NCBI GenBank assembly: GCA_947494335.1
Contig: CANLUT010000003.1
Coordinates: 62,001-126,000 of the forward strand
Direction of reading: 5' to 3'
DNA from: Oligoflexales bacterium
GTDB lineage: Bacteria; Bdellovibrionota_B; Oligoflexia; Oligoflexales; RGVZ01
Length of the DNA stretch: 64,000 nucleotides
Position 1 is the stretch's first letter; each line of letters starts with the position of its first letter. The notes beneath the pieces were generated by a model, which saw nothing but the letters and a program-made list of their open reading frames with translations, was not told the DNA's origin and did not search any database. Positions 1-64,000 of this stretch are shown here, piece by piece. The position numbers were made by a program, and so were the translations under genes.

Positions 1-786
1 GTCGGACCAGGCGGGTGCATATTCAGCTGCAATATGTCGCACCCGATCCTCAAAGTCGCGTTCGATCAAAACAATGTTAGAGTCGTAAATGTGTTTGCGC
101 AAATGCTGAGGCATTTGGATTGAGCCAATGTTTTGTTCAATCTCAACGATTATCAATGGATGATGTTTTACTTTGACGTAGGCATTCGCAAGATCGTTTT
201 CGAATTGTTGCTGTGTTGGCTGATTGCTATTGATACTTAGGTGGCCGAGTGCGCTGCCGCGGTGTCGAGCGAGCCCTTCAAAGTCTATGACGGGGGCATT
301 CATCGCTGCTAGGCGGTGAACCAATTCGGTTTTCCCAGAGCCTGTTCGACCATTGAGGACGATCAGCTTATGCTGTGATAGCTCGGCGATGTGTTTGAGC
401 ACTTGATTACGGTAGGTTTTATAGCCGCCGCTAATCAGTATGGGAGTAATGCCTACAACTTCAAGCAGTTTGGCGACAGAGCCACTTCTCATGCCGCCAC
501 GCCAGCAATGAAGAGCTATTCGACGCTCAGGTCCAGCTAAGTCTATCAATTGATCCAAAAAGGCAGGAATTTTCTCGGCAACTAGTTCAAGGCCTTGCTG
601 AACAGCTTCGAGTTGGCCCACTTGCTTATAGGTGGTTCCTACCTGGGCGCGCTCGTCATTTGTGAATAGGGGTACATTGATTGTATGAGGCATCGCCCCA
701 AGAGCAAATTCTCCTGGACTACGCAAATCCACAAGTTTCAGTTGACCGCCAGTGATTGCATCAAAATAATCAAAGTAAGACGACAC
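1..786 (-). CDS. selU: tRNA 2-selenouridine synthase (partial, C-terminus outside window)
   Basis: Encodes the enzyme that replaces sulfur by selenium in 2-thiouridine at the tRNA wobble position, using selenophosphate. The first 262 codons are present and the rest runs off the left edge (family length is about 340-370 residues). An N-terminal rhodanese-like domain carries the catalytic-loop motif HCWRGGMRS with Cys94; a P-loop GRTGSGKT follows near residues 146-153, the order expected for SelU/MnmH. The start is GTG at 784-786, chosen because translation from it gives a normal rhodanese N-terminus. The nifU-like gene lies just upstream on the same strand, 19 bp away. No selD or selenocysteine genes are in the window, so the selenium supply is not seen here. 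Confidence 0.9.
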   Translation of the reverse strand, partial: MSSYFDYFDAITGGQLKLVDLRSPGEFALGAMPHTINVPLFTNDERAQVGTTYKQVGQLEAVQQGLELVAEKIPAFLDQLIDLAGPERRIALHCWRGGMRSGSVAKLLEVVGITPILISGGYKTYRNQVLKHIAELSQHKLIVLNGRTGSGKTELVHRLAAMNAPVIDFEGLARHRGSALGHLSINSNQPTQQQFENDLANAYVKVKHHPLIIVEIEQNIGSIQMPQHLRKHIYDSNIVLIERDFEDRVRHIAAEYAPAWSD

Positions 787-805
787 CTAGAAATCCTATC
801 GACGC

Positions 806-1231
806 TTAGTCTAGTGATGGTACCACGTCCATGATCACATCCTCGCCAAACCTGTTTTGAAGTTGGCTACGAACGCCGTTAAAAAGTGTGATTTGAGAGG
901 ATGGACATCCCTGACAGCCGCCACCTAATCGAATATGCGCAACTCCTGCTTCGTAGGCATCAAGGCGAGCAAATCCGGAGTGAAACGCAAGCGCCTCAGA
1001 TACCGGTCCCTCCAAGAAAAGGGCGATAGATTGAGCAACCCCGCTAAAGCGTGAGCTGGTCACTGGTTCCTCAAACTTGCCCTCGACGTTTAGCCCCAGT
1101 GCGTCCCTCATGCCCTCTTGAGCCAACTCCATGGAGTCCGCTTCAATCTTACGGCCCGACGGGACATGATGAGCGAGCCAGCGCCCTTCCGCTGTTTTGG
1201 AGATAACGACGCTTTGCAGATCTATGCTCAT
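806..1231 (-). CDS. NifU-like C-terminal domain protein
   Basis: A 141-residue protein whose C-terminal half matches the NifU/Nfu scaffold domain: a GGGCQGCPSS motif places Cys106 and Cys109 in the CxxC pair that holds a transient iron-sulfur cluster. The N-terminal ~70 residues may be an Nfu-type N-domain, though that is less clear. The expected role is delivery of Fe-S clusters to apoproteins in the cytoplasm. It precedes selU on the same strand with a 19-bp gap and could be cotranscribed with it. It faces away from the phoU gene; the shared 160-bp gap should hold both promoters. No other isc/suf genes are nearby. Confidence 0.85.
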   Translation of the reverse strand: MSIDLQSVVISKTAEGRWLAHHVPSGRKIEADSMELAQEGMRDALGLNVEGKFEEPVTSSRFSGVAQSIALFLEGPVSEALAFHSGFARLDAYEAGVAHIRLGGGCQGCPSSQITLFNGVRSQLQNRFGEDVIMDVVPSLD

Positions 1232-1391
1232 AATGTATTCCTAGTGAGGGCCTTGCCTAAAATTTAAGTGTTCTTGTGGCAAGCCATCTATATAACAGTC
1301 TGGACGACTGCGACCATTGCAAAATAATGGTAGGAAAAATATACTGTAATCAGGGACTTCGATCAAATTTGACCTTTAAAAGGGTGATGTT

Positions 1392-2078
1392 ATGCCGCAA
1401 AAATCTGCTGGTGAAAGAGAGCTTCAGGCCATAAGCGGCAAATTGGAAGAACTGATGCAGACGGTTCTTCAGCAGTTTGTGGGCTTAAAGCGGGGCCTAG
1501 ATGGTGCCGACTTCGTGCTTCTAAAGTCCATTGTTGCCGGTGATGAAAAGGTAGACGCCATTGAGCTTGATTTGGATGATCTATCGATGCTGTTTGTAGC
1601 GAATCGTGCTCCCATGGGTCAGAGTCTAAGATTCATGTTTGGTGCCATTGATGTCGCCGCAGCTCTGGAGCGCATTGGCGACTGTATCGAATACGTTGCA
1701 CGACACGCGATTGACACTAAAGAGCTAAGGACAGAGTGCGCTGACGGATGGCATTTACTTCAGGATATGACCACTAAGGCCTTTTCAGTTTATGAAAGAG
1801 CCATGACGTCAGTCAGTAATCGTGATCCCAAAATTGCCAAAACAGTCCCCGCAATGGATGACCTGGTAGATGCATTACAGGACCAGGCCTACAAGCTTGT
1901 GATTGACCGTGTACGAAAAGGTCAGCTTGATGTGGAGATGGGAATTCATCTTATTCTGATGGCAAATAAACTTGAGAGTATTGCGGACATCGCGTGCCAT
2001 ATTGCGCAAATGGTTGTCTACATCGTGGAAGATGAACGCATCAGGCACCAACACGGCGTCCCAAGTCAAAACTTGTAA
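1392..2078 (+). CDS. phoU: PhoU-family phosphate signalling regulator
   Basis: A 228-residue all-helical protein with the two-repeat PhoU pattern: the first repeat includes GDEKVDAIELDLDD and the later ALERIGDCIEYVARHA, the second repeat ends with NKLESIADIACHIAQMVVYI. These acidic/helical motifs bind metal ions in PhoU proteins, which link the Pst transporter to PhoR/PhoB signalling. No pst, phoB or phoR gene lies beside it, so the partner is unknown; the call rests on sequence pattern only. It is a single gene, convergent with purE. Confidence 0.82.
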   Translation: MPQKSAGERELQAISGKLEELMQTVLQQFVGLKRGLDGADFVLLKSIVAGDEKVDAIELDLDDLSMLFVANRAPMGQSLRFMFGAIDVAAALERIGDCIEYVARHAIDTKELRTECADGWHLLQDMTTKAFSVYERAMTSVSNRDPKIAKTVPAMDDLVDALQDQAYKLVIDRVRKGQLDVEMGIHLILMANKLESIADIACHIAQMVVYIVEDERIRHQHGVPSQNL

Positions 2079-2122
2079 TTTATCACACGCTGAAGGCCTG
2101 ACGATGTTTTGCTAATTGAAGG

Positions 2123-2659
2123 TTACCCCAGGTGGTCGTTCATTTTGGCAACCGCCTCTTCCATCTCAAGTTTATGCTTTTCAAGATGATCATTGATTTT
2201 TGCAGCTTGAGTCGAGTCACCAATGGATAACATCTGAGCGGCTAGAATTCCCGCATTCCAGCCGTTGCCAATGGCTACTGTGGCAACTGGCACTCCCTTG
2301 GGCATTTGCACGATAGACCATAGCGCGTCTTCACCTTGCATAGCGCCGACCGGACAGGGAACCCCAATGACAGGCAGCGTGGTGTGGGCAGCCATCATCC
2401 CCGGTAAATGAGCTGCACCGCCAGCGCCAGCGATAATGACTTTAAGGCCTCTCGATTTAGCGGATCCGCCGTAGGCCATAACCAGGTCTGGAGTTCGGTG
2501 AGCTGAAACGATGCGTAGTTCATAAGAGATGTCAAATTTATCTAACGCATCGGCAGCCTGCTCCATCCACATCAAATCACTGTCACTTCCCATGACAATT
2601 CCGACTACGGGTGTGTCTTTGGATTTTGTTTTTTTGGAGAGTTTAGATTTAGTTTTCAT
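2123..2659 (-). CDS. purE: N5-carboxyaminoimidazole ribonucleotide mutase, PurE
   Basis: Catalyses conversion of N5-CAIR to CAIR in de novo purine synthesis. The class I PurE signature is present: GIVMGSDSD near the N-terminus, SAHRTP with the catalytic His, and the AGAAHLPGM-like stretch (here [16 protein letters not shown]). At 178 residues it is slightly longer than usual because of a Lys/Ser-rich N-terminal tail of about 17 residues. Its ATG overlaps the TGA of purK by four bases (ATGA), so the two are translationally coupled. Confidence 0.95.
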
Positions 2660-3888
2660 GAAGGACCTTTTTGTGCGTTTTGAGCATTGAGAAACATTTG
2701 ACGCTGCTCTTCCTGCCAGCGGCCATAGGCCGACTGAACTGCAGATATCAGGTCCCCGCGGTTATCTACGCTGTGGCTTACTGCGTTGAGATGGCCTAAT
2801 TTTCTGCCAGGCGAAATGCCGCGTTTGCCGTACCAATGTACATGCATGGATTCAGCTCCCCGCGGCGCTTGAGCGCAATCTTTTGACGTCACCTCTGCGG
2901 GTCCCAACAAATTTTGCATCATAAAGAATGGTGCGGTATCAGTTCGCCCAAGACTAAGTCCCAACACAGCACGCCAGTGATTTTCAAATTGGGATACACA
3001 GCCTGCATTTTGAGAAAAGTGGCCGCTGTTGTGGACTCTCGGTGCGATCTCATTGACGACAAGGTCTCCACTACTTGTCAGAAAAAACTCGACAGCAAAG
3101 ACCCCGACGAGTCCCAAGTGAGCACCAATTTTCTCACATGCGATTTGGGCTTCCGTTTCAATCTCTTTTTTAATGCCAAGCGATACCGCAGGCCCTGTCA
3201 CCCGCTCGCAGACTCCGGACTTTTGCTCAGTGATCACCAGGGGCCATGTTTTGATGGTGCCGTCACGACCTCTAACGGCAATCATCGCCAGTTCTCGATC
3301 AAAGCCCACAAAGTCTTCTGCGTAAACATCAATTCGTCTTTTAGTGGCTGTGAGTAGAAAGTCTCCAGCGAGGTCTTGATCCCGTTGCCCGCTACCGCGC
3401 AAAACCAGGACTCCTTTTCCATCGTAACCAAAAGTCGCAAACTTCAGAACAATCGGTTTTGTGAAGTTATGAGTCAGCGAGGCGACGGCGCCTTCCATGT
3501 TTTTTTTATCAAGTGGGTAAAACGAGGATGATTTGACTCCAAGGGACTCGAGAAGCTTTTTTTGTTCGAACTTGTTTTGGAGAATTCTAATCGCACTGGT
3601 TCGTGGGTAAACTTTCTCGGCGAGCCCAGTGGCTTCAAGGGCGTCACAATCAACAAATTCACTTTCGATGATTGCTCCGTCGACCTGGCTCAGGAGAGCA
3701 TGAAGATCTTCTCGACTGTCAACATGGCCTCGTACCACGAGGGGAGAAACTTGGCCTGCTGGGCTTGAGGAGTCGCCGGTTAAAACCACGGGTCTAAGGC
3801 CAAGGGCGTATGCATCAAGTGCCAACATGCGTGCAAGCTGCCCATCACCAATGATTCCCCAGCGTTTTTGTCCCGTGATATCAAACAT
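2656..3888 (-). CDS. purK: N5-carboxyaminoimidazole ribonucleotide synthetase, PurK
   Basis: ATP-grasp enzyme that carboxylates AIR with bicarbonate to N5-CAIR, the step before PurE. Visible landmarks are the N-terminal [20 protein letters not shown] nucleotide/substrate-binding start, an ATP-grasp core with [11 protein letters not shown], and [14 protein letters not shown] near the C-terminus, which is a PurK signature. The 410-residue length is slightly above the usual 350-390. It is the first gene of a purK-purE pair with a 4-bp overlap. A 158-bp gap separates it from the divergent unknown gene at 4047. Confidence 0.95.
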
Positions 3889-4046
3889 TCAATAAAAACC
3901 CCGTGATGGCTCGGTTGCCGATCGGCCGCTTGTGATGAATTTACGAACAATGTTGGCCTATGGGAGTTTTAGGGAAATCGGCGATGATTGTCTACCGCTC
4001 TTAGTGTAAAATTAACAATAGTTTCCGCCCGCAAAAGGACAACTTC

Positions 4047-4673
4047 ATGACCCTACCAAACTCTGTTGAAGCATTGATTAATGAACGCACCGGCAAATAC
4101 TTCATCGTTATTGATTGGGACGGCGGAGAAGAGGGAAAGGTTAAAGTTATCAATCCAATTGGTGACATATTGGATGTTCCGACGGTGATTTTCAAAGCTG
4201 ACGAACCAAAGTCTGTGGTGCAGTCAGAATTCGCATCAAAATTTTCTCCTGAACAGATCACGCGTCTTGAACGCTGGGAGCAGGAGCGTTTTGCGATCGA
4301 TGAAAAAAAGCGTCTTGAACGCGCAGCAAGGACGAGTCAGTCCTCGAGTTCCGGGAAGACCTCAATGCCGCGAGCGCGAGCAGGTTCCAGTCGCAGAGAC
4401 GGTATTATCGACAAGTCCACGTCGTCCGCCGGTCGGCGTCCAACCGTCCAATGGAGTTCTGATAAGTTGGTTTTTTACCGACATAAGATCGAAGGCCTAA
4501 AGCCTAATGATGTGTTTGCGATTGTTGTCGAAGGTCAGGGTACCGTGCAAATGAGTAAGGCGGAATTTCAACGCAAGTTCAACAACATCATTATGAGTCC
4601 CGAGTATCGTGGCCATGGTATTTATAGCTACGAGACCATGCCCGAGGAAGCACTGCCATTTTTAGTTAAATGA
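4047..4673 (+). CDS. Unknown protein with conserved-looking ends and a Ser/Arg-rich linker
   Basis: A 208-residue soluble protein that I do not recognise. Residues 1-60 look like a small beta-rich domain (KYFIVIDWDGGEEGKVKVI). Residues 80-150 are low-complexity, rich in Ser, Arg and Lys. The last ~65 residues form a second compact segment rich in aromatic residues (DKLVFYRHKIEGL to GHGIYSYETM). There is no signal peptide or membrane segment. An AAAGGA stretch precedes the ATG by a suitable distance. It stands alone between purK (divergent) and the MFS gene (convergent). Confidence 0.6.
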   Translation: MTLPNSVEALINERTGKYFIVIDWDGGEEGKVKVINPIGDILDVPTVIFKADEPKSVVQSEFASKFSPEQITRLERWEQERFAIDEKKRLERAARTSQSSSSGKTSMPRARAGSSRRDGIIDKSTSSAGRRPTVQWSSDKLVFYRHKIEGLKPNDVFAIVVEGQGTVQMSKAEFQRKFNNIIMSPEYRGHGIYSYETMPEEALPFLVK

Positions 4674-4690
4674 GACTTTTATCTATGAGC

Positions 4691-5923
4691 TTAACCTGAG
4701 ATGCGATTCGCAGGTTGAGCCAGATTTAAAGACATAAACAACGCAATCATAACCAGTGCACTTGCCGTGAAAAAAGGTAAGCCGTAGTTGAGTTCAAACA
4801 ATGCACCCGCTAATGCGGGACCAGCGACGCGACCAAGAGCGCCCATACTTTGATTAAGTCCTAAAACTCCGCCTTGCTGGTCCGCCGGGGCGGATCTCGA
4901 GATTAAGCTGGATTGCGACGGATTAAAGATCCCTGTGCCCGCGGCTAAAATCACAGCTGCAAATAACATGTTTTCGTAAACGCCAGTTTTTGCGAGAAAT
5001 GGAATCATTCCGATGCTAATACATGTGAGCAGAAGCCCCATCTGAAATAATTTACGCTCTCCAAATTTTTTAGTCAGTCGTCCAATAAGACCGCCTTGGA
5101 CAATAACAGCCGTTATCCCTACGGCCACCAGAAACCAAGCCGTCAACTTCGCGGCTGCTGCAATGTGCTCAGGGGTATCGCGTCCTTCGATTGGTAGAAA
5201 GGAGCGCTCCATGAGAAGTCCCACGATGACTTCAAACATCGCAAACGCCCCTGTGTTGATGAAGCTGATTTTTAGAATGGTTCCGACATTTGGAAGTGCC
5301 ATGGCTGACTGTAAAGTCTTCAACGAAAATGTGCGGCGGTGATGATTGTCACCAGTGGCACCTTCGACCCGAGTTTCCGGGAGCATGAAGTAAGCCATGA
5401 CAAAGTTAATTGCAGCCAAACAGCCTGCGGTGATCGCTGGAGCTTGGGGACTAAACTGGCCTGCAAAACCGCCAATGGCGGGACCCAGTAAAAAACCAAG
5501 ACCAAATGCTGCGCCGATCAGTCCCATCCCTTTTGCTCGATTCTCAGGAGTCGTCACGTCAGAAATAATCGCTTGAGCGGTTCCGAGATTAGCGTTGCCA
5601 AAGCCGGCCAAAATCCTCGCAGCAAACACAGCAGCAAGTGTGCTTGAGAGTCCGAAGATCATGTGCCCAGCACAGCTCGCAGCCACGGAAATCAAAATCA
5701 CTGGGCGACGGCCAATCTTGTCGGAAAGCCGGCCCCAAAAAGGAGCAAAAAGAAACTGCATCAGAGAGTAGGAAGCCGATAACCAGGCAATGACAGTAGG
5801 GCTTGCACCCAGGCTTTGTACATAAAAGCTATTAACAGGAATTACGATGCCAAACCCAAGGAGGTCCAAGAAGATCGTAAAGAAGGCTATAACTATCGGA
5901 CTACGTTGCTTTTTCTGGTTCAT
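4691..5923 (-). CDS. Major facilitator superfamily transporter, TetA-like drug:H+ antiporter type
   Basis: A 410-residue inner-membrane transporter with 12 predicted hydrophobic helices. The loop 2-3 motif GRLSDKIGRRPV and the motif C-like GLIGAAFGLGFLLGPAIGG in helix 5 place it among DHA1-type proton antiporters such as TetA; the substrate cannot be named. The ATG at 5921-5923 is preferred over a longer frame because translation from it starts MNQKKQRSPIVIAFF, directly entering helix 1, whereas the 24 residues before it are not family-like. It is convergent with the unknown gene at 4047 and divergent from prfC. Confidence 0.85.
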   Translation of the reverse strand: MNQKKQRSPIVIAFFTIFLDLLGFGIVIPVNSFYVQSLGASPTVIAWLSASYSLMQFLFAPFWGRLSDKIGRRPVILISVAASCAGHMIFGLSSTLAAVFAARILAGFGNANLGTAQAIISDVTTPENRAKGMGLIGAAFGLGFLLGPAIGGFAGQFSPQAPAITAGCLAAINFVMAYFMLPETRVEGATGDNHHRRTFSLKTLQSAMALPNVGTILKISFINTGAFAMFEVIVGLLMERSFLPIEGRDTPEHIAAAAKLTAWFLVAVGITAVIVQGGLIGRLTKKFGERKLFQMGLLLTCISIGMIPFLAKTGVYENMLFAAVILAAGTGIFNPSQSSLISRSAPADQQGGVLGLNQSMGALGRVAGPALAGALFELNYGLPFFTASALVMIALFMSLNLAQPANRISG

Positions 5924-6099
5924 CAGCCGGAAATTTCCTGTGGCATTTTTCGCACATTTATGCCAAAACCTACCACCTTCGGCCAAGGCTGGCAATTTGC
6001 GGTCGGCATGTTGCTAAAAAATAATATCTTGAATCACTCCGCAAGGAACGTCTGGTTCGATGCCGGTAAGGCCCCTGATTGAATTGGTGAGCTAAAATA

Positions 6100-7713
6100 A
6101 TGAGCAATGCCCTGATTGATAAAGAAATAACCAAAAGACGTACGTTTGCGATCATCTCCCACCCGGATGCGGGAAAGACGACGACCACAGAAAAGCTTCT
6201 GCTTTACGGTGGCGCGATCCAGATGGCTGGTACTGTGAAAGCTAAGCGTGGCAAAAAATTTGCTACGTCTGACTGGATGGAGCTAGAGAAGCAGCGCGGC
6301 ATCTCGGTGACGAGCTCTGTCATGAACTTTTCCTACGATGGTTGCGAAATCAATCTGATTGACACCCCTGGTCACCAGGACTTTTCTGAAGATACTTATA
6401 GAACTTTGACCGCAGTTGACTCGGCTGTGATGTTGATTGATGCCGCCAATGGTGTTGAAAGTCAGACGAAAAAACTTTTTGAAGTTTGTGCCATGCGTAA
6501 GACGCCGATCATTGCCTTTATCAACAAAATGGACCGCGAGGGGCGTGAGGCCTTTGATCTCATTGATGAGATCGAGAAGGTGTTGGGAATTCAGTGTTTT
6601 GCAGCCACATGGCCTATCGGCATGGGTGCAAACTTTCGCGGTGTTTATGACCGTTTCAAAAAAACCTTGCTAGTCTTTGATAAGGGAGCAGACCGCGCCC
6701 GCCCTGTGGCTTTGAAGGGAATGGGAGTTGATGATCCGGAGCTTGAGAAGGAAATCGGCCCTGAAATGGCTGCCCAGCTCCGCGATGAGATTGAAATGCT
6801 GGAAGGTGCTGGAGAAGTTTTTGATCGGGAGAAATACCTGCGCGGCGAGCTTTGTCCTGTCTATTTTGGTTCAGCGATGAATAATTTTGGTATTCAAACG
6901 CTTCTGGAAGCTCTCATTGAAATTGCTCCGCGGCCAATGCCACGCCCGACAAGGTCCCGTGCGGTTGAGCCAACGGAGTCCAAGTTTTCAGGATTTATTT
7001 TCAAGATCCAGGCCAACATGGATCCAGCACACCGCGACCGCGTTGCCTTTATGAGGATTGTATCAGGTAAGTTTGAGCGCGGTATGAAGGCGTTTCACGT
7101 ACGGATGAAGCGTGAATTCCGACTGGCGAGACCGACGCAATTTATGGCGCAAGATAGGTCTCTGGTGGAGGAGGCCTACGCTGGAGATATTGTCGGTATT
7201 CACGACCCTGGAATATTTAAGATCGGAGACACGCTCTCTGAGGGCGAGTCTTTGATCTACACGGGCATTCCTGTTTTCTCGCCTGAAAACTTCGTGCGTG
7301 TGCAGTTAAAAGATCCTCTTAAGAGTAAGCAGCTCAACAAAGCGTTGGATCAACTTTCCGAAGAAGGCGCCGTTCAGGTTTTGCGCCCTTTAAACTCCAA
7401 TGACTTATGGCTTGGTGTTGTCGGAATTTTGCAGTTTGACGTGGTGAAGTACCGCGTTGAAAACGAGTACGGGGTCCGCGTGGACTTTCAAACTCTTCCA
7501 TACTCGGTCGCCCGATGGGTGCACTGCGACGACGAAAAAATGCTGACCCAGTTTACCCAAGAGCAAAGTCAGTCCCTGTGCCGCGATCAGCGGGGTGACT
7601 TGGTTGTACTCATGGAGCAGATTTGGCGCATGAAAGTATTGAATGAGCGTTACCCAAAAGTGACTTATACGGCCACAAGCGAAAATCTTAGTGATGCGGA
7701 AGTGGCGCACTAA
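6100..7713 (+). CDS. prfC: Peptide chain release factor 3
   Basis: A 537-residue translational GTPase that recycles RF1/RF2 from the ribosome. The G domain shows G1 SHPDAGKTTTTEKLL, the switch region ending in KQRGISVTSSVM, G3 DTPGHQDFSEDT and G4 NKMD; the RF3-specific C-terminal domain follows (FDVVKYRVENEYGV). Length matches the family. Its TAA shares one base with the ATG of the following dioxygenase gene (TAATG), so the two are probably coexpressed. Confidence 0.97.
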   Translation: MSNALIDKEITKRRTFAIISHPDAGKTTTTEKLLLYGGAIQMAGTVKAKRGKKFATSDWMELEKQRGISVTSSVMNFSYDGCEINLIDTPGHQDFSEDTYRTLTAVDSAVMLIDAANGVESQTKKLFEVCAMRKTPIIAFINKMDREGREAFDLIDEIEKVLGIQCFAATWPIGMGANFRGVYDRFKKTLLVFDKGADRARPVALKGMGVDDPELEKEIGPEMAAQLRDEIEMLEGAGEVFDREKYLRGELCPVYFGSAMNNFGIQTLLEALIEIAPRPMPRPTRSRAVEPTESKFSGFIFKIQANMDPAHRDRVAFMRIVSGKFERGMKAFHVRMKREFRLARPTQFMAQDRSLVEEAYAGDIVGIHDPGIFKIGDTLSEGESLIYTGIPVFSPENFVRVQLKDPLKSKQLNKALDQLSEEGAVQVLRPLNSNDLWLGVVGILQFDVVKYRVENEYGVRVDFQTLPYSVARWVHCDDEKMLTQFTQEQSQSLCRDQRGDLVVLMEQIWRMKVLNERYPKVTYTATSENLSDAEVAH

Positions 7714-8516
7714 TGGATCGTGCTCCGTCGATTTTTATCAGTCACGGTGCTCCATCCGTATTGACGGAAACCGGTCCGTGGCAGTTAGCGCTGGAGATGA
7801 TCGGTCGGGACATAAGTCCCCGCGCTGTGGTTGTGATGTCGGCCCATTGGCGAAGCCGCACTGGATTTGATGTGGGATTTCAGCCGCAGTTTGACACAAT
7901 TCATGACTTTTCTGGATTTTCTGATTCACTGCAGCAATTCAAGTACCCTGCCAAGGGTCATCAGGACTTGGCTCAGCAATGTGTTGACCTTTTAAATGGC
8001 GCAGCTTTTAGCTCAAGTTTGGATCTATCGAGGGGATTAGATCACGGCTCTTTTGTGCCCCTTCATTTCATGTGGCCAAAGGCTGACGTTCCCGTTGTTC
8101 CTGTGGCGATTTCCGCTAAGGCAACGCCGCAGGACGTGTTTCGTGTGGGAGAAATTTTAGCGCCTTTGCGTCAAGATGGTGTTTTAGTCCTTGGAAGTGG
8201 TGGCATGGTCCACAATTTAGGCTCAATCGAGTGGCAAAAGCCGTCTGACAGCTCGCCAGACACGTGGGCGGCAGAGTTTGAGGATTGGGTGATAAAGGCT
8301 TTATCGGACCGAGATTTTTCAGCGCTCTGTGATTTCCGTGATGTGGCGCCTCATGGCAAGGAGGCGCATCCGACTTGGGAACACTTTGCACCTCTTGTTT
8401 TTGCTGCTGGCGCTGCAAGCGCCTGGGATGAGGAGCTTCAGGAGCTTTATCGAGGCTGGGCTTTTGGTAATTTAAGTATGTCTTGTGTTGGATTTGGAGT
8501 TGAACATTTAAATTAG
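7713..8516 (+). CDS. DODA-type extradiol aromatic ring-opening dioxygenase (YgiD-like)
   Basis: A 267-residue cytoplasmic protein of the class III extradiol dioxygenase superfamily, LigB/YgiD branch. The N-terminal IFISHGAPSV, MSAHWRS and the central VLGSGGMVHNLG supply the His ligands expected for the metal site. Related enzymes open 4,5-DOPA in vitro; the natural substrate in bacteria is mostly unknown, so a specific reaction is not assigned. It overlaps prfC by one base and is followed 15 bp later by the BtpA-like gene. Confidence 0.85.
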   Translation: MDRAPSIFISHGAPSVLTETGPWQLALEMIGRDISPRAVVVMSAHWRSRTGFDVGFQPQFDTIHDFSGFSDSLQQFKYPAKGHQDLAQQCVDLLNGAAFSSSLDLSRGLDHGSFVPLHFMWPKADVPVVPVAISAKATPQDVFRVGEILAPLRQDGVLVLGSGGMVHNLGSIEWQKPSDSSPDTWAAEFEDWVIKALSDRDFSALCDFRDVAPHGKEAHPTWEHFAPLVFAAGAASAWDEELQELYRGWAFGNLSMSCVGFGVEHLN

Positions 8517-8531
8517 ACTTGGAGCGCGTCG

Positions 8532-9320
8532 ATGAACTTGTTTTCCGCTAAAAGTAAACATACGGTCATTGGAATGCTGCATCTTCCTCCGCTTCCGGGG
8601 TCTCCGCAGTATGCAGGAGACTGGAAGAAAGACCTGCAAAAGGTTTTGGATGATGCGAAAGCATTAACCGAGGGCGGCGTTCACGCGCTTATGATGGAAA
8701 ATTTTGGTGATGTGCCGTTTTTCCCGGGTCGAGTCCCATCTGACGTTGTTGCCTTGATGACCGCAATTGCTTGTGACGTTAAACGTGCAAGTCCGCTCCC
8801 TCTGGGGATTAACGTGCTACGTAATGATGGACTCAGCGCTTTATCGATTGCGTTGGCCGCTGAGGCGTCATTTATCAGGGTGAATGTACTCAGTGGTGCG
8901 CGCGTCACTGATCAGGGTGTCATTCAAGGTATTGCTCACGAGTTGCTGAGGTCAAGATCAAGCCTTGCTGCCGGGCATATAAAAATTCTTGCGGACGTTG
9001 ATGTAAAGCACTCTGCGCCGCTGGCGCCGCGTCCGGTTGAAGACGAAGTGGAAGACACCGTAAAGCGTGGCTTGGCTGATGCCGTGATTGTATCAGGAGC
9101 TGGGACCGGTAAGGGTGTTGATCCGGCAAAGCTTGCTAAGATTGCAAAGGCTGCTTTGGGTGTGCCGGTGCTTCTTGGTAGTGGTGTGACGGAATCAAAC
9201 ATTGCTCAACTAAAAGAACTGGCCACGGGCTTTATTGTCGGCACGTCCTTGAAGTTTGATGGCGATGTGCGAAAGCCTGTTGACGTGGCAAGAGTGCGCC
9301 GATTGGTGGCGGCACTCTAG
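8532..9320 (+). CDS. BtpA/SgcQ-family TIM-barrel protein
   Basis: A 262-residue protein with the family pattern: TVIGMLHLPPLPGSP at the N-terminus, GGVHALMMENFGDVPFF, GINVLRNDG, ILADVDVKHS and a C-terminal phosphate-binding-like LLGSGVTESN and VGTSLKFDG. In cyanobacteria BtpA affects photosystem I stability, but bacterial homologues such as SgcQ are sugar/nucleoside-linked with no proven reaction. No photosynthesis genes occur here, so that role does not apply. It ends the prfC transcription unit and is followed by a short AT-rich inverted repeat. Confidence 0.85.
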   Translation: MNLFSAKSKHTVIGMLHLPPLPGSPQYAGDWKKDLQKVLDDAKALTEGGVHALMMENFGDVPFFPGRVPSDVVALMTAIACDVKRASPLPLGINVLRNDGLSALSIALAAEASFIRVNVLSGARVTDQGVIQGIAHELLRSRSSLAAGHIKILADVDVKHSAPLAPRPVEDEVEDTVKRGLADAVIVSGAGTGKGVDPAKLAKIAKAALGVPVLLGSGVTESNIAQLKELATGFIVGTSLKFDGDVRKPVDVARVRRLVAAL

Positions 9321-9327
9321 CTGCTCA

Positions 9328-9350
9328 TTTAATTCGGATTTTGAATTAAA
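9328..9350. terminator. AT-rich inverted repeat between convergent genes
   Basis: A perfect 8-bp inverted repeat (TTTAATTC and GAATTAAA around GGATTTT) lies between the BtpA-like gene and the convergent repeat-protein gene, overlapping the last codons of the latter. It could act as a weak bidirectional terminator; there is no long T-tract, so this is tentative. Confidence 0.35.
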
Positions 9351-10125
9351 GGGAGTCGAGTGCGTCTTGTAGCACTCGTCTCACCGAAGCTGGATCATAT
9401 CCTGGCTTAACGATTACATCGATACTCGCTGGTGCGCTGTCTAGTCTGAAGCGATCTGTTTGCTCTGGGATGCCTAGTCGACAGCTGACGAGATTCCCAG
9501 AAGCATCAAACTGAGCTGTCAAAGATTCTCCGGCATAACCTGTGTTGAAGGTCATGACGGTATTAAAACCGTCGCCAGATTCAACAAGTGCAACAGTCAC
9601 GCCGTCTCCTTGTGAGAAACGGTCAAGGTGAGCGGTTGTCCGGTCGGCAGACCTTTCAATGTAAAAAGAATAAAAGTTGCCCGGACCGATGTCCGTACGA
9701 ATTGTAATCGGAAATTCGGTACGCGAGCCATCGTTGCGATAAAGAGTTGTTCCCGAGCGAAGATACTGACCGTTGCTGTAGTAGAAGGTGGATCCTGAGC
9801 GAAGGTATTGACCGTTCTCATAGTACCAGCTGCTACCCACACGCAGGTATTGGCCATTTGCATAGTAAAGAGATGATCCAGATTTAAAGTATTGCCCGTT
9901 AGAGTGATAGAAGGTGCTACCAGATTTTAAAGATTGGCCATTGGCATGATAGAGGCTACTACCCATCGAAACAGTCTGGCCGTTATTGTAGTAAAAACGA
10001 TTACCGGATTTTAGCGTCTGTCCGTTGGAATATTGAAGCTGACTTGGACACTGGCTAGCCTCGACGATTGGTGCATGAAATAGACTGACTACCAGAAATA
10101 GACTTGAGATTAATTGCAGCTTCAT
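9346..10125 (-). CDS. Exported protein with seven 14-residue NGQ repeats
   Basis: A 259-residue protein with a signal peptide (MKLQLISSLFLVVSLFHAP, cleavage near VEAS-QCPS). Residues ~29-126 consist of seven tandem 14-residue units of the form Y-x-N-G-Q-x-L-R/K-S-G-S-x-x-Y followed by a degenerate eighth, reminiscent of MORN or YwqK-type repeats. The C-terminal ~120 residues are a separate domain with one cysteine. ATG at 10123-10125 is preferred to an upstream in-frame ATG because it starts the signal peptide directly. Function is unknown; surface or periplasmic location is inferred. It is transcribed alone. Confidence 0.75.
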   Translation of the reverse strand: MKLQLISSLFLVVSLFHAPIVEASQCPSQLQYSNGQTLKSGNRFYYNNGQTVSMGSSLYHANGQSLKSGSTFYHSNGQYFKSGSSLYYANGQYLRVGSSWYYENGQYLRSGSTFYYSNGQYLRSGTTLYRNDGSRTEFPITIRTDIGPGNFYSFYIERSADRTTAHLDRFSQGDGVTVALVESGDGFNTVMTFNTGYAGESLTAQFDASGNLVSCRLGIPEQTDRFRLDSAPASIDVIVKPGYDPASVRRVLQDALDSL

Positions 10126-10224
10126 GGGTACTCCGTACAAAATCTGATTCGAGACATAGTACAAGAGTAGCAAAGCGAGAATTAATAAAGCAACGCGTAA
10201 AAATGACGCAGGGGCTGCGCCTGA

Positions 10225-11190
10225 TCATGATTCCGTAAAGGGCGCCTTAGCTGCCAGCGAGATGTCGCAGCCGCCCATCCATGTGACGAGATCCTGGTAC
10301 TCCTGCTGTGCCGCTTTGAGAAAATTGCCACGACGCGTTGCGAGTATCAGTGTGTTCTTCGGAGTGGCATGGGACATTGTAAATTCAGTTGTGGTGACTT
10401 CGTAGCCGTGACCACGAAGGATTAGAACGCGCGCAAGATCCGTCAGATGGGAGGCAAGTTCGCGACGAAGATGGGGGTTGTGGTAGGCCGGTTTTAATGG
10501 ATTGTTGACCCCCAGATCAGCAAACTCGCGCCATTTCTTAGCGAGCTCAGCCTGACAGCAGGGGGCAACAGCAATGAAGTCTGCTTTTAACTTAATGCCG
10601 AGGGCAATGGCGTCATCAGTGGCTGTATCGCAAGCGTGAAGCGCGACAACGGCGTGGGGACGAAGCTTCTTGGAGTCTGAGTTGACCTCGATTGCCTGCT
10701 CTCCGCTCATAATTTTCTGCCAGTCAGTGTCAGCGATGGAAGAGGTGAAGAATTTGACAGCGTCACTTACTCCCATGTCATGGGCGGTATGGCTATTTTT
10801 TGTAATCAGCGTTTCATTTGAGTCTACGCCAATGATCAGGTGTGGGTGCTTCCACACCTCTTGGTAGGCCCAGGCGAGAAGAAACGTTAGAAATGAACTT
10901 CCGCAACCAGCGTCCAGGACGCGAACCTGTCCATGACGCTTATTGAGTTCCTCCAGGTAAGGTCGAAACTGAGTCAGCAAGTGATTGACCTGAATGAATT
11001 TTCTCGTAGCGTCTGCTGACATGGAGGCGTCTTTGTTGAGAAGTCCAAGGGCTCTCAGTAGCAGTGGTGCGTTTGTCGGGAGAACATGGTACTTATGCCC
11101 AGCGGTGATCTTCTGTAGGCGTTCAGGGGTCCAATAAGCCTTTGCTTTTTGGATGAAGGTTCGTGACTGCTCTGACAAACTAGAAGACAT
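10225..11190 (-). CDS. SAM-dependent methyltransferase, METTL25-like (Methyltransf_32 type)
   Basis: A 321-residue cytoplasmic protein. The SAM-binding motif I is VRVLDAGCGSSFLTFLLA, motif II is IIGVDSNE, and a later VVALHACDTATDDAIA plus VAPCCQAELAKKW resemble the METTL25/RRNAD1-like group, in which the HACD and CCQ stretches are characteristic. The substrate is not known; an RNA or translation-linked target is a guess from related proteins. ATG at 11188-11190 is chosen over an adjacent TTG. It is divergent from the Rsm22-like methyltransferase, with only 43 bp between the starts. Confidence 0.75.
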   Translation of the reverse strand: MSSSLSEQSRTFIQKAKAYWTPERLQKITAGHKYHVLPTNAPLLLRALGLLNKDASMSADATRKFIQVNHLLTQFRPYLEELNKRHGQVRVLDAGCGSSFLTFLLAWAYQEVWKHPHLIIGVDSNETLITKNSHTAHDMGVSDAVKFFTSSIADTDWQKIMSGEQAIEVNSDSKKLRPHAVVALHACDTATDDAIALGIKLKADFIAVAPCCQAELAKKWREFADLGVNNPLKPAYHNPHLRRELASHLTDLARVLILRGHGYEVTTTEFTMSHATPKNTLILATRRGNFLKAAQQEYQDLVTWMGGCDISLAAKAPFTES

Positions 11191-11233
11191 CAAAAAACTC
11201 TTTCATTGTTGGGACTAGAGGGCCTTTGCATTG

Positions 11234-12277
11234 ATGATCATGCCAGTAGATTTACCCCCATTAGTGCGCTTAAAGCAGCTGGAATTACTGGCCGAACTTG
11301 GGATTCATGCTGGCGACGCACCGAGGATTGCCAAGGCCGTCATGGCCATGTCGGACTTCTATGCGAAGCATCCGGAAAAGTCCAGTCCCTGGTCTGAGTC
11401 GTGGGCTAAGGTGGCATATCTGGCCTACTACATGCCCTTAAACTGGTGGCGCCTTTGTGGTGTCACGACCCGTGGTCAGCAATTGAAGTTTTTTGACGGA
11501 TTTGAGCATTACATAGATTTTGGTAGCGGTCTCGGTAGCGCAGGCTTGGCATTCGATCATCATGATCTGACTTTTAAAAGTGCTCTGTGTGTCGAGAGGT
11601 CGACCGAGGCCATAGCGTTTCACCGTAAACTGGTGACGGAATCCAAGACAGTGATCGATTGGAGCAAAGACGTCGATGGACGAGACGTCAAACCAAAAAC
11701 TTTGGCAGTTTTTTCGTACTCATTTACTGAGCTTGAGCGACTTCCCCCATGGGTTGATCACTGCGATGGTCTAATGATTGTTGAACCATCGACCAAAGAT
11801 GACTCAAGACGCTTGCAGGCGTTGAGAACTGAGCTGCTTGAAAAGGGTTGGCATGTGTGGGGGCCTTGTACTCACGCCAAGCCGTGTCCTCTATTAACTC
11901 ATAGTGAGCGTGACTGGTGCCATGACCGATTCACATGGCAACAACCAGATTGGCTAAAAGCAATCGAGCAGCACATGCCAATTAAAAACGGCACGCTGCC
12001 CTGCTCCTGGCTCATGATGCGCCGTGACAAGTCTAGCCTTGAGACTACAAATCTCGCTCGTGTCACGGGTGACTTGCAGGAGTTCAAAGGCTTTGCAAAG
12101 CAGCTGATCTGCCGCGGTGAGAATCGCGAGTTTGTTGCGTGGCAAAAAAAGCACTTCAAGAAATCTTATCCCATAATTCCAAGGGGAGAACTTATAGCGC
12201 TAAAAGATCATCTTGAGCTTAAAAATAACGAGGTTAGAGCGAGCTCGGCAGAGGATGTTTTTTTAGTATCGATTTAG
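11234..12277 (+). CDS. Small ribosomal subunit Rsm22-like (METTL17-like) methyltransferase
   Basis: A 347-residue protein of the Rsm22 family, linked in mitochondria to small-subunit ribosome assembly. The degenerate SAM motif FGSGLGSAGLAFD follows an N-terminal helical region. Four cysteines are placed as in METTL17, whose set binds an Fe-S cluster: CTHAKPC (Cys212, Cys218), DWC (Cys229) and LPCSW (Cys257). A TTG and two ATG codons are possible starts (11231, 11234, 11240); ATG 11234 is given because GAGGG upstream suits it. It is divergent from the METTL25-like gene. Confidence 0.8.
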   Translation: MIMPVDLPPLVRLKQLELLAELGIHAGDAPRIAKAVMAMSDFYAKHPEKSSPWSESWAKVAYLAYYMPLNWWRLCGVTTRGQQLKFFDGFEHYIDFGSGLGSAGLAFDHHDLTFKSALCVERSTEAIAFHRKLVTESKTVIDWSKDVDGRDVKPKTLAVFSYSFTELERLPPWVDHCDGLMIVEPSTKDDSRRLQALRTELLEKGWHVWGPCTHAKPCPLLTHSERDWCHDRFTWQQPDWLKAIEQHMPIKNGTLPCSWLMMRRDKSSLETTNLARVTGDLQEFKGFAKQLICRGENREFVAWQKKHFKKSYPIIPRGELIALKDHLELKNNEVRASSAEDVFLVSI

Positions 12278-12321
12278 CGCTCGAGTCTCATTGCTAAGAG
12301 TTGCTGGCATGCAAGATCTGC

Positions 12322-12358
12322 AGAATAACAAAACCCCCAGTAGATTTCTCTAACGGGG
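12322..12358 (-). terminator. Terminator downstream of the 5S fragment
   Basis: On the minus strand CCCC, GT, TAGA, a GAAA tetraloop, TCTA, CT and GGGG form a hairpin with one internal mismatch, followed by GTTTTGTTATT. It lies about 14 bp beyond the 3' end of the truncated 5S rRNA and looks like the natural end of an rRNA operon. It may also stop leftward readthrough into the convergent Rsm22-like gene. Confidence 0.7.
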
Positions 12359-12371
12359 CTTCGATTTAATA

Positions 12372-12480
12372 GGCTGGATCGTGCTACTCTCCCACACTTA
12401 AAATTGCAGTACCATCACCGCTGACAAGCTTGACCTCCGTGTTCGGGATGGGAGCGGGTATTTCCTCGTCGCTCCGCTAC
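12372..12480 (-). pseudogene. 5S rRNA, 5'-truncated
   Basis: The minus strand reads as 5S rRNA from loop A to the 3' end: GUAGCGGAGCGACGAGG, the conserved CCCAUCCCGAACACGG of helix III/loop C, AGCGGUGAUGGUACUG and GUGGGAGAGUAGCACGAUCCAGCC. Helix II pairs correctly with the conserved bulged A. The first ~10 nt, which should pair with the 3' strand of helix I (CACGAUCCAGC), are replaced by unrelated sequence (UAAAUGUACA). Without helix I the RNA should not be functional. The 12477-12794 ORF reads into it and uses TAG at 12477-12479 as its stop. No 16S, 23S or tRNA precedes it, so it is the cut end of an rrn operon. Confidence 0.8.
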
Positions 12481-12794
12481 TGTACATTTATAACAAACTC
12501 TTTCGTGAACTGGGTTCCAGCCGCATCACGTACCGCGTTTGTGATATCCGTGTTATTACTGTTAATCAGCCAACTGGTGGTCAAAACAACCTTGAGCTTA
12601 TAGGTACCAGGGAGCGCTGGGGCAACATAATTGTAGCTATAGCCATCGAAGAGACCAGTCCTGTTCAAGGTACCACCAGTGACGGACCAATTATAATCGG
12701 TATGTGAGCCGTAAATGTTCGCCAGGTCATATGAAGAGCATTTACCGATTTCATTGCATGAATTGCCTATTGAAATACCAAAGATCCAGGTCAT
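12477..12794 (-). pseudogene. Probable remnant of a PKD/Ig-like surface protein
   Basis: An open frame of 105 codons ending inside the 5S fragment. It has an Ig/PKD-like pattern (YNWSVTGGTL followed by YVAPALPGTYKLKVV), but no signal peptide and no good ribosome site, and a TGA lies directly before the ATG in frame. The most economical reading is the C-terminal domain of a larger exported protein whose upstream part is lost. An alternative is a genuine small gene coupled by an ATGA overlap to a 39-codon ORF at 12791-12910. I favour a remnant created by the same rearrangement that cut the 5S gene. Confidence 0.4.
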
Positions 12795-13085
12795 TCAGGT
12801 CTGGCATGAGCGGCACCACCGTGATGCCGCTCATGCATGGCTTCGTCAGGTGATTCAGCGGGTTTGTCAGACTCTTTAGCTTGACGACCAGCCGAATGCT
12901 TTAATTTCATCGAAAGGGTTCGGCATCTTCATCCGTGGCCACACCTCTCGCTCAATTCCGTCAGTCTTCTGTAGTGCACGCCGAGAGCCGCATGATTGAC
13001 AACAAATTTTGATTGTTGCATTTGTACAGAGCGTCCTTATTACGTCATTGGCACTGCGTGAGAATAGACAGATCAGGTCATAAAA
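12795..13085. other. Gene-poor stretch with a short coding-like frame
   Basis: No recognisable gene. The minus strand holds a 39-codon frame (12791-12910) starting MKLKHSAGRQAK and ending HHGGAAHARPE; its TGA overlaps the ATG of the remnant ORF by four bases. Another short coding-like run is seen at roughly 12890-13010. These could be debris of a mobile element or of a decayed gene. A perfect hairpin at 12804-12836 is listed separately. Confidence 0.35.
12804..12836. repeat. Perfect 12-bp inverted repeat
   Basis: GCATGAGCGGCA and TGCCGCTCATGC are exact inverted copies around a 9-nt loop (CCACCGTGA). No T-tract follows on either strand, so a simple terminator is unlikely. It could be a REP-like element or the end of a lost mobile element. 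Confidence 0.6.
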
Positions 13086-14369
13086 TTAAAATGTAAAATT
13101 ATAATGAAGCAAATCAAAGTAAGTCTGCCCAACATTGTCTCCGTAAAGGTACGGCGAAACATATTTTAACGTCGGAGAAAAATACTTCATAACGCGAACA
13201 CCAGCCCCGCCTTCGTACCGGATTGACCTTAGATGTTCGTATGCCTCGCTGGCGATCTGACGAACTGCACGGAGTTCCATCCCATACTCCCAGTATTCCG
13301 GCTTAATGACGTGAACAACATTCCATCTGAGTCCAACTTCATCCATTATTTTGCTCTTTTCAGCAGAAATCGAACAAAGTCCCCGAGCGACTCCCCATCC
13401 AGTCGAGTAAATTGGGTGTGAGAGTCCAATCTCTCCCGCCAATGAAAAAAATCGTCCCTCTGGCTGATTGATGTATTCAAGATTCTCAATTGAGTTACGT
13501 GTTACACGGTGAATCGCGATATGAACGTCTTTGCCCCCTTTATTACCGATATCGTTGTAACCAACAGATATCTGAGCGCGAATGGGAAGGCTGGCAATAA
13601 CGGATGTTGTCGCAAATGATGTCTTAAGTTCCGTCCAATCTGCATATCGACCGACAGGCTTCTTAAGATCTGGAACGTTGAACTCGGGCTTAAAAGAAGG
13701 CGTCAACAGACGCCAATAACCTACAGTTTCAATGCTCAGCCAATCCCAGGTCCTCAGTATGCCAAACTTCAAGCTCGCCGTGAGTAGTTTGTCCGTATTC
13801 CCTGTCACGTCATTATAAATAGGATGAATATATGCCCCTTCGGGAATCAAAAATAAATTACTCGACTCGCCAATGGCGCCCTGTCCACTTGCACGCAAAA
13901 ATCTTTGATGAGTTGCCTGCAGAATGTCTTCTTCACGAGATGATTTTTCCGAGTTCGACGCAGATCCATAAGCTCCCAATGCCGCCGCCCAAGCTAAGCC
14001 GGTCACCGCATTGCCAAACGTACGGGCGTAAGGCTTTCTCATCGCATCTGCAACCAGCATTCCTCCAAGCCCGGCTAGTCCTAAATAGAGACCATTCCAC
14101 TTGATGGAGTCATACATTAACTTCTGATTTTTTTGGCTTTCAACATAATCGTGTAGTCTAGATTCATTGGTAGCATCCCTGGCATCATTATGGATCGGAT
14201 TCCCCTCGGTATTTGCTAAAAAAACAGACGACTCAGACTGAATACTGGGTTGAGTAACCGCCTGTGCTGCGAGCCCAGGTAAAACTGCTAAAATCAAGAC
14301 ACATGCTGCCAACTGCTGCAATCGAAGTCGGCCGTTTAGCCTGATTAAAAAACTAGATGACATACTCAT
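13086..14369 (-). CDS. Predicted outer-membrane beta-barrel protein, unknown function
   Basis: A 427-residue exported protein. A long signal peptide (hydrophobic AACVLILAVLPGLAAQA) is followed by a polar region, a hydrophobic Gly/Ala-rich segment at ~93-130 (GLYLGLAGLGGMLVADA and GNAVTGLAWAAALGAYG) and a C-terminal part with alternating polar/aromatic strands. The chain ends HYNFTF: the terminal Phe and alternating pattern are typical of a Bam recognition signal. No family is recognised. It stands alone in the region beside the 5S fragment, with an AT-rich upstream stretch, which suggests a separately acquired gene. Confidence 0.6.
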   Translation of the reverse strand: MSMSSSFLIRLNGRLRLQQLAACVLILAVLPGLAAQAVTQPSIQSESSVFLANTEGNPIHNDARDATNESRLHDYVESQKNQKLMYDSIKWNGLYLGLAGLGGMLVADAMRKPYARTFGNAVTGLAWAAALGAYGSASNSEKSSREEDILQATHQRFLRASGQGAIGESSNLFLIPEGAYIHPIYNDVTGNTDKLLTASLKFGILRTWDWLSIETVGYWRLLTPSFKPEFNVPDLKKPVGRYADWTELKTSFATTSVIASLPIRAQISVGYNDIGNKGGKDVHIAIHRVTRNSIENLEYINQPEGRFFSLAGEIGLSHPIYSTGWGVARGLCSISAEKSKIMDEVGLRWNVVHVIKPEYWEYGMELRAVRQIASEAYEHLRSIRYEGGAGVRVMKYFSPTLKYVSPYLYGDNVGQTYFDLLHYNFTF

Positions 14370-14600
14370 TTTCCAAATAAGTTTTGAATTTAATTATAAG
14401 AGCTGTACTGTTTATTTGCACTATTCGGCGTTAATATTGAATGGTGACCATCGGCAGAGACTGCTACTTAATGAGTCATGATCACACGCTGCCGGCACTA
14501 ACGTGATCGACATCTTGGTCACAATAAATATTTTTTTCAAAAATATCTGCGAATCCGTGCTGACGCCTAAACTCTGCGGCAATGCCTGTTTGGCTGTGCC

Positions 14601-15431
14601 TTACGGCTCCAAATAGGTCGCAGCCGTTTCCAAAGTTTGTTTGATCGTGTCATAGCTTTTTGCCACTGACTTCAAAACATCTGTGTGCTCAACTCCGGAA
14701 CCGCCAGACTCATTGGTCACAAAACTACAGGCAAAAACTTTTTGCCCACACATTCTCGCGGCAATGGTTTCTTGCACGGTACTCATGCCCGCAAGATCAG
14801 CTCCCATGATACGTAGCATTTTTGCTTCGGCAGGAGTTTCAAATGTTGGTCCAGCCATGCCAGCGTAAACTCCAGATTCAATGCCAACACTGCGGCACAC
14901 ATGCTCACGCCAGGCTGAGTTATAGGCATCGACCATCTCTACAAACTGATGCCTAAGATCATTTGTTGCAGCTCCAGCGACATTTTGGCCCATAAGGTTC
15001 AAGTGATCAGATAATGCAATGATGGATCCCTGCTTGGCTTTTGCTGAAATGCCGCCAGCCGCGTTGGTGAGAATAATTGATTTGATACCCATCTCATGGG
15101 CCATAAAGATCGGAAGACAAGTGGAGTGAGCCGAATAGCCTTCATAGAGGTGGATTCGACCTGTTGCAATCAAGGCGTCTACTTTTTTAGTTCCGACCGT
15201 AATGCGTGTGCCGATCAGTTTTGTTCCATGTCCTTCAACCTTAGGGCAGGGATAGCTTGGAACGTCGGACATTGGAATTTCAATACGAGTCGACCATTCT
15301 TTTACAACGTCACGAAAGCCTGAGCCTAAAACCATAAAGACTTTCGGATTTAGGTCTGCGTGCCTAAGTCTAGGTGCTAGATACGTGGCGGCCTGTTTCG
15401 CCTTGTAGGCAAAGTTCAAGGTAGTCGTCAT
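14601..15431 (-). CDS. Purine-nucleoside phosphorylase
   Basis: A 276-residue trimeric-type PNP that splits inosine or guanosine with phosphate to base and ribose-1-phosphate. Visible are VFMVLGSGFRDVV (phosphate loop), GRIHLYEGYS, LTNAAGGISAKAKQGSI (family signature), AGPTFETPAEAKML and SFVTNESGGSG (base-binding Asn). ATG at 15429-15431 is supported by AAAAGGGGG just upstream; an upstream in-frame ATG at 15488 would extend further into the preceding gene. Even so its start lies 62 bp inside the DUF455-ATP-grasp gene, so the two are probably one transcription unit. Confidence 0.92.
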   Translation of the reverse strand: MTTTLNFAYKAKQAATYLAPRLRHADLNPKVFMVLGSGFRDVVKEWSTRIEIPMSDVPSYPCPKVEGHGTKLIGTRITVGTKKVDALIATGRIHLYEGYSAHSTCLPIFMAHEMGIKSIILTNAAGGISAKAKQGSIIALSDHLNLMGQNVAGAATNDLRHQFVEMVDAYNSAWREHVCRSVGIESGVYAGMAGPTFETPAEAKMLRIMGADLAGMSTVQETIAARMCGQKVFACSFVTNESGGSGVEHTDVLKSVAKSYDTIKQTLETAATYLEP

Positions 15432-17538
15432 AAATGCCCCCTTTTCTGAGGGTAGCGTAACACTCCGACAGGTCTCTTCCCACCACAAGTAGCGCTAGGG
15501 CCTGCTTTGCGCGGGCGGGGTCATTCATAGGGTAAACGCCTTTGCGAATGACACGTTGAGCATTGTGGTTATGTAGGTCATCGGGCTGTAATTTTTTAAG
15601 TGCCTGAGTTAGCTCAGTAAATCCTGGGTAGCCTGCGCGCTCCAGATCCCTTTTGGAAAGATGGATCCAAAGACCGCAGTGTTTGGATGCGATCTTTTGG
15701 GTTAATTGCAGCGCGATACGACCCATGGACCAGCGGGGATTTAATTCGATCATAGGTCTAAGTGTGAGGCGATCTTGATCGCGGTAAATAAATGCGTCTA
15801 TTCCGAGCGGGCCAAAATATCCGGATTTTGCCGCAATCTGACCGATCTCAAGGGCGGTCTCGCGCAAGGTTTTTTGCCATCCTTGTTGTTCGTTGTGCCA
15901 TCGCTGGAGTGCATCGGTTTCAAAGTCATCCATAATTCGGCCTAGAATGTGACCTCGGTATTGACCACCCGACGTTGTCCAAAATCGGGTTAATCCGACA
16001 AACTGAACGTCTCCGTTCTCTAGGATATCAATGTGAGCACTGAGATCGGCAACCTTGTCGAGCCAAGGCTCTGCTAAAACTTTTCCGTGTTGTTTAATTG
16101 CTGATTTCAGCCATGCGAGCTCTTTGTCTTTGGGTGAATCACTAAGGACGCGGCACATGCCACGACCTGACGTGCTAAATGGAGTTTTGAAGACAATGGC
16201 TTTGTGTCCCTGATTCTTTCGAAGATTTTCAATCGTTGCATCAAGGGTTTCCAACTCTGAAACGTAAGCCCTTGGTAACGAGTCGAGTTTGAGCTGTTCT
16301 CTGATGCTGGCTGCCGTGAACTTGCTAAATAGGCACAGTTCAGACGTGGCGTCTCCTAAGTTTGGCGTCTTTAGAGGCGACAAAAGACTAGACTCCAGCG
16401 GGGCAAAGTATTTTTTAGCAGCGGGGGACCATCCCCAAGGAACGAATTTATCGATTTTACGGTTTTTCAGTCGTGAGATATCGGCATGGGCGACAAATTC
16501 CGGGACATCAAAGCCAATTGCGTTGAGCGTACTAAGAAATTGCACCGAAGGAAGTTCAGTTGTCATCACAATATCGTGTTTGTGCGCGATAAAGGACATC
16601 AATGATTCATAGTCGCACGCTAGCTGGCGAATACTTTGTGGTGCTGTCCAAGCTGACGAGCCTGCTTCAACCTCGCTCTCGCAGCCAGGGTTGAACATTA
16701 AAACCTTTGGAGGTCGACCTTTTGACTGATTGTGAACAGCCAGTTCATCAATAAAGTCCTCCGTTAACCCTGCAGCCCGGCGACCCTCTCGATCCAGTTT
16801 TATACCTTTGGCTCTTGCTGGTGTTATGGGAAACGTGAGCGTGTCATACCATTCTTTAAACAGGCGCTCAGTCTTTGGACGCCAGCGCTCAAACCAGACG
16901 ACACCGTGTTTGACGTGGCCAATTTCCTCAAGTCGCACACGTTTCATAATTTCAGCGGTCGTTGTGTCTCCGAGCTCCGAAAATGTGGACTCATAGTGTA
17001 GAGAGAAATCAAGATTAGCTTGTTCAAAGGTCATGGACATCGCTGCTGCATACTCTAGAGGCGAAGACATGGATTTAAGTGAATTCCAAAAAAATGCATT
17101 GACCGGCGCCTCTCCAAATTTCACGCCAAGTTCGGTCATGCGCTGCAAGTATAAACGCAGATGACTTTGCTCCTCGGCCATCGTTTGTACGATGCCTTTG
17201 CGAAACCCTAGCGGTGCATCGGGCCACTTCAAAAGAGCTAGCGCCATAATTTCAAGCGCTAAAAGCTCGTGATTGGCAAAAAAATGCAGAACCATGCCTC
17301 GAGAGCGGTTCTCTTGCAGGCTCGTCTTCGCAGGGAAACGTGATTTGGCACTGGCGCCCCGGCTCATTAAACTCAATTCGGTCGGACGACCAGGTGCATC
17401 GGGGATTGTGGTTAACGGGCTGACGATGGACGCGTCCAGCTGCACAGAGACTGATGGAGCTTTCAGCTTGTCTTCCAGCGATGAGGAAAACAGCACTAAC
17501 TCCGCGAATGATTTGATAGTTTCAGCAGTTGCGCCCAT
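15370..17538 (-). CDS. DUF455 ferritin-like / ATP-grasp fusion protein
   Basis: A 722-residue two-part protein. Residues ~75-270 match the DUF455 ferritin-like fold, with likely metal ligands in NHELLALEI (His90, Glu91), AEEQSHLRLYL (Glu122, Glu123, His126), FEQANLDFSLHY and RLEEIGHVKHGVVWF. Residues ~285-690 look like an ATP-grasp ligase: VFKTPFSTSGRGMCRV as the nucleotide loop, VLAEPWLDKV as the hinge, and MIELNPRWSMGRIALQL as the metal-binding end. A diiron-type domain joined to a carboxylate-amine ligase suggests oxidation and ligation on one molecule, but the substrate is unknown. It overlaps the PNP gene by 62 bp and is divergent from the ABC-F gene. Confidence 0.75.
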   Translation of the reverse strand: MGATAETIKSFAELVLFSSSLEDKLKAPSVSVQLDASIVSPLTTIPDAPGRPTELSLMSRGASAKSRFPAKTSLQENRSRGMVLHFFANHELLALEIMALALLKWPDAPLGFRKGIVQTMAEEQSHLRLYLQRMTELGVKFGEAPVNAFFWNSLKSMSSPLEYAAAMSMTFEQANLDFSLHYESTFSELGDTTTAEIMKRVRLEEIGHVKHGVVWFERWRPKTERLFKEWYDTLTFPITPARAKGIKLDREGRRAAGLTEDFIDELAVHNQSKGRPPKVLMFNPGCESEVEAGSSAWTAPQSIRQLACDYESLMSFIAHKHDIVMTTELPSVQFLSTLNAIGFDVPEFVAHADISRLKNRKIDKFVPWGWSPAAKKYFAPLESSLLSPLKTPNLGDATSELCLFSKFTAASIREQLKLDSLPRAYVSELETLDATIENLRKNQGHKAIVFKTPFSTSGRGMCRVLSDSPKDKELAWLKSAIKQHGKVLAEPWLDKVADLSAHIDILENGDVQFVGLTRFWTTSGGQYRGHILGRIMDDFETDALQRWHNEQQGWQKTLRETALEIGQIAAKSGYFGPLGIDAFIYRDQDRLTLRPMIELNPRWSMGRIALQLTQKIASKHCGLWIHLSKRDLERAGYPGFTELTQALKKLQPDDLHNHNAQRVIRKGVYPMNDPARAKQALALLVVGRDLSECYATLRKGGIYDDYLELCLQGETGRHVSST

Positions 17539-17654
17539 AAGTACCCGGACTCTATAACATATTGTTTATGATGCAAATAAAATAGTGCTAGGATCTGCAG
17601 CCTTGAATTTATTCTAGTGTCACTTATTGTTTTAAGTATCCAGGGAGTTTGCCG

Positions 17655-19637
17655 TTGATCCGGGTTGAAAGCCTAAAAAAGTCATTTGGTTCGAAAACGA
17701 TTTTGAACGGCGTGACATTTCACTTTCCCGAAGGTGAGCGCCTTGCGCTCGTCGGGGCGAACGGGGCTGGGAAAACCACTCTCCTGGATATTTTAACCGG
17801 TGTCGCGGAAGCTGACTCTGGGCAAATTTTGAAGCCTAACCGCTTGAGGCTAGGCTATTTACCCCAAGAGCCCAATCCATCACCCATGACGTCAGTCATT
17901 GAAGAAGCCGTTATTGGGGGGGATGGTTACATCCAATCACTGGTGCGTCGTCATCGTGCTGCACTGCAAGAGATGACTGTGAACTATTCCGAAGCAAGTC
18001 ACCGGGCTTGGGAGATGCTCGATGAGGAGTATAAAAGTGAGGGCGGTTACTCCCTGGAATCTGAGGCGATGTCGATTCTCTCCGGCCTTGGTTTTCACGG
18101 GGGAATGATTGCGAAGGACCCTCGCGAACTTTCGGGTGGTTGGCGCATGCGTCTTGAGCTGGCGAAAATATTCCTCAATAAGCCAAACTTTCTGGTACTG
18201 GATGAACCAACGAACCATTTGGACTTACCGAGTTTAGTTTGGGTTGAAAAATGGCTCCAGAGCTTCAAAGGTACCTTGCTTTTTGTATCTCATGATCGAA
18301 GTCTGCTAAGGCGTTTGCCAACCAGTACGCTCCATTTGCAGAACGGCGTGTTCACGAGATACTCCGGGAATTTTGACTCATTTCTAGAGCAGCGTGAAAT
18401 GCAGCAGGAGTTGGTCGCTGCCCAAGCAGACACCTTGCGTAAAAGACGTGAGCATCTAGAGTCATTTGTGACTCGCTTTGGCGCTAAGGCAACCAAAGCA
18501 GCGCAAGCCCAATCAAAAATGAAAATGATTGCACGCATAAGAGATTTGGAGTCTGACGTTGTTGGTGAAGAGGATGTGGATGCAATGCACGTGGAGATTC
18601 CCTTGGGTCAGCCATCAGGCCGTACTGTGCTTTCCATCAAAGATGGTGCAATTGGCTACTCTCAGCCGCTCAGTCGTGGCATCAATCTTTTAGTGGAGCG
18701 CGGTCACAAAGTTGCTGTTATCGGCGCTAACGGGATTGGCAAATCAACATTACTAAAGACCGTTGTGGGAGATATCGGGGCGCTCAATGGGAGTTTTGAA
18801 ATAGGGCACAATGTTCGACTAGCATGGTTTGCTCAAGATCAACTCTCCACCTTGAATCCTGAAAAAAGCATTCTCGAGAACACCTTGGACGCATCTCCGA
18901 AAGCCACTCAAGGCTTGGTACGCAACCTTCTTGGAAGTCTTCTGTTTCGAGGCGAAGACGTTTATAAGAATGTAAAGGTGCTTAGTGGTGGTGAGAAGGC
19001 GCGGGTGGGTTTGGCTCGACTTTTGATGCAAGAGGCGAATTTTTTGGTACTGGATGAACCAACAAACCATCTCGATATTTCGTCGTGCGAGGTGCTGTCA
19101 CAGGCAATAACCGATTTTGAAGGAACGGTACTGTTTGTTAGTCATGATCGTGAGTTTATTGACTCGGTTTGCACACACGTCTACGCCATGCTTCCTGACG
19201 GCAGAGGCAGACTGTTTGAAGGTAAGCTTTCTGACTATGAAATGATGGCAGACAAGTCGGGATTTCCAAATGTCCTTAGTGTGCAGGCAACGTCCGCTCA
19301 GCAAGCTGATAAAAGCCCAAGAAGTACCTCGCCAATTCCTGACACTTCCTCGAAGATTTCTGAGCAGGACGTTAATCGGCTAAAGAAAGAGGCACAGAAG
19401 AACCAGAAAAATGTCGAAAAATTAGATTTAGAGATGTCTCGTCTCCAACGACTGATCGCAGATTGTGACTCTCAGATGGAACAGTGTCATTCTGACTTTA
19501 GTCGAGTAGCAGCCTTATCTGATGAGAAAAGGGGATTTGAGCGACAACTAGCTGAATATGAGGAACAATGGCTCGATCTTTCTGAAAAAGTAGAATCAGT
19601 TCGCCAGACTCTTATGTCATTGGGACGAACGATATAA
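17655..19637 (+). CDS. ABC-F family ATPase (Uup/EttA-like ribosome-associated)
   Basis: A ~660-residue protein with two ABC cassettes and no membrane domain. Walker A motifs are GANGAGKTTLLD and GANGIGKSTLLK, signatures LSGGWRMRLELAKIFL and LSGGEKARVGLARLLM, and both Walker B stretches read FLVLDEPTNHLD. The linker between them is the charged helical P-site-tRNA-interaction region, and a C-terminal coiled coil (residues ~580-655) is as in Uup. Such proteins act on stalled ribosomes. TTG at 17655 is preferred over TTG at 17649 because AGGGAG at 17642-17647 then has a 7-nt spacer. No terminator is obvious after it. Confidence 0.9.
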   Translation: MIRVESLKKSFGSKTILNGVTFHFPEGERLALVGANGAGKTTLLDILTGVAEADSGQILKPNRLRLGYLPQEPNPSPMTSVIEEAVIGGDGYIQSLVRRHRAALQEMTVNYSEASHRAWEMLDEEYKSEGGYSLESEAMSILSGLGFHGGMIAKDPRELSGGWRMRLELAKIFLNKPNFLVLDEPTNHLDLPSLVWVEKWLQSFKGTLLFVSHDRSLLRRLPTSTLHLQNGVFTRYSGNFDSFLEQREMQQELVAAQADTLRKRREHLESFVTRFGAKATKAAQAQSKMKMIARIRDLESDVVGEEDVDAMHVEIPLGQPSGRTVLSIKDGAIGYSQPLSRGINLLVERGHKVAVIGANGIGKSTLLKTVVGDIGALNGSFEIGHNVRLAWFAQDQLSTLNPEKSILENTLDASPKATQGLVRNLLGSLLFRGEDVYKNVKVLSGGEKARVGLARLLMQEANFLVLDEPTNHLDISSCEVLSQAITDFEGTVLFVSHDREFIDSVCTHVYAMLPDGRGRLFEGKLSDYEMMADKSGFPNVLSVQATSAQQADKSPRSTSPIPDTSSKISEQDVNRLKKEAQKNQKNVEKLDLEMSRLQRLIADCDSQMEQCHSDFSRVAALSDEKRGFERQLAEYEEQWLDLSEKVESVRQTLMSLGRTI

Positions 19638-19929
19638 ACTTTTAGAAATTTCGATAAAATACATATCTTTACCTAGATTATAAAAAATAAAAAAAAAACA
19701 CGGAAAGGCAGTGAGTTTCAGAGGTCTCGCACGTCTTAAAGATGGTTGCGGGTTTCTCTGGTCAAGACTTCAGGTCCTAGCTTGTGCGATGACATTGGAT
19801 TGGAGGGTCTTCCCAGACTAAACTATAGACAGGTTTTCACCGATGCCGCGTACAAATATTGAGACCAATTAAAAGCGGTCTTGGTGAGCGAAATTTAAGG
19901 TGCATTTTTAAATTGTGTAAGGAGGACTT
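19638..19929 (+). promoter_or_regulatory. Long, possibly structured leader of the soluble chemoreceptor gene
   Basis: A 292-bp gap. The left part is AT-rich (19660-19700). Then GTC-TCGCAC at 19724-19732 can pair with GTGCGA-T-GAC at 19784-19793, enclosing GTCTT (19733-19737) paired with AAGAC (19764-19768); AGACC (19862-19866) can pair with GGTCT (19877-19881) nearer the start codon. The ribosome site is AAGGAGG at 19919-19925. No known riboswitch consensus is recognised. Confidence 0.35.
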
Positions 19930-21840
19930 ATGGAAGAGCTTCTCAAAATTCCATCAACCAAGCAGGCCCCAGGTCTCGAGTATTTCGGGATGTTGGAAAA
20001 TGCTCCTATCAACGTCCTCTACTGCGACTTGAACATGACCATTCAATACGTCAATCCAAAAAGTCTTGAGACTCTGACATCAATCGAAAAATGGCTACCA
20101 GTTCCAGCAAAAAAGGTCCAGGGCAGTACAATTGACATCTTTCACAAACATCCGTTGCATCAGCGGAAGATGCTTGCTAATGACGAAAATCTTCCCCACA
20201 AAGCCGTGATAAACGTTGGTCCCGAAAAGCTTGAGTTGTTGGTGTCCCCAATTTACAACAACAAAAAAGAGTACTCGGGCATCATGGTCACTTGGGACAT
20301 AGTTACCCAGAGGATTTTGGATCAAGAAAACCTGGCGCGCATTTACTCCATGATGGAAAACGCTCCTGTTAACATCATGTACTGCGATCGCGATCTAAAT
20401 ATCCAGTACCTGAACCCCAAAAGCCGCGACACTCTCAGGATGATTGAGCGACATCTTCCAATTTCAGTGGATAAGGTGGTGGGCGCAAATATCGATGTTT
20501 TTCACAAAAATCCGGCACATCAAAGAAAGATCTTGGCAGACGACCGTAATCTCCCAATCCAAACGGTCATATCAGTCGGCCCAGAGAAGCTTGATCTCCT
20601 CGTCAATGCTATTTATGACACAAATAAGAATTTCATCGGGACCATGGTGACATGGGATGTAGTTACGAAAAAAATCGAAAACGAAATTGAACTGGCCCGC
20701 ATTTATTCCATGATGGAAAACGCGCCGATCAATATTATGTGTGCTGACTTGGATTATAAACTGCGTTACTTAAATCCGGCGTCCGTTAGAACGCTTCGTA
20801 CCTTGGAGAAATATCTTCCAAAGCCGGTTGATCAACTCGTTGGACAATCGATTGATATTTTCCATAGAAGTCCAGAAAATGCCCGCCGAATTACAAAAGA
20901 TGATAAGCAGTTACCATATGTGGCTAAAATTAAGTTAGGGCCTGAAACCTTGAAGCTGTTGGTCGCACCAATGTACGACAACAACAAATCCTATATCGGA
21001 CCAATGGTAACTTGGGAGGTTATCTCAGCTCAGATGACTCTTGTTTCGGAGATTACCGAAGCTAGTCGAATGTTATCCGCTGCTGCGGCTGAACTCAATG
21101 CGACTGCAAGCCAGATGACAACGAATGCTACAAAGTCGACAAAAGAAGCAAATCAAGTTGCTGGAGCCTCAGAACAAGTCTCTCGAGGTGTGCAGACCGT
21201 AGCGACCAATACGGAAGAGATGAGTGCATCAATTGCAGAGATAGCGCGTAACGCGAACGAGGCTTCTATGGCAGCCAACTCAACGGCCCGTCAATCTGAG
21301 GTGACAAATACCACCATTAACAAATTGGGTCAGTCCAGCTTGGAAATTGGAAATGTCATAAAAGTTATTTCGTCTATCGCACAGCAGACAAACCTTCTGG
21401 CACTCAACGCGACAATAGAAGCCGCTCGCGCGGGAGATGCGGGTCGCGGATTTGCAGTTGTTGCGAACGAGGTCAAGGAGCTTGCTAAGCAGACGGCCCA
21501 GGCGACAGAGGACATTACGAACAAAATTGGTGGCATTCAACGAGACACATCGACTGCTGTTGATGCAATTGGAAGTATCTCTGAGAGTATCCGTAGATTG
21601 AACGGAATTGCATCCGCCATTGCAGCCTCAGTGGAAGAGCAACAGGCAACAACTAACGAAGTAGCTCGCGTCGTTCAGGAGTCCTCTCGCGGCGTACAGT
21701 CCATCTCGGAAAGCGTCAAGGTAGTTTCACTTGCGTCAAGTGAAACTCAGATCGGCGCAGAGCAGGTCCTTCAGGCCGCCCGTTCATTGGGAGAGTTGTC
21801 AGAGAAGCTAGAGAGCTTGGTTAAAAAGATTCAGGTGTGA
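19930..21840 (+). CDS. Soluble methyl-accepting chemotaxis protein with three PAS repeats
   Basis: A 636-residue cytoplasmic chemoreceptor with no membrane segment or signal peptide. Three PAS-like units repeat with an exact 360-bp period (units begin at 19981, 20341 and 20701), each starting with a MENAP-type motif and ending with MVTW. Residues ~375-636 form the signalling coiled coil, with hairpin tip [20 protein letters not shown] followed by [18 protein letters not shown]. It should control a CheA kinase in response to an internal ligand, redox or energy cue; the PAS cofactor is unknown. The chemosensory operon 11 kb downstream is a candidate partner. A strong terminator follows. Confidence 0.93.
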
Positions 21841-21853
21841 TTGTTCTAAAATG

Positions 21854-21886
21854 AAAAGGGCTGGCAATATTTGCCAGCCCTTTTTT
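21854..21886. terminator. Bidirectional rho-independent terminator
   Basis: GGGCTGGCAA and TTGCCAGCCC form a perfect 10-bp stem with a TAT loop, flanked by AAAA on the left and TTTTTT on the right. It ends the chemoreceptor gene and can also serve the convergent phosphofructokinase gene. Confidence 0.93.
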
Positions 21887-21894
21887 GTTAATTA

Positions 21895-23205
21895 TTAGGA
21901 TGACAAGTGTGATGGTTGGCCTGTGGATTCAAGAACATTAAACCATAGTTCTCCTGCCGGGTTGATTCTTTGACGGCCAGATATGGCGTGAAACGGCACA
22001 TGCGTCATGCGTCCATGCCAAAATCCTACGAGCATGCCCGTTTTTCCTGCCATAGCCGCGTGGACCGCATTCTGAGCAAGACGTGCACAAAATAGCTGAT
22101 CACCGGCGTTTCCGCAATGTGCGCGGATCAGATAGCTGGGATCAATATATTTTAGTGTCATGGGAATATTTCTATTTTTGAAGTGTTCTCTGATTTTGTC
22201 ACGCAAATAGGTTCCGATATCGCCAAGCTTTATGTTTCCGCTAGCGTCAGTCTCCCTCCTCTGATCATTTTCAAAAAATTTTTGACCCGCTCCCTCTGCG
22301 ATAACAATCACAGCGTGCTCTCTAGCAGACAGGCGCTTTTCTAATGCAGAGAGGAGTCCTCGAGGTCCCCCGAGGTCAAAATCGACTTCAGGAACGAGAC
22401 AGAAATTTACGTCACCCGACGCTAATGTCGCATTGGCCGCGATGTATCCTGATTCCCGACCCATTAGCTTGACGAGTCCAATTCCGTTATGGACGCTTTC
22501 TGCTTCCACATGAGCAGCTTTTACCGATTCGACAGCAATACTAACAGCGGTTTCAAATCCGAATGTTCGTCGCACCCAGGGGATGTCGTTATCGATGGTC
22601 TTTGGTATACCAACGATGGCAACTTTTTCGCCGCGCCGCTGTAGTTCTTTATTAAGCGCCGCAGCTCCGCGCATGGTACCGTCTCCGCCGATGGCAAAAA
22701 CGATATTGATACCTTTTGCAATGAGTGAGTCGGCAATTTCCTCCGTCGGAGGTGAACCTCTTGATGTTCCGAGAATGGTGCCTCCTTGGGTGTGGATTTC
22801 TTCCACATCGTCCGGAGTCAGACCGACAAAGTGATCGGCTTTTTCCTTCGCAAGGCCCTGATAGCCGCCTTTAATTCCCTCTATATATCTGCATCCATAA
22901 CGATGCCAAAGCTGCATGACAACGGCGCGAATTACACTATTGAGGCCTGGACATAGACCGCCGCAGGTTAGAATTGCAGCCTTCACTTTGTCAGGCTCAA
23001 AGAAGATCTTCTCCCGGGGACCACCCACTTCAAATGCTTCTGGTTCATCTCCTCGTCGAACTTGATCAAGCAGCGTTGTAAGGTTAGGTTTTAAGGCCAT
23101 CAGGTCATTGTCACTGGTGAATGACCCTGTATCAGGCAAATTTATAGGGGAATCCCATAGACAGGGTCCGAGTGTCTCAATTGAAAATCCTTTTGTTGCC
23201 GGCAT
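21895..23205 (-). CDS. 6-phosphofructokinase, ATP-type by Gly at the GGDG motif (long PPi-PFK-related form)
   Basis: A 436-residue glycolytic enzyme phosphorylating fructose 6-phosphate. Motifs are LTCGGLCPGLNSVIR, FAIGGDGTMRGA, PKTIDNDI and LMGRESGYIA. PPi-dependent enzymes have Asp at the second Gly of GGDG and Lys in PKTIDND; ATP enzymes of the classical type have Gly at both. Here Gly is combined with Lys, the state known from trypanosomatid-type ATP-PFKs, so ATP use is the likelier call. ATG at 23203-23205 is supported by AGGGAG; a longer in-frame reading from 23370 would run into rlmN and is not family-like. Confidence 0.88.
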   Translation of the reverse strand: MPATKGFSIETLGPCLWDSPINLPDTGSFTSDNDLMALKPNLTTLLDQVRRGDEPEAFEVGGPREKIFFEPDKVKAAILTCGGLCPGLNSVIRAVVMQLWHRYGCRYIEGIKGGYQGLAKEKADHFVGLTPDDVEEIHTQGGTILGTSRGSPPTEEIADSLIAKGINIVFAIGGDGTMRGAAALNKELQRRGEKVAIVGIPKTIDNDIPWVRRTFGFETAVSIAVESVKAAHVEAESVHNGIGLVKLMGRESGYIAANATLASGDVNFCLVPEVDFDLGGPRGLLSALEKRLSAREHAVIVIAEGAGQKFFENDQRRETDASGNIKLGDIGTYLRDKIREHFKNRNIPMTLKYIDPSYLIRAHCGNAGDQLFCARLAQNAVHAAMAGKTGMLVGFWHGRMTHVPFHAISGRQRINPAGELWFNVLESTGQPSHLSS

Positions 23206-23352
23206 GATGTCACACTCCCTTGTCCAGAAAACAAACATCAATTTCAGTAGTTTAGCATGGATCCGTCCTTGGCAGAAGGCGTATGGACAAGGCAAACCGG
23301 GGCATGATAGAAGCCGCCTACCGTAGACGGCAGTTGCCAGGGGGTCTTGGGT

Positions 23353-24462
23353 TTGGATGTATTGGCGCAAATAACTGAATCAAAACCGGAGAGCGCAAGT
23401 TTTCTGGGTTTGACGATAGAGGATGCGGGGCAGCTTTGCGTTAAGTCGGGAGCGTCTCCAATACATGCTCGAGATTTATTTCGTGCAGTCTACAAGGACA
23501 ATCAGTTAAAGCCTTGGGAGAGACCTGGAATTCCAAAAAAATTGGCCTCCGACTTGGCTAACGGATTTCAATTAACCGGCTTAAGAATTCACAGTGAGAA
23601 TCAAAGTCGTTACGATTCCAGCGTCAAATTTCTTATCGAGCTTGGGGATAAGTCCCAAGTTGAGATGGTCCTCATGCCGGAGGCAAAGCGAATTACACTG
23701 TGTGTCAGTTCTCAGGTCGGATGTGCCCAAGCATGTATTTTTTGTCATACAGGTCGAATGGGGCTAACCCGAAATCTTAGTGCGGCAGAAATTGTAGGGC
23801 AGGTCTGGCTTGCAAATCATTGGATTTCCACCCATGGCGACTGGTTATTAAAGCTAGGTCTTCCAGCTCATCAAAGAATCTCCAATATCGTGTTTATGGG
23901 TATGGGCGAGCCATTGGATAATCCAGAGGCCGTTGGCAAGGCGATTAGTATTTTGATTGATCCCTTTGGCTATAACCTTGCGAAACGAAAGATCAGTGTC
24001 TCGACTGCTGGACATATGGATGGGCTGGACAGATTGCTGCGTTTACATCCTGATGTGCGGTTGGCTATTTCTGTTCACTCCGCCTTTGATCATGAGAGAT
24101 CAAAAATTATGCCAATAAATCGCAGGTGGCCGCTGAAAGATCTAATAGCAAAGCTTAAAGACTTGCCGACACACAAAGAAAATGGATTGTTGTTGCAATA
24201 TACATTGATTGCTGGCGTCAATGACTCAACAGACCACGCTCGTGAGCTGATTCGTCTGGTGGACGGGATGAATGTAAAAATAAATCTCATTCCTTTAAAT
24301 CCGGTCGGTCCCTCGCGCTTAAGTAGCCCTAATGTCGATAGACTTGAGGCATTTCGTGATGAAATCTATCGTGCTGGCCATCGTGTCATGGTTCGCTACA
24401 GTAAGGGACAAGACATCGGCGGTGCGTGTGGCCAGTTGGTTGTTTCCCAAAAAGACGCCTAA
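23353..24462 (+). CDS. rlmN: 23S rRNA (A2503-C2) / tRNA (A37-C2) methyltransferase RlmN
   Basis: Radical-SAM enzyme that methylates C2 of adenosine in 23S rRNA and some tRNAs. The Fe-S motif is GCAQACIFCHTGRMG (CxxxCxxC), SAM binding includes IVFMGMGEPLDN, and the C-terminal GGACGQL supplies the catalytic resolving Cys. Length is ~370 residues, as in the family. The start is a TTG codon; 23353 is preferred to 23347 because AGGGGG at 23339-23344 lies only 2 nt from the latter but 8 nt from the former. It is divergent from the phosphofructokinase gene. Confidence 0.95.
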   Translation: MDVLAQITESKPESASFLGLTIEDAGQLCVKSGASPIHARDLFRAVYKDNQLKPWERPGIPKKLASDLANGFQLTGLRIHSENQSRYDSSVKFLIELGDKSQVEMVLMPEAKRITLCVSSQVGCAQACIFCHTGRMGLTRNLSAAEIVGQVWLANHWISTHGDWLLKLGLPAHQRISNIVFMGMGEPLDNPEAVGKAISILIDPFGYNLAKRKISVSTAGHMDGLDRLLRLHPDVRLAISVHSAFDHERSKIMPINRRWPLKDLIAKLKDLPTHKENGLLLQYTLIAGVNDSTDHARELIRLVDGMNVKINLIPLNPVGPSRLSSPNVDRLEAFRDEIYRAGHRVMVRYSKGQDIGGACGQLVVSQKDA

Positions 24463-24594
24463 ATACCTTTCGATTAAGTTTGTTCGCAAAGAGTCCCTCG
24501 GGGCTTATTTTTTGCAAATAACCGAATTATTTAAGAAAAACAGCAAATGAGACGAAGGACTAACTGAGGGTCTGTACTTTGTGGAGGCATCATA

Positions 24595-26886
24595 GTGTCT
24601 AGCGTCCAATCGCCAGCGCTGTCCTATAACGCGCAGCAGTACCGCGTAAAAATTTCGTTTACGCGCGCTGATGCTTTGCGTTCCTCAACTCCTCCAACGG
24701 AGATGATACTTCGCGCCAAAAACAAGTTAGACGCCATCAAGTCCGAGGGTAAAATTGATTTCTATCAAGTTTACGAGGACAAACTTGCGAGTGTTTGGGA
24801 TGCTATACGTCATGCCACGGATCTTCCAGAAAATTATCGTGTACAAATTACGCTTGCCGCTGGTGCTCCAGCGATCGAAGGGCTCAAGGTATTGCATTCT
24901 CCGCCACCAAACTCTGGTGTTTTAGTTTCTCTTGAAAATCCAGTTGATCCAAACCTAATTCAAAGAGAGTGGGTCAAGACGACCATTCTTAATGCTGCTC
25001 ATAAATTTAAACTTGATGGTCTCTTTTTGCCTCAGCTTCAATCTGCACTGGTTAGAATTTTTTCCGGTGAAAAAGTCGAAAATTTCCTTGTTTCTGCTGC
25101 AACGGCGATGCCCGACGTTCATCTTGATGGCAAGCCATTCTCCGTTATGGCCAACAAAGCGCGTGGCGAGGTCGTTGTATTCGTTGCCGATGTCGTTGCT
25201 GTGCAGAATGATCAGATATTGGAAAATATTTGCTCGATGGTCCGCCAGTCGATTGAAAAGTTAAAACTCACAGGTATCGCGCGGATGCGCTTTATAAAAA
25301 GCGATATGATTAGCTGTATTAAGGAATCTTTGCATGGTCCGGAGCGATTTGGATATGGAACCCCCATGGCGGTTCTGGCTGCTATTCCGGTCGACGCAGA
25401 CAAAGTTAGCTCAATTAAAATACCTCCAAGGCGTTATCTGACTCTTAAGGTCAGTGAAGATAAGATGTCGGCTGCAATTATTCTATTTGATTTGAAAACC
25501 TATCATGAACCTGGTTTTGTCATGACAAAGGAATTCCTAGAAGAGCAACTACAGCTGAATGGAATCAAATGCGGCGTTAATGATGAAATTTTCGCCGAGT
25601 TAGAGGAAATTTTTTCTAAACGGGGAAATCTAAATAATAAAGTTGCTGCCCGCGGATGGACGTCTATTGCGGGGTCGGATCCTTATCTACATATGGTCTA
25701 TAAAGACGCACCTTCGGTTGTCGAAGATTCTGGTCCGATAAATATTCGTGATGCGCAGCAACGAATGATCGTTCAAAAAGGCCAGATTTTCGGTGAAGTT
25801 CGTTATGCAAAACCCGCTGAAACCGGGATGACGGTTTTAGGCCAGATTCTTCCTGCGCCAGATGGTCCCCCGCTTGCAGTCAATGTTGGTGAAGGCGTGG
25901 AGGAGCGGTCTCCTGGTAAGTTCTTCGCCCTCAGTGATGGGGTGCCGAAATTTGAAGATAATAATTTATCCATTATGACTATTTTGGTGCACGAAGGTGA
26001 TGTGAACCTGAAATCAGGAAATATTTATTTCGACGGACCAGTGGAGATCAAAGGAACTGTTGATGTTGGTTCGGTGGTTCGCGTGCGCGGTCCTCTGAAG
26101 ATTCATGGATCTATCATTGGGGCGTATGTGTCGTCTCGAGAGCCAATTGAGGTTGTTGAAAGTATCGTTACCGGGGAAAAAGGAAAAGTTACTTGCGCAA
26201 GTCATATCAAGGCAGATTTTATCGAAAATAGTAATATTGAGTGTGATGGTACCCTTACAGTGAATCGCTCTCTTATTAGCAGTAATGTCGTCGCCGGTCC
26301 TTTTATAAGGGCGCTCGCGGGAGATGGCGTCGTCGGTGGGGGTACGATTGTCTGTCGAGGTCTGGTACTGTCTGCCAACGTCGGATTTGCAAAAGGTGCC
26401 AGGACGATCCTTAAGGTTGGCGTCGATAATAAAATCATGAGACGCATTAGTATTCGTGAAAAGCGGGTACTAGACTTACAGGACTCACAAGAGCGCTATA
26501 AAAATGAATTCCGTGAGCTTGCTCAGAAGCGTGCAAACCAGCTGACTGCAAAGCACAAAAAGCAGAAAGAGCAACTTATAAAGAAGATGTCTCAGATAAG
26601 GCCCATGATCGAGAAAGCCGCACTACAGCTGGAAGAAGTGAAGGCGACAATGACATACAGTAACGATGCAATTATCGCTGCAAGTAACCTCTTTGCCGCA
26701 AATTGCACCATTGAAATTGGTGGGCAGGGTTTTGTCATGGAAGTCGATATGATCGCTGCTGCTGTCATTGCTAAGCTGGTTAGAGATACTCACCTCGTCA
26801 CATTTGATGAAATGAAGAGCGAGATTGAGCGTAAACTTGGAGAAGCTCCAAGTGCGTCAACTGAGGAAGAAAAGAAGGCTAGCTAG
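24595..26886 (+). CDS. FapA-like DUF342 polymer-forming protein
   Basis: A 763-residue cytoplasmic protein. Residues ~270-600 match the DUF342/FapA region, including a beta-helix (repeated hydrophobic short turns around residues 470-600, such as GNIYFDGPVEIKGTVDVGSV) followed by a long coiled coil (~610-700). The N-terminal ~270 residues are an extra domain not seen in short FapA proteins. Related proteins are linked to flagellar assembly or cell-shape functions, so the exact role is open. GTG start at 24595 is set by GGAGG at 24582-24586. It follows rlmN by 132 bp and ends at a terminator. Confidence 0.82.
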   Translation: MSSVQSPALSYNAQQYRVKISFTRADALRSSTPPTEMILRAKNKLDAIKSEGKIDFYQVYEDKLASVWDAIRHATDLPENYRVQITLAAGAPAIEGLKVLHSPPPNSGVLVSLENPVDPNLIQREWVKTTILNAAHKFKLDGLFLPQLQSALVRIFSGEKVENFLVSAATAMPDVHLDGKPFSVMANKARGEVVVFVADVVAVQNDQILENICSMVRQSIEKLKLTGIARMRFIKSDMISCIKESLHGPERFGYGTPMAVLAAIPVDADKVSSIKIPPRRYLTLKVSEDKMSAAIILFDLKTYHEPGFVMTKEFLEEQLQLNGIKCGVNDEIFAELEEIFSKRGNLNNKVAARGWTSIAGSDPYLHMVYKDAPSVVEDSGPINIRDAQQRMIVQKGQIFGEVRYAKPAETGMTVLGQILPAPDGPPLAVNVGEGVEERSPGKFFALSDGVPKFEDNNLSIMTILVHEGDVNLKSGNIYFDGPVEIKGTVDVGSVVRVRGPLKIHGSIIGAYVSSREPIEVVESIVTGEKGKVTCASHIKADFIENSNIECDGTLTVNRSLISSNVVAGPFIRALAGDGVVGGGTIVCRGLVLSANVGFAKGARTILKVGVDNKIMRRISIREKRVLDLQDSQERYKNEFRELAQKRANQLTAKHKKQKEQLIKKMSQIRPMIEKAALQLEEVKATMTYSNDAIIAASNLFAANCTIEIGGQGFVMEVDMIAAAVIAKLVRDTHLVTFDEMKSEIERKLGEAPSASTEEEKKAS

Positions 26887-26897
26887 ATAATTGAAAC

Positions 26898-26931
26898 AAA
26901 AAACCCACTGCATCTGAGCTGTGGGTTTTCT
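26898..26931. terminator. Bidirectional terminator
   Basis: AAAACCCAC-T-GC pairs with GC-T-GTGGGTTTT around an ATCTGA loop, with a single T-T mismatch. It separates the FapA-like gene from the convergent slyD-like gene and has T/A tails on both sides. Confidence 0.88.
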
Positions 26932-26955
26932 ATAAATTTGGTCAACGTCTAACGA

Positions 26956-27420
26956 TCAATGCTGATGTTGACCGTCCGCGCCGTGGGCATGGCCATGTGC
27001 AACTTCTTCTTTGGTCGCTTCGCGTACCGTGTCGATTTCAACGTCAAAGATTAACTTCTGTCCAGCCAGAGGATGATTGGCATCAAGCGTTACGGAATCG
27101 ATGGAAACTGCGGTAACAGTTACAACCTCGCCGTTTGGTCCGTGGAACATGTCGCCAACCTTGACGTCGCCTTCTGGCAATTGGTTGCGCTTTACGTTCA
27201 AGATGCGGCCTAGGTCTCGTTCCCCGTAAGCATCTTTTGCTTCAACTTCAACGCGACGCTTGTCACCCTTTAGCATTGAGACCAACACGCTCTCAAGGCC
27301 CGGAATGATCTGTCCCACGCCAGTCATAAACGCTAGCGGCTCGTTGGCTTCGGACTGATCAAGGGTCGCGCCGCTGACATCAGTAAGTTTATAATGGAAT
27401 GCAATGACTTTATGGGACAT
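26956..27420 (-). CDS. FKBP-type peptidyl-prolyl isomerase, SlyD-like
   Basis: A 154-residue protein with the SlyD arrangement: FKBP halves (FHYKLTDVSGATLDQSEANEPLAFMTGVGQ and the return LAGQKLIFDVEIDTV) flank an inserted chaperone flap with AYGERDLGRILNVKRNQLP. The tail is His-rich (GHAHGADGQHQH), as in metal-binding SlyD, although much shorter than in enteric bacteria. The expected role is cytoplasmic protein folding and possibly nickel handling. It stands between the FapA-like terminator and the liv operon, 46 bp after livF on the same strand, so it may be read through from liv. Confidence 0.93.
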   Translation of the reverse strand: MSHKVIAFHYKLTDVSGATLDQSEANEPLAFMTGVGQIIPGLESVLVSMLKGDKRRVEVEAKDAYGERDLGRILNVKRNQLPEGDVKVGDMFHGPNGEVVTVTAVSIDSVTLDANHPLAGQKLIFDVEIDTVREATKEEVAHGHAHGADGQHQH

Positions 27421-27466
27421 GGATGACTCCTATATAAGATGCGTCACCCTAACAAATGGATATCGA

Positions 27467-28192
27467 TCAGTCACCTAAATAAGCCTTACGGATTTCGTCT
27501 GATTTTAACAAATCCGCAGCTGCACCGTGGGTTTTGATCATTCCAGTCTCGAGGACAATTCCGTAGTGGGCGATTTGAAGGGCTTGTAAAGCGTTCTGCT
27601 CCACTAAAACAATTGTCATCCCCGTTTTGTTGATATCTGTAATAATCTCAAAGATTTTCTCGATAATCTGGGGAGCCAGTCCAAGGCTTGGTTCGTCTAA
27701 AAGCAGCAATTCAGGCTGTCCCATGAGAGCGCGAGCCATAGCAAGCATCTGCTGCTCCCCGCCAGACAGGGTTCCGGCCAACTGGTGACGCCTTTCTTTG
27801 AGACGAGGGAAAAGCTGGTAGCCATGATCCATATTTGCTTGGTAAGCGGATTTGTCAGGCGCGGCCCACGCGCCCAGGTCCATGTTCTCTTCAACAGTCA
27901 GATTCAAAAAAATACCTCGTCCCTCTGGGGCCTGACAGAGTCGCTTACGAACGATCTCATGTGCCGGTAGTCCGACGATATTTTGACCCTTGAAGAGAAT
28001 TTCTCCACTTTTAGGTTTTACCAATCCAGAAATGGCTCGCAGTGTCGTGGATTTGCCAGCACCATTGGCTCCGACAAGTGTAACAATTTGTCCGCGCTTC
28101 ACGTCGAAACTGATTCCGTGCAGTGCTTGAATGATCCCGTAGAAAACATTTACATTTTGAAAACTGAGAATGCTTTCATTTTGCGTGGTCAT
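27467..28192 (-). CDS. livF: Branched-chain amino acid ABC transporter ATPase LivF
   Basis: A 241-residue ABC ATPase. Walker A is LVGANGAGKSTTLRA, signature LSGGEQQMLAMARALM, Walker B LLLLDEPSLGLAP, the last being typical of LivF. It powers uptake of branched-chain amino acids or related amides. ATG at 28190-28192 is chosen because AAGGCGG precedes it; it still overlaps the end of livG by 17 bp. Last gene of the livKHMGF set. Confidence 0.95.
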   Translation of the reverse strand: MTTQNESILSFQNVNVFYGIIQALHGISFDVKRGQIVTLVGANGAGKSTTLRAISGLVKPKSGEILFKGQNIVGLPAHEIVRKRLCQAPEGRGIFLNLTVEENMDLGAWAAPDKSAYQANMDHGYQLFPRLKERRHQLAGTLSGGEQQMLAMARALMGQPELLLLDEPSLGLAPQIIEKIFEIITDINKTGMTIVLVEQNALQALQIAHYGIVLETGMIKTHGAAADLLKSDEIRKAYLGD

Positions 28193-28982
28193 TAGTGGCC
28201 GCCTTACCCAAGTATGCTTCAATCACCCGCGGATTTTTCTGGATCTCGGATGGTACACCTTCTGCGATTTTGACTCCGTAATCAAGAACAGCAATCCTCT
28301 CACAAATACCCATGACAAGTTTCATGTCGTGTTCAATCAGCAGGATCGTTGCATTGAACTTTTTCCGAATGTCGCGAATCGTGTCCATCAGTTTCGTCGT
28401 CTCCTGAGCATTCATGCCTGCAGCAGGCTCGTCTAGTAGCAGCGTGCGTGCTCCCGTCGCAATCGCTCGGGCTATTTCAAGGCGCCGTTGATCTCCATAT
28501 GGAAGACTTGCGGAAAGTTCGTCGCTGCGATGCTCAAGCTTAAAGATTTTCAGTATTTCAATCGCCGCGTCTTGCTTGGCGGCTTCGTTGTCCAGCATTG
28601 ACCGCGAATGAATAAGAGTCGGTAGCAGATTATACTTCTTGAATGCTGGATTTTGATCCATAGCGACGAGTAGGTTTTGCAAAACTGTTAAATCTTTGAA
28701 CAGGCGAATGTTCTGAAAAGTTCTGGCAACACCAGTGCGCGTGATCTCGAATGGTTTTTTCCCATCAATACGATGACCTGTTGGCCCGTGAGTGATTGAG
28801 CCAGAAGTCGGTTTGTAGACACCCGTCAGCATATTAAAAACAGTCGTCTTGCCGGCGCCGTTTGGGCCAATTAATCCAAAGATACCACCCAGTGGGATTT
28901 CCAAATTGAGTTCGCTGACAGCTTTTAAACCGCCAAACATTATTGTTAGATTTTCAGCTTTGAGCGCGAAAGAGGGGTTCAT
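28176..28982 (-). CDS. livG: Branched-chain amino acid ABC transporter ATPase LivG
   Basis: A 268-residue ABC ATPase. Walker A is LIGPNGAGKTTVFNML, the characteristic LivG stretch GVARTFQNIRLFKDLTVLQN follows, and Walker B is TLLLDEPAAGMN. The start overlaps the livM stop by 4 bp (ATGA) and its end overlaps livF, so the set is translated in a coupled manner. Confidence 0.96.
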   Translation of the reverse strand: MNPSFALKAENLTIMFGGLKAVSELNLEIPLGGIFGLIGPNGAGKTTVFNMLTGVYKPTSGSITHGPTGHRIDGKKPFEITRTGVARTFQNIRLFKDLTVLQNLLVAMDQNPAFKKYNLLPTLIHSRSMLDNEAAKQDAAIEILKIFKLEHRSDELSASLPYGDQRRLEIARAIATGARTLLLDEPAAGMNAQETTKLMDTIRDIRKKFNATILLIEHDMKLVMGICERIAVLDYGVKIAEGVPSEIQKNPRVIEAYLGKAATNDHAK

Positions 28983-30028
28983 GTAAGGTCCCCTTTGACT
29001 TTTTTGCGTCCTCTAAAGAGGTCGCCGATTTCTTTGGTCCCAAAAATTCCCTTTGGCCGGGCCAGCATCATAATGATGAGGACAAGTGCATAAATCACCA
29101 TCCGTAGGTCCACTCCGGTATATTGCTGCAAAGGGCGTAAAGCTTCTTTCAACACAGTCAATACAATTGCCGCAACGACGCTACCAGAAATAGAGCCCAT
29201 CCCTCCAAGAACGACCATAATGATGACTTCAAAGCTGCGGTTGAAATCAAAGGTGCCAGGGTTCAGCGTTGTAAGGTAGTGCGCAAAAAGTCCCCCGGCA
29301 ACCCCTGCAAAAAATGCGCCCATGGCAAATGCTCTTACCTTGCCTTGTGTCGTGTTCACGCCCATTGCTGTGGCAGCGATTTCATCTTCACGAATTGACT
29401 GTAGGACTCGTCCGTGGGCCGAGTGAACCACTCTCCAAACACAAAACACGGTGATAACAACAAATGTGAAGACCCATCCAAAATTTGTAAACTGCTTAAT
29501 CCCGGATAAGCCACGAGCTCCACCTACCGCGTCTGTGTTCAGCAGGATGACACGAATAATCTCACCAAATCCTAAAGTGACAATGGCTAGGTAGTCACCG
29601 CGTAATCTCAATGACGGTAAACCAACGATGTACCCAACAAGAGTCGCCGCGACGCCTCCTAATATGAGGGAACCAAAGTAGAAAATAACAGCCGTACCCA
29701 AAAGTTCGCCCGTTGCGGGGTCAATCATTAAATCCGGGCGATGTTCAACAAGGCTGGTTGTCAAAAATGCAGATAAGTAACCGCCTACAGCCATAAAACC
29801 TGCATGCCCCATGGAGAACTGGCCTGTGAAACCGTTAACCAGGTTCAAGCTCACAGACAATATCACGTTGATGCCTGCCAGTACTAAAATCTGAAAAATG
29901 TAGGGACTCAACATTGATGGTAGAACGTAATCAAGAGCCCATGCCCCAGCGATGGCAAGAAGCCACCAGCGTAAGCTCATTAGTCCCGCATAGGATTTGG
30001 TATTTTCGATCTTGTTTGACAGTCCCAT
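28979..30028 (-). CDS. livM: Branched-chain amino acid ABC transporter permease LivM
   Basis: A 349-residue inner-membrane permease with about 9-10 hydrophobic helices. LivM landmarks are NLVNGFTGQFSMGHAGFMAVGGY, GDYLAIVTLGFGEIIR and VVLGGMGSISGSVVAAI. It starts 15 bp after livH and overlaps livG by 4 bp. Confidence 0.96.
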   Translation of the reverse strand: MGLSNKIENTKSYAGLMSLRWWLLAIAGAWALDYVLPSMLSPYIFQILVLAGINVILSVSLNLVNGFTGQFSMGHAGFMAVGGYLSAFLTTSLVEHRPDLMIDPATGELLGTAVIFYFGSLILGGVAATLVGYIVGLPSLRLRGDYLAIVTLGFGEIIRVILLNTDAVGGARGLSGIKQFTNFGWVFTFVVITVFCVWRVVHSAHGRVLQSIREDEIAATAMGVNTTQGKVRAFAMGAFFAGVAGGLFAHYLTTLNPGTFDFNRSFEVIIMVVLGGMGSISGSVVAAIVLTVLKEALRPLQQYTGVDLRMVIYALVLIIMMLARPKGIFGTKEIGDLFRGRKKVKGDLT

Positions 30029-30043
30029 GTTGCCTGACCCTGT

Positions 30044-31009
30044 CTACACTTTTTCAGTGCGATGAACGCCCAGAAGTCCGGACGGTTTCACGAGAAGAAT
30101 TAGAATCAAAATAGCGAAAGCTAACGCGTCCTTGTAAGTTGGGGTCCCGTAGCCGGACAACAGAGCTTCGGCCAGACCCAAAATAAAAGAACCGAGCACC
30201 GCTCCTGTTACGTTACCGATTCCGCCCAAAACAGCAGCGCAAAAGGCCTTTAGTCCGGGAAGCGAGCCCATGAGTGGTTCAACTTTTGGGTAGGTCATGC
30301 CAACCATGACTCCAGCAGCTCCCGCCAAGGCTGAACCGAGCATGAAGGTGGCGGCAATGACGCGATCAGTGGGAATACCCATCAAGCTCGCTAAGTCATG
30401 ATTAAAGCTAACCGCTCGCATAGCCCGACCTAAACGTGTGTGGAAAATGATGTGCCTTAAAATGAGCATCAAGACAATGGCAGTAACGAAAACAAAAACT
30501 TGGAGAGGGTTGATCACCAAAAGATTTTCATCTGTTCCAAATGTCCAGGACTCGAGGTTTTCAAACAGATCAGGGTAGGCCTTTGGATCGGATCCAAAAA
30601 CAATTTGCCCTGAGTATTGGAAAAACAAAGAAACACCGACAGCGGTGATCAATAGATTAATGCGTGGTGATGAACGTAGGGGGCGGTAAGCGAGACGCTC
30701 AACGCATAGGCCAACTAGTGCACAGACGACCATCGCAATAAGGACGATAACAATAGATGTTAGTATCGCAGTCAACGTGGAGGTTTGATCAGGCGCTCCA
30801 TTCAGCAGTCTATTGAATAGTTCACTGATTTGCGCCCCTGCAAACTTTGAGGTGTAAAGCCCGGTAAATGCACCGAGCATGTACACCTCACCGTGTGCAA
30901 AATTGATCAATTGTAGGATGCCGAATACCATGGTGTAGCCCAGAGCAATCAACGCATACGTTCCCCCTTGGGACAGCCCGTTGATCAGGTACTGGATAAA
31001 TTCTGCCAT
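30044..31009 (-). CDS. livH: Branched-chain amino acid ABC transporter permease LivH
   Basis: A 321-residue inner-membrane permease. The N-terminal GLSQGGTYALIALGYTMVFG and INFAHGEVYMLGAF are LivH signatures; the C-terminal AVLGGIGNVTGAVLG is the coupling-loop region. A ~45-residue hydrophilic stretch after helix 2 (around FNRLLNGAPDQTS) is longer than in E. coli LivH. It sits between livK (52 bp upstream) and livM. Confidence 0.96.
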   Translation of the reverse strand: MAEFIQYLINGLSQGGTYALIALGYTMVFGILQLINFAHGEVYMLGAFTGLYTSKFAGAQISELFNRLLNGAPDQTSTLTAILTSIVIVLIAMVVCALVGLCVERLAYRPLRSSPRINLLITAVGVSLFFQYSGQIVFGSDPKAYPDLFENLESWTFGTDENLLVINPLQVFVFVTAIVLMLILRHIIFHTRLGRAMRAVSFNHDLASLMGIPTDRVIAATFMLGSALAGAAGVMVGMTYPKVEPLMGSLPGLKAFCAAVLGGIGNVTGAVLGSFILGLAEALLSGYGTPTYKDALAFAILILILLVKPSGLLGVHRTEKV

Positions 31010-31061
31010 GGTCGATCTCGCGTAAGTTGGTTAGCCAGTCAATAGTTTCAGAACTGGTTTC

Positions 31062-32183
31062 TTACGGATTAACAGTCGACTTGTAAAGGAATTTTCCATC
31101 CTTAACTTCGAGGACAACGGCTGGCTTGCTGGCGTTCCGTTTCGCATCAATTGTGATGTTCCCTGTTACCGCTGGGAAGTCTTTAGTTTGAGCTATGGCG
31201 TCACGAATTTCAGTAGAGGCTAATGACTTTGTCTTTTCCATGGCTGCGAACAATACCTTAGCGGCATCGTATCCCATGGCCGCTAGCCCATCAGGTACCT
31301 TGTTGTATTCTGACTTGTAACTTTTGATGAAATTTTGAACAGATGGAGCCTGGTCCTCTTGGCTATAGTGATTAGAGAAGTAGCTATTATTGAGTGACTT
31401 GCCGCCGATCTCAAAAAGCTTGGTCGAGTCCCAACCGTCCCCGCCCAGCAGTGGTGCTTTGATTCCTAACTTTCTAGCCTGCTTAGCGATAAGTCCAACC
31501 TCCGTGTAGTAGCCAGGAATAAAAATCGCATCTGGCTTCTTGGCGCGAATTGAAGTGAGCTGGCTGTTAAAGTCAACCTCGCCCGAGCTATAGGACTGAT
31601 CTACCACGATTTCGCCGCCCGATTGCTTGAATGCTTCGGTGAAGAAATTTGAAAGTCCTACAGAATAATCACTTTTTACATCTCGTAAAATGGCAACGCG
31701 CTTCGCCTTCAGTTGCTCTGCGGCAAACTTTGCCATCACTTTTCCTTGGAAAGGATCGATGAAACAAACGCGGAAAATGTAATTACCGATTTCAGTTACT
31801 TTCGGATTTGTCGATGAAGGACTAATCATGGGGACTTTGTTTTGCTGTGCGATAGGGGCCATTGCCATTGATCGTGAAGATGCGACCTCTCCTAAAATAG
31901 CCATGACCTTGTCCTGGGTAACAAGCTTTGTCGTGGCTACAGCTGCTTCCTCTGGTTTTCCTTGATTGTCTAAATTGATGAGTTCAATCTTCTTGCCTTT
32001 GATCCCGCCCTTTGCATTTTGCTCTTTGACGGCAAGAGAGATACCCTCATGAGTCGACAAGCCGAATGTCGCCTCTGATCCACTCATTGAACCAACCTCA
32101 CCAATTTTAATTGTGGAGGCAAAAACAGGTGACACCGTCATGGCAACGGCACAAAGAATTGAGAGTCTGCTGGCAAAAAACAT
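31062..32183 (-). CDS. livK: Branched-chain amino acid-binding protein LivK/LivJ-type
   Basis: A 373-residue periplasmic binding protein with a signal peptide cleaved near VFAS-TIKIG. The type I fold begins IKIGEVGSMSGSEATFG, has INLDNQGKPEEA and the SPSSTNPKVT hinge region. It supplies ligand to LivHMGF; the substrate could be Leu/Ile/Val, but homologues also bind amides and urea. It is first in the operon, and GGAGGAAAT lies before the ATG. It is divergent from the TonB-like gene with a 104-bp shared upstream region. Confidence 0.93.
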   Translation of the reverse strand: MFFASRLSILCAVAMTVSPVFASTIKIGEVGSMSGSEATFGLSTHEGISLAVKEQNAKGGIKGKKIELINLDNQGKPEEAAVATTKLVTQDKVMAILGEVASSRSMAMAPIAQQNKVPMISPSSTNPKVTEIGNYIFRVCFIDPFQGKVMAKFAAEQLKAKRVAILRDVKSDYSVGLSNFFTEAFKQSGGEIVVDQSYSSGEVDFNSQLTSIRAKKPDAIFIPGYYTEVGLIAKQARKLGIKAPLLGGDGWDSTKLFEIGGKSLNNSYFSNHYSQEDQAPSVQNFIKSYKSEYNKVPDGLAAMGYDAAKVLFAAMEKTKSLASTEIRDAIAQTKDFPAVTGNITIDAKRNASKPAVVLEVKDGKFLYKSTVNP

Positions 32184-32287
32184 TAGAAATTTCCTCCGGT
32201 TGTAACGTTTTGCTCAAGATATCACAGGGTTTTTGCCGAAAGCACTAGGTATTTTGGGCGGTAACACTAAATTTTTGTTTACATTTT

Positions 32288-32965
32288 ATGCAGAACGACT
32301 CTTCACTAATTTACTCAATTCGCGAACGGCCCCTGACAGTTGCGATAACGCTGTCAATCGTCGTGCATTTCATGACGGCTAACGCACTTAATATTCTGAC
32401 AACACGTCCGCAAAAGATTGACTTTCAGCCTGTCAAAGTTCGTATTGCGGAGCCTGTTCCGAAGGAAATCCCACCGCCCCCCAAGAAGAAGGAACCCCCA
32501 AAAAAACAGACGGCTGCACCCAACCAACAGGTTGCCCCTCAGGCCCCAGTGACCGATGTGCCTATCCAGGGTGTGACCAAGGATTCATTATCTACCGAAG
32601 GCACGATGGCCGCTCCCGTTGGTAACACTCTCATGGTGGAAGACAGCGGGAAAAGACTGAAGGACGTGGAGGCGTTGCGTGGCGATATGTCTGCGCCGGC
32701 AAAACTCATTGCAAGTACGATGGTGACACCTCCTTATACTGAGGAAGCATTGGACGCCCTGATTCAGGGCTCTTTCATTGTCGATGTTTACGTCGGTTTA
32801 GATGGAACGGTTCGAGAGGCGGAGCTCCGAAAAAAAATCGGTTATGGAATGGACGTACGAGTGATTGATGCAGTGAAGGGCTCAAAGTTTATTCCCAGAA
32901 AAAACAGATTCGGAGTGGATGAGGAAGGGTGGACGGAGCTCAAGTTTACGCTGGTTATACCATGA
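32288..32965 (+). CDS. TonB-like energy transducer
   Basis: A 225-residue protein. One N-terminal membrane helix (TVAITLSIVVHFMTANAL) is followed by a Pro/Lys-rich spacer (residues ~55-85, with PPPPKKKEPPKK) and a C-terminal TonB domain (residues ~140-225) with PPYTEEALDALIQGSFIVDV and YVGLDGTVREAEL. It would transmit the proton-motive force to TonB-dependent outer-membrane receptors. No exbB/exbD or receptor gene is adjacent. It precedes the chemosensory operon but is separated from it by a structured gap. Confidence 0.85.
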   Translation: MQNDSSLIYSIRERPLTVAITLSIVVHFMTANALNILTTRPQKIDFQPVKVRIAEPVPKEIPPPPKKKEPPKKQTAAPNQQVAPQAPVTDVPIQGVTKDSLSTEGTMAAPVGNTLMVEDSGKRLKDVEALRGDMSAPAKLIASTMVTPPYTEEALDALIQGSFIVDVYVGLDGTVREAELRKKIGYGMDVRVIDAVKGSKFIPRKNRFGVDEEGWTELKFTLVIP

Positions 32966-33047
32966 ACTTAGGAAGAAGTGCGTCGATCGAGGCCCTCTAT
33001 CTGTCAGAACTAAATTTAGCTTTTTTATGAATTAATCAAAAACAATT

Positions 33048-33113
33048 CCCCGTAGGTTTAGGCCTGTGTCTCATATGTCTTCGGCAAGACCCGATAACCA
33101 ATGAGATACGGGG
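33048..33113 (+). promoter_or_regulatory. Structured 5' leader of the cheA operon
   Basis: CCCCGTA (33048-33054) pairs with TACGGGG (33107-33113) and TCTCAT (33069-33074) with ATGAGA (33101-33106). These stack as a 13-bp composite helix with a 14-nt bulge on one side. Inside lies GTCTT-CGGC-AAGAC (33077-33090); GGTT (33055-33058) could also pair with AACC (33096-33099). The helix contains an alternative in-frame ATG (33101) and ends 13 nt before the ribosome site GGGAGG. It matches no riboswitch consensus I know. Confidence 0.5.
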
Positions 33114-33136
33114 ATCAGCCGCGACGGGAGGATTTT

Positions 33137-35824
33137 GTGAGCCAACTTGCCAAATTAAAAGTACTCATTGTCGATGACGAAAAAGAAATTGGGCAACTGA
33201 TCAAGGAAATCATAGACCCGCATTATGACGGTGTGCTTGCGTGCTCGGGCAAGGATGCTCTGAGTATTCTGAAAAAAGACGCGTCTTCAATGGTCTGCAT
33301 CGTCTCAGATTATAATATGCCGGACATGAATGGAATCCAGTTGAGACAGGCGTTCCCGGAACGTTGCATGGAAATTCCTTTCATTCTGCTGTCAGGCTAT
33401 ATTACCAAAGAGGATGCCCTAGCCGGCTTGGATGCAAAAATTTCGGCGATGATGCCAAAACCATTTGATCCAGCAGAGCTCATTGAGCTTGTGAAAAAGC
33501 ACGCTCAAGCGCGTGAATCAACGATTCGTGAGCGCGTTATGCTTGAGCAGATTTTTATAGAAGAGGCATCTTCAATCGTCGATGATCTTGAACCTCTAAT
33601 TATGTCGCTTGAGCAGCGTCCAAACGACATTGATACGATCAACACCATTTTTCGATTGGTCCATACAATTAAAGGCTCAAGCGGTGTCCTTGAGTCTTCC
33701 CATGTGCGCATGTATGTGCACAAATACGAAGATCTCCTCTCTAAAATGAAAAGCGGAGCCGTAAAAGTCACTCCGGATGTGGTGTCAATATTGCTTCAAG
33801 GTTTTGATGTTGTTCGTAAAATGATAAACGCGCTGAAGATTGGCGAAGAGTGGACCCAGGATGTTGAAAACCTGGCTAAAATCTTCGACTACAGTTCGAC
33901 AATAAGCGTCGCTGAGTCCCCTGAGCAGGTTGCCTCCGGGGCGATTGCAGTTCCAGCGACCGAAGTTTCCAAAGAATCAGTGAATGTTCCTACGATCATG
34001 CTTGATGAGTTTATGGAGCTTTCAGGTGAGATCACAGTTATCAGGAACATGGTGAATAAACTTGTCAAAGTGATCGAGAAGGAATCACCCAGTAACAAGA
34101 ATGTTCAGCATCTTGGCGAGCTTCTCGACGAAATGCATAAGATTAATTCTGGAATTCAGGGGCGATTAGTTGAAACCAGAAAGGTGCCACTTAGCAAGGT
34201 GTTTCGTCCGCTGCCAAGAACCGTAAGGGACACGGCGAAAAACTTGGGCAAAACAATTGATTTCAAGTTGGAGGGTGACCAGATACGTGTCGACTCGTCT
34301 TTGGCACAAGTGCTATCTGACTCGCTCATTCATATTGTTAGAAATTCAATCGATCACGGAATCGAAACGCGAGAAATGCGGATTCAGCGAAAAAAGAAGC
34401 CAGAAGGTAGCTTGACCATCAGAGCCTTCGAGCGTGGTGAGGAGGTTGTTGTAGCTATCCAAGATGATGGTGGAGGCCTTGATCCTGTCAAGATCAAAAA
34501 GAAAGCCGTTGAGAGAGGATTGTACTCCGCCAGTGACGTTGATCGCCTATCTTTAGCCAAGATTCATTCGTTGATATTTGAATCAGGTTTTTCCACTGCC
34601 AATCAGATCACAGATGTCTCAGGACGCGGTGTCGGAATGGATATGGTTCGATCGTCCGTCCAAAAGGTCAAAGGACGGGTGGAAATCGATTCAGAATTGG
34701 GATCTGGTACGACTTTTTATCTGCATTTACCGATTCCAAAATCAGTTTTGATCATCAATTCGCTCGTTGTGGAGACATGTGGACGGGATTTTGCGATTCC
34801 TCAGGATAGTGTTGCAAGGCTTCTAAGGCTGGACGGAAAAAAGATTAGACAGTTTATTAAGGAACTACAAGGGACTGCTGTTTTGGATTACGAGGGTGAG
34901 CTGATTCCGCTCGTTGATCTCGGTGAAGCGCTGAGCCTGAGAGAGGCGAATATAAAGCGTCTACTTGGAGAAGAGGTATTGAATATTCTCATAGCGCGAA
35001 CTGATGCGGCATACTTTGCTCTGTGCGTCGATCGCGTGCTCGACAGTGAGGAAATCGTTGTAAAAGTTGTTGGCAAACATATGGAGCGTCTTAAGGTATA
35101 CGCTGGCGCGACTTTTATGGGTGATGGAGGCGTTGGGCTCGTGCTCAATATCGACGGAATCGCGGAAGTTTCAGGTGTTACAAGCATCCGACAAGCCGCA
35201 GCTGACCAGGTGACCCTAGATCAGACCACAGAGATGCCTTCAAACTTAAAGGATGTCCTGCTTTTTGATTTGTGGTGCCACGGAGTATTTGCGATTCCGT
35301 TAACTGCAGTCCATCGACTCGAAGAAATTCAAAAATCATCGCTTCAGCAAGTTGGGGACCGAGGTGTCGTTATTTATCGCGATCAGGTCATGCCAATTGT
35401 GGATTTGACGGACGCCCTGGGTGTTAAGGTTCAACACGAAGAGGAGCGGTCAGATCAGGTAGCTATCCCTGTTGTTGTATCAAAAATCAATGAGCGCTAC
35501 GTTGGATTTGCGGTGCGCTCTATCGGAGACGTGGCGTCAATGCCGACAAGTATTGATATGCTTGTACGAGATAGAAAGCTGATCGAAGGATCATTTGAAG
35601 TGGACGGTCGTGTTGTAGCGTTGGTCGATGTTTTTGCAACGTTGGACGCGCAGGGCATACTGAAGGCGATCGATCCTGTCACCAATTTAAAAAATCTTTC
35701 GTACGGTGTACAAAACGATCCGGCAACTTCTACCCATAAGGCGTTAGCCGGTGATTTGGCTAAAATCGAAAAAAAGCCGGAAGAGTCCACAGCATTTGCG
35801 GGCGATGGATGGGGTCTTTTTTGA
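33137..35824 (+). CDS. cheA: Hybrid CheA-like histidine kinase, receiver domain first
   Basis: An 895-residue chemosensory kinase. Order: receiver (residues ~8-125; DD at 13-14, phospho-Asp58, Lys108), HPt (His176 in HTIKGSSG), dimerisation helices (~275-340), ATPase (N-box HIVRNSIDHGIE near 397, DDGGG near 442, GRGVGMDM near 496), then two CheW-like modules (~535-675 and ~706-848). There is no P2 domain for CheY docking. The start is GTG, set by GGGAGG at 33126-33131; an ATG at 33101 would lie in the leader helix and lacks a ribosome site. It opens the operon, 132 bp before the second cheA. Confidence 0.9.
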   Translation: MSQLAKLKVLIVDDEKEIGQLIKEIIDPHYDGVLACSGKDALSILKKDASSMVCIVSDYNMPDMNGIQLRQAFPERCMEIPFILLSGYITKEDALAGLDAKISAMMPKPFDPAELIELVKKHAQARESTIRERVMLEQIFIEEASSIVDDLEPLIMSLEQRPNDIDTINTIFRLVHTIKGSSGVLESSHVRMYVHKYEDLLSKMKSGAVKVTPDVVSILLQGFDVVRKMINALKIGEEWTQDVENLAKIFDYSSTISVAESPEQVASGAIAVPATEVSKESVNVPTIMLDEFMELSGEITVIRNMVNKLVKVIEKESPSNKNVQHLGELLDEMHKINSGIQGRLVETRKVPLSKVFRPLPRTVRDTAKNLGKTIDFKLEGDQIRVDSSLAQVLSDSLIHIVRNSIDHGIETREMRIQRKKKPEGSLTIRAFERGEEVVVAIQDDGGGLDPVKIKKKAVERGLYSASDVDRLSLAKIHSLIFESGFSTANQITDVSGRGVGMDMVRSSVQKVKGRVEIDSELGSGTTFYLHLPIPKSVLIINSLVVETCGRDFAIPQDSVARLLRLDGKKIRQFIKELQGTAVLDYEGELIPLVDLGEALSLREANIKRLLGEEVLNILIARTDAAYFALCVDRVLDSEEIVVKVVGKHMERLKVYAGATFMGDGGVGLVLNIDGIAEVSGVTSIRQAAADQVTLDQTTEMPSNLKDVLLFDLWCHGVFAIPLTAVHRLEEIQKSSLQQVGDRGVVIYRDQVMPIVDLTDALGVKVQHEEERSDQVAIPVVVSKINERYVGFAVRSIGDVASMPTSIDMLVRDRKLIEGSFEVDGRVVALVDVFATLDAQGILKAIDPVTNLKNLSYGVQNDPATSTHKALAGDLAKIEKKPEESTAFAGDGWGLF

Positions 35825-35956
35825 CCCAGTAGTGTCATCATTTGGTGACAAAAAAATGTCGTTAAAATGCCAAATATACTGAATTGACAGCCATTTCAGC
35901 GCGGCTTGATAATGTCTTAGGAAACTATTTTTTTTAGGGACCTTCAAGGTTCCGAC

Positions 35957-38713
35957 ATGAGCGAGGACTCTGTGGCCAGCATCCCTAAAGAGGCATTGGC
36001 GGAATACATCGGCGAAACGCGCGAAATGTGTCAGCGCATTTCAATCGGCATGGGTTTAGTTGAAAAGAATCAACATGATGACGAAACGCTGAACTCGATT
36101 TATCGTGACATGCATTCCATCAAAGGCGGATCTCATCTTTTTGGCTTTAAACGAATCGGTCAGCTTACTCATGCGATGGAAACGGCACTGGATCCTGTTC
36201 GTCATAAAGAGATTCTCCTCAATCCAAAATTAGTTGACGCTCTTTATCTGGGCTTGGACGCCGTCGCCAGAATCTTGTCGCTCATTGAGATGAACGGTGA
36301 TGATAGTCAGATGAGCTTGGATGAAATAGGTCCGGTAGTCCAAAAGATCGCAGACCTGACTTTTCAAGCTTTGAACTCTTCTCAAGCCACTGAAGGAAAA
36401 AACCATGACGAATCTGAGGTTTTGACAAACAGTATGCCCAAGCTTGATGACTCAATGGCACGAGACGAGCTGGAGAACGCTCCCAAGCTGATGGGCTCTA
36501 ACGTAGAAATAAAAATAAATGAAACCTCAAAAGACCGAAGAGAGCAGGTTTCAGTAAAGGATGAATTTAACCTGGATCCTAGTACGGTTCGGATTCCGGT
36601 CGGGCTTCTTGATAACTTGATGAACCTTGTTGGTGAGCTGGTTTTAGTCAGAAATCAAATGCTTCAATTTAGTCAAATTCAGCGGAACGGTGAGTTTCTG
36701 AAACTCTCCCAAACGCTCAGTGTTGTGACCTCGGAAATTCAGAATGATGTGATGAAAACAAGGATGCAGCCTATTGGTCCCTTTCTTTCGAAGTTTCATA
36801 GGCTAGTACGTGATTTGGCGCGCGATCTCGACAAGAACATAGATTTTAGAATTGAGGGGGCTGACACTGAGTTGGACAAGACTCTTATAGAGGCTGTCAA
36901 AGATCCGCTGACACACCTGATTCGTAACAGTATCGATCACGGAATTGAAACCGGCGCGGATCGCCAACGTTTAGGCAAGCATCCCGTCGGAATGGTCAAG
37001 ATCAAGTCTTACCATGAAGGTGGACACGTTATCATTGAGGTGAGTGACGATGGCTCGGGTCTTTCGCCAGTTAAAATAGCAAAGAAAGCCGTTGAACGTG
37101 GGCTTGTGCCAAGTGAGCAAGTTGGGAAAATGTCAGCTAATAGTATTCGGGCCCTAATATTTCTGCCAGGTTTTACGACGGCAGAATCAGTGACTGATAT
37201 TTCAGGTCGTGGCGTTGGCATGGATGTCGTCAAGACGAACATTGAGCGCATTGGTGGACATATCAATTTGGAAAGCACAGTCGGAGCTGGGACAACGGTG
37301 AGAATGAGTATTCCACTCACAATGGCTATTATTCCTGCTCTTATGGTGTCCTCATCAGGGCAGTCATACGCTATTCCACAGTCAAAGGTTATCGAGTTAG
37401 TTCGGATTGAAGATTCAGGTCGCGACGACCAGCGCATACAGTGGCTTCAAGGTCAGGCGATGATTCGCTTGCGAGGTAAGCTCTTGTCGGTAGTTGGTTT
37501 AAGCGCGACTCTTGCTGGGAGGCCCGCGTCCGACGCCCTTAAGGTGACTCGGTTGAATAATTTGGTGATTTTGAGAAGCGAAGGCCAATCGTTTGCCTTG
37601 GCGGTCGACGCGGTTTTGGATAATTCGGACATTGTCGTAAAGCCTCTGGCTCAAGTTGTAAAGAATGTCTCGGCGTACTCTGGGGCAACCGTGATGGGAG
37701 ATGGATCTGTGGTGTTGATCCTTGACGTTGACGGATTGTCCCGTTTGAGTTTGGTCGCAACCGTGGGTAAGCCTTCATCAGAGGACGATCCAAACCCTGT
37801 CGGGACGAGCATAAAACCTGACTCTGCTGAATATCTCCTCTTGGATCTTGGGGCTCCCGGATTATTTGCCGCTCCCTTGTGTTTAGTAAATCGGCTCGAG
37901 GTTTTTTCTCCGAGCGATGTTCAGTTTTCCGGTGACTTACCTGTCGTTCGCTATCGGGATACTCTGCTTCCGATTCTTTCGATTGCTGAAAGACTTGGGT
38001 TTACGCGTTTTAGTCCAAAAGACTTATTAGGATCGGACAAATTCAGCGTTATTGTCGTTAGTAAGTCCAATAGACTTTTTGGACTTGCAGTTAAGAAAAT
38101 TCTCGATGTGGTTTCAATAGATATGGATATTGACGGGGAGATATCCGATCGAAGTGGAATTCTCGGATCAGTCGTCTTCGGTAAAAATGTTATTTCGGTT
38201 ATCGACGTTTTGGGTGTTATCGATAGTTTAATACACGGCTTACCTACAAGGTTGGTGGATCGGGGCTCAGAGATTGCTCCGACTGCCACCATTTCAGCCA
38301 GCCCTAGCGCCCGAACACCGGATTCAAGGACGTTAAAGATTTTGTTAGCTGAAGACACGAGCTTCTTCCGTCGATATGTTTCAGCTTACCTTCGCTCTCT
38401 TGGTCATGAAGTTGTGGCGGCTACAAATGGAGACGATGCATTTAGACGTCTTGAAATGAGTCATCCATCAGAGTTTGACCTTGTATTGACAGATATTGAG
38501 ATGCCAATTCTTGATGGATTCTCGTTGATGCACAAGATTCGTATGCGACCAGAATTTTCAGGTATCCCGGTCATTGCATTGACAACGAAGTTTCACGACT
38601 CAGATATAAAAAAGGGTAAAGATGCGGGATTTTCTGCGTATCTTGAGAAGCTGAATGCTGAGCTTCTAGAGCAGACGATCAAGAAGTTATTTGATGTAAA
38701 GCAAGCGGTTTAA
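35957..38713 (+). CDS. cheA: Hybrid CheA-like histidine kinase, receiver domain last
   Basis: A 918-residue chemosensory kinase. Order: HPt (His53 in HSIKGGSH), dimerisation region (~215-280), ATPase (N-box HLIRNSIDHGIE near 320, DDGSG near 363, ISGRGVGMDVV), two CheW-like modules (~453-595 and ~623-757), and a C-terminal receiver (~793-915; AED pocket, phospho-Asp846 in LTDIEMP). P2 is missing. With the preceding kinase it forms a tandem pair with the receiver at opposite ends, so phosphotransfer may run within or between the two. The cheW gene follows after 14 bp. Confidence 0.92.
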   Translation: MSEDSVASIPKEALAEYIGETREMCQRISIGMGLVEKNQHDDETLNSIYRDMHSIKGGSHLFGFKRIGQLTHAMETALDPVRHKEILLNPKLVDALYLGLDAVARILSLIEMNGDDSQMSLDEIGPVVQKIADLTFQALNSSQATEGKNHDESEVLTNSMPKLDDSMARDELENAPKLMGSNVEIKINETSKDRREQVSVKDEFNLDPSTVRIPVGLLDNLMNLVGELVLVRNQMLQFSQIQRNGEFLKLSQTLSVVTSEIQNDVMKTRMQPIGPFLSKFHRLVRDLARDLDKNIDFRIEGADTELDKTLIEAVKDPLTHLIRNSIDHGIETGADRQRLGKHPVGMVKIKSYHEGGHVIIEVSDDGSGLSPVKIAKKAVERGLVPSEQVGKMSANSIRALIFLPGFTTAESVTDISGRGVGMDVVKTNIERIGGHINLESTVGAGTTVRMSIPLTMAIIPALMVSSSGQSYAIPQSKVIELVRIEDSGRDDQRIQWLQGQAMIRLRGKLLSVVGLSATLAGRPASDALKVTRLNNLVILRSEGQSFALAVDAVLDNSDIVVKPLAQVVKNVSAYSGATVMGDGSVVLILDVDGLSRLSLVATVGKPSSEDDPNPVGTSIKPDSAEYLLLDLGAPGLFAAPLCLVNRLEVFSPSDVQFSGDLPVVRYRDTLLPILSIAERLGFTRFSPKDLLGSDKFSVIVVSKSNRLFGLAVKKILDVVSIDMDIDGEISDRSGILGSVVFGKNVISVIDVLGVIDSLIHGLPTRLVDRGSEIAPTATISASPSARTPDSRTLKILLAEDTSFFRRYVSAYLRSLGHEVVAATNGDDAFRRLEMSHPSEFDLVLTDIEMPILDGFSLMHKIRMRPEFSGIPVIALTTKFHDSDIKKGKDAGFSAYLEKLNAELLEQTIKKLFDVKQAV

Positions 38714-38727
38714 ATTGGAGGTAGACA

Positions 38728-39207
38728 ATGCAGTATCAGACAGACATTGCGGCAACGGGCGGTGCAAATGTCCCCAAAATTTTGAGATTACAATACTCGA
38801 CGTTTTATGTGGCTGGCCGGATGTATGGCATTGATGTCAGTCGCGTACAGGAAGTTGTTAAGCCGATACCGATGACAAAAATTCCATTGGCAGAAAGTTT
38901 TGTGCACGGCTTGATAAATCTTCGGGGTCAGGTTGTGACTGCTGTCAGCATTCACGAGCTTTTTGGTCTCAAGGAAAAGGCTAAAGTCGACATGATGAAC
39001 GTCATCTGCAAAGTTGATGGTTTCCTTGTGTCTCTATTGGTGGATGAGATAGGGGACGTTATCGAGCTTGAGACAAAGAATTGTGAAGCTGTTCCGAACA
39101 CTATTTCTTCGGCTGTTAAGCAATACATGACCGGGGTTTACAAGGTCGCTGACGATCTGATGAGTGTGATTGATGTGGACAAGATCTTTAAAGTTCTAAA
39201 TGGCTAA
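38728..39207 (+). CDS. cheW: Chemotaxis adaptor CheW
   Basis: A 159-residue adaptor that couples receptors to CheA. It has the CheW core VAGRMYGIDVSRVQEVVKP, the conserved HGLINLRGQVVTAVSIHELF and a C-terminal VDKIFKVL. The ribosome site GGAGG precedes the ATG. It lies 14 bp after cheA and 21 bp before cheB. Confidence 0.94.
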   Translation: MQYQTDIAATGGANVPKILRLQYSTFYVAGRMYGIDVSRVQEVVKPIPMTKIPLAESFVHGLINLRGQVVTAVSIHELFGLKEKAKVDMMNVICKVDGFLVSLLVDEIGDVIELETKNCEAVPNTISSAVKQYMTGVYKVADDLMSVIDVDKIFKVLNG

Positions 39208-39228
39208 GCTGATTTTATTGGGGTTATT

Positions 39229-40344
39229 ATGCGACTACTTATTGTAGATGATTCCGTTGTGTTTCGTTCCCAGATTAGGACAGCGGTGGAGTCTTCTATT
39301 GCGGTAAACTCTATCGGCACTGCCGCCAACGGGAAAATCGCTCTTCAAAAGTTGCAGCAAGAGTCCTATGACGTGATGACTTTGGATATGGAAATGCCAG
39401 AGATGAATGGCATGGAGACCCTTAAGGAAATTAGGTCACGCGGAATTCCCATCAAGGTTGTGGTATTTGCGGCCCAAAATCTTCGTGGCGCGACGTCGGC
39501 GATGGAAGCTTTCAAGCTTGGAGCGATCGATGTAGTTTCAAAGCCGGATGGTTCTAACGAGTCTTTTGATATGGCGTTACAACATGTGCGCGATCAGTTA
39601 TTGCCGATTCTGAAGGAAGTGCATCAAAAGAGTGTGAAGGCGCAACCTAAGGCGCCGATAGCAGGATCGTCGGATAGGCATCCAGTTGCGGACGAAGTTA
39701 GCACACAAGTACCATCTGGTAATGCCGAGACGTCAAACTACCGAAAGGTTCTAGTTGAGACTTTTAGGCCAAAGATAGTTGTAGTTGGAAGCTCTACAGG
39801 CGGTCCAAATGCTCTGGAAACTTTATTTACAGGTATTCGTGCTCCTGTAACAGTGCCTATTTTGATTGTTCAACATATGCCACCTGTGTTTACCGCAAGT
39901 CTTGCGGCTCGACTTGGAGCGATCACGGGCCTTGATTCGTTTGAAGCAAAGCATGGAGAGCCAGTAGTGACAGGGCGAATTTATGTAGCGCCGGGTGATT
40001 ACCATATGGGACTTCTAAAATCTGGCGATGGCCTAATCATTAATTTGTCCCAAGGCGAGAAACGCTGCAATGTACGACCTGCTGTCGATGTGTTGTTTGA
40101 AGACGTTGCCAAGTGTATGCCTAACCAGGTGGGAGCGTTCGTATTAACTGGGATGGGTGAGGATGGAATGCTGGGGTGCAAGGCTATCAAGAACGCATTT
40201 GGAGCGGTCATGATCCAAGACAGAGAGACTTCGGTCGTTTGGGGGATGCCAGGTGCAGTGCACGCTGCTGGGGCGTTTGATCAAATGGGTAGCCTTCAGG
40301 ACTGCGCGCGAGTTCTGCAGGTTTGGTCAATGGGGGCAAGATGA
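39229..40344 (+). CDS. cheB: Chemoreceptor methylesterase CheB
   Basis: A 371-residue response regulator. The receiver (1-120) has VDDS and phospho-Asp53 in TLDMEMP; a Ser/Pro-rich linker follows; the esterase (~180-371) has the active Ser189 in GSSTGGPN, HMPPVFTASLA with the catalytic His, and GEDGMLG with the catalytic Asp. It removes methyl groups from chemoreceptors. Its TGA overlaps the cheR ATG by 4 bp. Confidence 0.96.
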   Translation: MRLLIVDDSVVFRSQIRTAVESSIAVNSIGTAANGKIALQKLQQESYDVMTLDMEMPEMNGMETLKEIRSRGIPIKVVVFAAQNLRGATSAMEAFKLGAIDVVSKPDGSNESFDMALQHVRDQLLPILKEVHQKSVKAQPKAPIAGSSDRHPVADEVSTQVPSGNAETSNYRKVLVETFRPKIVVVGSSTGGPNALETLFTGIRAPVTVPILIVQHMPPVFTASLAARLGAITGLDSFEAKHGEPVVTGRIYVAPGDYHMGLLKSGDGLIINLSQGEKRCNVRPAVDVLFEDVAKCMPNQVGAFVLTGMGEDGMLGCKAIKNAFGAVMIQDRETSVVWGMPGAVHAAGAFDQMGSLQDCARVLQVWSMGAR

Positions 40345-41231
40345 AGCTACAAAATGAATCAACAGTTACGGCTTTGTCTCCAGAGCAGATCAAATTTTTC
40401 GCCGACTATATTGAACAAAAGCTTGGAATAATCTACGCCAAAGATAATTACTATCAGCTTGAACGACGCTTAAGTGATATTGCTACGACGCTTGGCGTTG
40501 GGTCTGTCATTGAACTCTGGACCAAGGCGCAGACTGGCATTTCAGGTCAATTTCAGAGTCTTCTTCTTGATCTTTCTACTAACAACGAGACCTCTTTCTT
40601 TCGCGATCCAGGGTTATTTAAGGCAATAGAAGAGCGGATTCTCGTTGAGCCGCGTTTTGGCGGCGACAATCCTCTGCCTCTGAGAATTTGGTGCTGCGCA
40701 ACAAGTACTGGCCAGGAGGTTTACTCCATGGCCATATTATTGCATGCGTGGAAATTACAAAATCCCCGCCGCTCATTTTCTTTCTTGGCTACGGATTACT
40801 CGTTGCGTGTCCTGAAGCAGGCGGAAGAGGGAAAATACTCTCAGCTCGAAATTCAGCGGGGATTACCAGAGGCAATGATTAATCGCTTTTTTAAGCCAGA
40901 GAAGCATGCATCAAATCCAGCTGTCGCTACAGGAAGCTGGATCGTTACGGAAGAGCTCAAGAAAGGTATCACTTACAAGCAGCAAAACCTTCTCGATGAC
41001 TTTGGTGGCATTGGGCCTTTTGAAATCGTGCTATGTCGCAACGTGTTGATTTATCAAAACGTTGAAAATAAAAGACGCATAATTGCCGAAATTGCCCGCC
41101 GCCTTGTGCCCGGTGGATATTTGGTTCTGGGAGCAGCAGAAAGTCTCATGGGACTAAGCGAAGACTTTGAGATGCGTCAAATTGATCGGGCTGTCGTCTA
41201 TCAACGTAAGCAGGATTTGAAGACACGCTAA
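40341..41231 (+). CDS. cheR: Chemoreceptor methyltransferase CheR
   Basis: A 296-residue SAM-dependent methyltransferase that methylates receptor glutamates. The N-terminal helical domain contains TNNETSFFRD, the SAM site includes IRIWCCATSTGQEVYSMA (a CheR-type GCSTGEE variant with CATSTGQE), and CRNVLIYQ is typical. ATG at 40341 overlaps the cheB stop (ATGA), which is preferred to the upstream TTG at 40323. It is the last gene of the operon; no cheD or receptor gene follows. Confidence 0.95.
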   Translation: MKLQNESTVTALSPEQIKFFADYIEQKLGIIYAKDNYYQLERRLSDIATTLGVGSVIELWTKAQTGISGQFQSLLLDLSTNNETSFFRDPGLFKAIEERILVEPRFGGDNPLPLRIWCCATSTGQEVYSMAILLHAWKLQNPRRSFSFLATDYSLRVLKQAEEGKYSQLEIQRGLPEAMINRFFKPEKHASNPAVATGSWIVTEELKKGITYKQQNLLDDFGGIGPFEIVLCRNVLIYQNVENKRRIIAEIARRLVPGGYLVLGAAESLMGLSEDFEMRQIDRAVVYQRKQDLKTR

Positions 41232-41255
41232 AAGACTATCCTGCGTAACGCTCCA

Positions 41256-41726
41256 TCACGCTGCAATAAAAGCCAAGTAGTAAAAAACCCAGCCTGTGAC
41301 AGATGTCATGAAAAGGCCGATTGCTGAAAGTCGCCCCAGAATCTTATGTCTGCTGGAATGGGCCGATGGGCGTGGGGGTACTGGAAACTGGCGCCAAGCA
41401 AGGAATATAGTTGCAATCAGTAGCAGGGTTGTTGAAATCGAAAATACCAAGTGGATGTAGAGGCTAGGGAATAAGATCGTTGAAAAATATGGGCTTGGTT
41501 CAGCCAGATGGCGCCAACCAACAAGTCGCATTTCAATTTCGAACAGTACAACCGCCACTCCGAGAACAAGAGCAATAGCAGTCATCATTTTTTTATGGGA
41601 GTTGTAGTCCCTATGTTTGCGCACGAAGCTTATGGCGACGGACAGAGTCGGCAAAATTGCAAACATCGCGAGAGCAACCAGATCAAGCATGAAGGTGGCG
41701 CGGCTACTAGGTAAAAATCCTTCCAC
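41256..41726 (-). CDS. DUF420-like integral membrane protein
   Basis: A 156-residue protein with four hydrophobic helices and the DUF420 pattern: HKKMMTAIALVLG, YFSTILFPSLYIHLVFS and a C-terminal RHKILGRLSAIGLFMTSVTG. Members include CtaM, a cytochrome oxidase assembly factor, so a respiratory role is possible. No oxidase gene is nearby. It is convergent with cheR, and its last codons fall 25 bp from the cheR stop. Confidence 0.72.
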   Translation of the reverse strand: MEGFLPSSRATFMLDLVALAMFAILPTLSVAISFVRKHRDYNSHKKMMTAIALVLGVAVVLFEIEMRLVGWRHLAEPSPYFSTILFPSLYIHLVFSISTTLLLIATIFLAWRQFPVPPRPSAHSSRHKILGRLSAIGLFMTSVTGWVFYYLAFIAA

Positions 41727-41902
41727 AAGTGGGCTCCTTCTTTGGCTATCATGTCAGCATTGTAGCGATTGGCTACCCTAAAGCCAATGAAAGGACAGCT
41801 GATTTTGCTGGGCTAGTCACGCCGGCGGCTTTAAAGTGCTTTTTTGCAACTTTCCTCTTGCAATGACTACATGATTTCGGCAATGTATGGCCTCTCATTC
41901 GA

Positions 41903-41978
41903 GGGCGCTTAGCTCAGTTGGTAGAGCACCAGATTTGCATTCTGGGGGTCAGGAGTTCGACTCTCCTAGCGTCCACCA
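41903..41978 (+). tRNA. tRNA-Ala(UGC), CCA encoded
   Basis: A 76-nt cloverleaf: acceptor GGGCGCT/AGCGTCC, D-arm TAGCTCAGTTGGTAGAGC, anticodon stem CCAGA/TCTGG with loop TTTGCAT (anticodon TGC), T-arm AGGAG-TTCGACT-CTCCT, discriminator A and genomic CCA. The third acceptor pair is G3:U70, the alanine identity element, which supports the assignment. It is not part of an rRNA operon. Confidence 0.97.
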
Positions 41979-41990
41979 AATTCTTAAAGT

Positions 41991-42019
41991 CCCTTGGACA
42001 GTCTTCCAGGGGTTTTTTT
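41991..42019 (+). terminator. Terminator after tRNA-Ala
   Basis: CCCTTGGA and TTCCAGGG pair with one mismatch around CAGTC and are followed by GTTTTTTT. It begins 13 bp after the tRNA. Confidence 0.85.
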
Positions 42020-42150
42020 GTGCCAATTCACTCTGTTTTTGCGCGGCCTTTTGTAGGATCTCGCACAGAAGCATTGATTAAATTTAATGCAATTATCGTT
42101 GGATTACTGCTAATAGAGTGCTGACGTCTGCTCAGGCACTAGTTATCCGA

Positions 42151-42178
42151 TTGGCATGCGGTGTGCATTTAGTCTAAT
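42151..42178 (+). promoter_or_regulatory. Predicted sigma-70-type promoter
   Basis: TTGGCA (42151-42156), a 16-bp spacer and TCTAAT (42173-42178), each 5 of 6 matches to the consensus, lie 70 bp before the exported-protein gene at 42248. Confidence 0.45.
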
Positions 42179-42206
42179 GTCGGGCAAACAGTCCCAAAAC
42201 CAAACC

Positions 42207-42227
42207 GTTTAATCAGGTCGATTAAAC
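42207..42227. promoter_or_regulatory. Perfect inverted repeat in the 5' leader of the gene at 42248
   Basis: GTTTAATC and GATTAAAC flank a 5-nt spacer (AGGTC). It sits between the predicted promoter and the ribosome site GGAGG (42235-42239), so it may be an operator for a dimeric regulator or an RNA hairpin in the leader. Confidence 0.5.
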
Positions 42228-42247
42228 AAGTACTGGAGGAATAAATT

Positions 42248-42976
42248 ATGTTGAGACAGGTAATGATAAGTGTAGCCGTTGCAGGGATGTCGGGGCTAGC
42301 TTTGGCGGAAAATCCAGTGCTGGTTCAGGCACCAGTAGAGAAGGTCTTTGTACCGGCCGGTTTTGATGACAATGACAAGGTTGAGGTGATTGTTCACGGA
42401 CACTTCAACAGTAGCTGCTACAAGATGGGGCCTGTGAGTGCGACCGTCAACGAGACCTCCAAGAAAGTCACATTAAATGCTCAAGCGTTCTACTATGCTG
42501 GAGCAACTTGCATACAAATGGTGACCCCTTTCATTAAAAGTGTAGAGTTGGATCGTCATCTAACATCTGGTAGCTACACGATTGAAGTAGCTAACCGTTC
42601 AGTGGAAGTATCGCAGTTGCGCGTGGCGAAAGCGACCCGTCCCGATGCTGATGACTACCTCTATGCTGCAGTAAACAGCGTCAGCGTCGAGTCTGGCGTT
42701 GATGGTTCCCGTGAAATCGTGCTGAAGGGTCAGCACCCGTACTTACTCGATGGATGTGTCAAATTCGAGGATGTGAAAACTTATGTTGGTGCAGATAAGA
42801 CGGTTGTGGTTCAGCCTGTGACAAAGATTGTTTACGGTGATGAGTGCCGCGGTGCGGTCAATAACCGCTTTGAGTATCGCGCTCGATTTGGTGGTGACTT
42901 GACCCAAGGTGAATACCTACTGCACGTTCGCGCACTAGATGGCAATGCTATTAACCAGTTCTTGAAATTAGATTGA
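42248..42976 (+). CDS. Exported protein of two tandem Ig-like domains, unknown
   Basis: A 242-residue protein with a signal peptide (MLRQVMISVAVAGMSGLALA-ENP). Two similar beta-rich units follow (residues ~30-120 and ~135-240); each holds one cysteine pair in matching positions (SSC...ATC and DGC...DEC), which could form one disulfide per unit. A duplication within the gene is therefore likely. No family is recognised; periplasmic or surface location is inferred. A promoter, inverted repeat and GGAGG precede it, and a terminator follows. Confidence 0.72.
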   Translation: MLRQVMISVAVAGMSGLALAENPVLVQAPVEKVFVPAGFDDNDKVEVIVHGHFNSSCYKMGPVSATVNETSKKVTLNAQAFYYAGATCIQMVTPFIKSVELDRHLTSGSYTIEVANRSVEVSQLRVAKATRPDADDYLYAAVNSVSVESGVDGSREIVLKGQHPYLLDGCVKFEDVKTYVGADKTVVVQPVTKIVYGDECRGAVNNRFEYRARFGGDLTQGEYLLHVRALDGNAINQFLKLD

Positions 42977-42997
42977 AGTATTGCGTAGCTACAATGA

Positions 42998-43036
42998 ATA
43001 AGGCCCGGGGTTGATCGCCTCGGGCCTTACTCATTT
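42998..43036 (+). terminator. Terminator after the Ig-like exported protein gene
   Basis: AAGGCCCGGGG (43000-43010) pairs with CCTCGGGCCTT (43018-43028) around TTGATCG, including one G-U pair. The T-tract is weak (ACTCATTT), but the stem is strong. Confidence 0.75.
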
Positions 43037-43722
43037 CTGATGTTTTACAGGACCCGACCTTTCGCCAAAAAGAGGAAGGGCCAGTGGTCCATGTTATGAA
43101 CCACTGGCCCCGGCTACTGGGCATCAGTGTGAATATCGTAAAACAGGTACTTTGTGGCTGTGACGGCCTTCAGAAAAACTCTGAAGGTATGTGTGGAGGG
43201 GTTCTCCAAAAAGGAGCACAGGAAGCGGCAAACGAGCAAAGAAGCCTAGCCCTGTTTCATTTTTATCGATATTCACAATGACAAAGATCCGCTTCCTATT
43301 GCGGGTACAACAGGCGCAATCAGTTCAGTTGAAAATTCTTCTTGAGATCGTCAAAAGTCGTTCTGATTGCTTACAAAGTAAGGTAGCAGGCAGCTATGAT
43401 GTGCTCGAATACTTTGCGCATAAAATTTAATCAATAGTGATTACAGTTGGTTAGGTGGCTGCGAAAAAATGACGCGACCCCTTCAATTTTTGCTGCGAAC
43501 AATTTTTACTTAAAATTCATAAGGTTAAGATTTCTGCTGTTGCTCCTTATTCCAAGCTTGAGCTGGATGGGGACGATTGGCCTGGTGGTCGCAGGTTTGA
43601 ATTCCTCTGTAACTCCTGCCACTCAAGTGTTTTGCGGTCGTAGTCACTATGGTTTTCCTGCGATTTCTGCGGAGCTTGGAGATCTGATATTCTAATGGGA
43701 GGCACAATTTATCGGAGGAACC
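43037..43722. other. 690-bp non-coding stretch with three successive hairpins
   Basis: No convincing gene. Perfect stems occur at 43078-43110 (11 bp, GGGCCAGTGGT), 43167-43187 (8 bp, CCTTCAGA with loop AAAAC) and 43204-43216 (CTCC, AAAAA, GGAG). A 50-codon frame at 43278-43430 starts MTKIRFLLRVQQAQ but has no ribosome site. The rest (43431-43710) is AT-rich with stop-interrupted frames. Small RNA or regulatory structure is possible; the sequence alone cannot decide. Confidence 0.4.
43078..43110. repeat. 11-bp perfect hairpin
   Basis: GGGCCAGTGGT and ACCACTGGCCC surround an 11-nt loop (CCATGTTATGA). No T-tract follows, so it is not a classic terminator. Confidence 0.6.
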
Positions 43723-43992
43723 ATGAAAATTGCACTTTTGACTCTATCTTTGATTGCATGGCAACCGTTATTAGCCGGGACTTCGTCCTCTAATAGCGAG
43801 AGCTCCTCTTGTGTTGACGATTCAGGTAATCCCAAAAAAGGAAGCAGCTGCGTTTGCTATTTGAAGAAAGTTTTATGTAGTGATGGAGTCAATTCATGCC
43901 CTGAGCACGTGTGTGAGCAGGTTAGCTGTAAAAGTGATGAGGACTGTTCTGCCATGTCTGGAAAATGCGTAGAAAGCTACTGTAAAAAGTAA
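43723..43992 (+). CDS. Small cysteine-rich exported protein
   Basis: An 89-residue protein with a signal peptide (MKIALLTLSLIAWQPLLA-GTS) and a Ser-rich start of the mature chain. The mature part of ~70 residues carries ten cysteines, enough for five disulfides, in a pattern such as SCVCYLKKVLC, CPEHVC and CKSDEDC. The even count and spacing resemble small secreted disulfide-knot or EB/WAP-like modules, but I cannot assign a family. GGAGG precedes the ATG at good distance and a strong terminator follows, so it is expressed as a single gene. Confidence 0.75.
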   Translation: MKIALLTLSLIAWQPLLAGTSSSNSESSSCVDDSGNPKKGSSCVCYLKKVLCSDGVNSCPEHVCEQVSCKSDEDCSAMSGKCVESYCKK

Positions 43993-44013
43993 TCTTCATT
44001 TAAGTTTGAGATC

Positions 44014-44050
44014 AAAGAGATCCGTCGACGCTTCGAAGGATCTCTTTTTA
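44014..44050 (+). terminator. Rho-independent terminator
   Basis: AAAGAGATCC and GGATCTCTTT form a perfect 10-bp stem with a 14-nt loop followed by TTTTTA. It ends the cysteine-rich gene. Confidence 0.9.
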
Positions 44051-44143
44051 TTATTAGTTCTCAGAAAATACCGAAAAATCAGCGTCATAATTCGATTTAA
44101 GTTTTTGTTTGCTCGATAGGCAGCAACTGAGTATGTTTAACTT

Positions 44144-45406
44144 ATGTACAGCACAATGCAAAAATTAACGCCTGTAGTTCAGAAATATGGTGGGACGTCT
44201 GTCGGCTCCGTTGACCGGATCAAGCATGTTGCAAAACGTGTGGCCTCTCAGTATCGGGATGGCTGGACCCATATGGCGATTGTTGTAAGTGCCATGACAG
44301 GTGAGACCAATCGATTGGTTGCACTGGTAAAAGAAGTGAATCCCAGAGCTCCTGCAAAGGCTTATGATATGGCTGTTGCAAGTGGTGAGCAGGTTTCTGT
44401 GGCTTTAATGGCCGCTGCATTGGCAGCCGAGGGTGTCCAGGCAGAGCCGTTCTTGTCCCATCAATTAGGTATCGTCACAGACAGTTTTCATAGCAAAGCG
44501 CGTATTAGATCCATTGACTCGCAAAAAATCATTGACTGCTGGGACAGAGGAGTCATTCCTGTCGTTGCAGGATTTCAGGGTGTTACGGAGTCGATGGAGA
44601 TCACCACATTAGGCCGTGGAGGCAGCGATACCAGCGCGGTGGCCCTCGCCATCGCTGTAGGCGCTGGTTTCTGCGAAATCAATACTGATGTTGATGGAGT
44701 CTTCTCTTGTGATCCTAGAGTTGTGCCAGAGGCTCAGTTAATTGAGGACATGGACTTTGAAGTTGCGCTTGAAATGGCGAGCCTTGGAAGCAAAGTTTTA
44801 CATCCGCGATGCGTTGAGCTTGGTGCAAAGTTTCAAATGCCCATCGTAGTGCGCAACACATTCACTCCAGATGATCACCGGAGAACCAGAGTTATGAATC
44901 TTGCAAGCCTAACAAATTTAGAAGCTCCCTCGGTCAGTGGTGTGACGCTTGATCGCGATGTTGCGAAAATTACTCTGATTGGACTTCCTTACGATACAAG
45001 CATTGTTTCAGGCTTGTTTAGTGCGATCGCCGAGGTTGGAGTCAATGTCGATATCATTGTGCACAATCTTCCCGAGCCAGGCGGGAAAACTATGCATCTT
45101 GGTTTTACAACCTCGCGAGGTGAGTCCGATCAAGCTGTTAAAGCTGCAAAATCTTTTTGGGTAAAATCAAAAATGCAATCGCAGCTGGATATTACAGTCG
45201 ATAACTCCGTTGCAAAGGTTAGTGTCGTAGGGGTTGGTATGCGCAGTCACGCAGGTGTTGCCGCAACGACTTTTTCAGCTCTTCAGCGAGCTGGCATTGA
45301 TATCAGGATGATTTCAACCTCGGAAATCAAGATTTCTTGTGTCGTCGATCAAGGTTTGGCCGATGCTGCTTGTAAAGCCTTACACTCCGCGTTTATTACT
45401 GGCTGA
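44144..45406 (+). CDS. lysC: Aspartate kinase
   Basis: A 420-residue enzyme phosphorylating aspartate, the first step to lysine, methionine, threonine and diaminopimelate. The kinase start is VQKYGGTSVGSVDRI, with SGEQVSVAL and TLGRGGSDTSAVALA, and two C-terminal ACT domains (~265-420) give feedback control. ATG 44144 and ATG 44156 are both possible starts, and neither has a strong ribosome site. A single gene, convergent with the HAD hydrolase. Confidence 0.95.
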   Translation: MYSTMQKLTPVVQKYGGTSVGSVDRIKHVAKRVASQYRDGWTHMAIVVSAMTGETNRLVALVKEVNPRAPAKAYDMAVASGEQVSVALMAAALAAEGVQAEPFLSHQLGIVTDSFHSKARIRSIDSQKIIDCWDRGVIPVVAGFQGVTESMEITTLGRGGSDTSAVALAIAVGAGFCEINTDVDGVFSCDPRVVPEAQLIEDMDFEVALEMASLGSKVLHPRCVELGAKFQMPIVVRNTFTPDDHRRTRVMNLASLTNLEAPSVSGVTLDRDVAKITLIGLPYDTSIVSGLFSAIAEVGVNVDIIVHNLPEPGGKTMHLGFTTSRGESDQAVKAAKSFWVKSKMQSQLDITVDNSVAKVSVVGVGMRSHAGVAATTFSALQRAGIDIRMISTSEIKISCVVDQGLADAACKALHSAFITG

Positions 45407-45421
45407 CGTTGTTTGCTCGAT

Positions 45422-46054
45422 TTAAATCACAGTCTCAATACCGCGCATCTCAAGATCTGCTCTCAGCTTCTTGGGTGACTCGTACAGGACAGCGTCTATG
45501 CCGCATTTTTTAGCTCCATCAACGTTTGCTGGCACGTCATCCACAAAAAAGCAGCTTTGCGGGTCGCATCCTGCCAATTTGATAGCGTGCCGATAGATTT
45601 GCTCTTCGGGTTTCATGGATTTGACCTCGTATGAAAGAACAAGATGGTCAAACCATTGGTGAATACCCCAGTTACTCTGAATATGCTGCCAATGAATTTC
45701 ATTGGTGTTGCTGAGCAAAATAATCGGTCGCTGACCAATGTATTTCTGATGAACTGATTTCAGAATTTTTATTGTTTCATCAATCGGCTTGAAAATATCA
45801 CTGGCAGCACGAGCTAAGGCTGAGCCATCTACCTGAGTGCCAAAATGGGCCTGAAACTGTAGCTGGAGTTCTTCAAAAGAAATAATGCCCCGCTCAAAAT
45901 CGAACTCGCGACCATCAAGGAATAAAAATGAATGGATTTCTTTGGGGGATGCGCCGATGAGGTGTGCTACTTGAGAGCATGCTCGATCAACGCTGAAATC
46001 GATGAGCACCTTGCCGAGGTCAAAAATAATGGCCTTGGCAAATTCAGATGTCAT
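45422..46054 (-). CDS. HAD-superfamily hydrolase (YihX-like)
   Basis: A 210-residue HAD subfamily IA phosphatase. Motif I is IIFDLGKVLIDFSVD (catalytic Asp, DLG variant common to the YihX group), motif II LLSNTNEIHW, motif III Lys in KSMKPEEQIY, and motif IV FFVDDVPANVDGA. The substrate is not predictable; YihX acts on glucose-1-phosphate. ATG at 46052-46054 overlaps the preceding gene's TGA by 4 bp, which fixes the start. Confidence 0.9.
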   Translation of the reverse strand: MTSEFAKAIIFDLGKVLIDFSVDRACSQVAHLIGASPKEIHSFLFLDGREFDFERGIISFEELQLQFQAHFGTQVDGSALARAASDIFKPIDETIKILKSVHQKYIGQRPIILLSNTNEIHWQHIQSNWGIHQWFDHLVLSYEVKSMKPEEQIYRHAIKLAGCDPQSCFFVDDVPANVDGAKKCGIDAVLYESPKKLRADLEMRGIETVI

Positions 46055-46554
46055 GAACAGGATGTTTCTTTGAAAACTGAGACAAAAACATCGTTGTCGC
46101 TTCTCATTTTGAAGTAACAAACATTCTTGCGTTCTTGTTGCTGGTACATGCATTCACGGCTGATAAAGTTCGTTGAGGCTTCTTTGGCAGGACGAAGACG
46201 CAACACATTAAATGGAGCTTCCACGGATACGAGGTACTCTCCAACAACCTTACCATCGATCACTTGCTCAACCTTAACTTGGTTAGATAGGTTGGTGAGC
46301 ACCTCACGATGATGTGCAAATTGGCCATCAGAGAAGCTGATTTGAACCTCAATTTCCGAACGTTGATGACTGATAGTATTAAGATGGCCGAAAGCAATGC
46401 GAGTGCTGTCCTCGTTTTCAAAACATCGACCCGCCAGAATTGATCTTGTGGCCTGAATCACGTCTCTGTATTGAACAGCCCATGAATTCTCAGCAAATAC
46501 AGCCAAGGATGCAGCGGTCCAAAATGAATAGAAAAGTGTGTTCTTCATGATCAT
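46051..46554 (-). CDS. Exported protein, unknown
   Basis: A 167-residue protein with a signal peptide (KNTLFYSFWTAASLAVFAENSWA). The mature part is ~140 residues with Cys at CFENEDS, CMYQQ, NVCYF and a terminal SCS. No domain is recognised; periplasmic location is inferred. ATG 46554 or ATG 46548 could start it; GAGAG upstream suits the latter. It is translationally coupled to the HAD hydrolase. Confidence 0.6.
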   Translation of the reverse strand: MIMKNTLFYSFWTAASLAVFAENSWAVQYRDVIQATRSILAGRCFENEDSTRIAFGHLNTISHQRSEIEVQISFSDGQFAHHREVLTNLSNQVKVEQVIDGKVVGEYLVSVEAPFNVLRLRPAKEASTNFISRECMYQQQERKNVCYFKMRSDNDVFVSVFKETSCS

Positions 46555-46659
46555 CGGCTCTCTAGAATCCGGGGAACAATTTGGTCCATAAGTAAAAGTG
46601 ATCGCTGGTGATAATGAATTTTCCCCACGGGGGCAAGGAAAACTTTTAAACTCCCGTGA

Positions 46660-47280
46660 TTACTGTAAGTTGGGCGCGTGTTGTCCCGGTGCGGAGTCAC
46701 CCATTGCAACATACTGATTTTCGAGCTGCTCTCGATAACAGATCGAACAAGCTGGCAAGTATTTTTCCTCAGCACCAAGTTCTATGGTTGGTCCAGTCAA
46801 GGTAGGCTTGCCGTCCAGGAGTTTTAAATTAAATATCGCCTTGCGATTACAAAATGCGCAGGTTGTTTTGACCTCTTCGAGAGAGTCGGCGATCTCAAAT
46901 AGACGCTTGCTTCCTTCGAATAAATTTCCACGGAAGTCGGTTCTTAAGCCGTAGCAGATGACCGGAATGTTTTGTCGAGAGGCTATCAGTCGAAGCTGGT
47001 CGATCAAAGACTTAGATAAAAATTGCGCTTCATCGACAACAACACAGTCGTGACCTTCAAAGTCTCTACTATCAAATATCGTTTCGTCCGTGACTAGGAT
47101 ATCTGCTTTTTTGACGAGTCCAGCGCGCGACTTGACCTCATCGTTACCAAAACGCGTGTCTAATTTTGGTTTAACAAGCAGTACCTGTTTATTTTGCTGC
47201 TGATAGTTATGGGTAACTGCCAGCAAATTCAGTGTCTTGGCGCTTCCGACTGTCCCATATCGAAAATAGAGTTTTGCCAT
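46660..47280 (-). CDS. tdk: Thymidine kinase
   Basis: A 206-residue TK1-type enzyme phosphorylating thymidine for salvage. The P-loop is YGTVGSAKTLNLL, in which the usual Gly before Lys is Ala; this occurs in a subset of bacterial TKs. DEAQFL is the Walker B/catalytic Glu region, and a structural zinc site is formed by CAFCNRK and CSICYREQ. It lies 15 bp after the E1 gene stop region and the two may be cotranscribed, with tdk read second. Confidence 0.94.
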   Translation of the reverse strand: MAKLYFRYGTVGSAKTLNLLAVTHNYQQQNKQVLLVKPKLDTRFGNDEVKSRAGLVKKADILVTDETIFDSRDFEGHDCVVVDEAQFLSKSLIDQLRLIASRQNIPVICYGLRTDFRGNLFEGSKRLFEIADSLEEVKTTCAFCNRKAIFNLKLLDGKPTLTGPTIELGAEEKYLPACSICYREQLENQYVAMGDSAPGQHAPNLQ

Positions 47281-47295
47281 ATCGTAGAGCGATCC

Positions 47296-49701
47296 TTATT
47301 TTATTGGTGCAAAGCGTTCAGGATTGCGTTCGCGCATCAGGTCATAAATTAACTCAAATATGTCTTCTGCGTTTGGTTTAGAATAGTAATCACCGTCAGA
47401 GGCATACGCGGAGCGGTGGGGCTTAGCGGCCAACGTTCGCGGCGGGGCATCCAAAAGTTCGTAGGCCTTTTGCTCTTCAACAATTTGCTGCAGCATGTAT
47501 GCCGAGGCTCCTCCTGGGACATCTTCATCCATGCAAACGAGAGCATTCGTCTTGGCTACTGATTCGCGGATCTTACCAAATCGATCAAACGGTAAAAGTG
47601 TCTGGGCATCGATCAGTTCAACACTGATGCCCTTGTCTCGCAGGAGTTTGCTTGCGTCTTGTGCGATTCTAATACAAGCGCCATAGGTGACCAGTGTCAC
47701 ATCGGTTCCCTCTTCCAAAACCTCGGGCACTCCCAAAGCAACGGTATAGTCACCGATGTTGTCTGGCATGGTCTCCTTCTGGCGGTAGCCATTAAGGACT
47801 TCGATAACCAGAGCAGGGTCGTCGCTTTTTAACAGGGTGTTGTACATTCCCGCAGCCTGGACCATGTTTCTTGGAACACAAACGTGGATACCTCGGATTC
47901 CGTGAATGATCATACCCATTGGCGAGCCTGTATGCCAAATACCCTCAAGGCGGTGACCTTTCGTTCGGACAATTACGGGTGCAAGCTGTCCGCCCGCTGA
48001 CCTATAATGGATGGTTGCCAGATCGTCACTCATTCCCTGATAGCAATAGAGTAGGTAATCAAGGTACTGAATATCCGCGATAGGTCGTAAGCCCCTCATC
48101 GCTGCCCCAATTCCTTGGCCGAGAATGGTCGCCTCACGAATCCCCGTATCGGTGACGTGAAGATCACCAAATTTTTCTTGTAGGCCCTCGAATTCGAGGT
48201 TTACCCCGCCCAGTTGGCCGACATCCTCACCGCAGATGAAGATCCGAGGGTCCTTCTCAATGGCTTTTTCAAAGAATTTTTGAATAACTTGGCGTCCGTC
48301 AACCTTGGCGCTCGTTTCCGAGTAAGTCGCCGGAATATTATTCACAAAAAGTGGAGACGAGCTTGTCTCGGAAAAAAGATGGCTTGAGTAGCGCCTTTGA
48401 TTGAAGGTGTCATACCGCTCAATAAACCGAATAAGCTTCAGTTTGCTGTCCTGCTCAATATCCGTAAGCTGGTATAAAACCCGCTTTAGGCTACTTTGAA
48501 TATTTCTTCTAAATAATGTCGGCTGTTTCTTAAGGTCCTGGGCTGCCTTCGCGCACAAGTCCTCCTGACCGGTCGATTGTCCAACGGTCGAAAGCAGCTC
48601 AACGGCCTCATCACGCTCTTTTTCGAGGGGTTCCAGATAGTCCCGCCACGCGTCTTCCTTAGCTTTTTCGGCAGCTTTCTGTTGCTCTGCTTCAATAAGA
48701 TCTAAATCTGACTGACTGGCGATTTTTTCGCTGATGATCCAAGCTTTCATCTTGGAGATACAGTCAAAATCGTCTTCCCACTTTAGTCGTTCTTTCGATT
48801 TGTAACGCTCATGGCTACCTGACGTGGAGTGTCCCTGTGGTTGAGTCATCTCTATAACGTGGACAAGCTGAGGGATATGATCTCGTCGACAGGCTTCTGC
48901 CGCTTTTGTGTAGGTCTCCACTAAACCTTCGTAGTCCCAGCCTTTGACAACGTGAACGGCGATTCCCTTGAGTTCAGTTTCATAATCGAAACCAGCCATG
49001 ATTTTTGAGATCGACTGTTTAGTCGTTTGATGCCGAGCGTGGACGGAGATGCCGTAATCGTCATCCCAAACGCTCATCAAAACTGGGACCTGCAAGACGC
49101 CAACCGCATTCATAGCCTCCCAAAAAAGGCCTTCGGAGGTTGAGGCATTACCTATGGTGCCAAATGCAATCTCGTTTCCAGTTCGGCTGAATTTTGTCAA
49201 AGCATGAAGTCTTGAATTGTTGCGGTAAAGCTTTGACGCATAACCAAGACCAACCAATCGAGCCATTTGGCCAGCAGTTGGTGAAATGTCTGAGGATGTG
49301 TTGGGCTGGCTCAGCTGGTCAAGCCACTGTCCGTCCTCACTGATCAAACGCGTACTGAAATGGTTATTCATCTGGCGACCAGCACTCGCTGGATCGTGGT
49401 TTACGTCTGTATCTGCAAATAGCTGAGCAAAAAACTGTTTTAGACTGAGTTGTCCCAAGGCCATCATGACGGTTTGATCTCTGTAGTAACCTGATCGCCA
49501 ATCGCCTTTTTGAAACACTCTTGCCATAGCAACTTGAGCAAGCTCCTTGCCATCGCCAAAGATGCCAAACTTAGCTTTACCACTGAGAACTTCTTTTCGA
49601 CCGATTAAGCTCGCAAAACGACTTTGACAGGCAATTGAAAAATCTCTGAGCACTTGGTCTCGGTTCCAGTCGCGTTTAGTTGTGAAAACCTTTTTCGTCA
49701 C
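47296..49701 (-). CDS. 2-oxoacid dehydrogenase E1, fused alpha and beta subunits
   Basis: An 801-residue thiamine diphosphate enzyme that decarboxylates a 2-oxoacid. The alpha half (1-~400) has GDGKELAQVAMARVF, TIGNASTSEGLFWEAMNAVG and VWDDDYGISV; the beta half (~470-801) has FICGEDVGQLGGVNLEF and a C-terminal transketolase-like domain. Branched-chain oxoacids or pyruvate are possible substrates. Start is GTG with GAGGAG 9 nt upstream. No E2 or E3 gene is adjacent. Fusion of E1alpha and E1beta is known elsewhere. Confidence 0.9.
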   Translation of the reverse strand: MTKKVFTTKRDWNRDQVLRDFSIACQSRFASLIGRKEVLSGKAKFGIFGDGKELAQVAMARVFQKGDWRSGYYRDQTVMMALGQLSLKQFFAQLFADTDVNHDPASAGRQMNNHFSTRLISEDGQWLDQLSQPNTSSDISPTAGQMARLVGLGYASKLYRNNSRLHALTKFSRTGNEIAFGTIGNASTSEGLFWEAMNAVGVLQVPVLMSVWDDDYGISVHARHQTTKQSISKIMAGFDYETELKGIAVHVVKGWDYEGLVETYTKAAEACRRDHIPQLVHVIEMTQPQGHSTSGSHERYKSKERLKWEDDFDCISKMKAWIISEKIASQSDLDLIEAEQQKAAEKAKEDAWRDYLEPLEKERDEAVELLSTVGQSTGQEDLCAKAAQDLKKQPTLFRRNIQSSLKRVLYQLTDIEQDSKLKLIRFIERYDTFNQRRYSSHLFSETSSSPLFVNNIPATYSETSAKVDGRQVIQKFFEKAIEKDPRIFICGEDVGQLGGVNLEFEGLQEKFGDLHVTDTGIREATILGQGIGAAMRGLRPIADIQYLDYLLYCYQGMSDDLATIHYRSAGGQLAPVIVRTKGHRLEGIWHTGSPMGMIIHGIRGIHVCVPRNMVQAAGMYNTLLKSDDPALVIEVLNGYRQKETMPDNIGDYTVALGVPEVLEEGTDVTLVTYGACIRIAQDASKLLRDKGISVELIDAQTLLPFDRFGKIRESVAKTNALVCMDEDVPGGASAYMLQQIVEEQKAYELLDAPPRTLAAKPHRSAYASDGDYYSKPNAEDIFELIYDLMRERNPERFAPIK

Positions 49702-49727
49702 GCCGACATACTCCTCGCGGTAGCGCT

Positions 49728-50498
49728 CTAAAAATCAAATGTAGCGATCACCGGTGCGTGATCGGATGGCTTTTCGCCACGTCTTTCATCGCGATCGACT
49801 TTCACGGATCGACAAAGTGACGCTGCGGGTGGGGTTGCATATATCAGGTCAATCCTGAGCCCCTTATTTCTGGCAAAAGATAGTTCCCGATAGTCCCACC
49901 AAGAGAAAACACCTGTACTTTGATCATGCATGCGATGCGTGTCAATTAAGCCAACCGACAGGAGATCAGTCAGGGCTGCACGTTCGCCGGCAGAGCAATG
50001 GATGTGTTCTTTCCAAGCCACAGGATCGTAAACGTCTCGGTCGTCTGGTGCAATATTGAAATCACCTACAAACACCAGCTTATCAGACGTCTTCCAATGG
50101 CTTTGTATAAATTGCTTTGCTTGCTTCAGCCAGGCCATTTTATAAGCGTATTTTTCACTGCCCACTGACTGCCCATTTGGGACATAGGCATTGATGAGGT
50201 CAAACCCATAGGCCGTACGAACTGCAATCATCCGCGAGGCCTCATCCTTGGGGTCAAAATTGCGAAACAGGGTTTCTACTGGCTTTTTTGAGATAATGGC
50301 GACGCCGTTATAAGCTTTTTGACCAAAAATAGCTGAGTGATAGCCCAATTCTGATATGGCTTCATGGGGATACTTTTCATCCGCGCATTTCAATTCTTGA
50401 AGGCAGAGAAAATCTGGGCTTTCGCGATCAAGGAATGCCTTGACGCGGTCCAAGCGTGAATTGATTGAATTAACGTTCCAAGTGACGACTTTTACCAT
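49728..50498 (-). CDS. xth: Exodeoxyribonuclease III
   Basis: A 256-residue AP endonuclease/exonuclease of base-excision repair. Motifs are TWNVNSINSRLDRV, LQELKCADE (metal Glu), NAYVPNGQ, FVGDFNIAPDDRDV and the C-terminal SDHAPVIATF catalytic His. Length and motifs fit XthA. It lies 26 bp upstream of the E1 gene on the same strand, so it could be the first gene of xth-E1-tdk. Confidence 0.95.
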   Translation of the reverse strand: MVKVVTWNVNSINSRLDRVKAFLDRESPDFLCLQELKCADEKYPHEAISELGYHSAIFGQKAYNGVAIISKKPVETLFRNFDPKDEASRMIAVRTAYGFDLINAYVPNGQSVGSEKYAYKMAWLKQAKQFIQSHWKTSDKLVFVGDFNIAPDDRDVYDPVAWKEHIHCSAGERAALTDLLSVGLIDTHRMHDQSTGVFSWWDYRELSFARNKGLRIDLIYATPPAASLCRSVKVDRDERRGEKPSDHAPVIATFDF

Positions 50499-50554
50499 AG
50501 GGTGGCGGACTTTAGTTAACCGAGGCCGCCATCGTCAACAAGTAAAGGGACAGT

Positions 50555-50836
50555 TTATAGTAGTTCCATTTCCGCAAGCGGAGTGCCGCTTAAAGAGTCA
50601 GAGTATTGGAAGTCGCTTGTTGGAATACAGTCATTGCGCTGACCGCTGCTTTTGAATGTGTGCTGATAGATGTCACATTCGACGTAGTTGAAGCCCTTCT
50701 GGAAAGGGACCTTATCGCAGGACTCTTCTTTGCCCTGTCGCATTTTGAGGCCGCAGCGGTCTTTAAACTCGATGGTTTTCCGATCGGCAGCGAGATTGCC
50801 ATGACGAACATGATGAGGACAACGTGAGCAAAGCAT
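50555..50836 (-). CDS. Small cysteine/histidine-rich protein, probably metal-binding
   Basis: A 93-residue protein beginning MLCSRCPHHVRHG, with six cysteines (positions 3, 6, 28, 40, 54, 70) and adjacent histidines, which suggests a zinc-ribbon-like fold. A longer in-frame start at 50938 is possible, but GGAAAGG sits 8 nt before ATG 50836 and the extra N-terminus is not compositionally similar. The family is not recognised. It is 57 bp upstream of xth on the same strand and could belong to that unit. Confidence 0.6.
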   Translation of the reverse strand: MLCSRCPHHVRHGNLAADRKTIEFKDRCGLKMRQGKEESCDKVPFQKGFNYVECDIYQHTFKSSGQRNDCIPTSDFQYSDSLSGTPLAEMELL

Positions 50837-50938
50837 TCTTCGATCCTTTCCCTGGATGAAAAAAGTTGTCGATACAACGTTCGCACGGGGCTTCAATCTG
50901 CCCGATCCCACCGCCGCCTTCCTGTTTTTCAAGGTCAC

Positions 50939-51197
50939 CTAGGCTGTTCGGATAAATCGAAACTCATGCAACTCTAATGTTATTTAATTTGGATCATAAC
51001 ACCAAATTGACTGATTGCAATAAATTTATTTGGGCCGATTAAATTCTTTTTTTAACTTCAGTTTAAAAAAGGATTCTTAGCTTGGATGATAGGATTTTCA
51101 GTGGGGGTTCCGGATGGTTGACGGTCTTTTCTGAACCGGATACCTTCATTCATCAGCCTAATAAATTGCTGGATTCTCAAATGCGGAGGGCGTTGTT
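50939..51197 (+). promoter_or_regulatory. AT-rich upstream region of the accD-folC-lptD unit
   Basis: A 259-bp gap, markedly AT-rich at 50980-51080. No gene or clear hairpin is seen. GGTTC at 51107 could pair weakly with GAACC near 51137. The accD ribosome site GGAGGG is at 51184-51189. Confidence 0.4.
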
Positions 51198-52052
51198 GTG
51201 GCGTGGTTAGAACGTGAAAAGGCACCGATTGCCAAGAGTGAGCGAATCGATACGCCAGATGGTCTCTGGGAGAAATGTGTAAACTGCTCCGAGATCATTT
51301 TGAAAAAAGAGCTTAACGAAAACCTGAATGTTTGCCCAAAGTGCGATCACCATTATCCGCTTCCAGTTTGGGAGCGCATACACAGCCTGTGTGACGACGG
51401 CTCATTTGTAGAAGCGGATGGTAATCTGAGAAGTTCTGATCCACTGAAGTTCTCCGACAGCAAAGCATACTCAAAGCGTCTCGAAGAACAGCACAAGAAA
51501 ACTGGTCGTTGGGACGCGTTCGTCTCTGGCAAAGGGACGATTAATGGCCGTCCAGTTCACGTTGGCGTGTTCGACTTCCAATTTATGGGCGGCAGTATGG
51601 GCTCCGTTGTCGGAGAAAAGATTGCGCGGCTTTTTATGCGCTCAACCGCGGAGAAGGTTCCAGCTATCGTCGTTAGTTCGTCTGGTGGTGCAAGGATGCA
51701 GGAGGGGCTAGTAAGCCTCATGCAGATGGCAAAGACGTGCGCTGCGGTGTCCAAGCTGCGTGATGCTGGTGTTCCTTACATTTCAATACTTTGTCACCCA
51801 ACCACTGGCGGAGTCGCTGCAAGTTTTGCCATGCTTGGTGATATTAATATTGGTGAACCCAACGCATTGATTGGGTTTGCGGGCCCTAGAGTTATCGAGC
51901 AAACAATCCGAGCACAGTTGCCAGAAGGATTTCAGCGGGCAGAATACTTGCTGGAGCATGGGATGCTTGATTTGATTTCCCACCGCGACTCATTGCGGGG
52001 AACAATCTCGAGAGTTCTCGATATTTTGGCAGCCAACATAGCGAAGAGCTAA
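51198..52052 (+). CDS. accD: Acetyl-CoA carboxylase carboxyltransferase subunit beta
   Basis: A 284-residue subunit transferring the carboxyl group from biotin to acetyl-CoA. The N-terminal zinc ribbon (CVNCSEIILKKELNENLNVC-PKC) and the crotonase-type core with SSSGGARMQEGLVSLMQM and CHPTTGGVAASFAMLGD are diagnostic. GTG start with GGAGGG. folC starts 1 bp after its stop, an arrangement also seen in enterics (accD-folC). Confidence 0.97.
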   Translation: MAWLEREKAPIAKSERIDTPDGLWEKCVNCSEIILKKELNENLNVCPKCDHHYPLPVWERIHSLCDDGSFVEADGNLRSSDPLKFSDSKAYSKRLEEQHKKTGRWDAFVSGKGTINGRPVHVGVFDFQFMGGSMGSVVGEKIARLFMRSTAEKVPAIVVSSSGGARMQEGLVSLMQMAKTCAAVSKLRDAGVPYISILCHPTTGGVAASFAMLGDINIGEPNALIGFAGPRVIEQTIRAQLPEGFQRAEYLLEHGMLDLISHRDSLRGTISRVLDILAANIAKS

Positions 52053-52053
52053 A

Positions 52054-53355
52054 GTGGAGCCTGTAGAAATCCTGGAGCTCTTTGACAAAAGAGCAACTGT
52101 CATTAAGCCTGGCCTTGAGCGCATCACCAGAGCGTTTGATATGATAGGGTGGCCAGCGCGACGGACGCCCTGTTTTGTTGTCGCAGGAACCAATGGAAAA
52201 GGAAGTACTTGTGGCTTTCTTTTTCGTCTTTTGGCAGCGGCGGGCGTTCGAGTAGGTATGTTCTCGTCTCCGCATCTCATCGACTTTAGAGAACGTTTTT
52301 CGATATCAGACGCGGATGTCTCTAACGCTATTCTTGTTAACCATATAAAAAGTATAAAAAAAATGTTGCCTGAGACCCTTTGGGCCGAGCTTACATTTTT
52401 CGAAATCAATACTCTCATAGCGGCCCGCGTCTTCGATGAATTCCAAACAGATGTTAATGTTTGGGAGGTTGGTTTGGGGGGAAGACTAGACTGCGTCAAT
52501 GTGTTTGACGCAGATGTGGCGATTATCACCAGCATTGGCCTTGATCATCAGGAGTATTTAGGGACGACTCACGAGCAAATTGCCCAGGAAAAAGCTGGTA
52601 TCATGCGTCCGGGAAAACCAATCGTGTGGGGTGGCGTTGGGTCAAGTGAGCGAGAGGCTCACGATACGATTTTAGATTGTGCAAAAAAGATCGGGGCAAA
52701 TGTCATCTTGTCAAAAAAGTACGAGATCGGCCCGCCCTCCAAGCTTCTGGCGCATTATCCATCATTTCTATTAAATAATTTTCACACCGCAATGACTGCT
52801 TTAAATGTCTTTGCAGATTCTGGTGCTTGTCCAAAGCTGTCCAGGGGATCTCTTTCAAAGGCTGTCGCTGACTTTGATAAGCCTGAGCTTCCATGGCCGG
52901 TGACGTTGAATGGGCGATTTGAATTGATAACAGTTCAAAAAGGTGACGTTCGTCAAGATCTGTTGATTGATGTGTGTCACAACCCGCACGGGGCAAGAGC
53001 ATTGAACCACGCGCTCGAAGAGACTGGCGTTGTGCCGTTTGGGTCAAAACGACCATGCCTTATTTGCGTGCTATCAGACAAAGATGCGTCTGGCATCTGG
53101 GCCGAAATAAGAGGTAAGATTAGCGATGTCATTCGATTTAAGATTCCGTCATCCAGGTCATGGCATGATCAAGATCATCGCATTGAGGGGCCAATGATGG
53201 AGTCTTTTCAGAGTGCTTGGGACCTGGCGCTGTCCCGCAAAAGCTGGCAGACACAGTCGCCATGGTTGATTTTTGGCTCCGTTGCCGCTGTGGGAGATGT
53301 CCTCTCGTATTTTCGCAGTGACGGTTGGTCGGTTGTGAGGAAAGTCAGGGATTGA
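52054..53355 (+). CDS. folC: Folylpolyglutamate synthase / dihydrofolate synthase
   Basis: A 433-residue Mur-ligase-type enzyme adding glutamate to folates. Visible are the P-loop VVAGTNGKGSTCGF, EVGLGGRLDCVN, ITSIGLDHQEYLG and the C-terminal DVCHNPHGARAL. Start is GTG, 1 bp after accD. Its TGA overlaps the lptD ATG (TGATG). Confidence 0.95.
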   Translation: MEPVEILELFDKRATVIKPGLERITRAFDMIGWPARRTPCFVVAGTNGKGSTCGFLFRLLAAAGVRVGMFSSPHLIDFRERFSISDADVSNAILVNHIKSIKKMLPETLWAELTFFEINTLIAARVFDEFQTDVNVWEVGLGGRLDCVNVFDADVAIITSIGLDHQEYLGTTHEQIAQEKAGIMRPGKPIVWGGVGSSEREAHDTILDCAKKIGANVILSKKYEIGPPSKLLAHYPSFLLNNFHTAMTALNVFADSGACPKLSRGSLSKAVADFDKPELPWPVTLNGRFELITVQKGDVRQDLLIDVCHNPHGARALNHALEETGVVPFGSKRPCLICVLSDKDASGIWAEIRGKISDVIRFKIPSSRSWHDQDHRIEGPMMESFQSAWDLALSRKSWQTQSPWLIFGSVAAVGDVLSYFRSDGWSVVRKVRD

Positions 53356-56300
53356 TGCTTCAACACCGGAAGACTCATTTTATAATTGTGCTCATGCTCA
53401 TTCTGAGTTGGGCTGATGACGCCGTATCCCAACAATCAAATGTGACGCTGCCTGTTCCCGGCGAGATCATTCCTGAATCTGACACTGGACGCCCTCAATT
53501 ATTTTTTGATGCTCGCTCAACAGGGTTTGCGCGTGACGGCAAGCAGCAAGTGCTCGACGGAGACGTTATAGCGATTGGTGCTCGAAGTATTGTTACGGCC
53601 GACAAAGTTATTTTTGATCAAGAGAGCAAAAAGATTACCGCGGAAGGACACGTTGTGGTCCTGGCGGCAGATCAGATTTTAACTGGTGATAAAATTGATT
53701 TTTACCTTGATACGGCCGATTTCAAACTGACCGGCGCGCGCATGATTGTGAATGATCGGGAGCAGGCAGATCAAATTGCAAAAGATGTTCTTGGATTTTC
53801 AGTTCAGGAATTAAGTTTCGAGGCTGATCGAAAGTCACAATTGGACGAAATCACAAAAAAGAAAGACGAGATTCGTCAAAACGTACGTAGAAAAGCTAAA
53901 TTAGGCCAGGATCCGGCTGCTGAGGAGATCAATGCCTATGCTCGACTTCTTGAACAGGAAAATCTGATCAAAAGTCAGGAGAACCCTGCATTTGCTCAGA
54001 TGACAGAGTCCAGGCGAAACACGTTGAGGAAGCGTCGAGACTTTTGGGAACAGTCAAAAATTTCAGAAGTCATTAAAGGCGGCAGCGAACGTCAAAGTTA
54101 CTTCCGCCTGGAAGGCGATGAAATCACAAAGACCAATGGTAACGACTTTCGGGCCAAACACGCCCTTTGGACATCTTGCCGCTGTGAGAATGATGAGAAG
54201 CCAGCTTGGGGGATTAGGTCTGCTTCTACAGATGCGCAGCTCGGCGGTTATGCAACATTCTACGATGCGCTGCTTGAGATTAAAGGTATTCCTGTGCTCT
54301 ACGTTCCCTGGCTTAAAATTCCGATAAAGGATCGTCGTCAGTCGGGCTTACTGATGCCAACATTCACGGAAGATGCGATTTCCGGATCCGGTTTTTCCCA
54401 GCCACTGTTTCTAGACCTTGGATCTAATAAGGACGCAACGGTGAAGGGTGACGTTTTTGAGAAGCGTGGACTTCGAGCTGGACTTGAAGCGAGATTGAAG
54501 CGTCGCCAATACAGCGGTTACCAATTAAACGTTGAGGGTATGCGAGATCGCATTTGGTTGAAGCAGAGGGCGACGAGACGAAACTTGTCGCAAATGTACG
54601 CAGATGGCCTAAGAGTGGCAAGGACTCAGCCCCAAGGAGCAAATCCAGCAGATTTAAGTGGTTTTTCTGGGCGAGACTATGTACGCATGCGTTTAGCTCA
54701 GCGTGACTGGTGGGAGACCCATGCAAAGGAGTGTCTTGATCCAGATCCGGAGGTCAGCAGAAGCTGCGAAGAATCAATGCTGCGCTCTGTGCGTGCGCCT
54801 GGGAACGTAAATCGTGGTCTGGCTAAATGGCGAATTTCTGATCGTTTGGATGAGCGTGTCTCATTTGTATCCTCGGGGGATATTTATTCAGACCGACAAT
54901 ATAATCCCGACGTATACATCCCCGAAGCGGTCCAGCCCGGATTTGACACTGGAAATGGAGAAAGACCGATAAATCCAGTTAGATCTCGTGTGGCCTATGA
55001 TGGAAGCCAGTACTTTCTGGGTCTAGGCTCCTATTTGGGTGATCCGTCACGGCTCAATGATCGCTTCGAGGGTTATCAATTACCCGTGGTGGCACAAGCA
55101 AGATCACGATGGTTTACTCTGAAATCCACAGGCTTGCCAATTTACAGTCGTTTTTTGGCCGATGATTTTAGGATTACACGCAATCCAGGTTCCGCAAATG
55201 ATGCTGAATACAGACAGGCATGGATTCCTGCTGGGCATTGGAGGCGCGCTGAGGCTTCGATACTAGCCCCGCTGACCACACGTACGGCTGTACAGGTCGA
55301 TCATTTTACTGATTTGGAAGCTCGTATTATGAGCTTTGATGGTAGCCGCGATAAAGAAACCTCTCGTTTGGATGGGCTAGATAGCTCACTGCAGTCTTGG
55401 CGGACTGGATTCAGGTTTCAGCTTCCTATTGATGGAAAGGCTCTTCTTCCCGCTTGGCTGGGAGGGTTTTCAGATGAGGCCGGTCGTCGCATTATTCAGC
55501 ATGTCATGAACTGGTCGATCACTCTCGCAGCTCGTCCGATGGTTCGCCGGCGTGGTCCCTACGGGGATAGTGGAAGCCTGCTTGGCAAAATACCGGCTAC
55601 TTGGTTTGCAACCGATAAGGCAGGAATTGACGATAACATTGCGCCAACCGACTTTATGGATGAGTACCAAATTGTTACCTTTTCAACATCCCATCGCTGG
55701 AAGCTCTACAGCGAAATTTGGAAAACAATTACTGGTGAACAAAGTGAAGATCATGCAAAGGAGATGGCAAAATTGTCATCTGAGGAGCGAGCGCGCAGAG
55801 ATCTACTCTACACGATGGACAGACCCGTCAGAGCGGCAGATGACATATTTTCAAATGACCAAACCAAATGGTTCACAAACCGCTATCAACTTCTTGATAC
55901 GGACTATGTCGAACCGGTCAGCTTTGGTGCATCTGTCTCCTATGACCGGCTAAAAGATGTTCGTCGCAGGAAATACGGTAGGTCGCGTGAAAATCGTCCG
56001 TGGAGCGAGCTTGATTCGTCTCTCGCTCTCCTGATTTCCCGCTGGTCACTTAGCTCTTCATCAAAATATAACATCTATGACAAATCTCAGACCAAGTTCT
56101 CCGCAAATTTGGTACCTCCTGATTTATTTAAATCAAACATCGCATTTGGTTATACGATCGAAAGACTTCCTGTCGTCTCAAACGGAAATTTGTCATTCAT
56201 ATCGACTGCGGAAAGATCTCTAACATTTGTGACCTCTTTGACCAGTCCAGTCTCAGCAAGTTGGAGCTACTCCCGCAAGGATAAGATTAACGAATTACCA

Positions 56301-56504
56301 AAGCAGGATTATCGCCAAAAGATCAGCTTGGTGTATGGGTCTGCCAGTGGTTGTTGGGGACTGGGTTTTTCCCGGGAAAAGGGTTACGGCGTGGAGGAGA
56401 GGGCTGCAAGTTATCTATTACAGTTAAACGTCACCTTTATGGGGCAAACGCGCGAGCTTCCCAATATGTCTAGTGGGCTTGAGAGAGAGCTGAAAAAAAA
56501 TTAA
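53355..56504 (+). CDS. lptD: LPS-assembly protein LptD with a helical insertion
   Basis: A ~1049-residue outer-membrane barrel that inserts lipopolysaccharide. A signal peptide (IIVLMLILSWADDAVS) is followed by a jellyroll/OstA part (~45-135: LDGDVIAIGARSIVTADKV). Residues ~135-248 are a charged helical insertion (KKKDEIRQNVRRKAKL and further); then the typical TSCRCENDEKPAWGIRS and IPVLYVPWLKIPI start the barrel, which runs to the C-terminus. The usual second cysteine pair is not at the same place as in E. coli, but CC-type bonding needs a check. ATG 53355 overlaps folC. Confidence 0.9.
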   Translation: MLQHRKTHFIIVLMLILSWADDAVSQQSNVTLPVPGEIIPESDTGRPQLFFDARSTGFARDGKQQVLDGDVIAIGARSIVTADKVIFDQESKKITAEGHVVVLAADQILTGDKIDFYLDTADFKLTGARMIVNDREQADQIAKDVLGFSVQELSFEADRKSQLDEITKKKDEIRQNVRRKAKLGQDPAAEEINAYARLLEQENLIKSQENPAFAQMTESRRNTLRKRRDFWEQSKISEVIKGGSERQSYFRLEGDEITKTNGNDFRAKHALWTSCRCENDEKPAWGIRSASTDAQLGGYATFYDALLEIKGIPVLYVPWLKIPIKDRRQSGLLMPTFTEDAISGSGFSQPLFLDLGSNKDATVKGDVFEKRGLRAGLEARLKRRQYSGYQLNVEGMRDRIWLKQRATRRNLSQMYADGLRVARTQPQGANPADLSGFSGRDYVRMRLAQRDWWETHAKECLDPDPEVSRSCEESMLRSVRAPGNVNRGLAKWRISDRLDERVSFVSSGDIYSDRQYNPDVYIPEAVQPGFDTGNGERPINPVRSRVAYDGSQYFLGLGSYLGDPSRLNDRFEGYQLPVVAQARSRWFTLKSTGLPIYSRFLADDFRITRNPGSANDAEYRQAWIPAGHWRRAEASILAPLTTRTAVQVDHFTDLEARIMSFDGSRDKETSRLDGLDSSLQSWRTGFRFQLPIDGKALLPAWLGGFSDEAGRRIIQHVMNWSITLAARPMVRRRGPYGDSGSLLGKIPATWFATDKAGIDDNIAPTDFMDEYQIVTFSTSHRWKLYSEIWKTITGEQSEDHAKEMAKLSSEERARRDLLYTMDRPVRAADDIFSNDQTKWFTNRYQLLDTDYVEPVSFGASVSYDRLKDVRRRKYGRSRENRPWSELDSSLALLISRWSLSSSSKYNIYDKSQTKFSANLVPPDLFKSNIAFGYTIERLPVVSNGNLSFISTAERSLTFVTSLTSPVSASWSYSRKDKINELPKQDYRQKISLVYGSASGCWGLGFSREKGYGVEERAASYLLQLNVTFMGQTRELPNMSSGLERELKKN

Positions 56505-56508
56505 ATAC

Positions 56509-57171
56509 TCAGCGGACTAGTAAGTCGCCAACAATTCTTTCGGCAACCGCTTTAGACGCGTTTCCAAAGCTGTGCTGAAAGGACTCTTCATTACGTATGT
56601 GATGAATCTCAGCCGGCACATCCCCCCGAATGGTGGGGACTTCTCCCGATAAAGCATACTGACGTTGTAGAAGTAGCTTTCTAGTGGTCAGATCCCAAAC
56701 TTCCACATGAACGGCCGATGACCAAGACGTCTTCATGAAATAGTCATCTGCTATGCTGATGTCTCTAAGCTGACCAGGAGTAGGGGGTTGCTGCTTACCC
56801 GCAAATACATCTGGCTCACTGGTCCTTCTGACGGCGACGGGTGCTTTACGCTCGCCGGCCTTACCCGTTTGCGCCCTGACGACATGGGCGCGCAGTATGG
56901 CGTCGGCTTCGTAGGGGCGGGCTAAACGCAGCTGTCCGTTTGCAGCGATTGCACGCTGTATTTCATCCCAAAGGACTTCATGGGGAACTGGCTCTGAGGC
57001 GGTATCGTAGATCGCCTCAACATAAATACTACGGATATTATTTGGGGTTGAGGACTTGAGGTTCGTAAGCTGGTAGGTGCAACCGACCATACAGTGCGCA
57101 AGAATCAGGAGCGTGGCCAGCTTCCTGAATTTTCTAGTAGACTCTTGTGAGGCGTTCTTCATAATGGTCAT
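56509..57171 (-). CDS. LptE-like LPS-assembly lipoprotein
   Basis: A ~220-residue lipoprotein. The signal peptide ends in a lipobox MVGC, and the mature start TYQLTNLKSS resembles the GCGY-type start of LptE, followed by NNIRSIYVEAIYDTASEP and RPYEADAILRAHVV, which fit the LptE alpha-beta fold. It would plug the LptD barrel. The assignment is by pattern, supported by its place directly convergent with lptD (4 bp gap). Start is uncertain: ATG 57171 or 57162; a longer frame to 57252 would overlap the divergent gene at 57206. Confidence 0.7.
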   Translation of the reverse strand: MTIMKNASQESTRKFRKLATLLILAHCMVGCTYQLTNLKSSTPNNIRSIYVEAIYDTASEPVPHEVLWDEIQRAIAANGQLRLARPYEADAILRAHVVRAQTGKAGERKAPVAVRRTSEPDVFAGKQQPPTPGQLRDISIADDYFMKTSWSSAVHVEVWDLTTRKLLLQRQYALSGEVPTIRGDVPAEIHHIRNEESFQHSFGNASKAVAERIVGDLLVR

Positions 57172-57205
57172 TAAGCTACCATAACTCGAAGCATTTGAGG
57201 TTGCC

Positions 57206-57745
57206 ATGGAATTTGATCGGCTCCCGTCCAAGCCCGTTGTGAAAAGTCTCACCGGTGCTCAGGCCGAGTGGGAAAACTGGTTATTTAGTAATAATTTTAA
57301 AATGATGCGAGATTCTGATGGGGTTGATTGGCGCGTGGCGATGACGTTTGAACAGCTGCCGAGCGAGCTCGATCGCCACAAGGGTAAGTGGATTGCGACG
57401 CTGCAGATTGGGGCGGATGTCCCTATTGCAAGGCTGGTGGAGACTGGGACCCTTGATCCAGAGCAAGATGAACGGCTCATTATTTTGGCAGGCTCTGGGA
57501 CTGTGCCCCTTCGCATGAAAAAACTTCGCTACGAGGCACTTGGTGAAAACGAGATGCGGGAAACCTTGGTGCGCGTTCTTCCCGAACTCCGCGAAAATTT
57601 TAGGAAAACATCTCTTCATGAGGTCAAACGGAGCCTGATTCATCGTTGGGTCGAAGGCTTGTCGAGCTTTGGGCAGCGGGAGATTCTCGGGGTTCAGTTA
57701 AATTTGAGTGAGGATTTCACGAGCCAAATTGATTCGGAAACTTGA
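57206..57745 (+). CDS. Unknown soluble protein
   Basis: A 179-residue protein without signal peptide or membrane helix. The N-terminal part has WENWLFSNNFKMMRDSDGVDW, then a region with alternating hydrophobic residues and a helix-rich C-terminus (RETLVRVLPELRENF). No family is recognised. It is divergent from the LptE-like gene and is followed 71 bp later by the STAS-like gene on the same strand. Confidence 0.55.
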   Translation: MEFDRLPSKPVVKSLTGAQAEWENWLFSNNFKMMRDSDGVDWRVAMTFEQLPSELDRHKGKWIATLQIGADVPIARLVETGTLDPEQDERLIILAGSGTVPLRMKKLRYEALGENEMRETLVRVLPELRENFRKTSLHEVKRSLIHRWVEGLSSFGQREILGVQLNLSEDFTSQIDSET

Positions 57746-57816
57746 CGGGCCCTAGCTGTTTCCACTAGTAATGTTGGTTTTCGTCTTAAGACTAAACTGT
57801 ATGGGAGTCGGTTCGG

Positions 57817-58320
57817 ATGTTGGAGTTTATTCCGGAAAAAGTAGATCGCGCGGTCGTAATGAACGTCATTCAGACCTCGAGGCCTGTTTCAAGCTCTGTT
57901 GCTTCAATTGTTTCACCGATTGATGGCTTCGTTGGTGCCGATTTTGTGGTTGCTGTTCACAACTGGCTGATTGGAACTCATCTTCGCTATGTGATTTTTG
58001 ATTTACAGGATGAGAAAGAAGTACCTGCTGATTTTCTTGAGGAGCTGATGCAGCTGATGAAGCGCGTTCGCATCCCGTTCCTTTTTTCAGGTGTTATGGA
58101 TAAACCAAAAGCACTATTGCAGTCTTATAACTACACCTCGAAATATCCAATTTTTGCATCAATCGATGACGCAATTTCCTTTATCGAGCAGAAGTTCCCT
58201 AACTACTTAGCGGTTCCCCTCGATGGCATTAATTTCGGTGCGCCCATAGAAATGGTTCGTAGTCGTCTTAACGGTAAAGGCGGCGAGGAAGATGGCGAAG
58301 CCGTGCAAGAAGATGAATAA
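57817..58320 (+). CDS. STAS-like domain protein
   Basis: A 167-residue protein. Residues ~20-135 fit an STAS fold: a beta strand with YVIFDLQDEKEVPADFLEEL, a helix, IPFLFSGVMDKPKALL, and SIDDAISFIEQKF. This is the pattern of anti-sigma antagonists, although the usual phosphorylatable Ser/Thr is not evident. The C-terminal 15 residues are acidic and likely disordered. The partner is unknown: no anti-sigma gene is adjacent. Confidence 0.55.
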   Translation: MLEFIPEKVDRAVVMNVIQTSRPVSSSVASIVSPIDGFVGADFVVAVHNWLIGTHLRYVIFDLQDEKEVPADFLEELMQLMKRVRIPFLFSGVMDKPKALLQSYNYTSKYPIFASIDDAISFIEQKFPNYLAVPLDGINFGAPIEMVRSRLNGKGGEEDGEAVQEDE

Positions 58321-58330
58321 GGTTCCAAAT

Positions 58331-58368
58331 AAAAACCGGCGCTTGATTATCCAAGCGCCGGTTTTTTT
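58331..58368. terminator. Strong bidirectional terminator
   Basis: AAAAACCGGCGCTTG and CAAGCGCCGGTTTTT pair over 15 bp with a 6-nt loop and are followed by TT. It separates the STAS-like gene from the convergent lipoprotein gene. Confidence 0.95.
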
Positions 58369-59485
58369 ATTTTAGTCGCTCAAGCTCTTTATTGATGATC
58401 TCGAGGTTTTCTTTGACGGTGTCAAGCGTCGAAGCTTCTGGATACTTTGTAATGGCAGTTTCAAGGTAGTTCTTGGCTTTTTGCAGATGTGACTTTTTGC
58501 CAGTGGATTCTGGCATGGATGAACTAGAACGGTACTGACTCGCAGCTTGTCGCCTCAGATCTTGGACGGCGCGATTGGCCCAACCCTTCAGGCTTTCTTG
58601 TGCAGAGGCATAGTGATCGGTGCCTTGGGGAACTTTTCTAGCCTCAACCACAGCCTTTTCGTAGTCCTCTCTCCCCGCGTACTCGGTTGCTTTTGTCATG
58701 ATTTGATTAGCAACAGAGTTTTCTTCCGGCGACGCGGTGATTGTCGGCGCTTGCGCCTCTGGTGATGGGCTTTGTGAGGACAGGGTGCCTTCGGCTCCGA
58801 CAGGCTGGACATCCATACCCATCTTGCGAGCCAAGTCACCCCATGATTGGGTCTCGATTTTTAGTGCGTTGAGGAGGCTTTGTAAAAATAATGGGCTATT
58901 CCCATCAAACCGACTGGCATCCAGTGTCAAATTGTAAATGGCGTAAGAACGGAGATGAGGATTGGTGGAGATTGCCGTGATGAGATCAACTCCTTTTTCC
59001 CGGCAACGTGTTTCGAGTATGAGTTGCGGTTCAATTTTTTTCGATCCTTGATCAATAACGGTTGATGAGTTCTCTGCATTTTGACCAGCTGCCATGTCCA
59101 CTTCGCGGAACGTTGACCTATGGCCACCGACCGGCGTAACAATGTCCCGTAAGATTCCAACCACAACAGCAGCCTCATGGATGGTTCCCGGTTGGGGATT
59201 TGCTGGAAAAGCGAGAAACTGTTGGCGATCTTTTTCCGTAAAGTCCTGGTTGGGAGAGGAAACTTTTTCAAAAAAACCGGCATAGTCCAATTCGTTAGTG
59301 CGAGTTTCGGACACGGCTTCCATTTTAACTGGCTTAACATCTTCAGTTTTAGCGGCTGGAGCTGGATGACTGATAGGCTTACGTCTTCTGGCAGGTTCCT
59401 GCTGTTGGCTTCCTGTCGTGGCACAGGCGGCAAGCAATGAAACACATGTTATTGCCGACAAATAAGTTCCCATCAGTTTCAACAT
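58367..59485 (-). CDS. Lipoprotein with C-terminal helical repeats, unknown
   Basis: A 372-residue lipoprotein: signal peptide ending in LLAAC. The mature protein has a Lys/Pro-rich linker, a middle domain (residues ~60-210, with LILETRCREKGVDL), a Pro/Ser-rich stretch and a C-terminal helical part (~250-372) that looks like two TPR-like hairpins (ENSVANQIMTKATEYAGRED and KNYLETAITKYPEASTL). ATG 59485 has GGAG 6 nt upstream; a GTG just before is the alternative. It lies 14 bp after the barrel gene on the same strand, so the two probably form an operon. Confidence 0.65.
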   Translation of the reverse strand: MLKLMGTYLSAITCVSLLAACATTGSQQQEPARRRKPISHPAPAAKTEDVKPVKMEAVSETRTNELDYAGFFEKVSSPNQDFTEKDRQQFLAFPANPQPGTIHEAAVVVGILRDIVTPVGGHRSTFREVDMAAGQNAENSSTVIDQGSKKIEPQLILETRCREKGVDLITAISTNPHLRSYAIYNLTLDASRFDGNSPLFLQSLLNALKIETQSWGDLARKMGMDVQPVGAEGTLSSQSPSPEAQAPTITASPEENSVANQIMTKATEYAGREDYEKAVVEARKVPQGTDHYASAQESLKGWANRAVQDLRRQAASQYRSSSSMPESTGKKSHLQKAKNYLETAITKYPEASTLDTVKENLEIINKELERLK

Positions 59486-59499
59486 CACAATCTCCTTCT

Positions 59500-60726
59500 T
59501 TATAGCATAACGCTTAGCGATGCTATGTATCGTCGATCCTCTACGCGCTTCAGCGTATTGCTGACATCCACCGCATAGCTGGCAAACTCAATGCTTGCCA
59601 CAGATGTATTCATCAGTATGCCCCACGTTACGAAACCTTGATTTGCGCCAATTTGAACTGCAAATGGAGCGCGCTCCAGGGGATTTCCCGAAAAAATTTC
59701 TACACCACCGTGGAGCATCTTTGCCAAGTCTATTCCAGGTAGGCCGTAGTAGGATGAACCAGTTCCAAAATACAAGTTTTGGATATCAGCTGAAAATCTG
59801 ATTCCGTAATCTCGCGCCACGCGGGGGCTGATGGACATTCCAATGCGAGTATCTGTTGGATCAATCACAGATAACGCTTCGGGATTGCCTTTTGAACCCG
59901 TGTAAAGGGTGCCGCAAATTTTTTGACGTACCTCGGTGTATGGATTCAAATAGTCGTCGACGCATCCGGTGGGAAGGTTTCTGATCGCTATGCCGACCGT
60001 CGGAAACCAGAAGTCTGCCAGAGTGAATAAAAATCCGAAATCAGCTCCCAGACCCAAGCCGCGATTACTGTCTTTTCTGATGCGTTCAATCAAGGCAGTT
60101 CGACTTTTTAATTCGCTACTGCTAATCGTATCCTCGTAAGCGTAACGGTAGGTCGGTCGAAACGTTAAACCCATGCTTAGACGATTGGAGAAATTTGTAT
60201 AGCTGTAACCGAAGTTCGCACCGACGTCTGTGATTGCACTGACGCGTGCATCGGTTGGGGTGTCCTTGTCGACGTAAATGTGCATGATAGAGTTACTAAA
60301 CACACCAAGGCCGGCAGGCTGATTCTTATCAGCTTCAAACAGGATGACTGGAGATGCCGCTGCTCGCGCATAAAAAGGTTTTGCACTGCTAATGTCTGAT
60401 GTCGCAATGACGTCTGCGATACCCGAGCTGGTAGAGCCTTGGATGGCTCCGTAAAAGCTTCTGCTTTCGGCGTTCAGTCCAAGAATCAAATTGGGAAATT
60501 TTAAAATATGAACATGACTACGACTGCGTGCTTTTCTTACGCGAGCAATACCGGCGGGGTTGGTCCAAAAGGCCGACTCGTCATTGGCCACTGCTGTGAA
60601 GGCGCCACCCAGTCCCATAGCCCTTGGTGTTGGATAGCCTTCGGCGACTTCCACGCCAAATGCGTAGCTCCCGCATGTTGATAGCAATGCAGCAATAGCG
60701 GCGGATTTAACTGCCCAGCTAAGCAT
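59500..60726 (-). CDS. Outer-membrane barrel protein, FadL/PorV-like
   Basis: A 408-residue exported protein. After a signal peptide (AIAALLSTCGSYAFG) comes the motif PTPRAMGLGGAFTAVANDESA-FWTNPAGIA, which is the conserved N-terminal signature of FadL/PorV-like barrels. Alternating strands follow to the end. The substrate or partner is unknown; PorV-type proteins assist secretion and FadL-type take up hydrophobic compounds. ATG 60726 is chosen over TTG 60738. It is first of a two-gene unit with the lipoprotein. Confidence 0.7.
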   Translation of the reverse strand: MLSWAVKSAAIAALLSTCGSYAFGVEVAEGYPTPRAMGLGGAFTAVANDESAFWTNPAGIARVRKARSRSHVHILKFPNLILGLNAESRSFYGAIQGSTSSGIADVIATSDISSAKPFYARAAASPVILFEADKNQPAGLGVFSNSIMHIYVDKDTPTDARVSAITDVGANFGYSYTNFSNRLSMGLTFRPTYRYAYEDTISSSELKSRTALIERIRKDSNRGLGLGADFGFLFTLADFWFPTVGIAIRNLPTGCVDDYLNPYTEVRQKICGTLYTGSKGNPEALSVIDPTDTRIGMSISPRVARDYGIRFSADIQNLYFGTGSSYYGLPGIDLAKMLHGGVEIFSGNPLERAPFAVQIGANQGFVTWGILMNTSVASIEFASYAVDVSNTLKRVEDRRYIASLSVML

Positions 60727-60805
60727 CCTGAACCCCAACGGCCTGAAGTAAGCTTTGATCGTCCCTTCATGATGAAGGAAATGGGGGTGGATGGCAAGTA
60801 AAGTA

Positions 60806-61450
60806 TTATTTTGACAGGAGAGTTTGCGTTAAAGTCTCAAGGTCCTCTTTTTCTTTGAGGATTTTAACCAGCTCTTCAGATCGACTGAGAAGGGTTTCCT
60901 GCAATGACTTCACCTGATCGTCCTTTGCAGCAATCATAGCGTCCTTCATCTCAATGATGGCATCGGTCATCTGTGAGAGGCGATTCATGGAGTCTTGTGT
61001 CAGTTTTAGAATCTCTCGATTCTCATCCTTGGCCAAGCTTAAATGATCGATCAAAAGCGCGAGTTCCTGGCTGTGTATGCGGTCCTGAGAGTCAATAACA
61101 ACTGGTAGGGGCGTGGCCTGGTAGTTTAGTGCGGATATGGATGCTGCTGGCTGACTTGTTAGTGTCTTGGGCGGAGGGGGTAAGCCCTCCTCGGCAAAAA
61201 TATTGCTCATATCAGTATAGACAAAAACCTTGCCGCGCAGGGTGCGCGCCACGAGCTTGCCGTTACGGATTCTTCGCCAAATCTCATCATGCGAGATTCC
61301 CAAGGATCTTGCAGCCTCCGACAGTTCAAGACCATCAATGTCGCGATCCGTTGTTTGTGGACCGACATAAAGTTCGTCGTCTCGCATTAAAAGATGAGTC
61401 CCAGGAGCAGAGGTGCTCGACTCGCTCGCAAAATGTTCGTGGTCGGTCAT
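60806..61450 (-). CDS. Helix-turn-helix protein with C-terminal coiled coil
   Basis: A 214-residue cytoplasmic protein. Residues ~40-85 form an excisionase/MerR-like helix-turn-helix with SEAARSLGISHDEIWRRIRNG followed by a beta-wing (LRGKVFVYTD). A Pro-rich linker and a long coiled coil (~125-214) follow. A DNA-binding scaffold or regulator is likely; no effector domain is visible. It stands 80 bp from the barrel gene on the same strand. Confidence 0.65.
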   Translation of the reverse strand: MTDHEHFASESSTSAPGTHLLMRDDELYVGPQTTDRDIDGLELSEAARSLGISHDEIWRRIRNGKLVARTLRGKVFVYTDMSNIFAEEGLPPPPKTLTSQPAASISALNYQATPLPVVIDSQDRIHSQELALLIDHLSLAKDENREILKLTQDSMNRLSQMTDAIIEMKDAMIAAKDDQVKSLQETLLSRSEELVKILKEKEDLETLTQTLLSK

Positions 61451-61573
61451 GTGGCAACCCAGTTTTGTTTAAATATTAATCAGATGCCTTGTTTAGTTTT
61501 AACTTAAGCCCAAGCGGGCTGCAAGTCCCGCGTGCTTATTTTTTGTTTAATGAGGCCACGAAAAAAAGCAAAC

Positions 61574-62809
61574 TTAAGCTGGTCTGGCCAATTTGTGGGC
61601 ATTGCCAGTTCTTCCCAATCGCTGCTGGGTTTCAGACAGCTTTCGTCTAACTTTATCAAAACCCGGATCTATCTGATATGCCAACTGAAATGTTGCTACT
61701 GCATCTGCAACCTTTCCCTTGAGCTCCAACGCAAGCCCCAAATTGAACAAAACGCGCGGATCATTTGGATCGATTGAAAGGGCGAGCCTGTAACGATCGA
61801 TGCCCTTATCAATGAAGCTTTGCCTCACGTACGCCAGGCCTAAAGAGTTCAAAGTTGAAACGTCGGATTGTTCGAGGTCCAATGCTTTCTCCAAGTTCAA
61901 GGCGGCTTTTTCAAAGTCTTTAGTTTTCAGATAAAGATGACCAAGGCCTTTGTATGCCGCCGCTAAGGTCGGAGATAACTTTAGAGTCAGCTTAAAATAC
62001 TCTTCAGCATCTGCAAAACGGCGAAGTTCCATCTGCGCGGCGGCAATGATCAATGGATATTTTGGATTTTCGGGACTCAAGTTATGCAGAATCTTGGCAC
62101 CTTGGACGACTCCGGCGTGGTCTTTCTGCTCTTCAGATATTTTTAGTAACTGCTTGTAGCCGTCGATATAGTCGGGATTGTTTGCCACAGCTTGCTTGAA
62201 GCATGAAATTGCCTTTTCCGGATTTTGTCGAAGAAGTTCTATTTTGCCAAGTCCGCAGGTGGCTCTCGCAGACTGTGGCTTCATAGTCAACGCTTCGGTA
62301 AACAGTGCTTCAGCAACCCATAGCTCTTTTCTTTCAAGATAATCTTCCGCTCGCTCCAGTAATAACTGAAGATGATCTGGATTTTTCTCGTATGAGAGGA
62401 TGAGCCGTAACTGATCACAAAAGTCCTGATACGAAAATGGCTTAAGTAAATAACCTGATATACCGCCTTCGCTGGCAAGCACAATATCGGCTTTTTGATT
62501 TTCCATTGTCATGAGTAAGTACGGTGTTGCCCGATAACGCGGGTCTTTGCGGAACTCTCGACAAATTTCTAGACCATTCTTATCCGGCAGTTGCCATTCG
62601 GCTATAAATAATCCTATTTTTCGCGTGCGCGCAGCCGCTCGGCCTTCTTCAGCAGAGGACACGAATAGTGCTTGTTCGCATTGCAAACGATTGAGGAAAT
62701 TTTGCATGCTAACTCGAAAATGCATCCGCGGTTCGATGATTAAGATCCATCGCTCGCCCAAAAAATCTCGAAGATCCTGCCAAAGTGCCAAAGTCGTTGT
62801 CCTTTCCAT
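61574..62809 (-). CDS. Degenerate receiver domain fused to TPR repeats
   Basis: A 411-residue protein. Residues 20-135 fold as a CheY-like receiver, but the phosphoacceptor Asp is replaced by Glu71 (IAEWQLPDKNG) and the acidic pocket reads E26-P27; Lys123 in LLKPF and Thr101 remain. TPR repeats follow from ~145 to 400, such as ARATCGLGKIELLRQNPEKA and AAYKGLGHLYLKTKDFEKAA. It is probably a phosphorylation-independent or always-on scaffold. It faces the ABC exporter gene divergently. Confidence 0.85.
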   Translation of the reverse strand: MERTTTLALWQDLRDFLGERWILIIEPRMHFRVSMQNFLNRLQCEQALFVSSAEEGRAAARTRKIGLFIAEWQLPDKNGLEICREFRKDPRYRATPYLLMTMENQKADIVLASEGGISGYLLKPFSYQDFCDQLRLILSYEKNPDHLQLLLERAEDYLERKELWVAEALFTEALTMKPQSARATCGLGKIELLRQNPEKAISCFKQAVANNPDYIDGYKQLLKISEEQKDHAGVVQGAKILHNLSPENPKYPLIIAAAQMELRRFADAEEYFKLTLKLSPTLAAAYKGLGHLYLKTKDFEKAALNLEKALDLEQSDVSTLNSLGLAYVRQSFIDKGIDRYRLALSIDPNDPRVLFNLGLALELKGKVADAVATFQLAYQIDPGFDKVRRKLSETQQRLGRTGNAHKLARPA

Positions 62810-63003
62810 GGGTAGAGTCAGACTAACTCATCCGTAGAGGTTATCGGCAGCCTCGGAAATGGCTTAAAGAGTACGATAAATTTATAAAATTTTACCATTA
62901 AATTCAGGTATTTAAATGATTATGGTCATGCTTTTGAGCTTGTGATAAAGTTGCAATTTCCAAGTTGAAGATCAAGTTTACAAACTTTGTTTCTGGACAA
63001 GCC

Positions 63004-64000
63004 ATGGACACGGTTCGTCAGTCAATCAATCCTAGAGTGATTTGGTGGCAGGATATTTGCAAACACCGTGCGATTTATATTGCCGGTTTGCTGGCGATGC
63101 TTCTCACAAATGGTACGGAAGTATTGGCTCCAAAAGCTCTGCAATGGATCATCGACTCTCTGATGTCGGCCTCGACACTTGCAGGAACACCAAGAGACGT
63201 TCAAGGTCTGCTTTCTAGCGATAGATTTCGCACCATCGTTAGCGCGGCACTGATATTTGTCACCATTGCGTTCTTCGGTCTATTAGGTCGTGTTTTTTGG
63301 CGTTTTACACTCGCCAGAATGACTCATGTGTCCAGCAATACCATGCGTCAGGGGATCTGGGAGTCCATTCGAAAATCTGAACTGGAGTCACTTGGGCGGT
63401 TTACTTTAGGTGACCTCATGAATCGCGCGATTGGCGACGTGAACGCGGCCCGATGGATATTTGGATTTACTATTGTGTTGACCTGTGATGTCATTTTCTT
63501 CTCCTTGCTTGGCTCGATTGCCATGATTTTGATTCATCCGGGGCTTGCAATAGCCTGTTTGTCAACTTTCGTGATCATCCCATTCATCGCGATAAAACTG
63601 GCGCGGATGGAGTACGGTGCGCATGAGGCGGCCCAAAACGAATTAACAACACTGTCAGAGCAGGTGAGTCAGTCCGTTCGTGGCATCCGGGCGCAGCGTG
63701 CCAGTTATGGATTCCACGTTTGGACTGATGCCATGAAAGGTTCGGCCATTCGCTATGGCGCTCTCCGTTTAAAGGCTCAGAAAATTTCTATCAACAGTTT
63801 TCCGCTGTGTAACGTGCCAACAATTCTTTCATACATGATTTTGTTGGCGTGGGGATCGCGACTTGTTGCTGATAAGTCCATAACAGTTGGGCAGTTTGCC
63901 GCTATGGCCTCTTACGTTTACCTCTTGCAGGGACCGCTTGCTGCTGACATTGGCGGATTGATTTCTGAATGGCAAAGGGGATTTGCGTCGCTTAGGCGTA
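63004..64000 (+). CDS. ABC exporter, transmembrane domain (partial, C-terminus outside window)
   Basis: The first 332 codons of an ABC exporter half-transporter. About six hydrophobic helices are seen, beginning with YIAGLLAMLLTNGTEVLAP, and MNRAIGDVNAARWIFG matches the coupling-helix region of the MsbA/MdlB type. The ATPase part lies beyond the right edge. ATG 63004 is taken as start; the site before it is weak (GGACA). The substrate is unknown. Confidence 0.82.
   Translation, partial: MDTVRQSINPRVIWWQDICKHRAIYIAGLLAMLLTNGTEVLAPKALQWIIDSLMSASTLAGTPRDVQGLLSSDRFRTIVSAALIFVTIAFFGLLGRVFWRFTLARMTHVSSNTMRQGIWESIRKSELESLGRFTLGDLMNRAIGDVNAARWIFGFTIVLTCDVIFFSLLGSIAMILIHPGLAIACLSTFVIIPFIAIKLARMEYGAHEAAQNELTTLSEQVSQSVRGIRAQRASYGFHVWTDAMKGSAIRYGALRLKAQKISINSFPLCNVPTILSYMILLAWGSRLVADKSITVGQFAAMASYVYLLQGPLAADIGGLISEWQRGFASLRR

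Follow-up and report, generated by a model that had tools for sequence, protein, structure and literature searches.

A 64,000-nucleotide stretch of DNA from an Oligoflexales bacterium, a member of the Bdellovibrionota (contig CANLUT010000003.1; hereafter the window), carries two adjacent genes for hybrid CheA kinases, designated cheA1 and cheA2, beside a single set of other chemotaxis genes, which raises the question whether two CheAs can serve one chemosensory system. A survey of 13,673 CheAs stated that there is always one CheA per system, the split CheA3/CheA4 of Rhodobacter being the unique exception (PMC10782961), and the pair breaks this rule. Over half of the surveyed CheAs were without P2, about one third had a receiver, several had it at the N-terminus, and about 8% had two CheW domains, as did 99% of class F5 (PMC10782961). 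A double CheW per CheA is thus not new. By their sequences, both kinases of the window are real and intact and every single feature has a precedent; the unusual and new element is the conserved pair of complete kinases, which is undescribed in the searchable literature. If phylum-wide, such a pair would alter how chemosensory systems are counted and classified. It would also offer a natural test of the role of the second CheW module, named as an open question in the CheA survey (PMC10782961).

Gene organisation and domain architecture

The locus spans positions 33137 to 41231 of the window, with the following features:

33137-35824, + strand: cheA1, REC-P1-P3-P4-CheW(W1)-CheW(W2), 895 aa from GTG 33137
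33161-33493, + strand: CheA1 N-terminal receiver, Asp70 at 33308-33310, of a separate receiver clade
33548-33835, + strand: CheA1 P1/Hpt, His188 at 33662-33664
33974-34159, + strand: divergent P3 dimerisation domain of CheA1, scoring 21.5 bits against a Pfam cut-off of 23
34175-34738, + strand: CheA1 P4 kinase domain, N/G1/F/G2 boxes intact
34763-35164, + strand: CheA1 W1 (P5), salt-bridge columns Arg573 and Glu598, the reverse of E38-R62 in CheW
35261-35641, + strand: CheA1 W2, Arg-Arg class
35884-35913, + strand: promoter-like site TTGACA-18-GATAAT in the cheA1-cheA2 gap, 11/12 consensus positions, a consensus match only
35957-38713, + strand: cheA2, P1-P3-P4-W1-W2-REC, 918 aa, F5 architecture
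35993-36268, + strand: CheA2 P1/Hpt, His53 at 36113-36115
36764-37321, + strand: CheA2 P4 kinase domain, motifs intact
37337-37741, + strand: CheA2 W1 (P5), Glu480-Arg506 pair intact
37838-38221, + strand: CheA2 W2, Arg-Arg class
38339-38662, + strand: CheA2 C-terminal receiver, Asp846 at 38492-38494, clustering with F5 CheA receivers
38728-39207, + strand: cheW (Pfam)
39229-40344, + strand: cheB, REC-methylesterase (Pfam)
40341-41231, + strand: cheR, ATG 40341 overlapping the cheB stop (ATGA)

The GTG start of cheA1 at 33137, behind GGGAGG, is preferable to the longer version of 907 aa from ATG 33101, from which CheA1 residues are numbered here. For cheR, the ORF caller had taken TTG 40323. 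The gene directly preceding cheA1, in the same orientation, encodes a protein with a TonB C-terminal domain (32288-32965).

CheA1 and CheA2 share 32% identity across an alignment of 737 columns. Pfam assigned to each one receiver, one Hpt, a P3, a HATPase and two CheW stretches, with the receiver N-terminal in CheA1 and C-terminal in CheA2, as originally predicted. The prediction that both lack P2 was borne out, Pfam giving no P2 match in either kinase; between P1 and P3, CheA1 has a short linker, and the linker of CheA2 (residues 144-210) is modelled with low confidence. Likewise, the phospho-His and ATP motifs described as intact were complete in both kinases (P1 His and N/G1/F/G2 boxes), as were the D-D/D/T-S/K residues of the receivers. 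The genes had been described as sharing an operon with single cheW, cheB and cheR genes. This gene set is present, but a single cheA1-cheA2 transcript is uncertain because the intergenic gap of 132 bp holds the promoter-like site.

CheW modules and receivers

All four CheW-like regions separately passed the curated Pfam cut-off in a scan of the window's own genome (62.5 and 60.1 bits for the CheA1 modules, 83.9 and 41.5 bits for those of CheA2), confirming two modules per kinase. AlphaFold predicted W2 of both kinases as a folded beta domain with a strand pattern resembling that of W1, in models whose domain arrangement is unreliable because they were built on only 21 sequences and reached pTM values of 0.40-0.45. 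By phmmer, CheA1 W2 matched the P5 of Thermotoga CheA (E 9e-6), CheA2 W2 just at E 0.4. The fold assignment of W2, based on Pfam scores, phmmer and the modelled strand pattern, and the kept motifs argue against a non-P5 fold of W2 and against loss of function in either kinase.

Phylogenetically, the W2 modules of CheA1, CheA2 and other F5 CheAs formed one group (support 83) that excluded P5/W1 (84) and free CheW (98). Since W2 groups apart and has its own signature, it is regarded as an old part of F5 kinases, not a spare P5. The description of two P5 modules per kinase was therefore too simple: both modules have the CheW fold, but W2 is a separate group from which the salt-bridge Glu is missing. 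W2 was also considered as a tethered free CheW, which was not supported, free CheW falling in a clade of its own with W2 elsewhere.

In Escherichia coli CheW, the Glu38-Arg62 salt bridge is required for signalling and dispensable for assembly (PMC3828127). The corresponding columns were canonical in W1 of CheA2 (32/32), in free CheW (54/64) and in ordinary P5 domains (27/41). None of 30 W1 modules of CheA1 had the canonical Glu-Arg; most paired Arg or Lys with Glu, Asp or Asn. Arg-Arg occupied the two columns in 30/31 and 31/32 W2 modules of the two kinases. With Arg-Arg fixed in W2 and the pair reversed in W1 of CheA1, charge swaps are directly testable. The reversed or broken salt bridge in the first module of CheA1 is undescribed in the searchable literature.

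The original prediction spoke of a mirrored receiver position. The receivers do stand at opposite ends, but in a tree of these short sequences, whose backbone was weak, those of CheA1 formed their own clade (92) and those of CheA2 joined other F5 CheA receivers (89). The mirrored position thus reflects separate acquisition, the two receivers falling in separate clades, and relocation of one receiver from end to end was rejected. The distance from the receiver Lys to the P1 His of CheA1 was 67-69 residues in all 29 homologs in which it was measurable; among CheA2 homologs, the P1-P4 distance varied widely. A single helix (residues 124-172) ran from the receiver into P1 in the AlphaFold model of CheA1. 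Constant spacing and a continuous helix in the model suggest a rigid joint between receiver and P1, which is undescribed in the searchable literature.

An N-terminal receiver followed by a long helix, as modelled for CheA1, is known from LvrB of Leptospira, which matched the CheA1 model in Foldseek (E 1e-13, TM about 0.15-0.33), and in other Rec-controlled histidine kinases. The receiver of LvrB drives a helix by its own kinase core, whereas the modelled helix of CheA1 leads into P1; the likeness is one of arrangement and does not imply descent. In Helicobacter and Campylobacter, CheA with a C-terminal receiver and CheV have a receiver that is likely a phosphate sink beside CheW-fold modules, as here, but with a single CheW module and no partner kinase.

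Distribution and phylogeny of the pair

The cheA1-cheA2 pair is old. It was present in 18 of 56 genomes, comprising the window's genome and relatives, in seven family-level groups, and occurred also in Bacteriovoracaceae and Halobacteriovorax MAGs, with a single set of cheW, cheB and cheR. The gap between the two genes was frequently 2-44 bp in relatives. Six genomes had the CheA2 type alone and six had CheA1 without an adjoining CheA2, in some cases at the end of a contig; pairing is therefore not a strict rule. Literature searches for a cheA pair in Bdellovibrionota yielded nothing, and the parts of the literature accessible for Geobacter and Myxococcus describe no tandem CheA pairs.

In a tree based on P4-W1-W2, CheA1 formed a clade restricted to Bdellovibrionota (support 100/100) and CheA2 a second clade (98/95), the two grouping with each other. 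A tree of 114 rows based on P4-W1 placed double-CheW CheAs, including those of Azospirillum, Microvirga and Rhodovastum, in one clade (99), with one long-branched row, Thermomicrobium, as the exception. In this tree CheA2 grouped with alphaproteobacterial F5-type CheAs (95), the reference F5 sequences being picked by architecture and genus and not by official class models. The two trees thus differ on whether the CheA1/CheA2 duplication is older than the divergence from other F5 kinases, and an AU test on this point gave p 0.33. The phylogeny proposed to classify the chemosensory type thus places CheA2 with F5-type kinases and CheA1 inside the double-CheW clade.

CheA2 corresponds to the F5-class CheAs of Azospirillum, Azorhizobium, Rhodospirillum centenum and Caulobacter (P1-P3-P4-CheW-CheW-REC): it has two CheW modules, a C-terminal receiver and no P2, groups with F5-type kinases and shares the neighbourhood cheA-cheW-(cheY)-cheB-cheR. 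It is 37% identical to the Azospirillum CheA over nearly the full length, and the Azospirillum operon cheA-cheW-cheY-cheB-cheR equals the block of the window plus cheY. CheA1 has the double CheW, but its receiver stands at the N-terminus and belongs to another receiver clade. Published F5 systems have a single CheA, and an N-terminal-receiver partner is described in none of them.

All 30 CheA1 homologs that span the P1 His have kept it, and the ATP boxes are present throughout except in the divergent L146. Two genomes (G032 and G029) have CheA2-type proteins reduced to P4-CheW-CheW, without P1 and receiver, while their CheA1 is complete; in G032, the G2 box of the truncated copy that adjoins CheA1 is broken, and the other reduced copies keep P4. 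In three genomes from which CheA2 is missing (G006, G007 and G009), the CheA1 receiver is without the Lys and other motif residues.

Separate Hpt-REC proteins are encoded near the reduced CheA2 types (L147 and L148, in G029 and G032), possibly forming a bipartite F5 kinase. A P1-less multi-CheW CheA-like ORF in Desulfobotulus (L178, G065:C10) indicates that reduced F5-type kinases may exist outside Bdellovibrionota. Candidate N-terminal-receiver CheAs in Desulfobacterales (L027-L032) were discarded, being separate cheY genes beside a single-CheW CheA and not fusions.

Receptor, output and proposed role

The cluster of relatives varies around the order cheA1-cheA2-cheW-(PAS receptor)-cheB-gene X-(cheY)-cheR-(Hpt-REC), whereas the cluster in the window is without receptor, gene X, cheY and Hpt-REC. 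The claim that receptor and cheY are absent held for the operon but not for the genome, in which a stand-alone CheY is encoded in the flagellar locus, behind flhA and genes for an SRP54-type GTPase (flhF-like), a ParA-type ATPase (flhG-like) and a sigma-70 factor (fliA-like), and the window itself has the receptor about 11 kb upstream of the pair:

19930-21840, + strand: soluble PAS-PAS-PAS chemoreceptor, ortholog of the in-cluster receptor of relatives, with Aer2-like heme-PAS repeats

The receptor is 55-65% identical to the cluster receptors of relatives and has no HAMP domain by Pfam. Its PAS repeats matched the heme-PAS of Pseudomonas Aer2 (E 2e-16). Conserved in all three repeats are the Trp of VTW, which we take to be the distal heme-site Trp, and the His of VFHKNP, in the column of H234. 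In Aer2, H234 is a heme ligand (PMC13401364). Judging from these residues, the protein is probably an oxygen or redox sensor of the Aer2 kind; the PAS repeats are like those of P. aeruginosa Aer2, but here three stand in tandem and the kinases are an F5-type pair.

Gene X (about 280-330 aa) lies between cheB and cheY or cheR in relatives (for example, L119:3244-4155, L118:15667-16659 and L131:13986-14831). Its product has N-terminal repeats of the kind LFGEYLxxKGLLxxExLLxALIEQ and a C-terminus that looks like an Hpt domain minus the His; it had no Pfam family above the cut-off and no match in the window's genome.

The pair occurred in 18/44 FliM-positive and 0/12 FliM-negative genomes (Fisher p 0.0056, a value that ignores kinship) and did not track PilT, which was absent above the cut-off in five genomes with the pair. 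A flagellar output is therefore favoured, also in view of the CheY in the flagellar locus, and an output through type IV pili is unlikely. The genome encodes a third intact CheA with a single CheW module and an adjoining cheW (C5:219675 region, L152:7028-10431), with no receptor, cheB or cheR nearby, and this kinase rather than the pair could be the flagellar CheA.

On balance, the pair probably forms an F5-type chemosensory system with two kinases, in which one array controls flagella. One system is favoured by the long-kept neighbourhood of the two genes, served by one adaptor and one adaptation set, by the reduction of CheA2 types in G032 and G029, where CheA1 is complete, and by the decay of the CheA1 receiver where CheA2 is absent. 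We infer co-assembly in one array, receivers serving as sink or gate, output through CheY and oxygen sensing. CheA2, which is slower-evolving, has the canonical Glu-Arg P5 and heads the cheA-cheW-cheB-cheR block, would be the F5 kinase proper. CheA1 would be a Bdellovibrionota-specific paralog that shares with CheA2 one cytoplasmic array, its CheW, CheB and CheR and its PAS receptor, and that contributes a P1-joined receiver at fixed spacing and an altered P5. The receptor would tune kinase activity via CheW and the P5/W2 modules; both kinases would autophosphorylate on P1, and phosphate would pass to the stand-alone CheY and to CheB. Both receivers may act as internal phosphate sinks or gates, and the state of the CheA1 receiver could swing or shield the attached P1, setting the phosphorylated lifetime of CheA1 or of the pair.

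It is conceivable, though rather unlikely, that two separate pathways are merely co-located, CheA2-cheW-cheB-cheR serving F5 chemotaxis and CheA1, transcribed apart, serving another output via its own receiver. The 132-bp gap with its 11/12 promoter-like site would fit such an arrangement, as would the 4.4 kb inserted between the two genes in G001, convergent or divergent gene order in G030, G037 and G053, and the retention of cheW, cheB, cheR and receptor in CheA1-only genomes; however, adjacency is kept in seven families, often with gaps of 2-44 bp, and there is only one cheW, cheB and cheR, CheA1 having no dedicated second cheW or receptor.

A more specific form of a shared array is offered tentatively and seems unlikely as it stands: in a mixed two-CheA array, the CheA1 P5 with its reversed Glu-Arg would dock where canonical P5 or CheW cannot, for instance at Arg-Arg W2, so that P5 and CheW would not simply alternate around the ring, and the P1-joined receiver would gate phosphate flow between the kinases.

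Still less probable is a division of labour in which the P1 of one protein serves chiefly as substrate of the other; CheA2 would then be the kinase, and CheA1 a regulated phosphodonor or phosphatase. Rhodobacter sphaeroides provides the published precedent (PMC10782961, PMC6829392): CheA3/CheA4, like the pair, are two CheAs in one operon serving a cytoplasmic receptor cluster, but each is without a function and together they make a split single kinase, one partner without P1 and the other without a working kinase domain. The reduced CheA2 types of G032 and G029, with P4 and two CheW modules in genomes that also encode a complete CheA1 and separate Hpt-REC proteins, resemble this state, yet the G2 box is broken in the truncated G032 copy that adjoins CheA1. 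The kinases of the window, unlike CheA3/CheA4, both have receivers and double CheW, and neither has lost P1 or any ATP box, which leaves no need for a split. It is highly improbable that CheA1 is a functionless duplicate in decay: it has a long stem branch, a sub-threshold P3 score and has lost the CheW-fold Arg in W1, but its P1 His, ATP boxes (in all but L146) and receiver-P1 spacing are conserved and the changes in the salt-bridge columns show a charge pattern instead of random decay.

Two further chemotaxis-related loci were noted in the genome. A fourth CheA-like protein, with a P1 without His and degraded kinase boxes (L151:8791-10632, G000:C5:140826 region), adjoins a receptor with a weak signalling domain and is possibly a structural pseudo-kinase. 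Elsewhere, a receiver-PilZ protein is encoded beside a CheV of CheW-REC type (L153:9174-11134, G000:C2:767185-769085), suggesting a link between c-di-GMP and chemotaxis.
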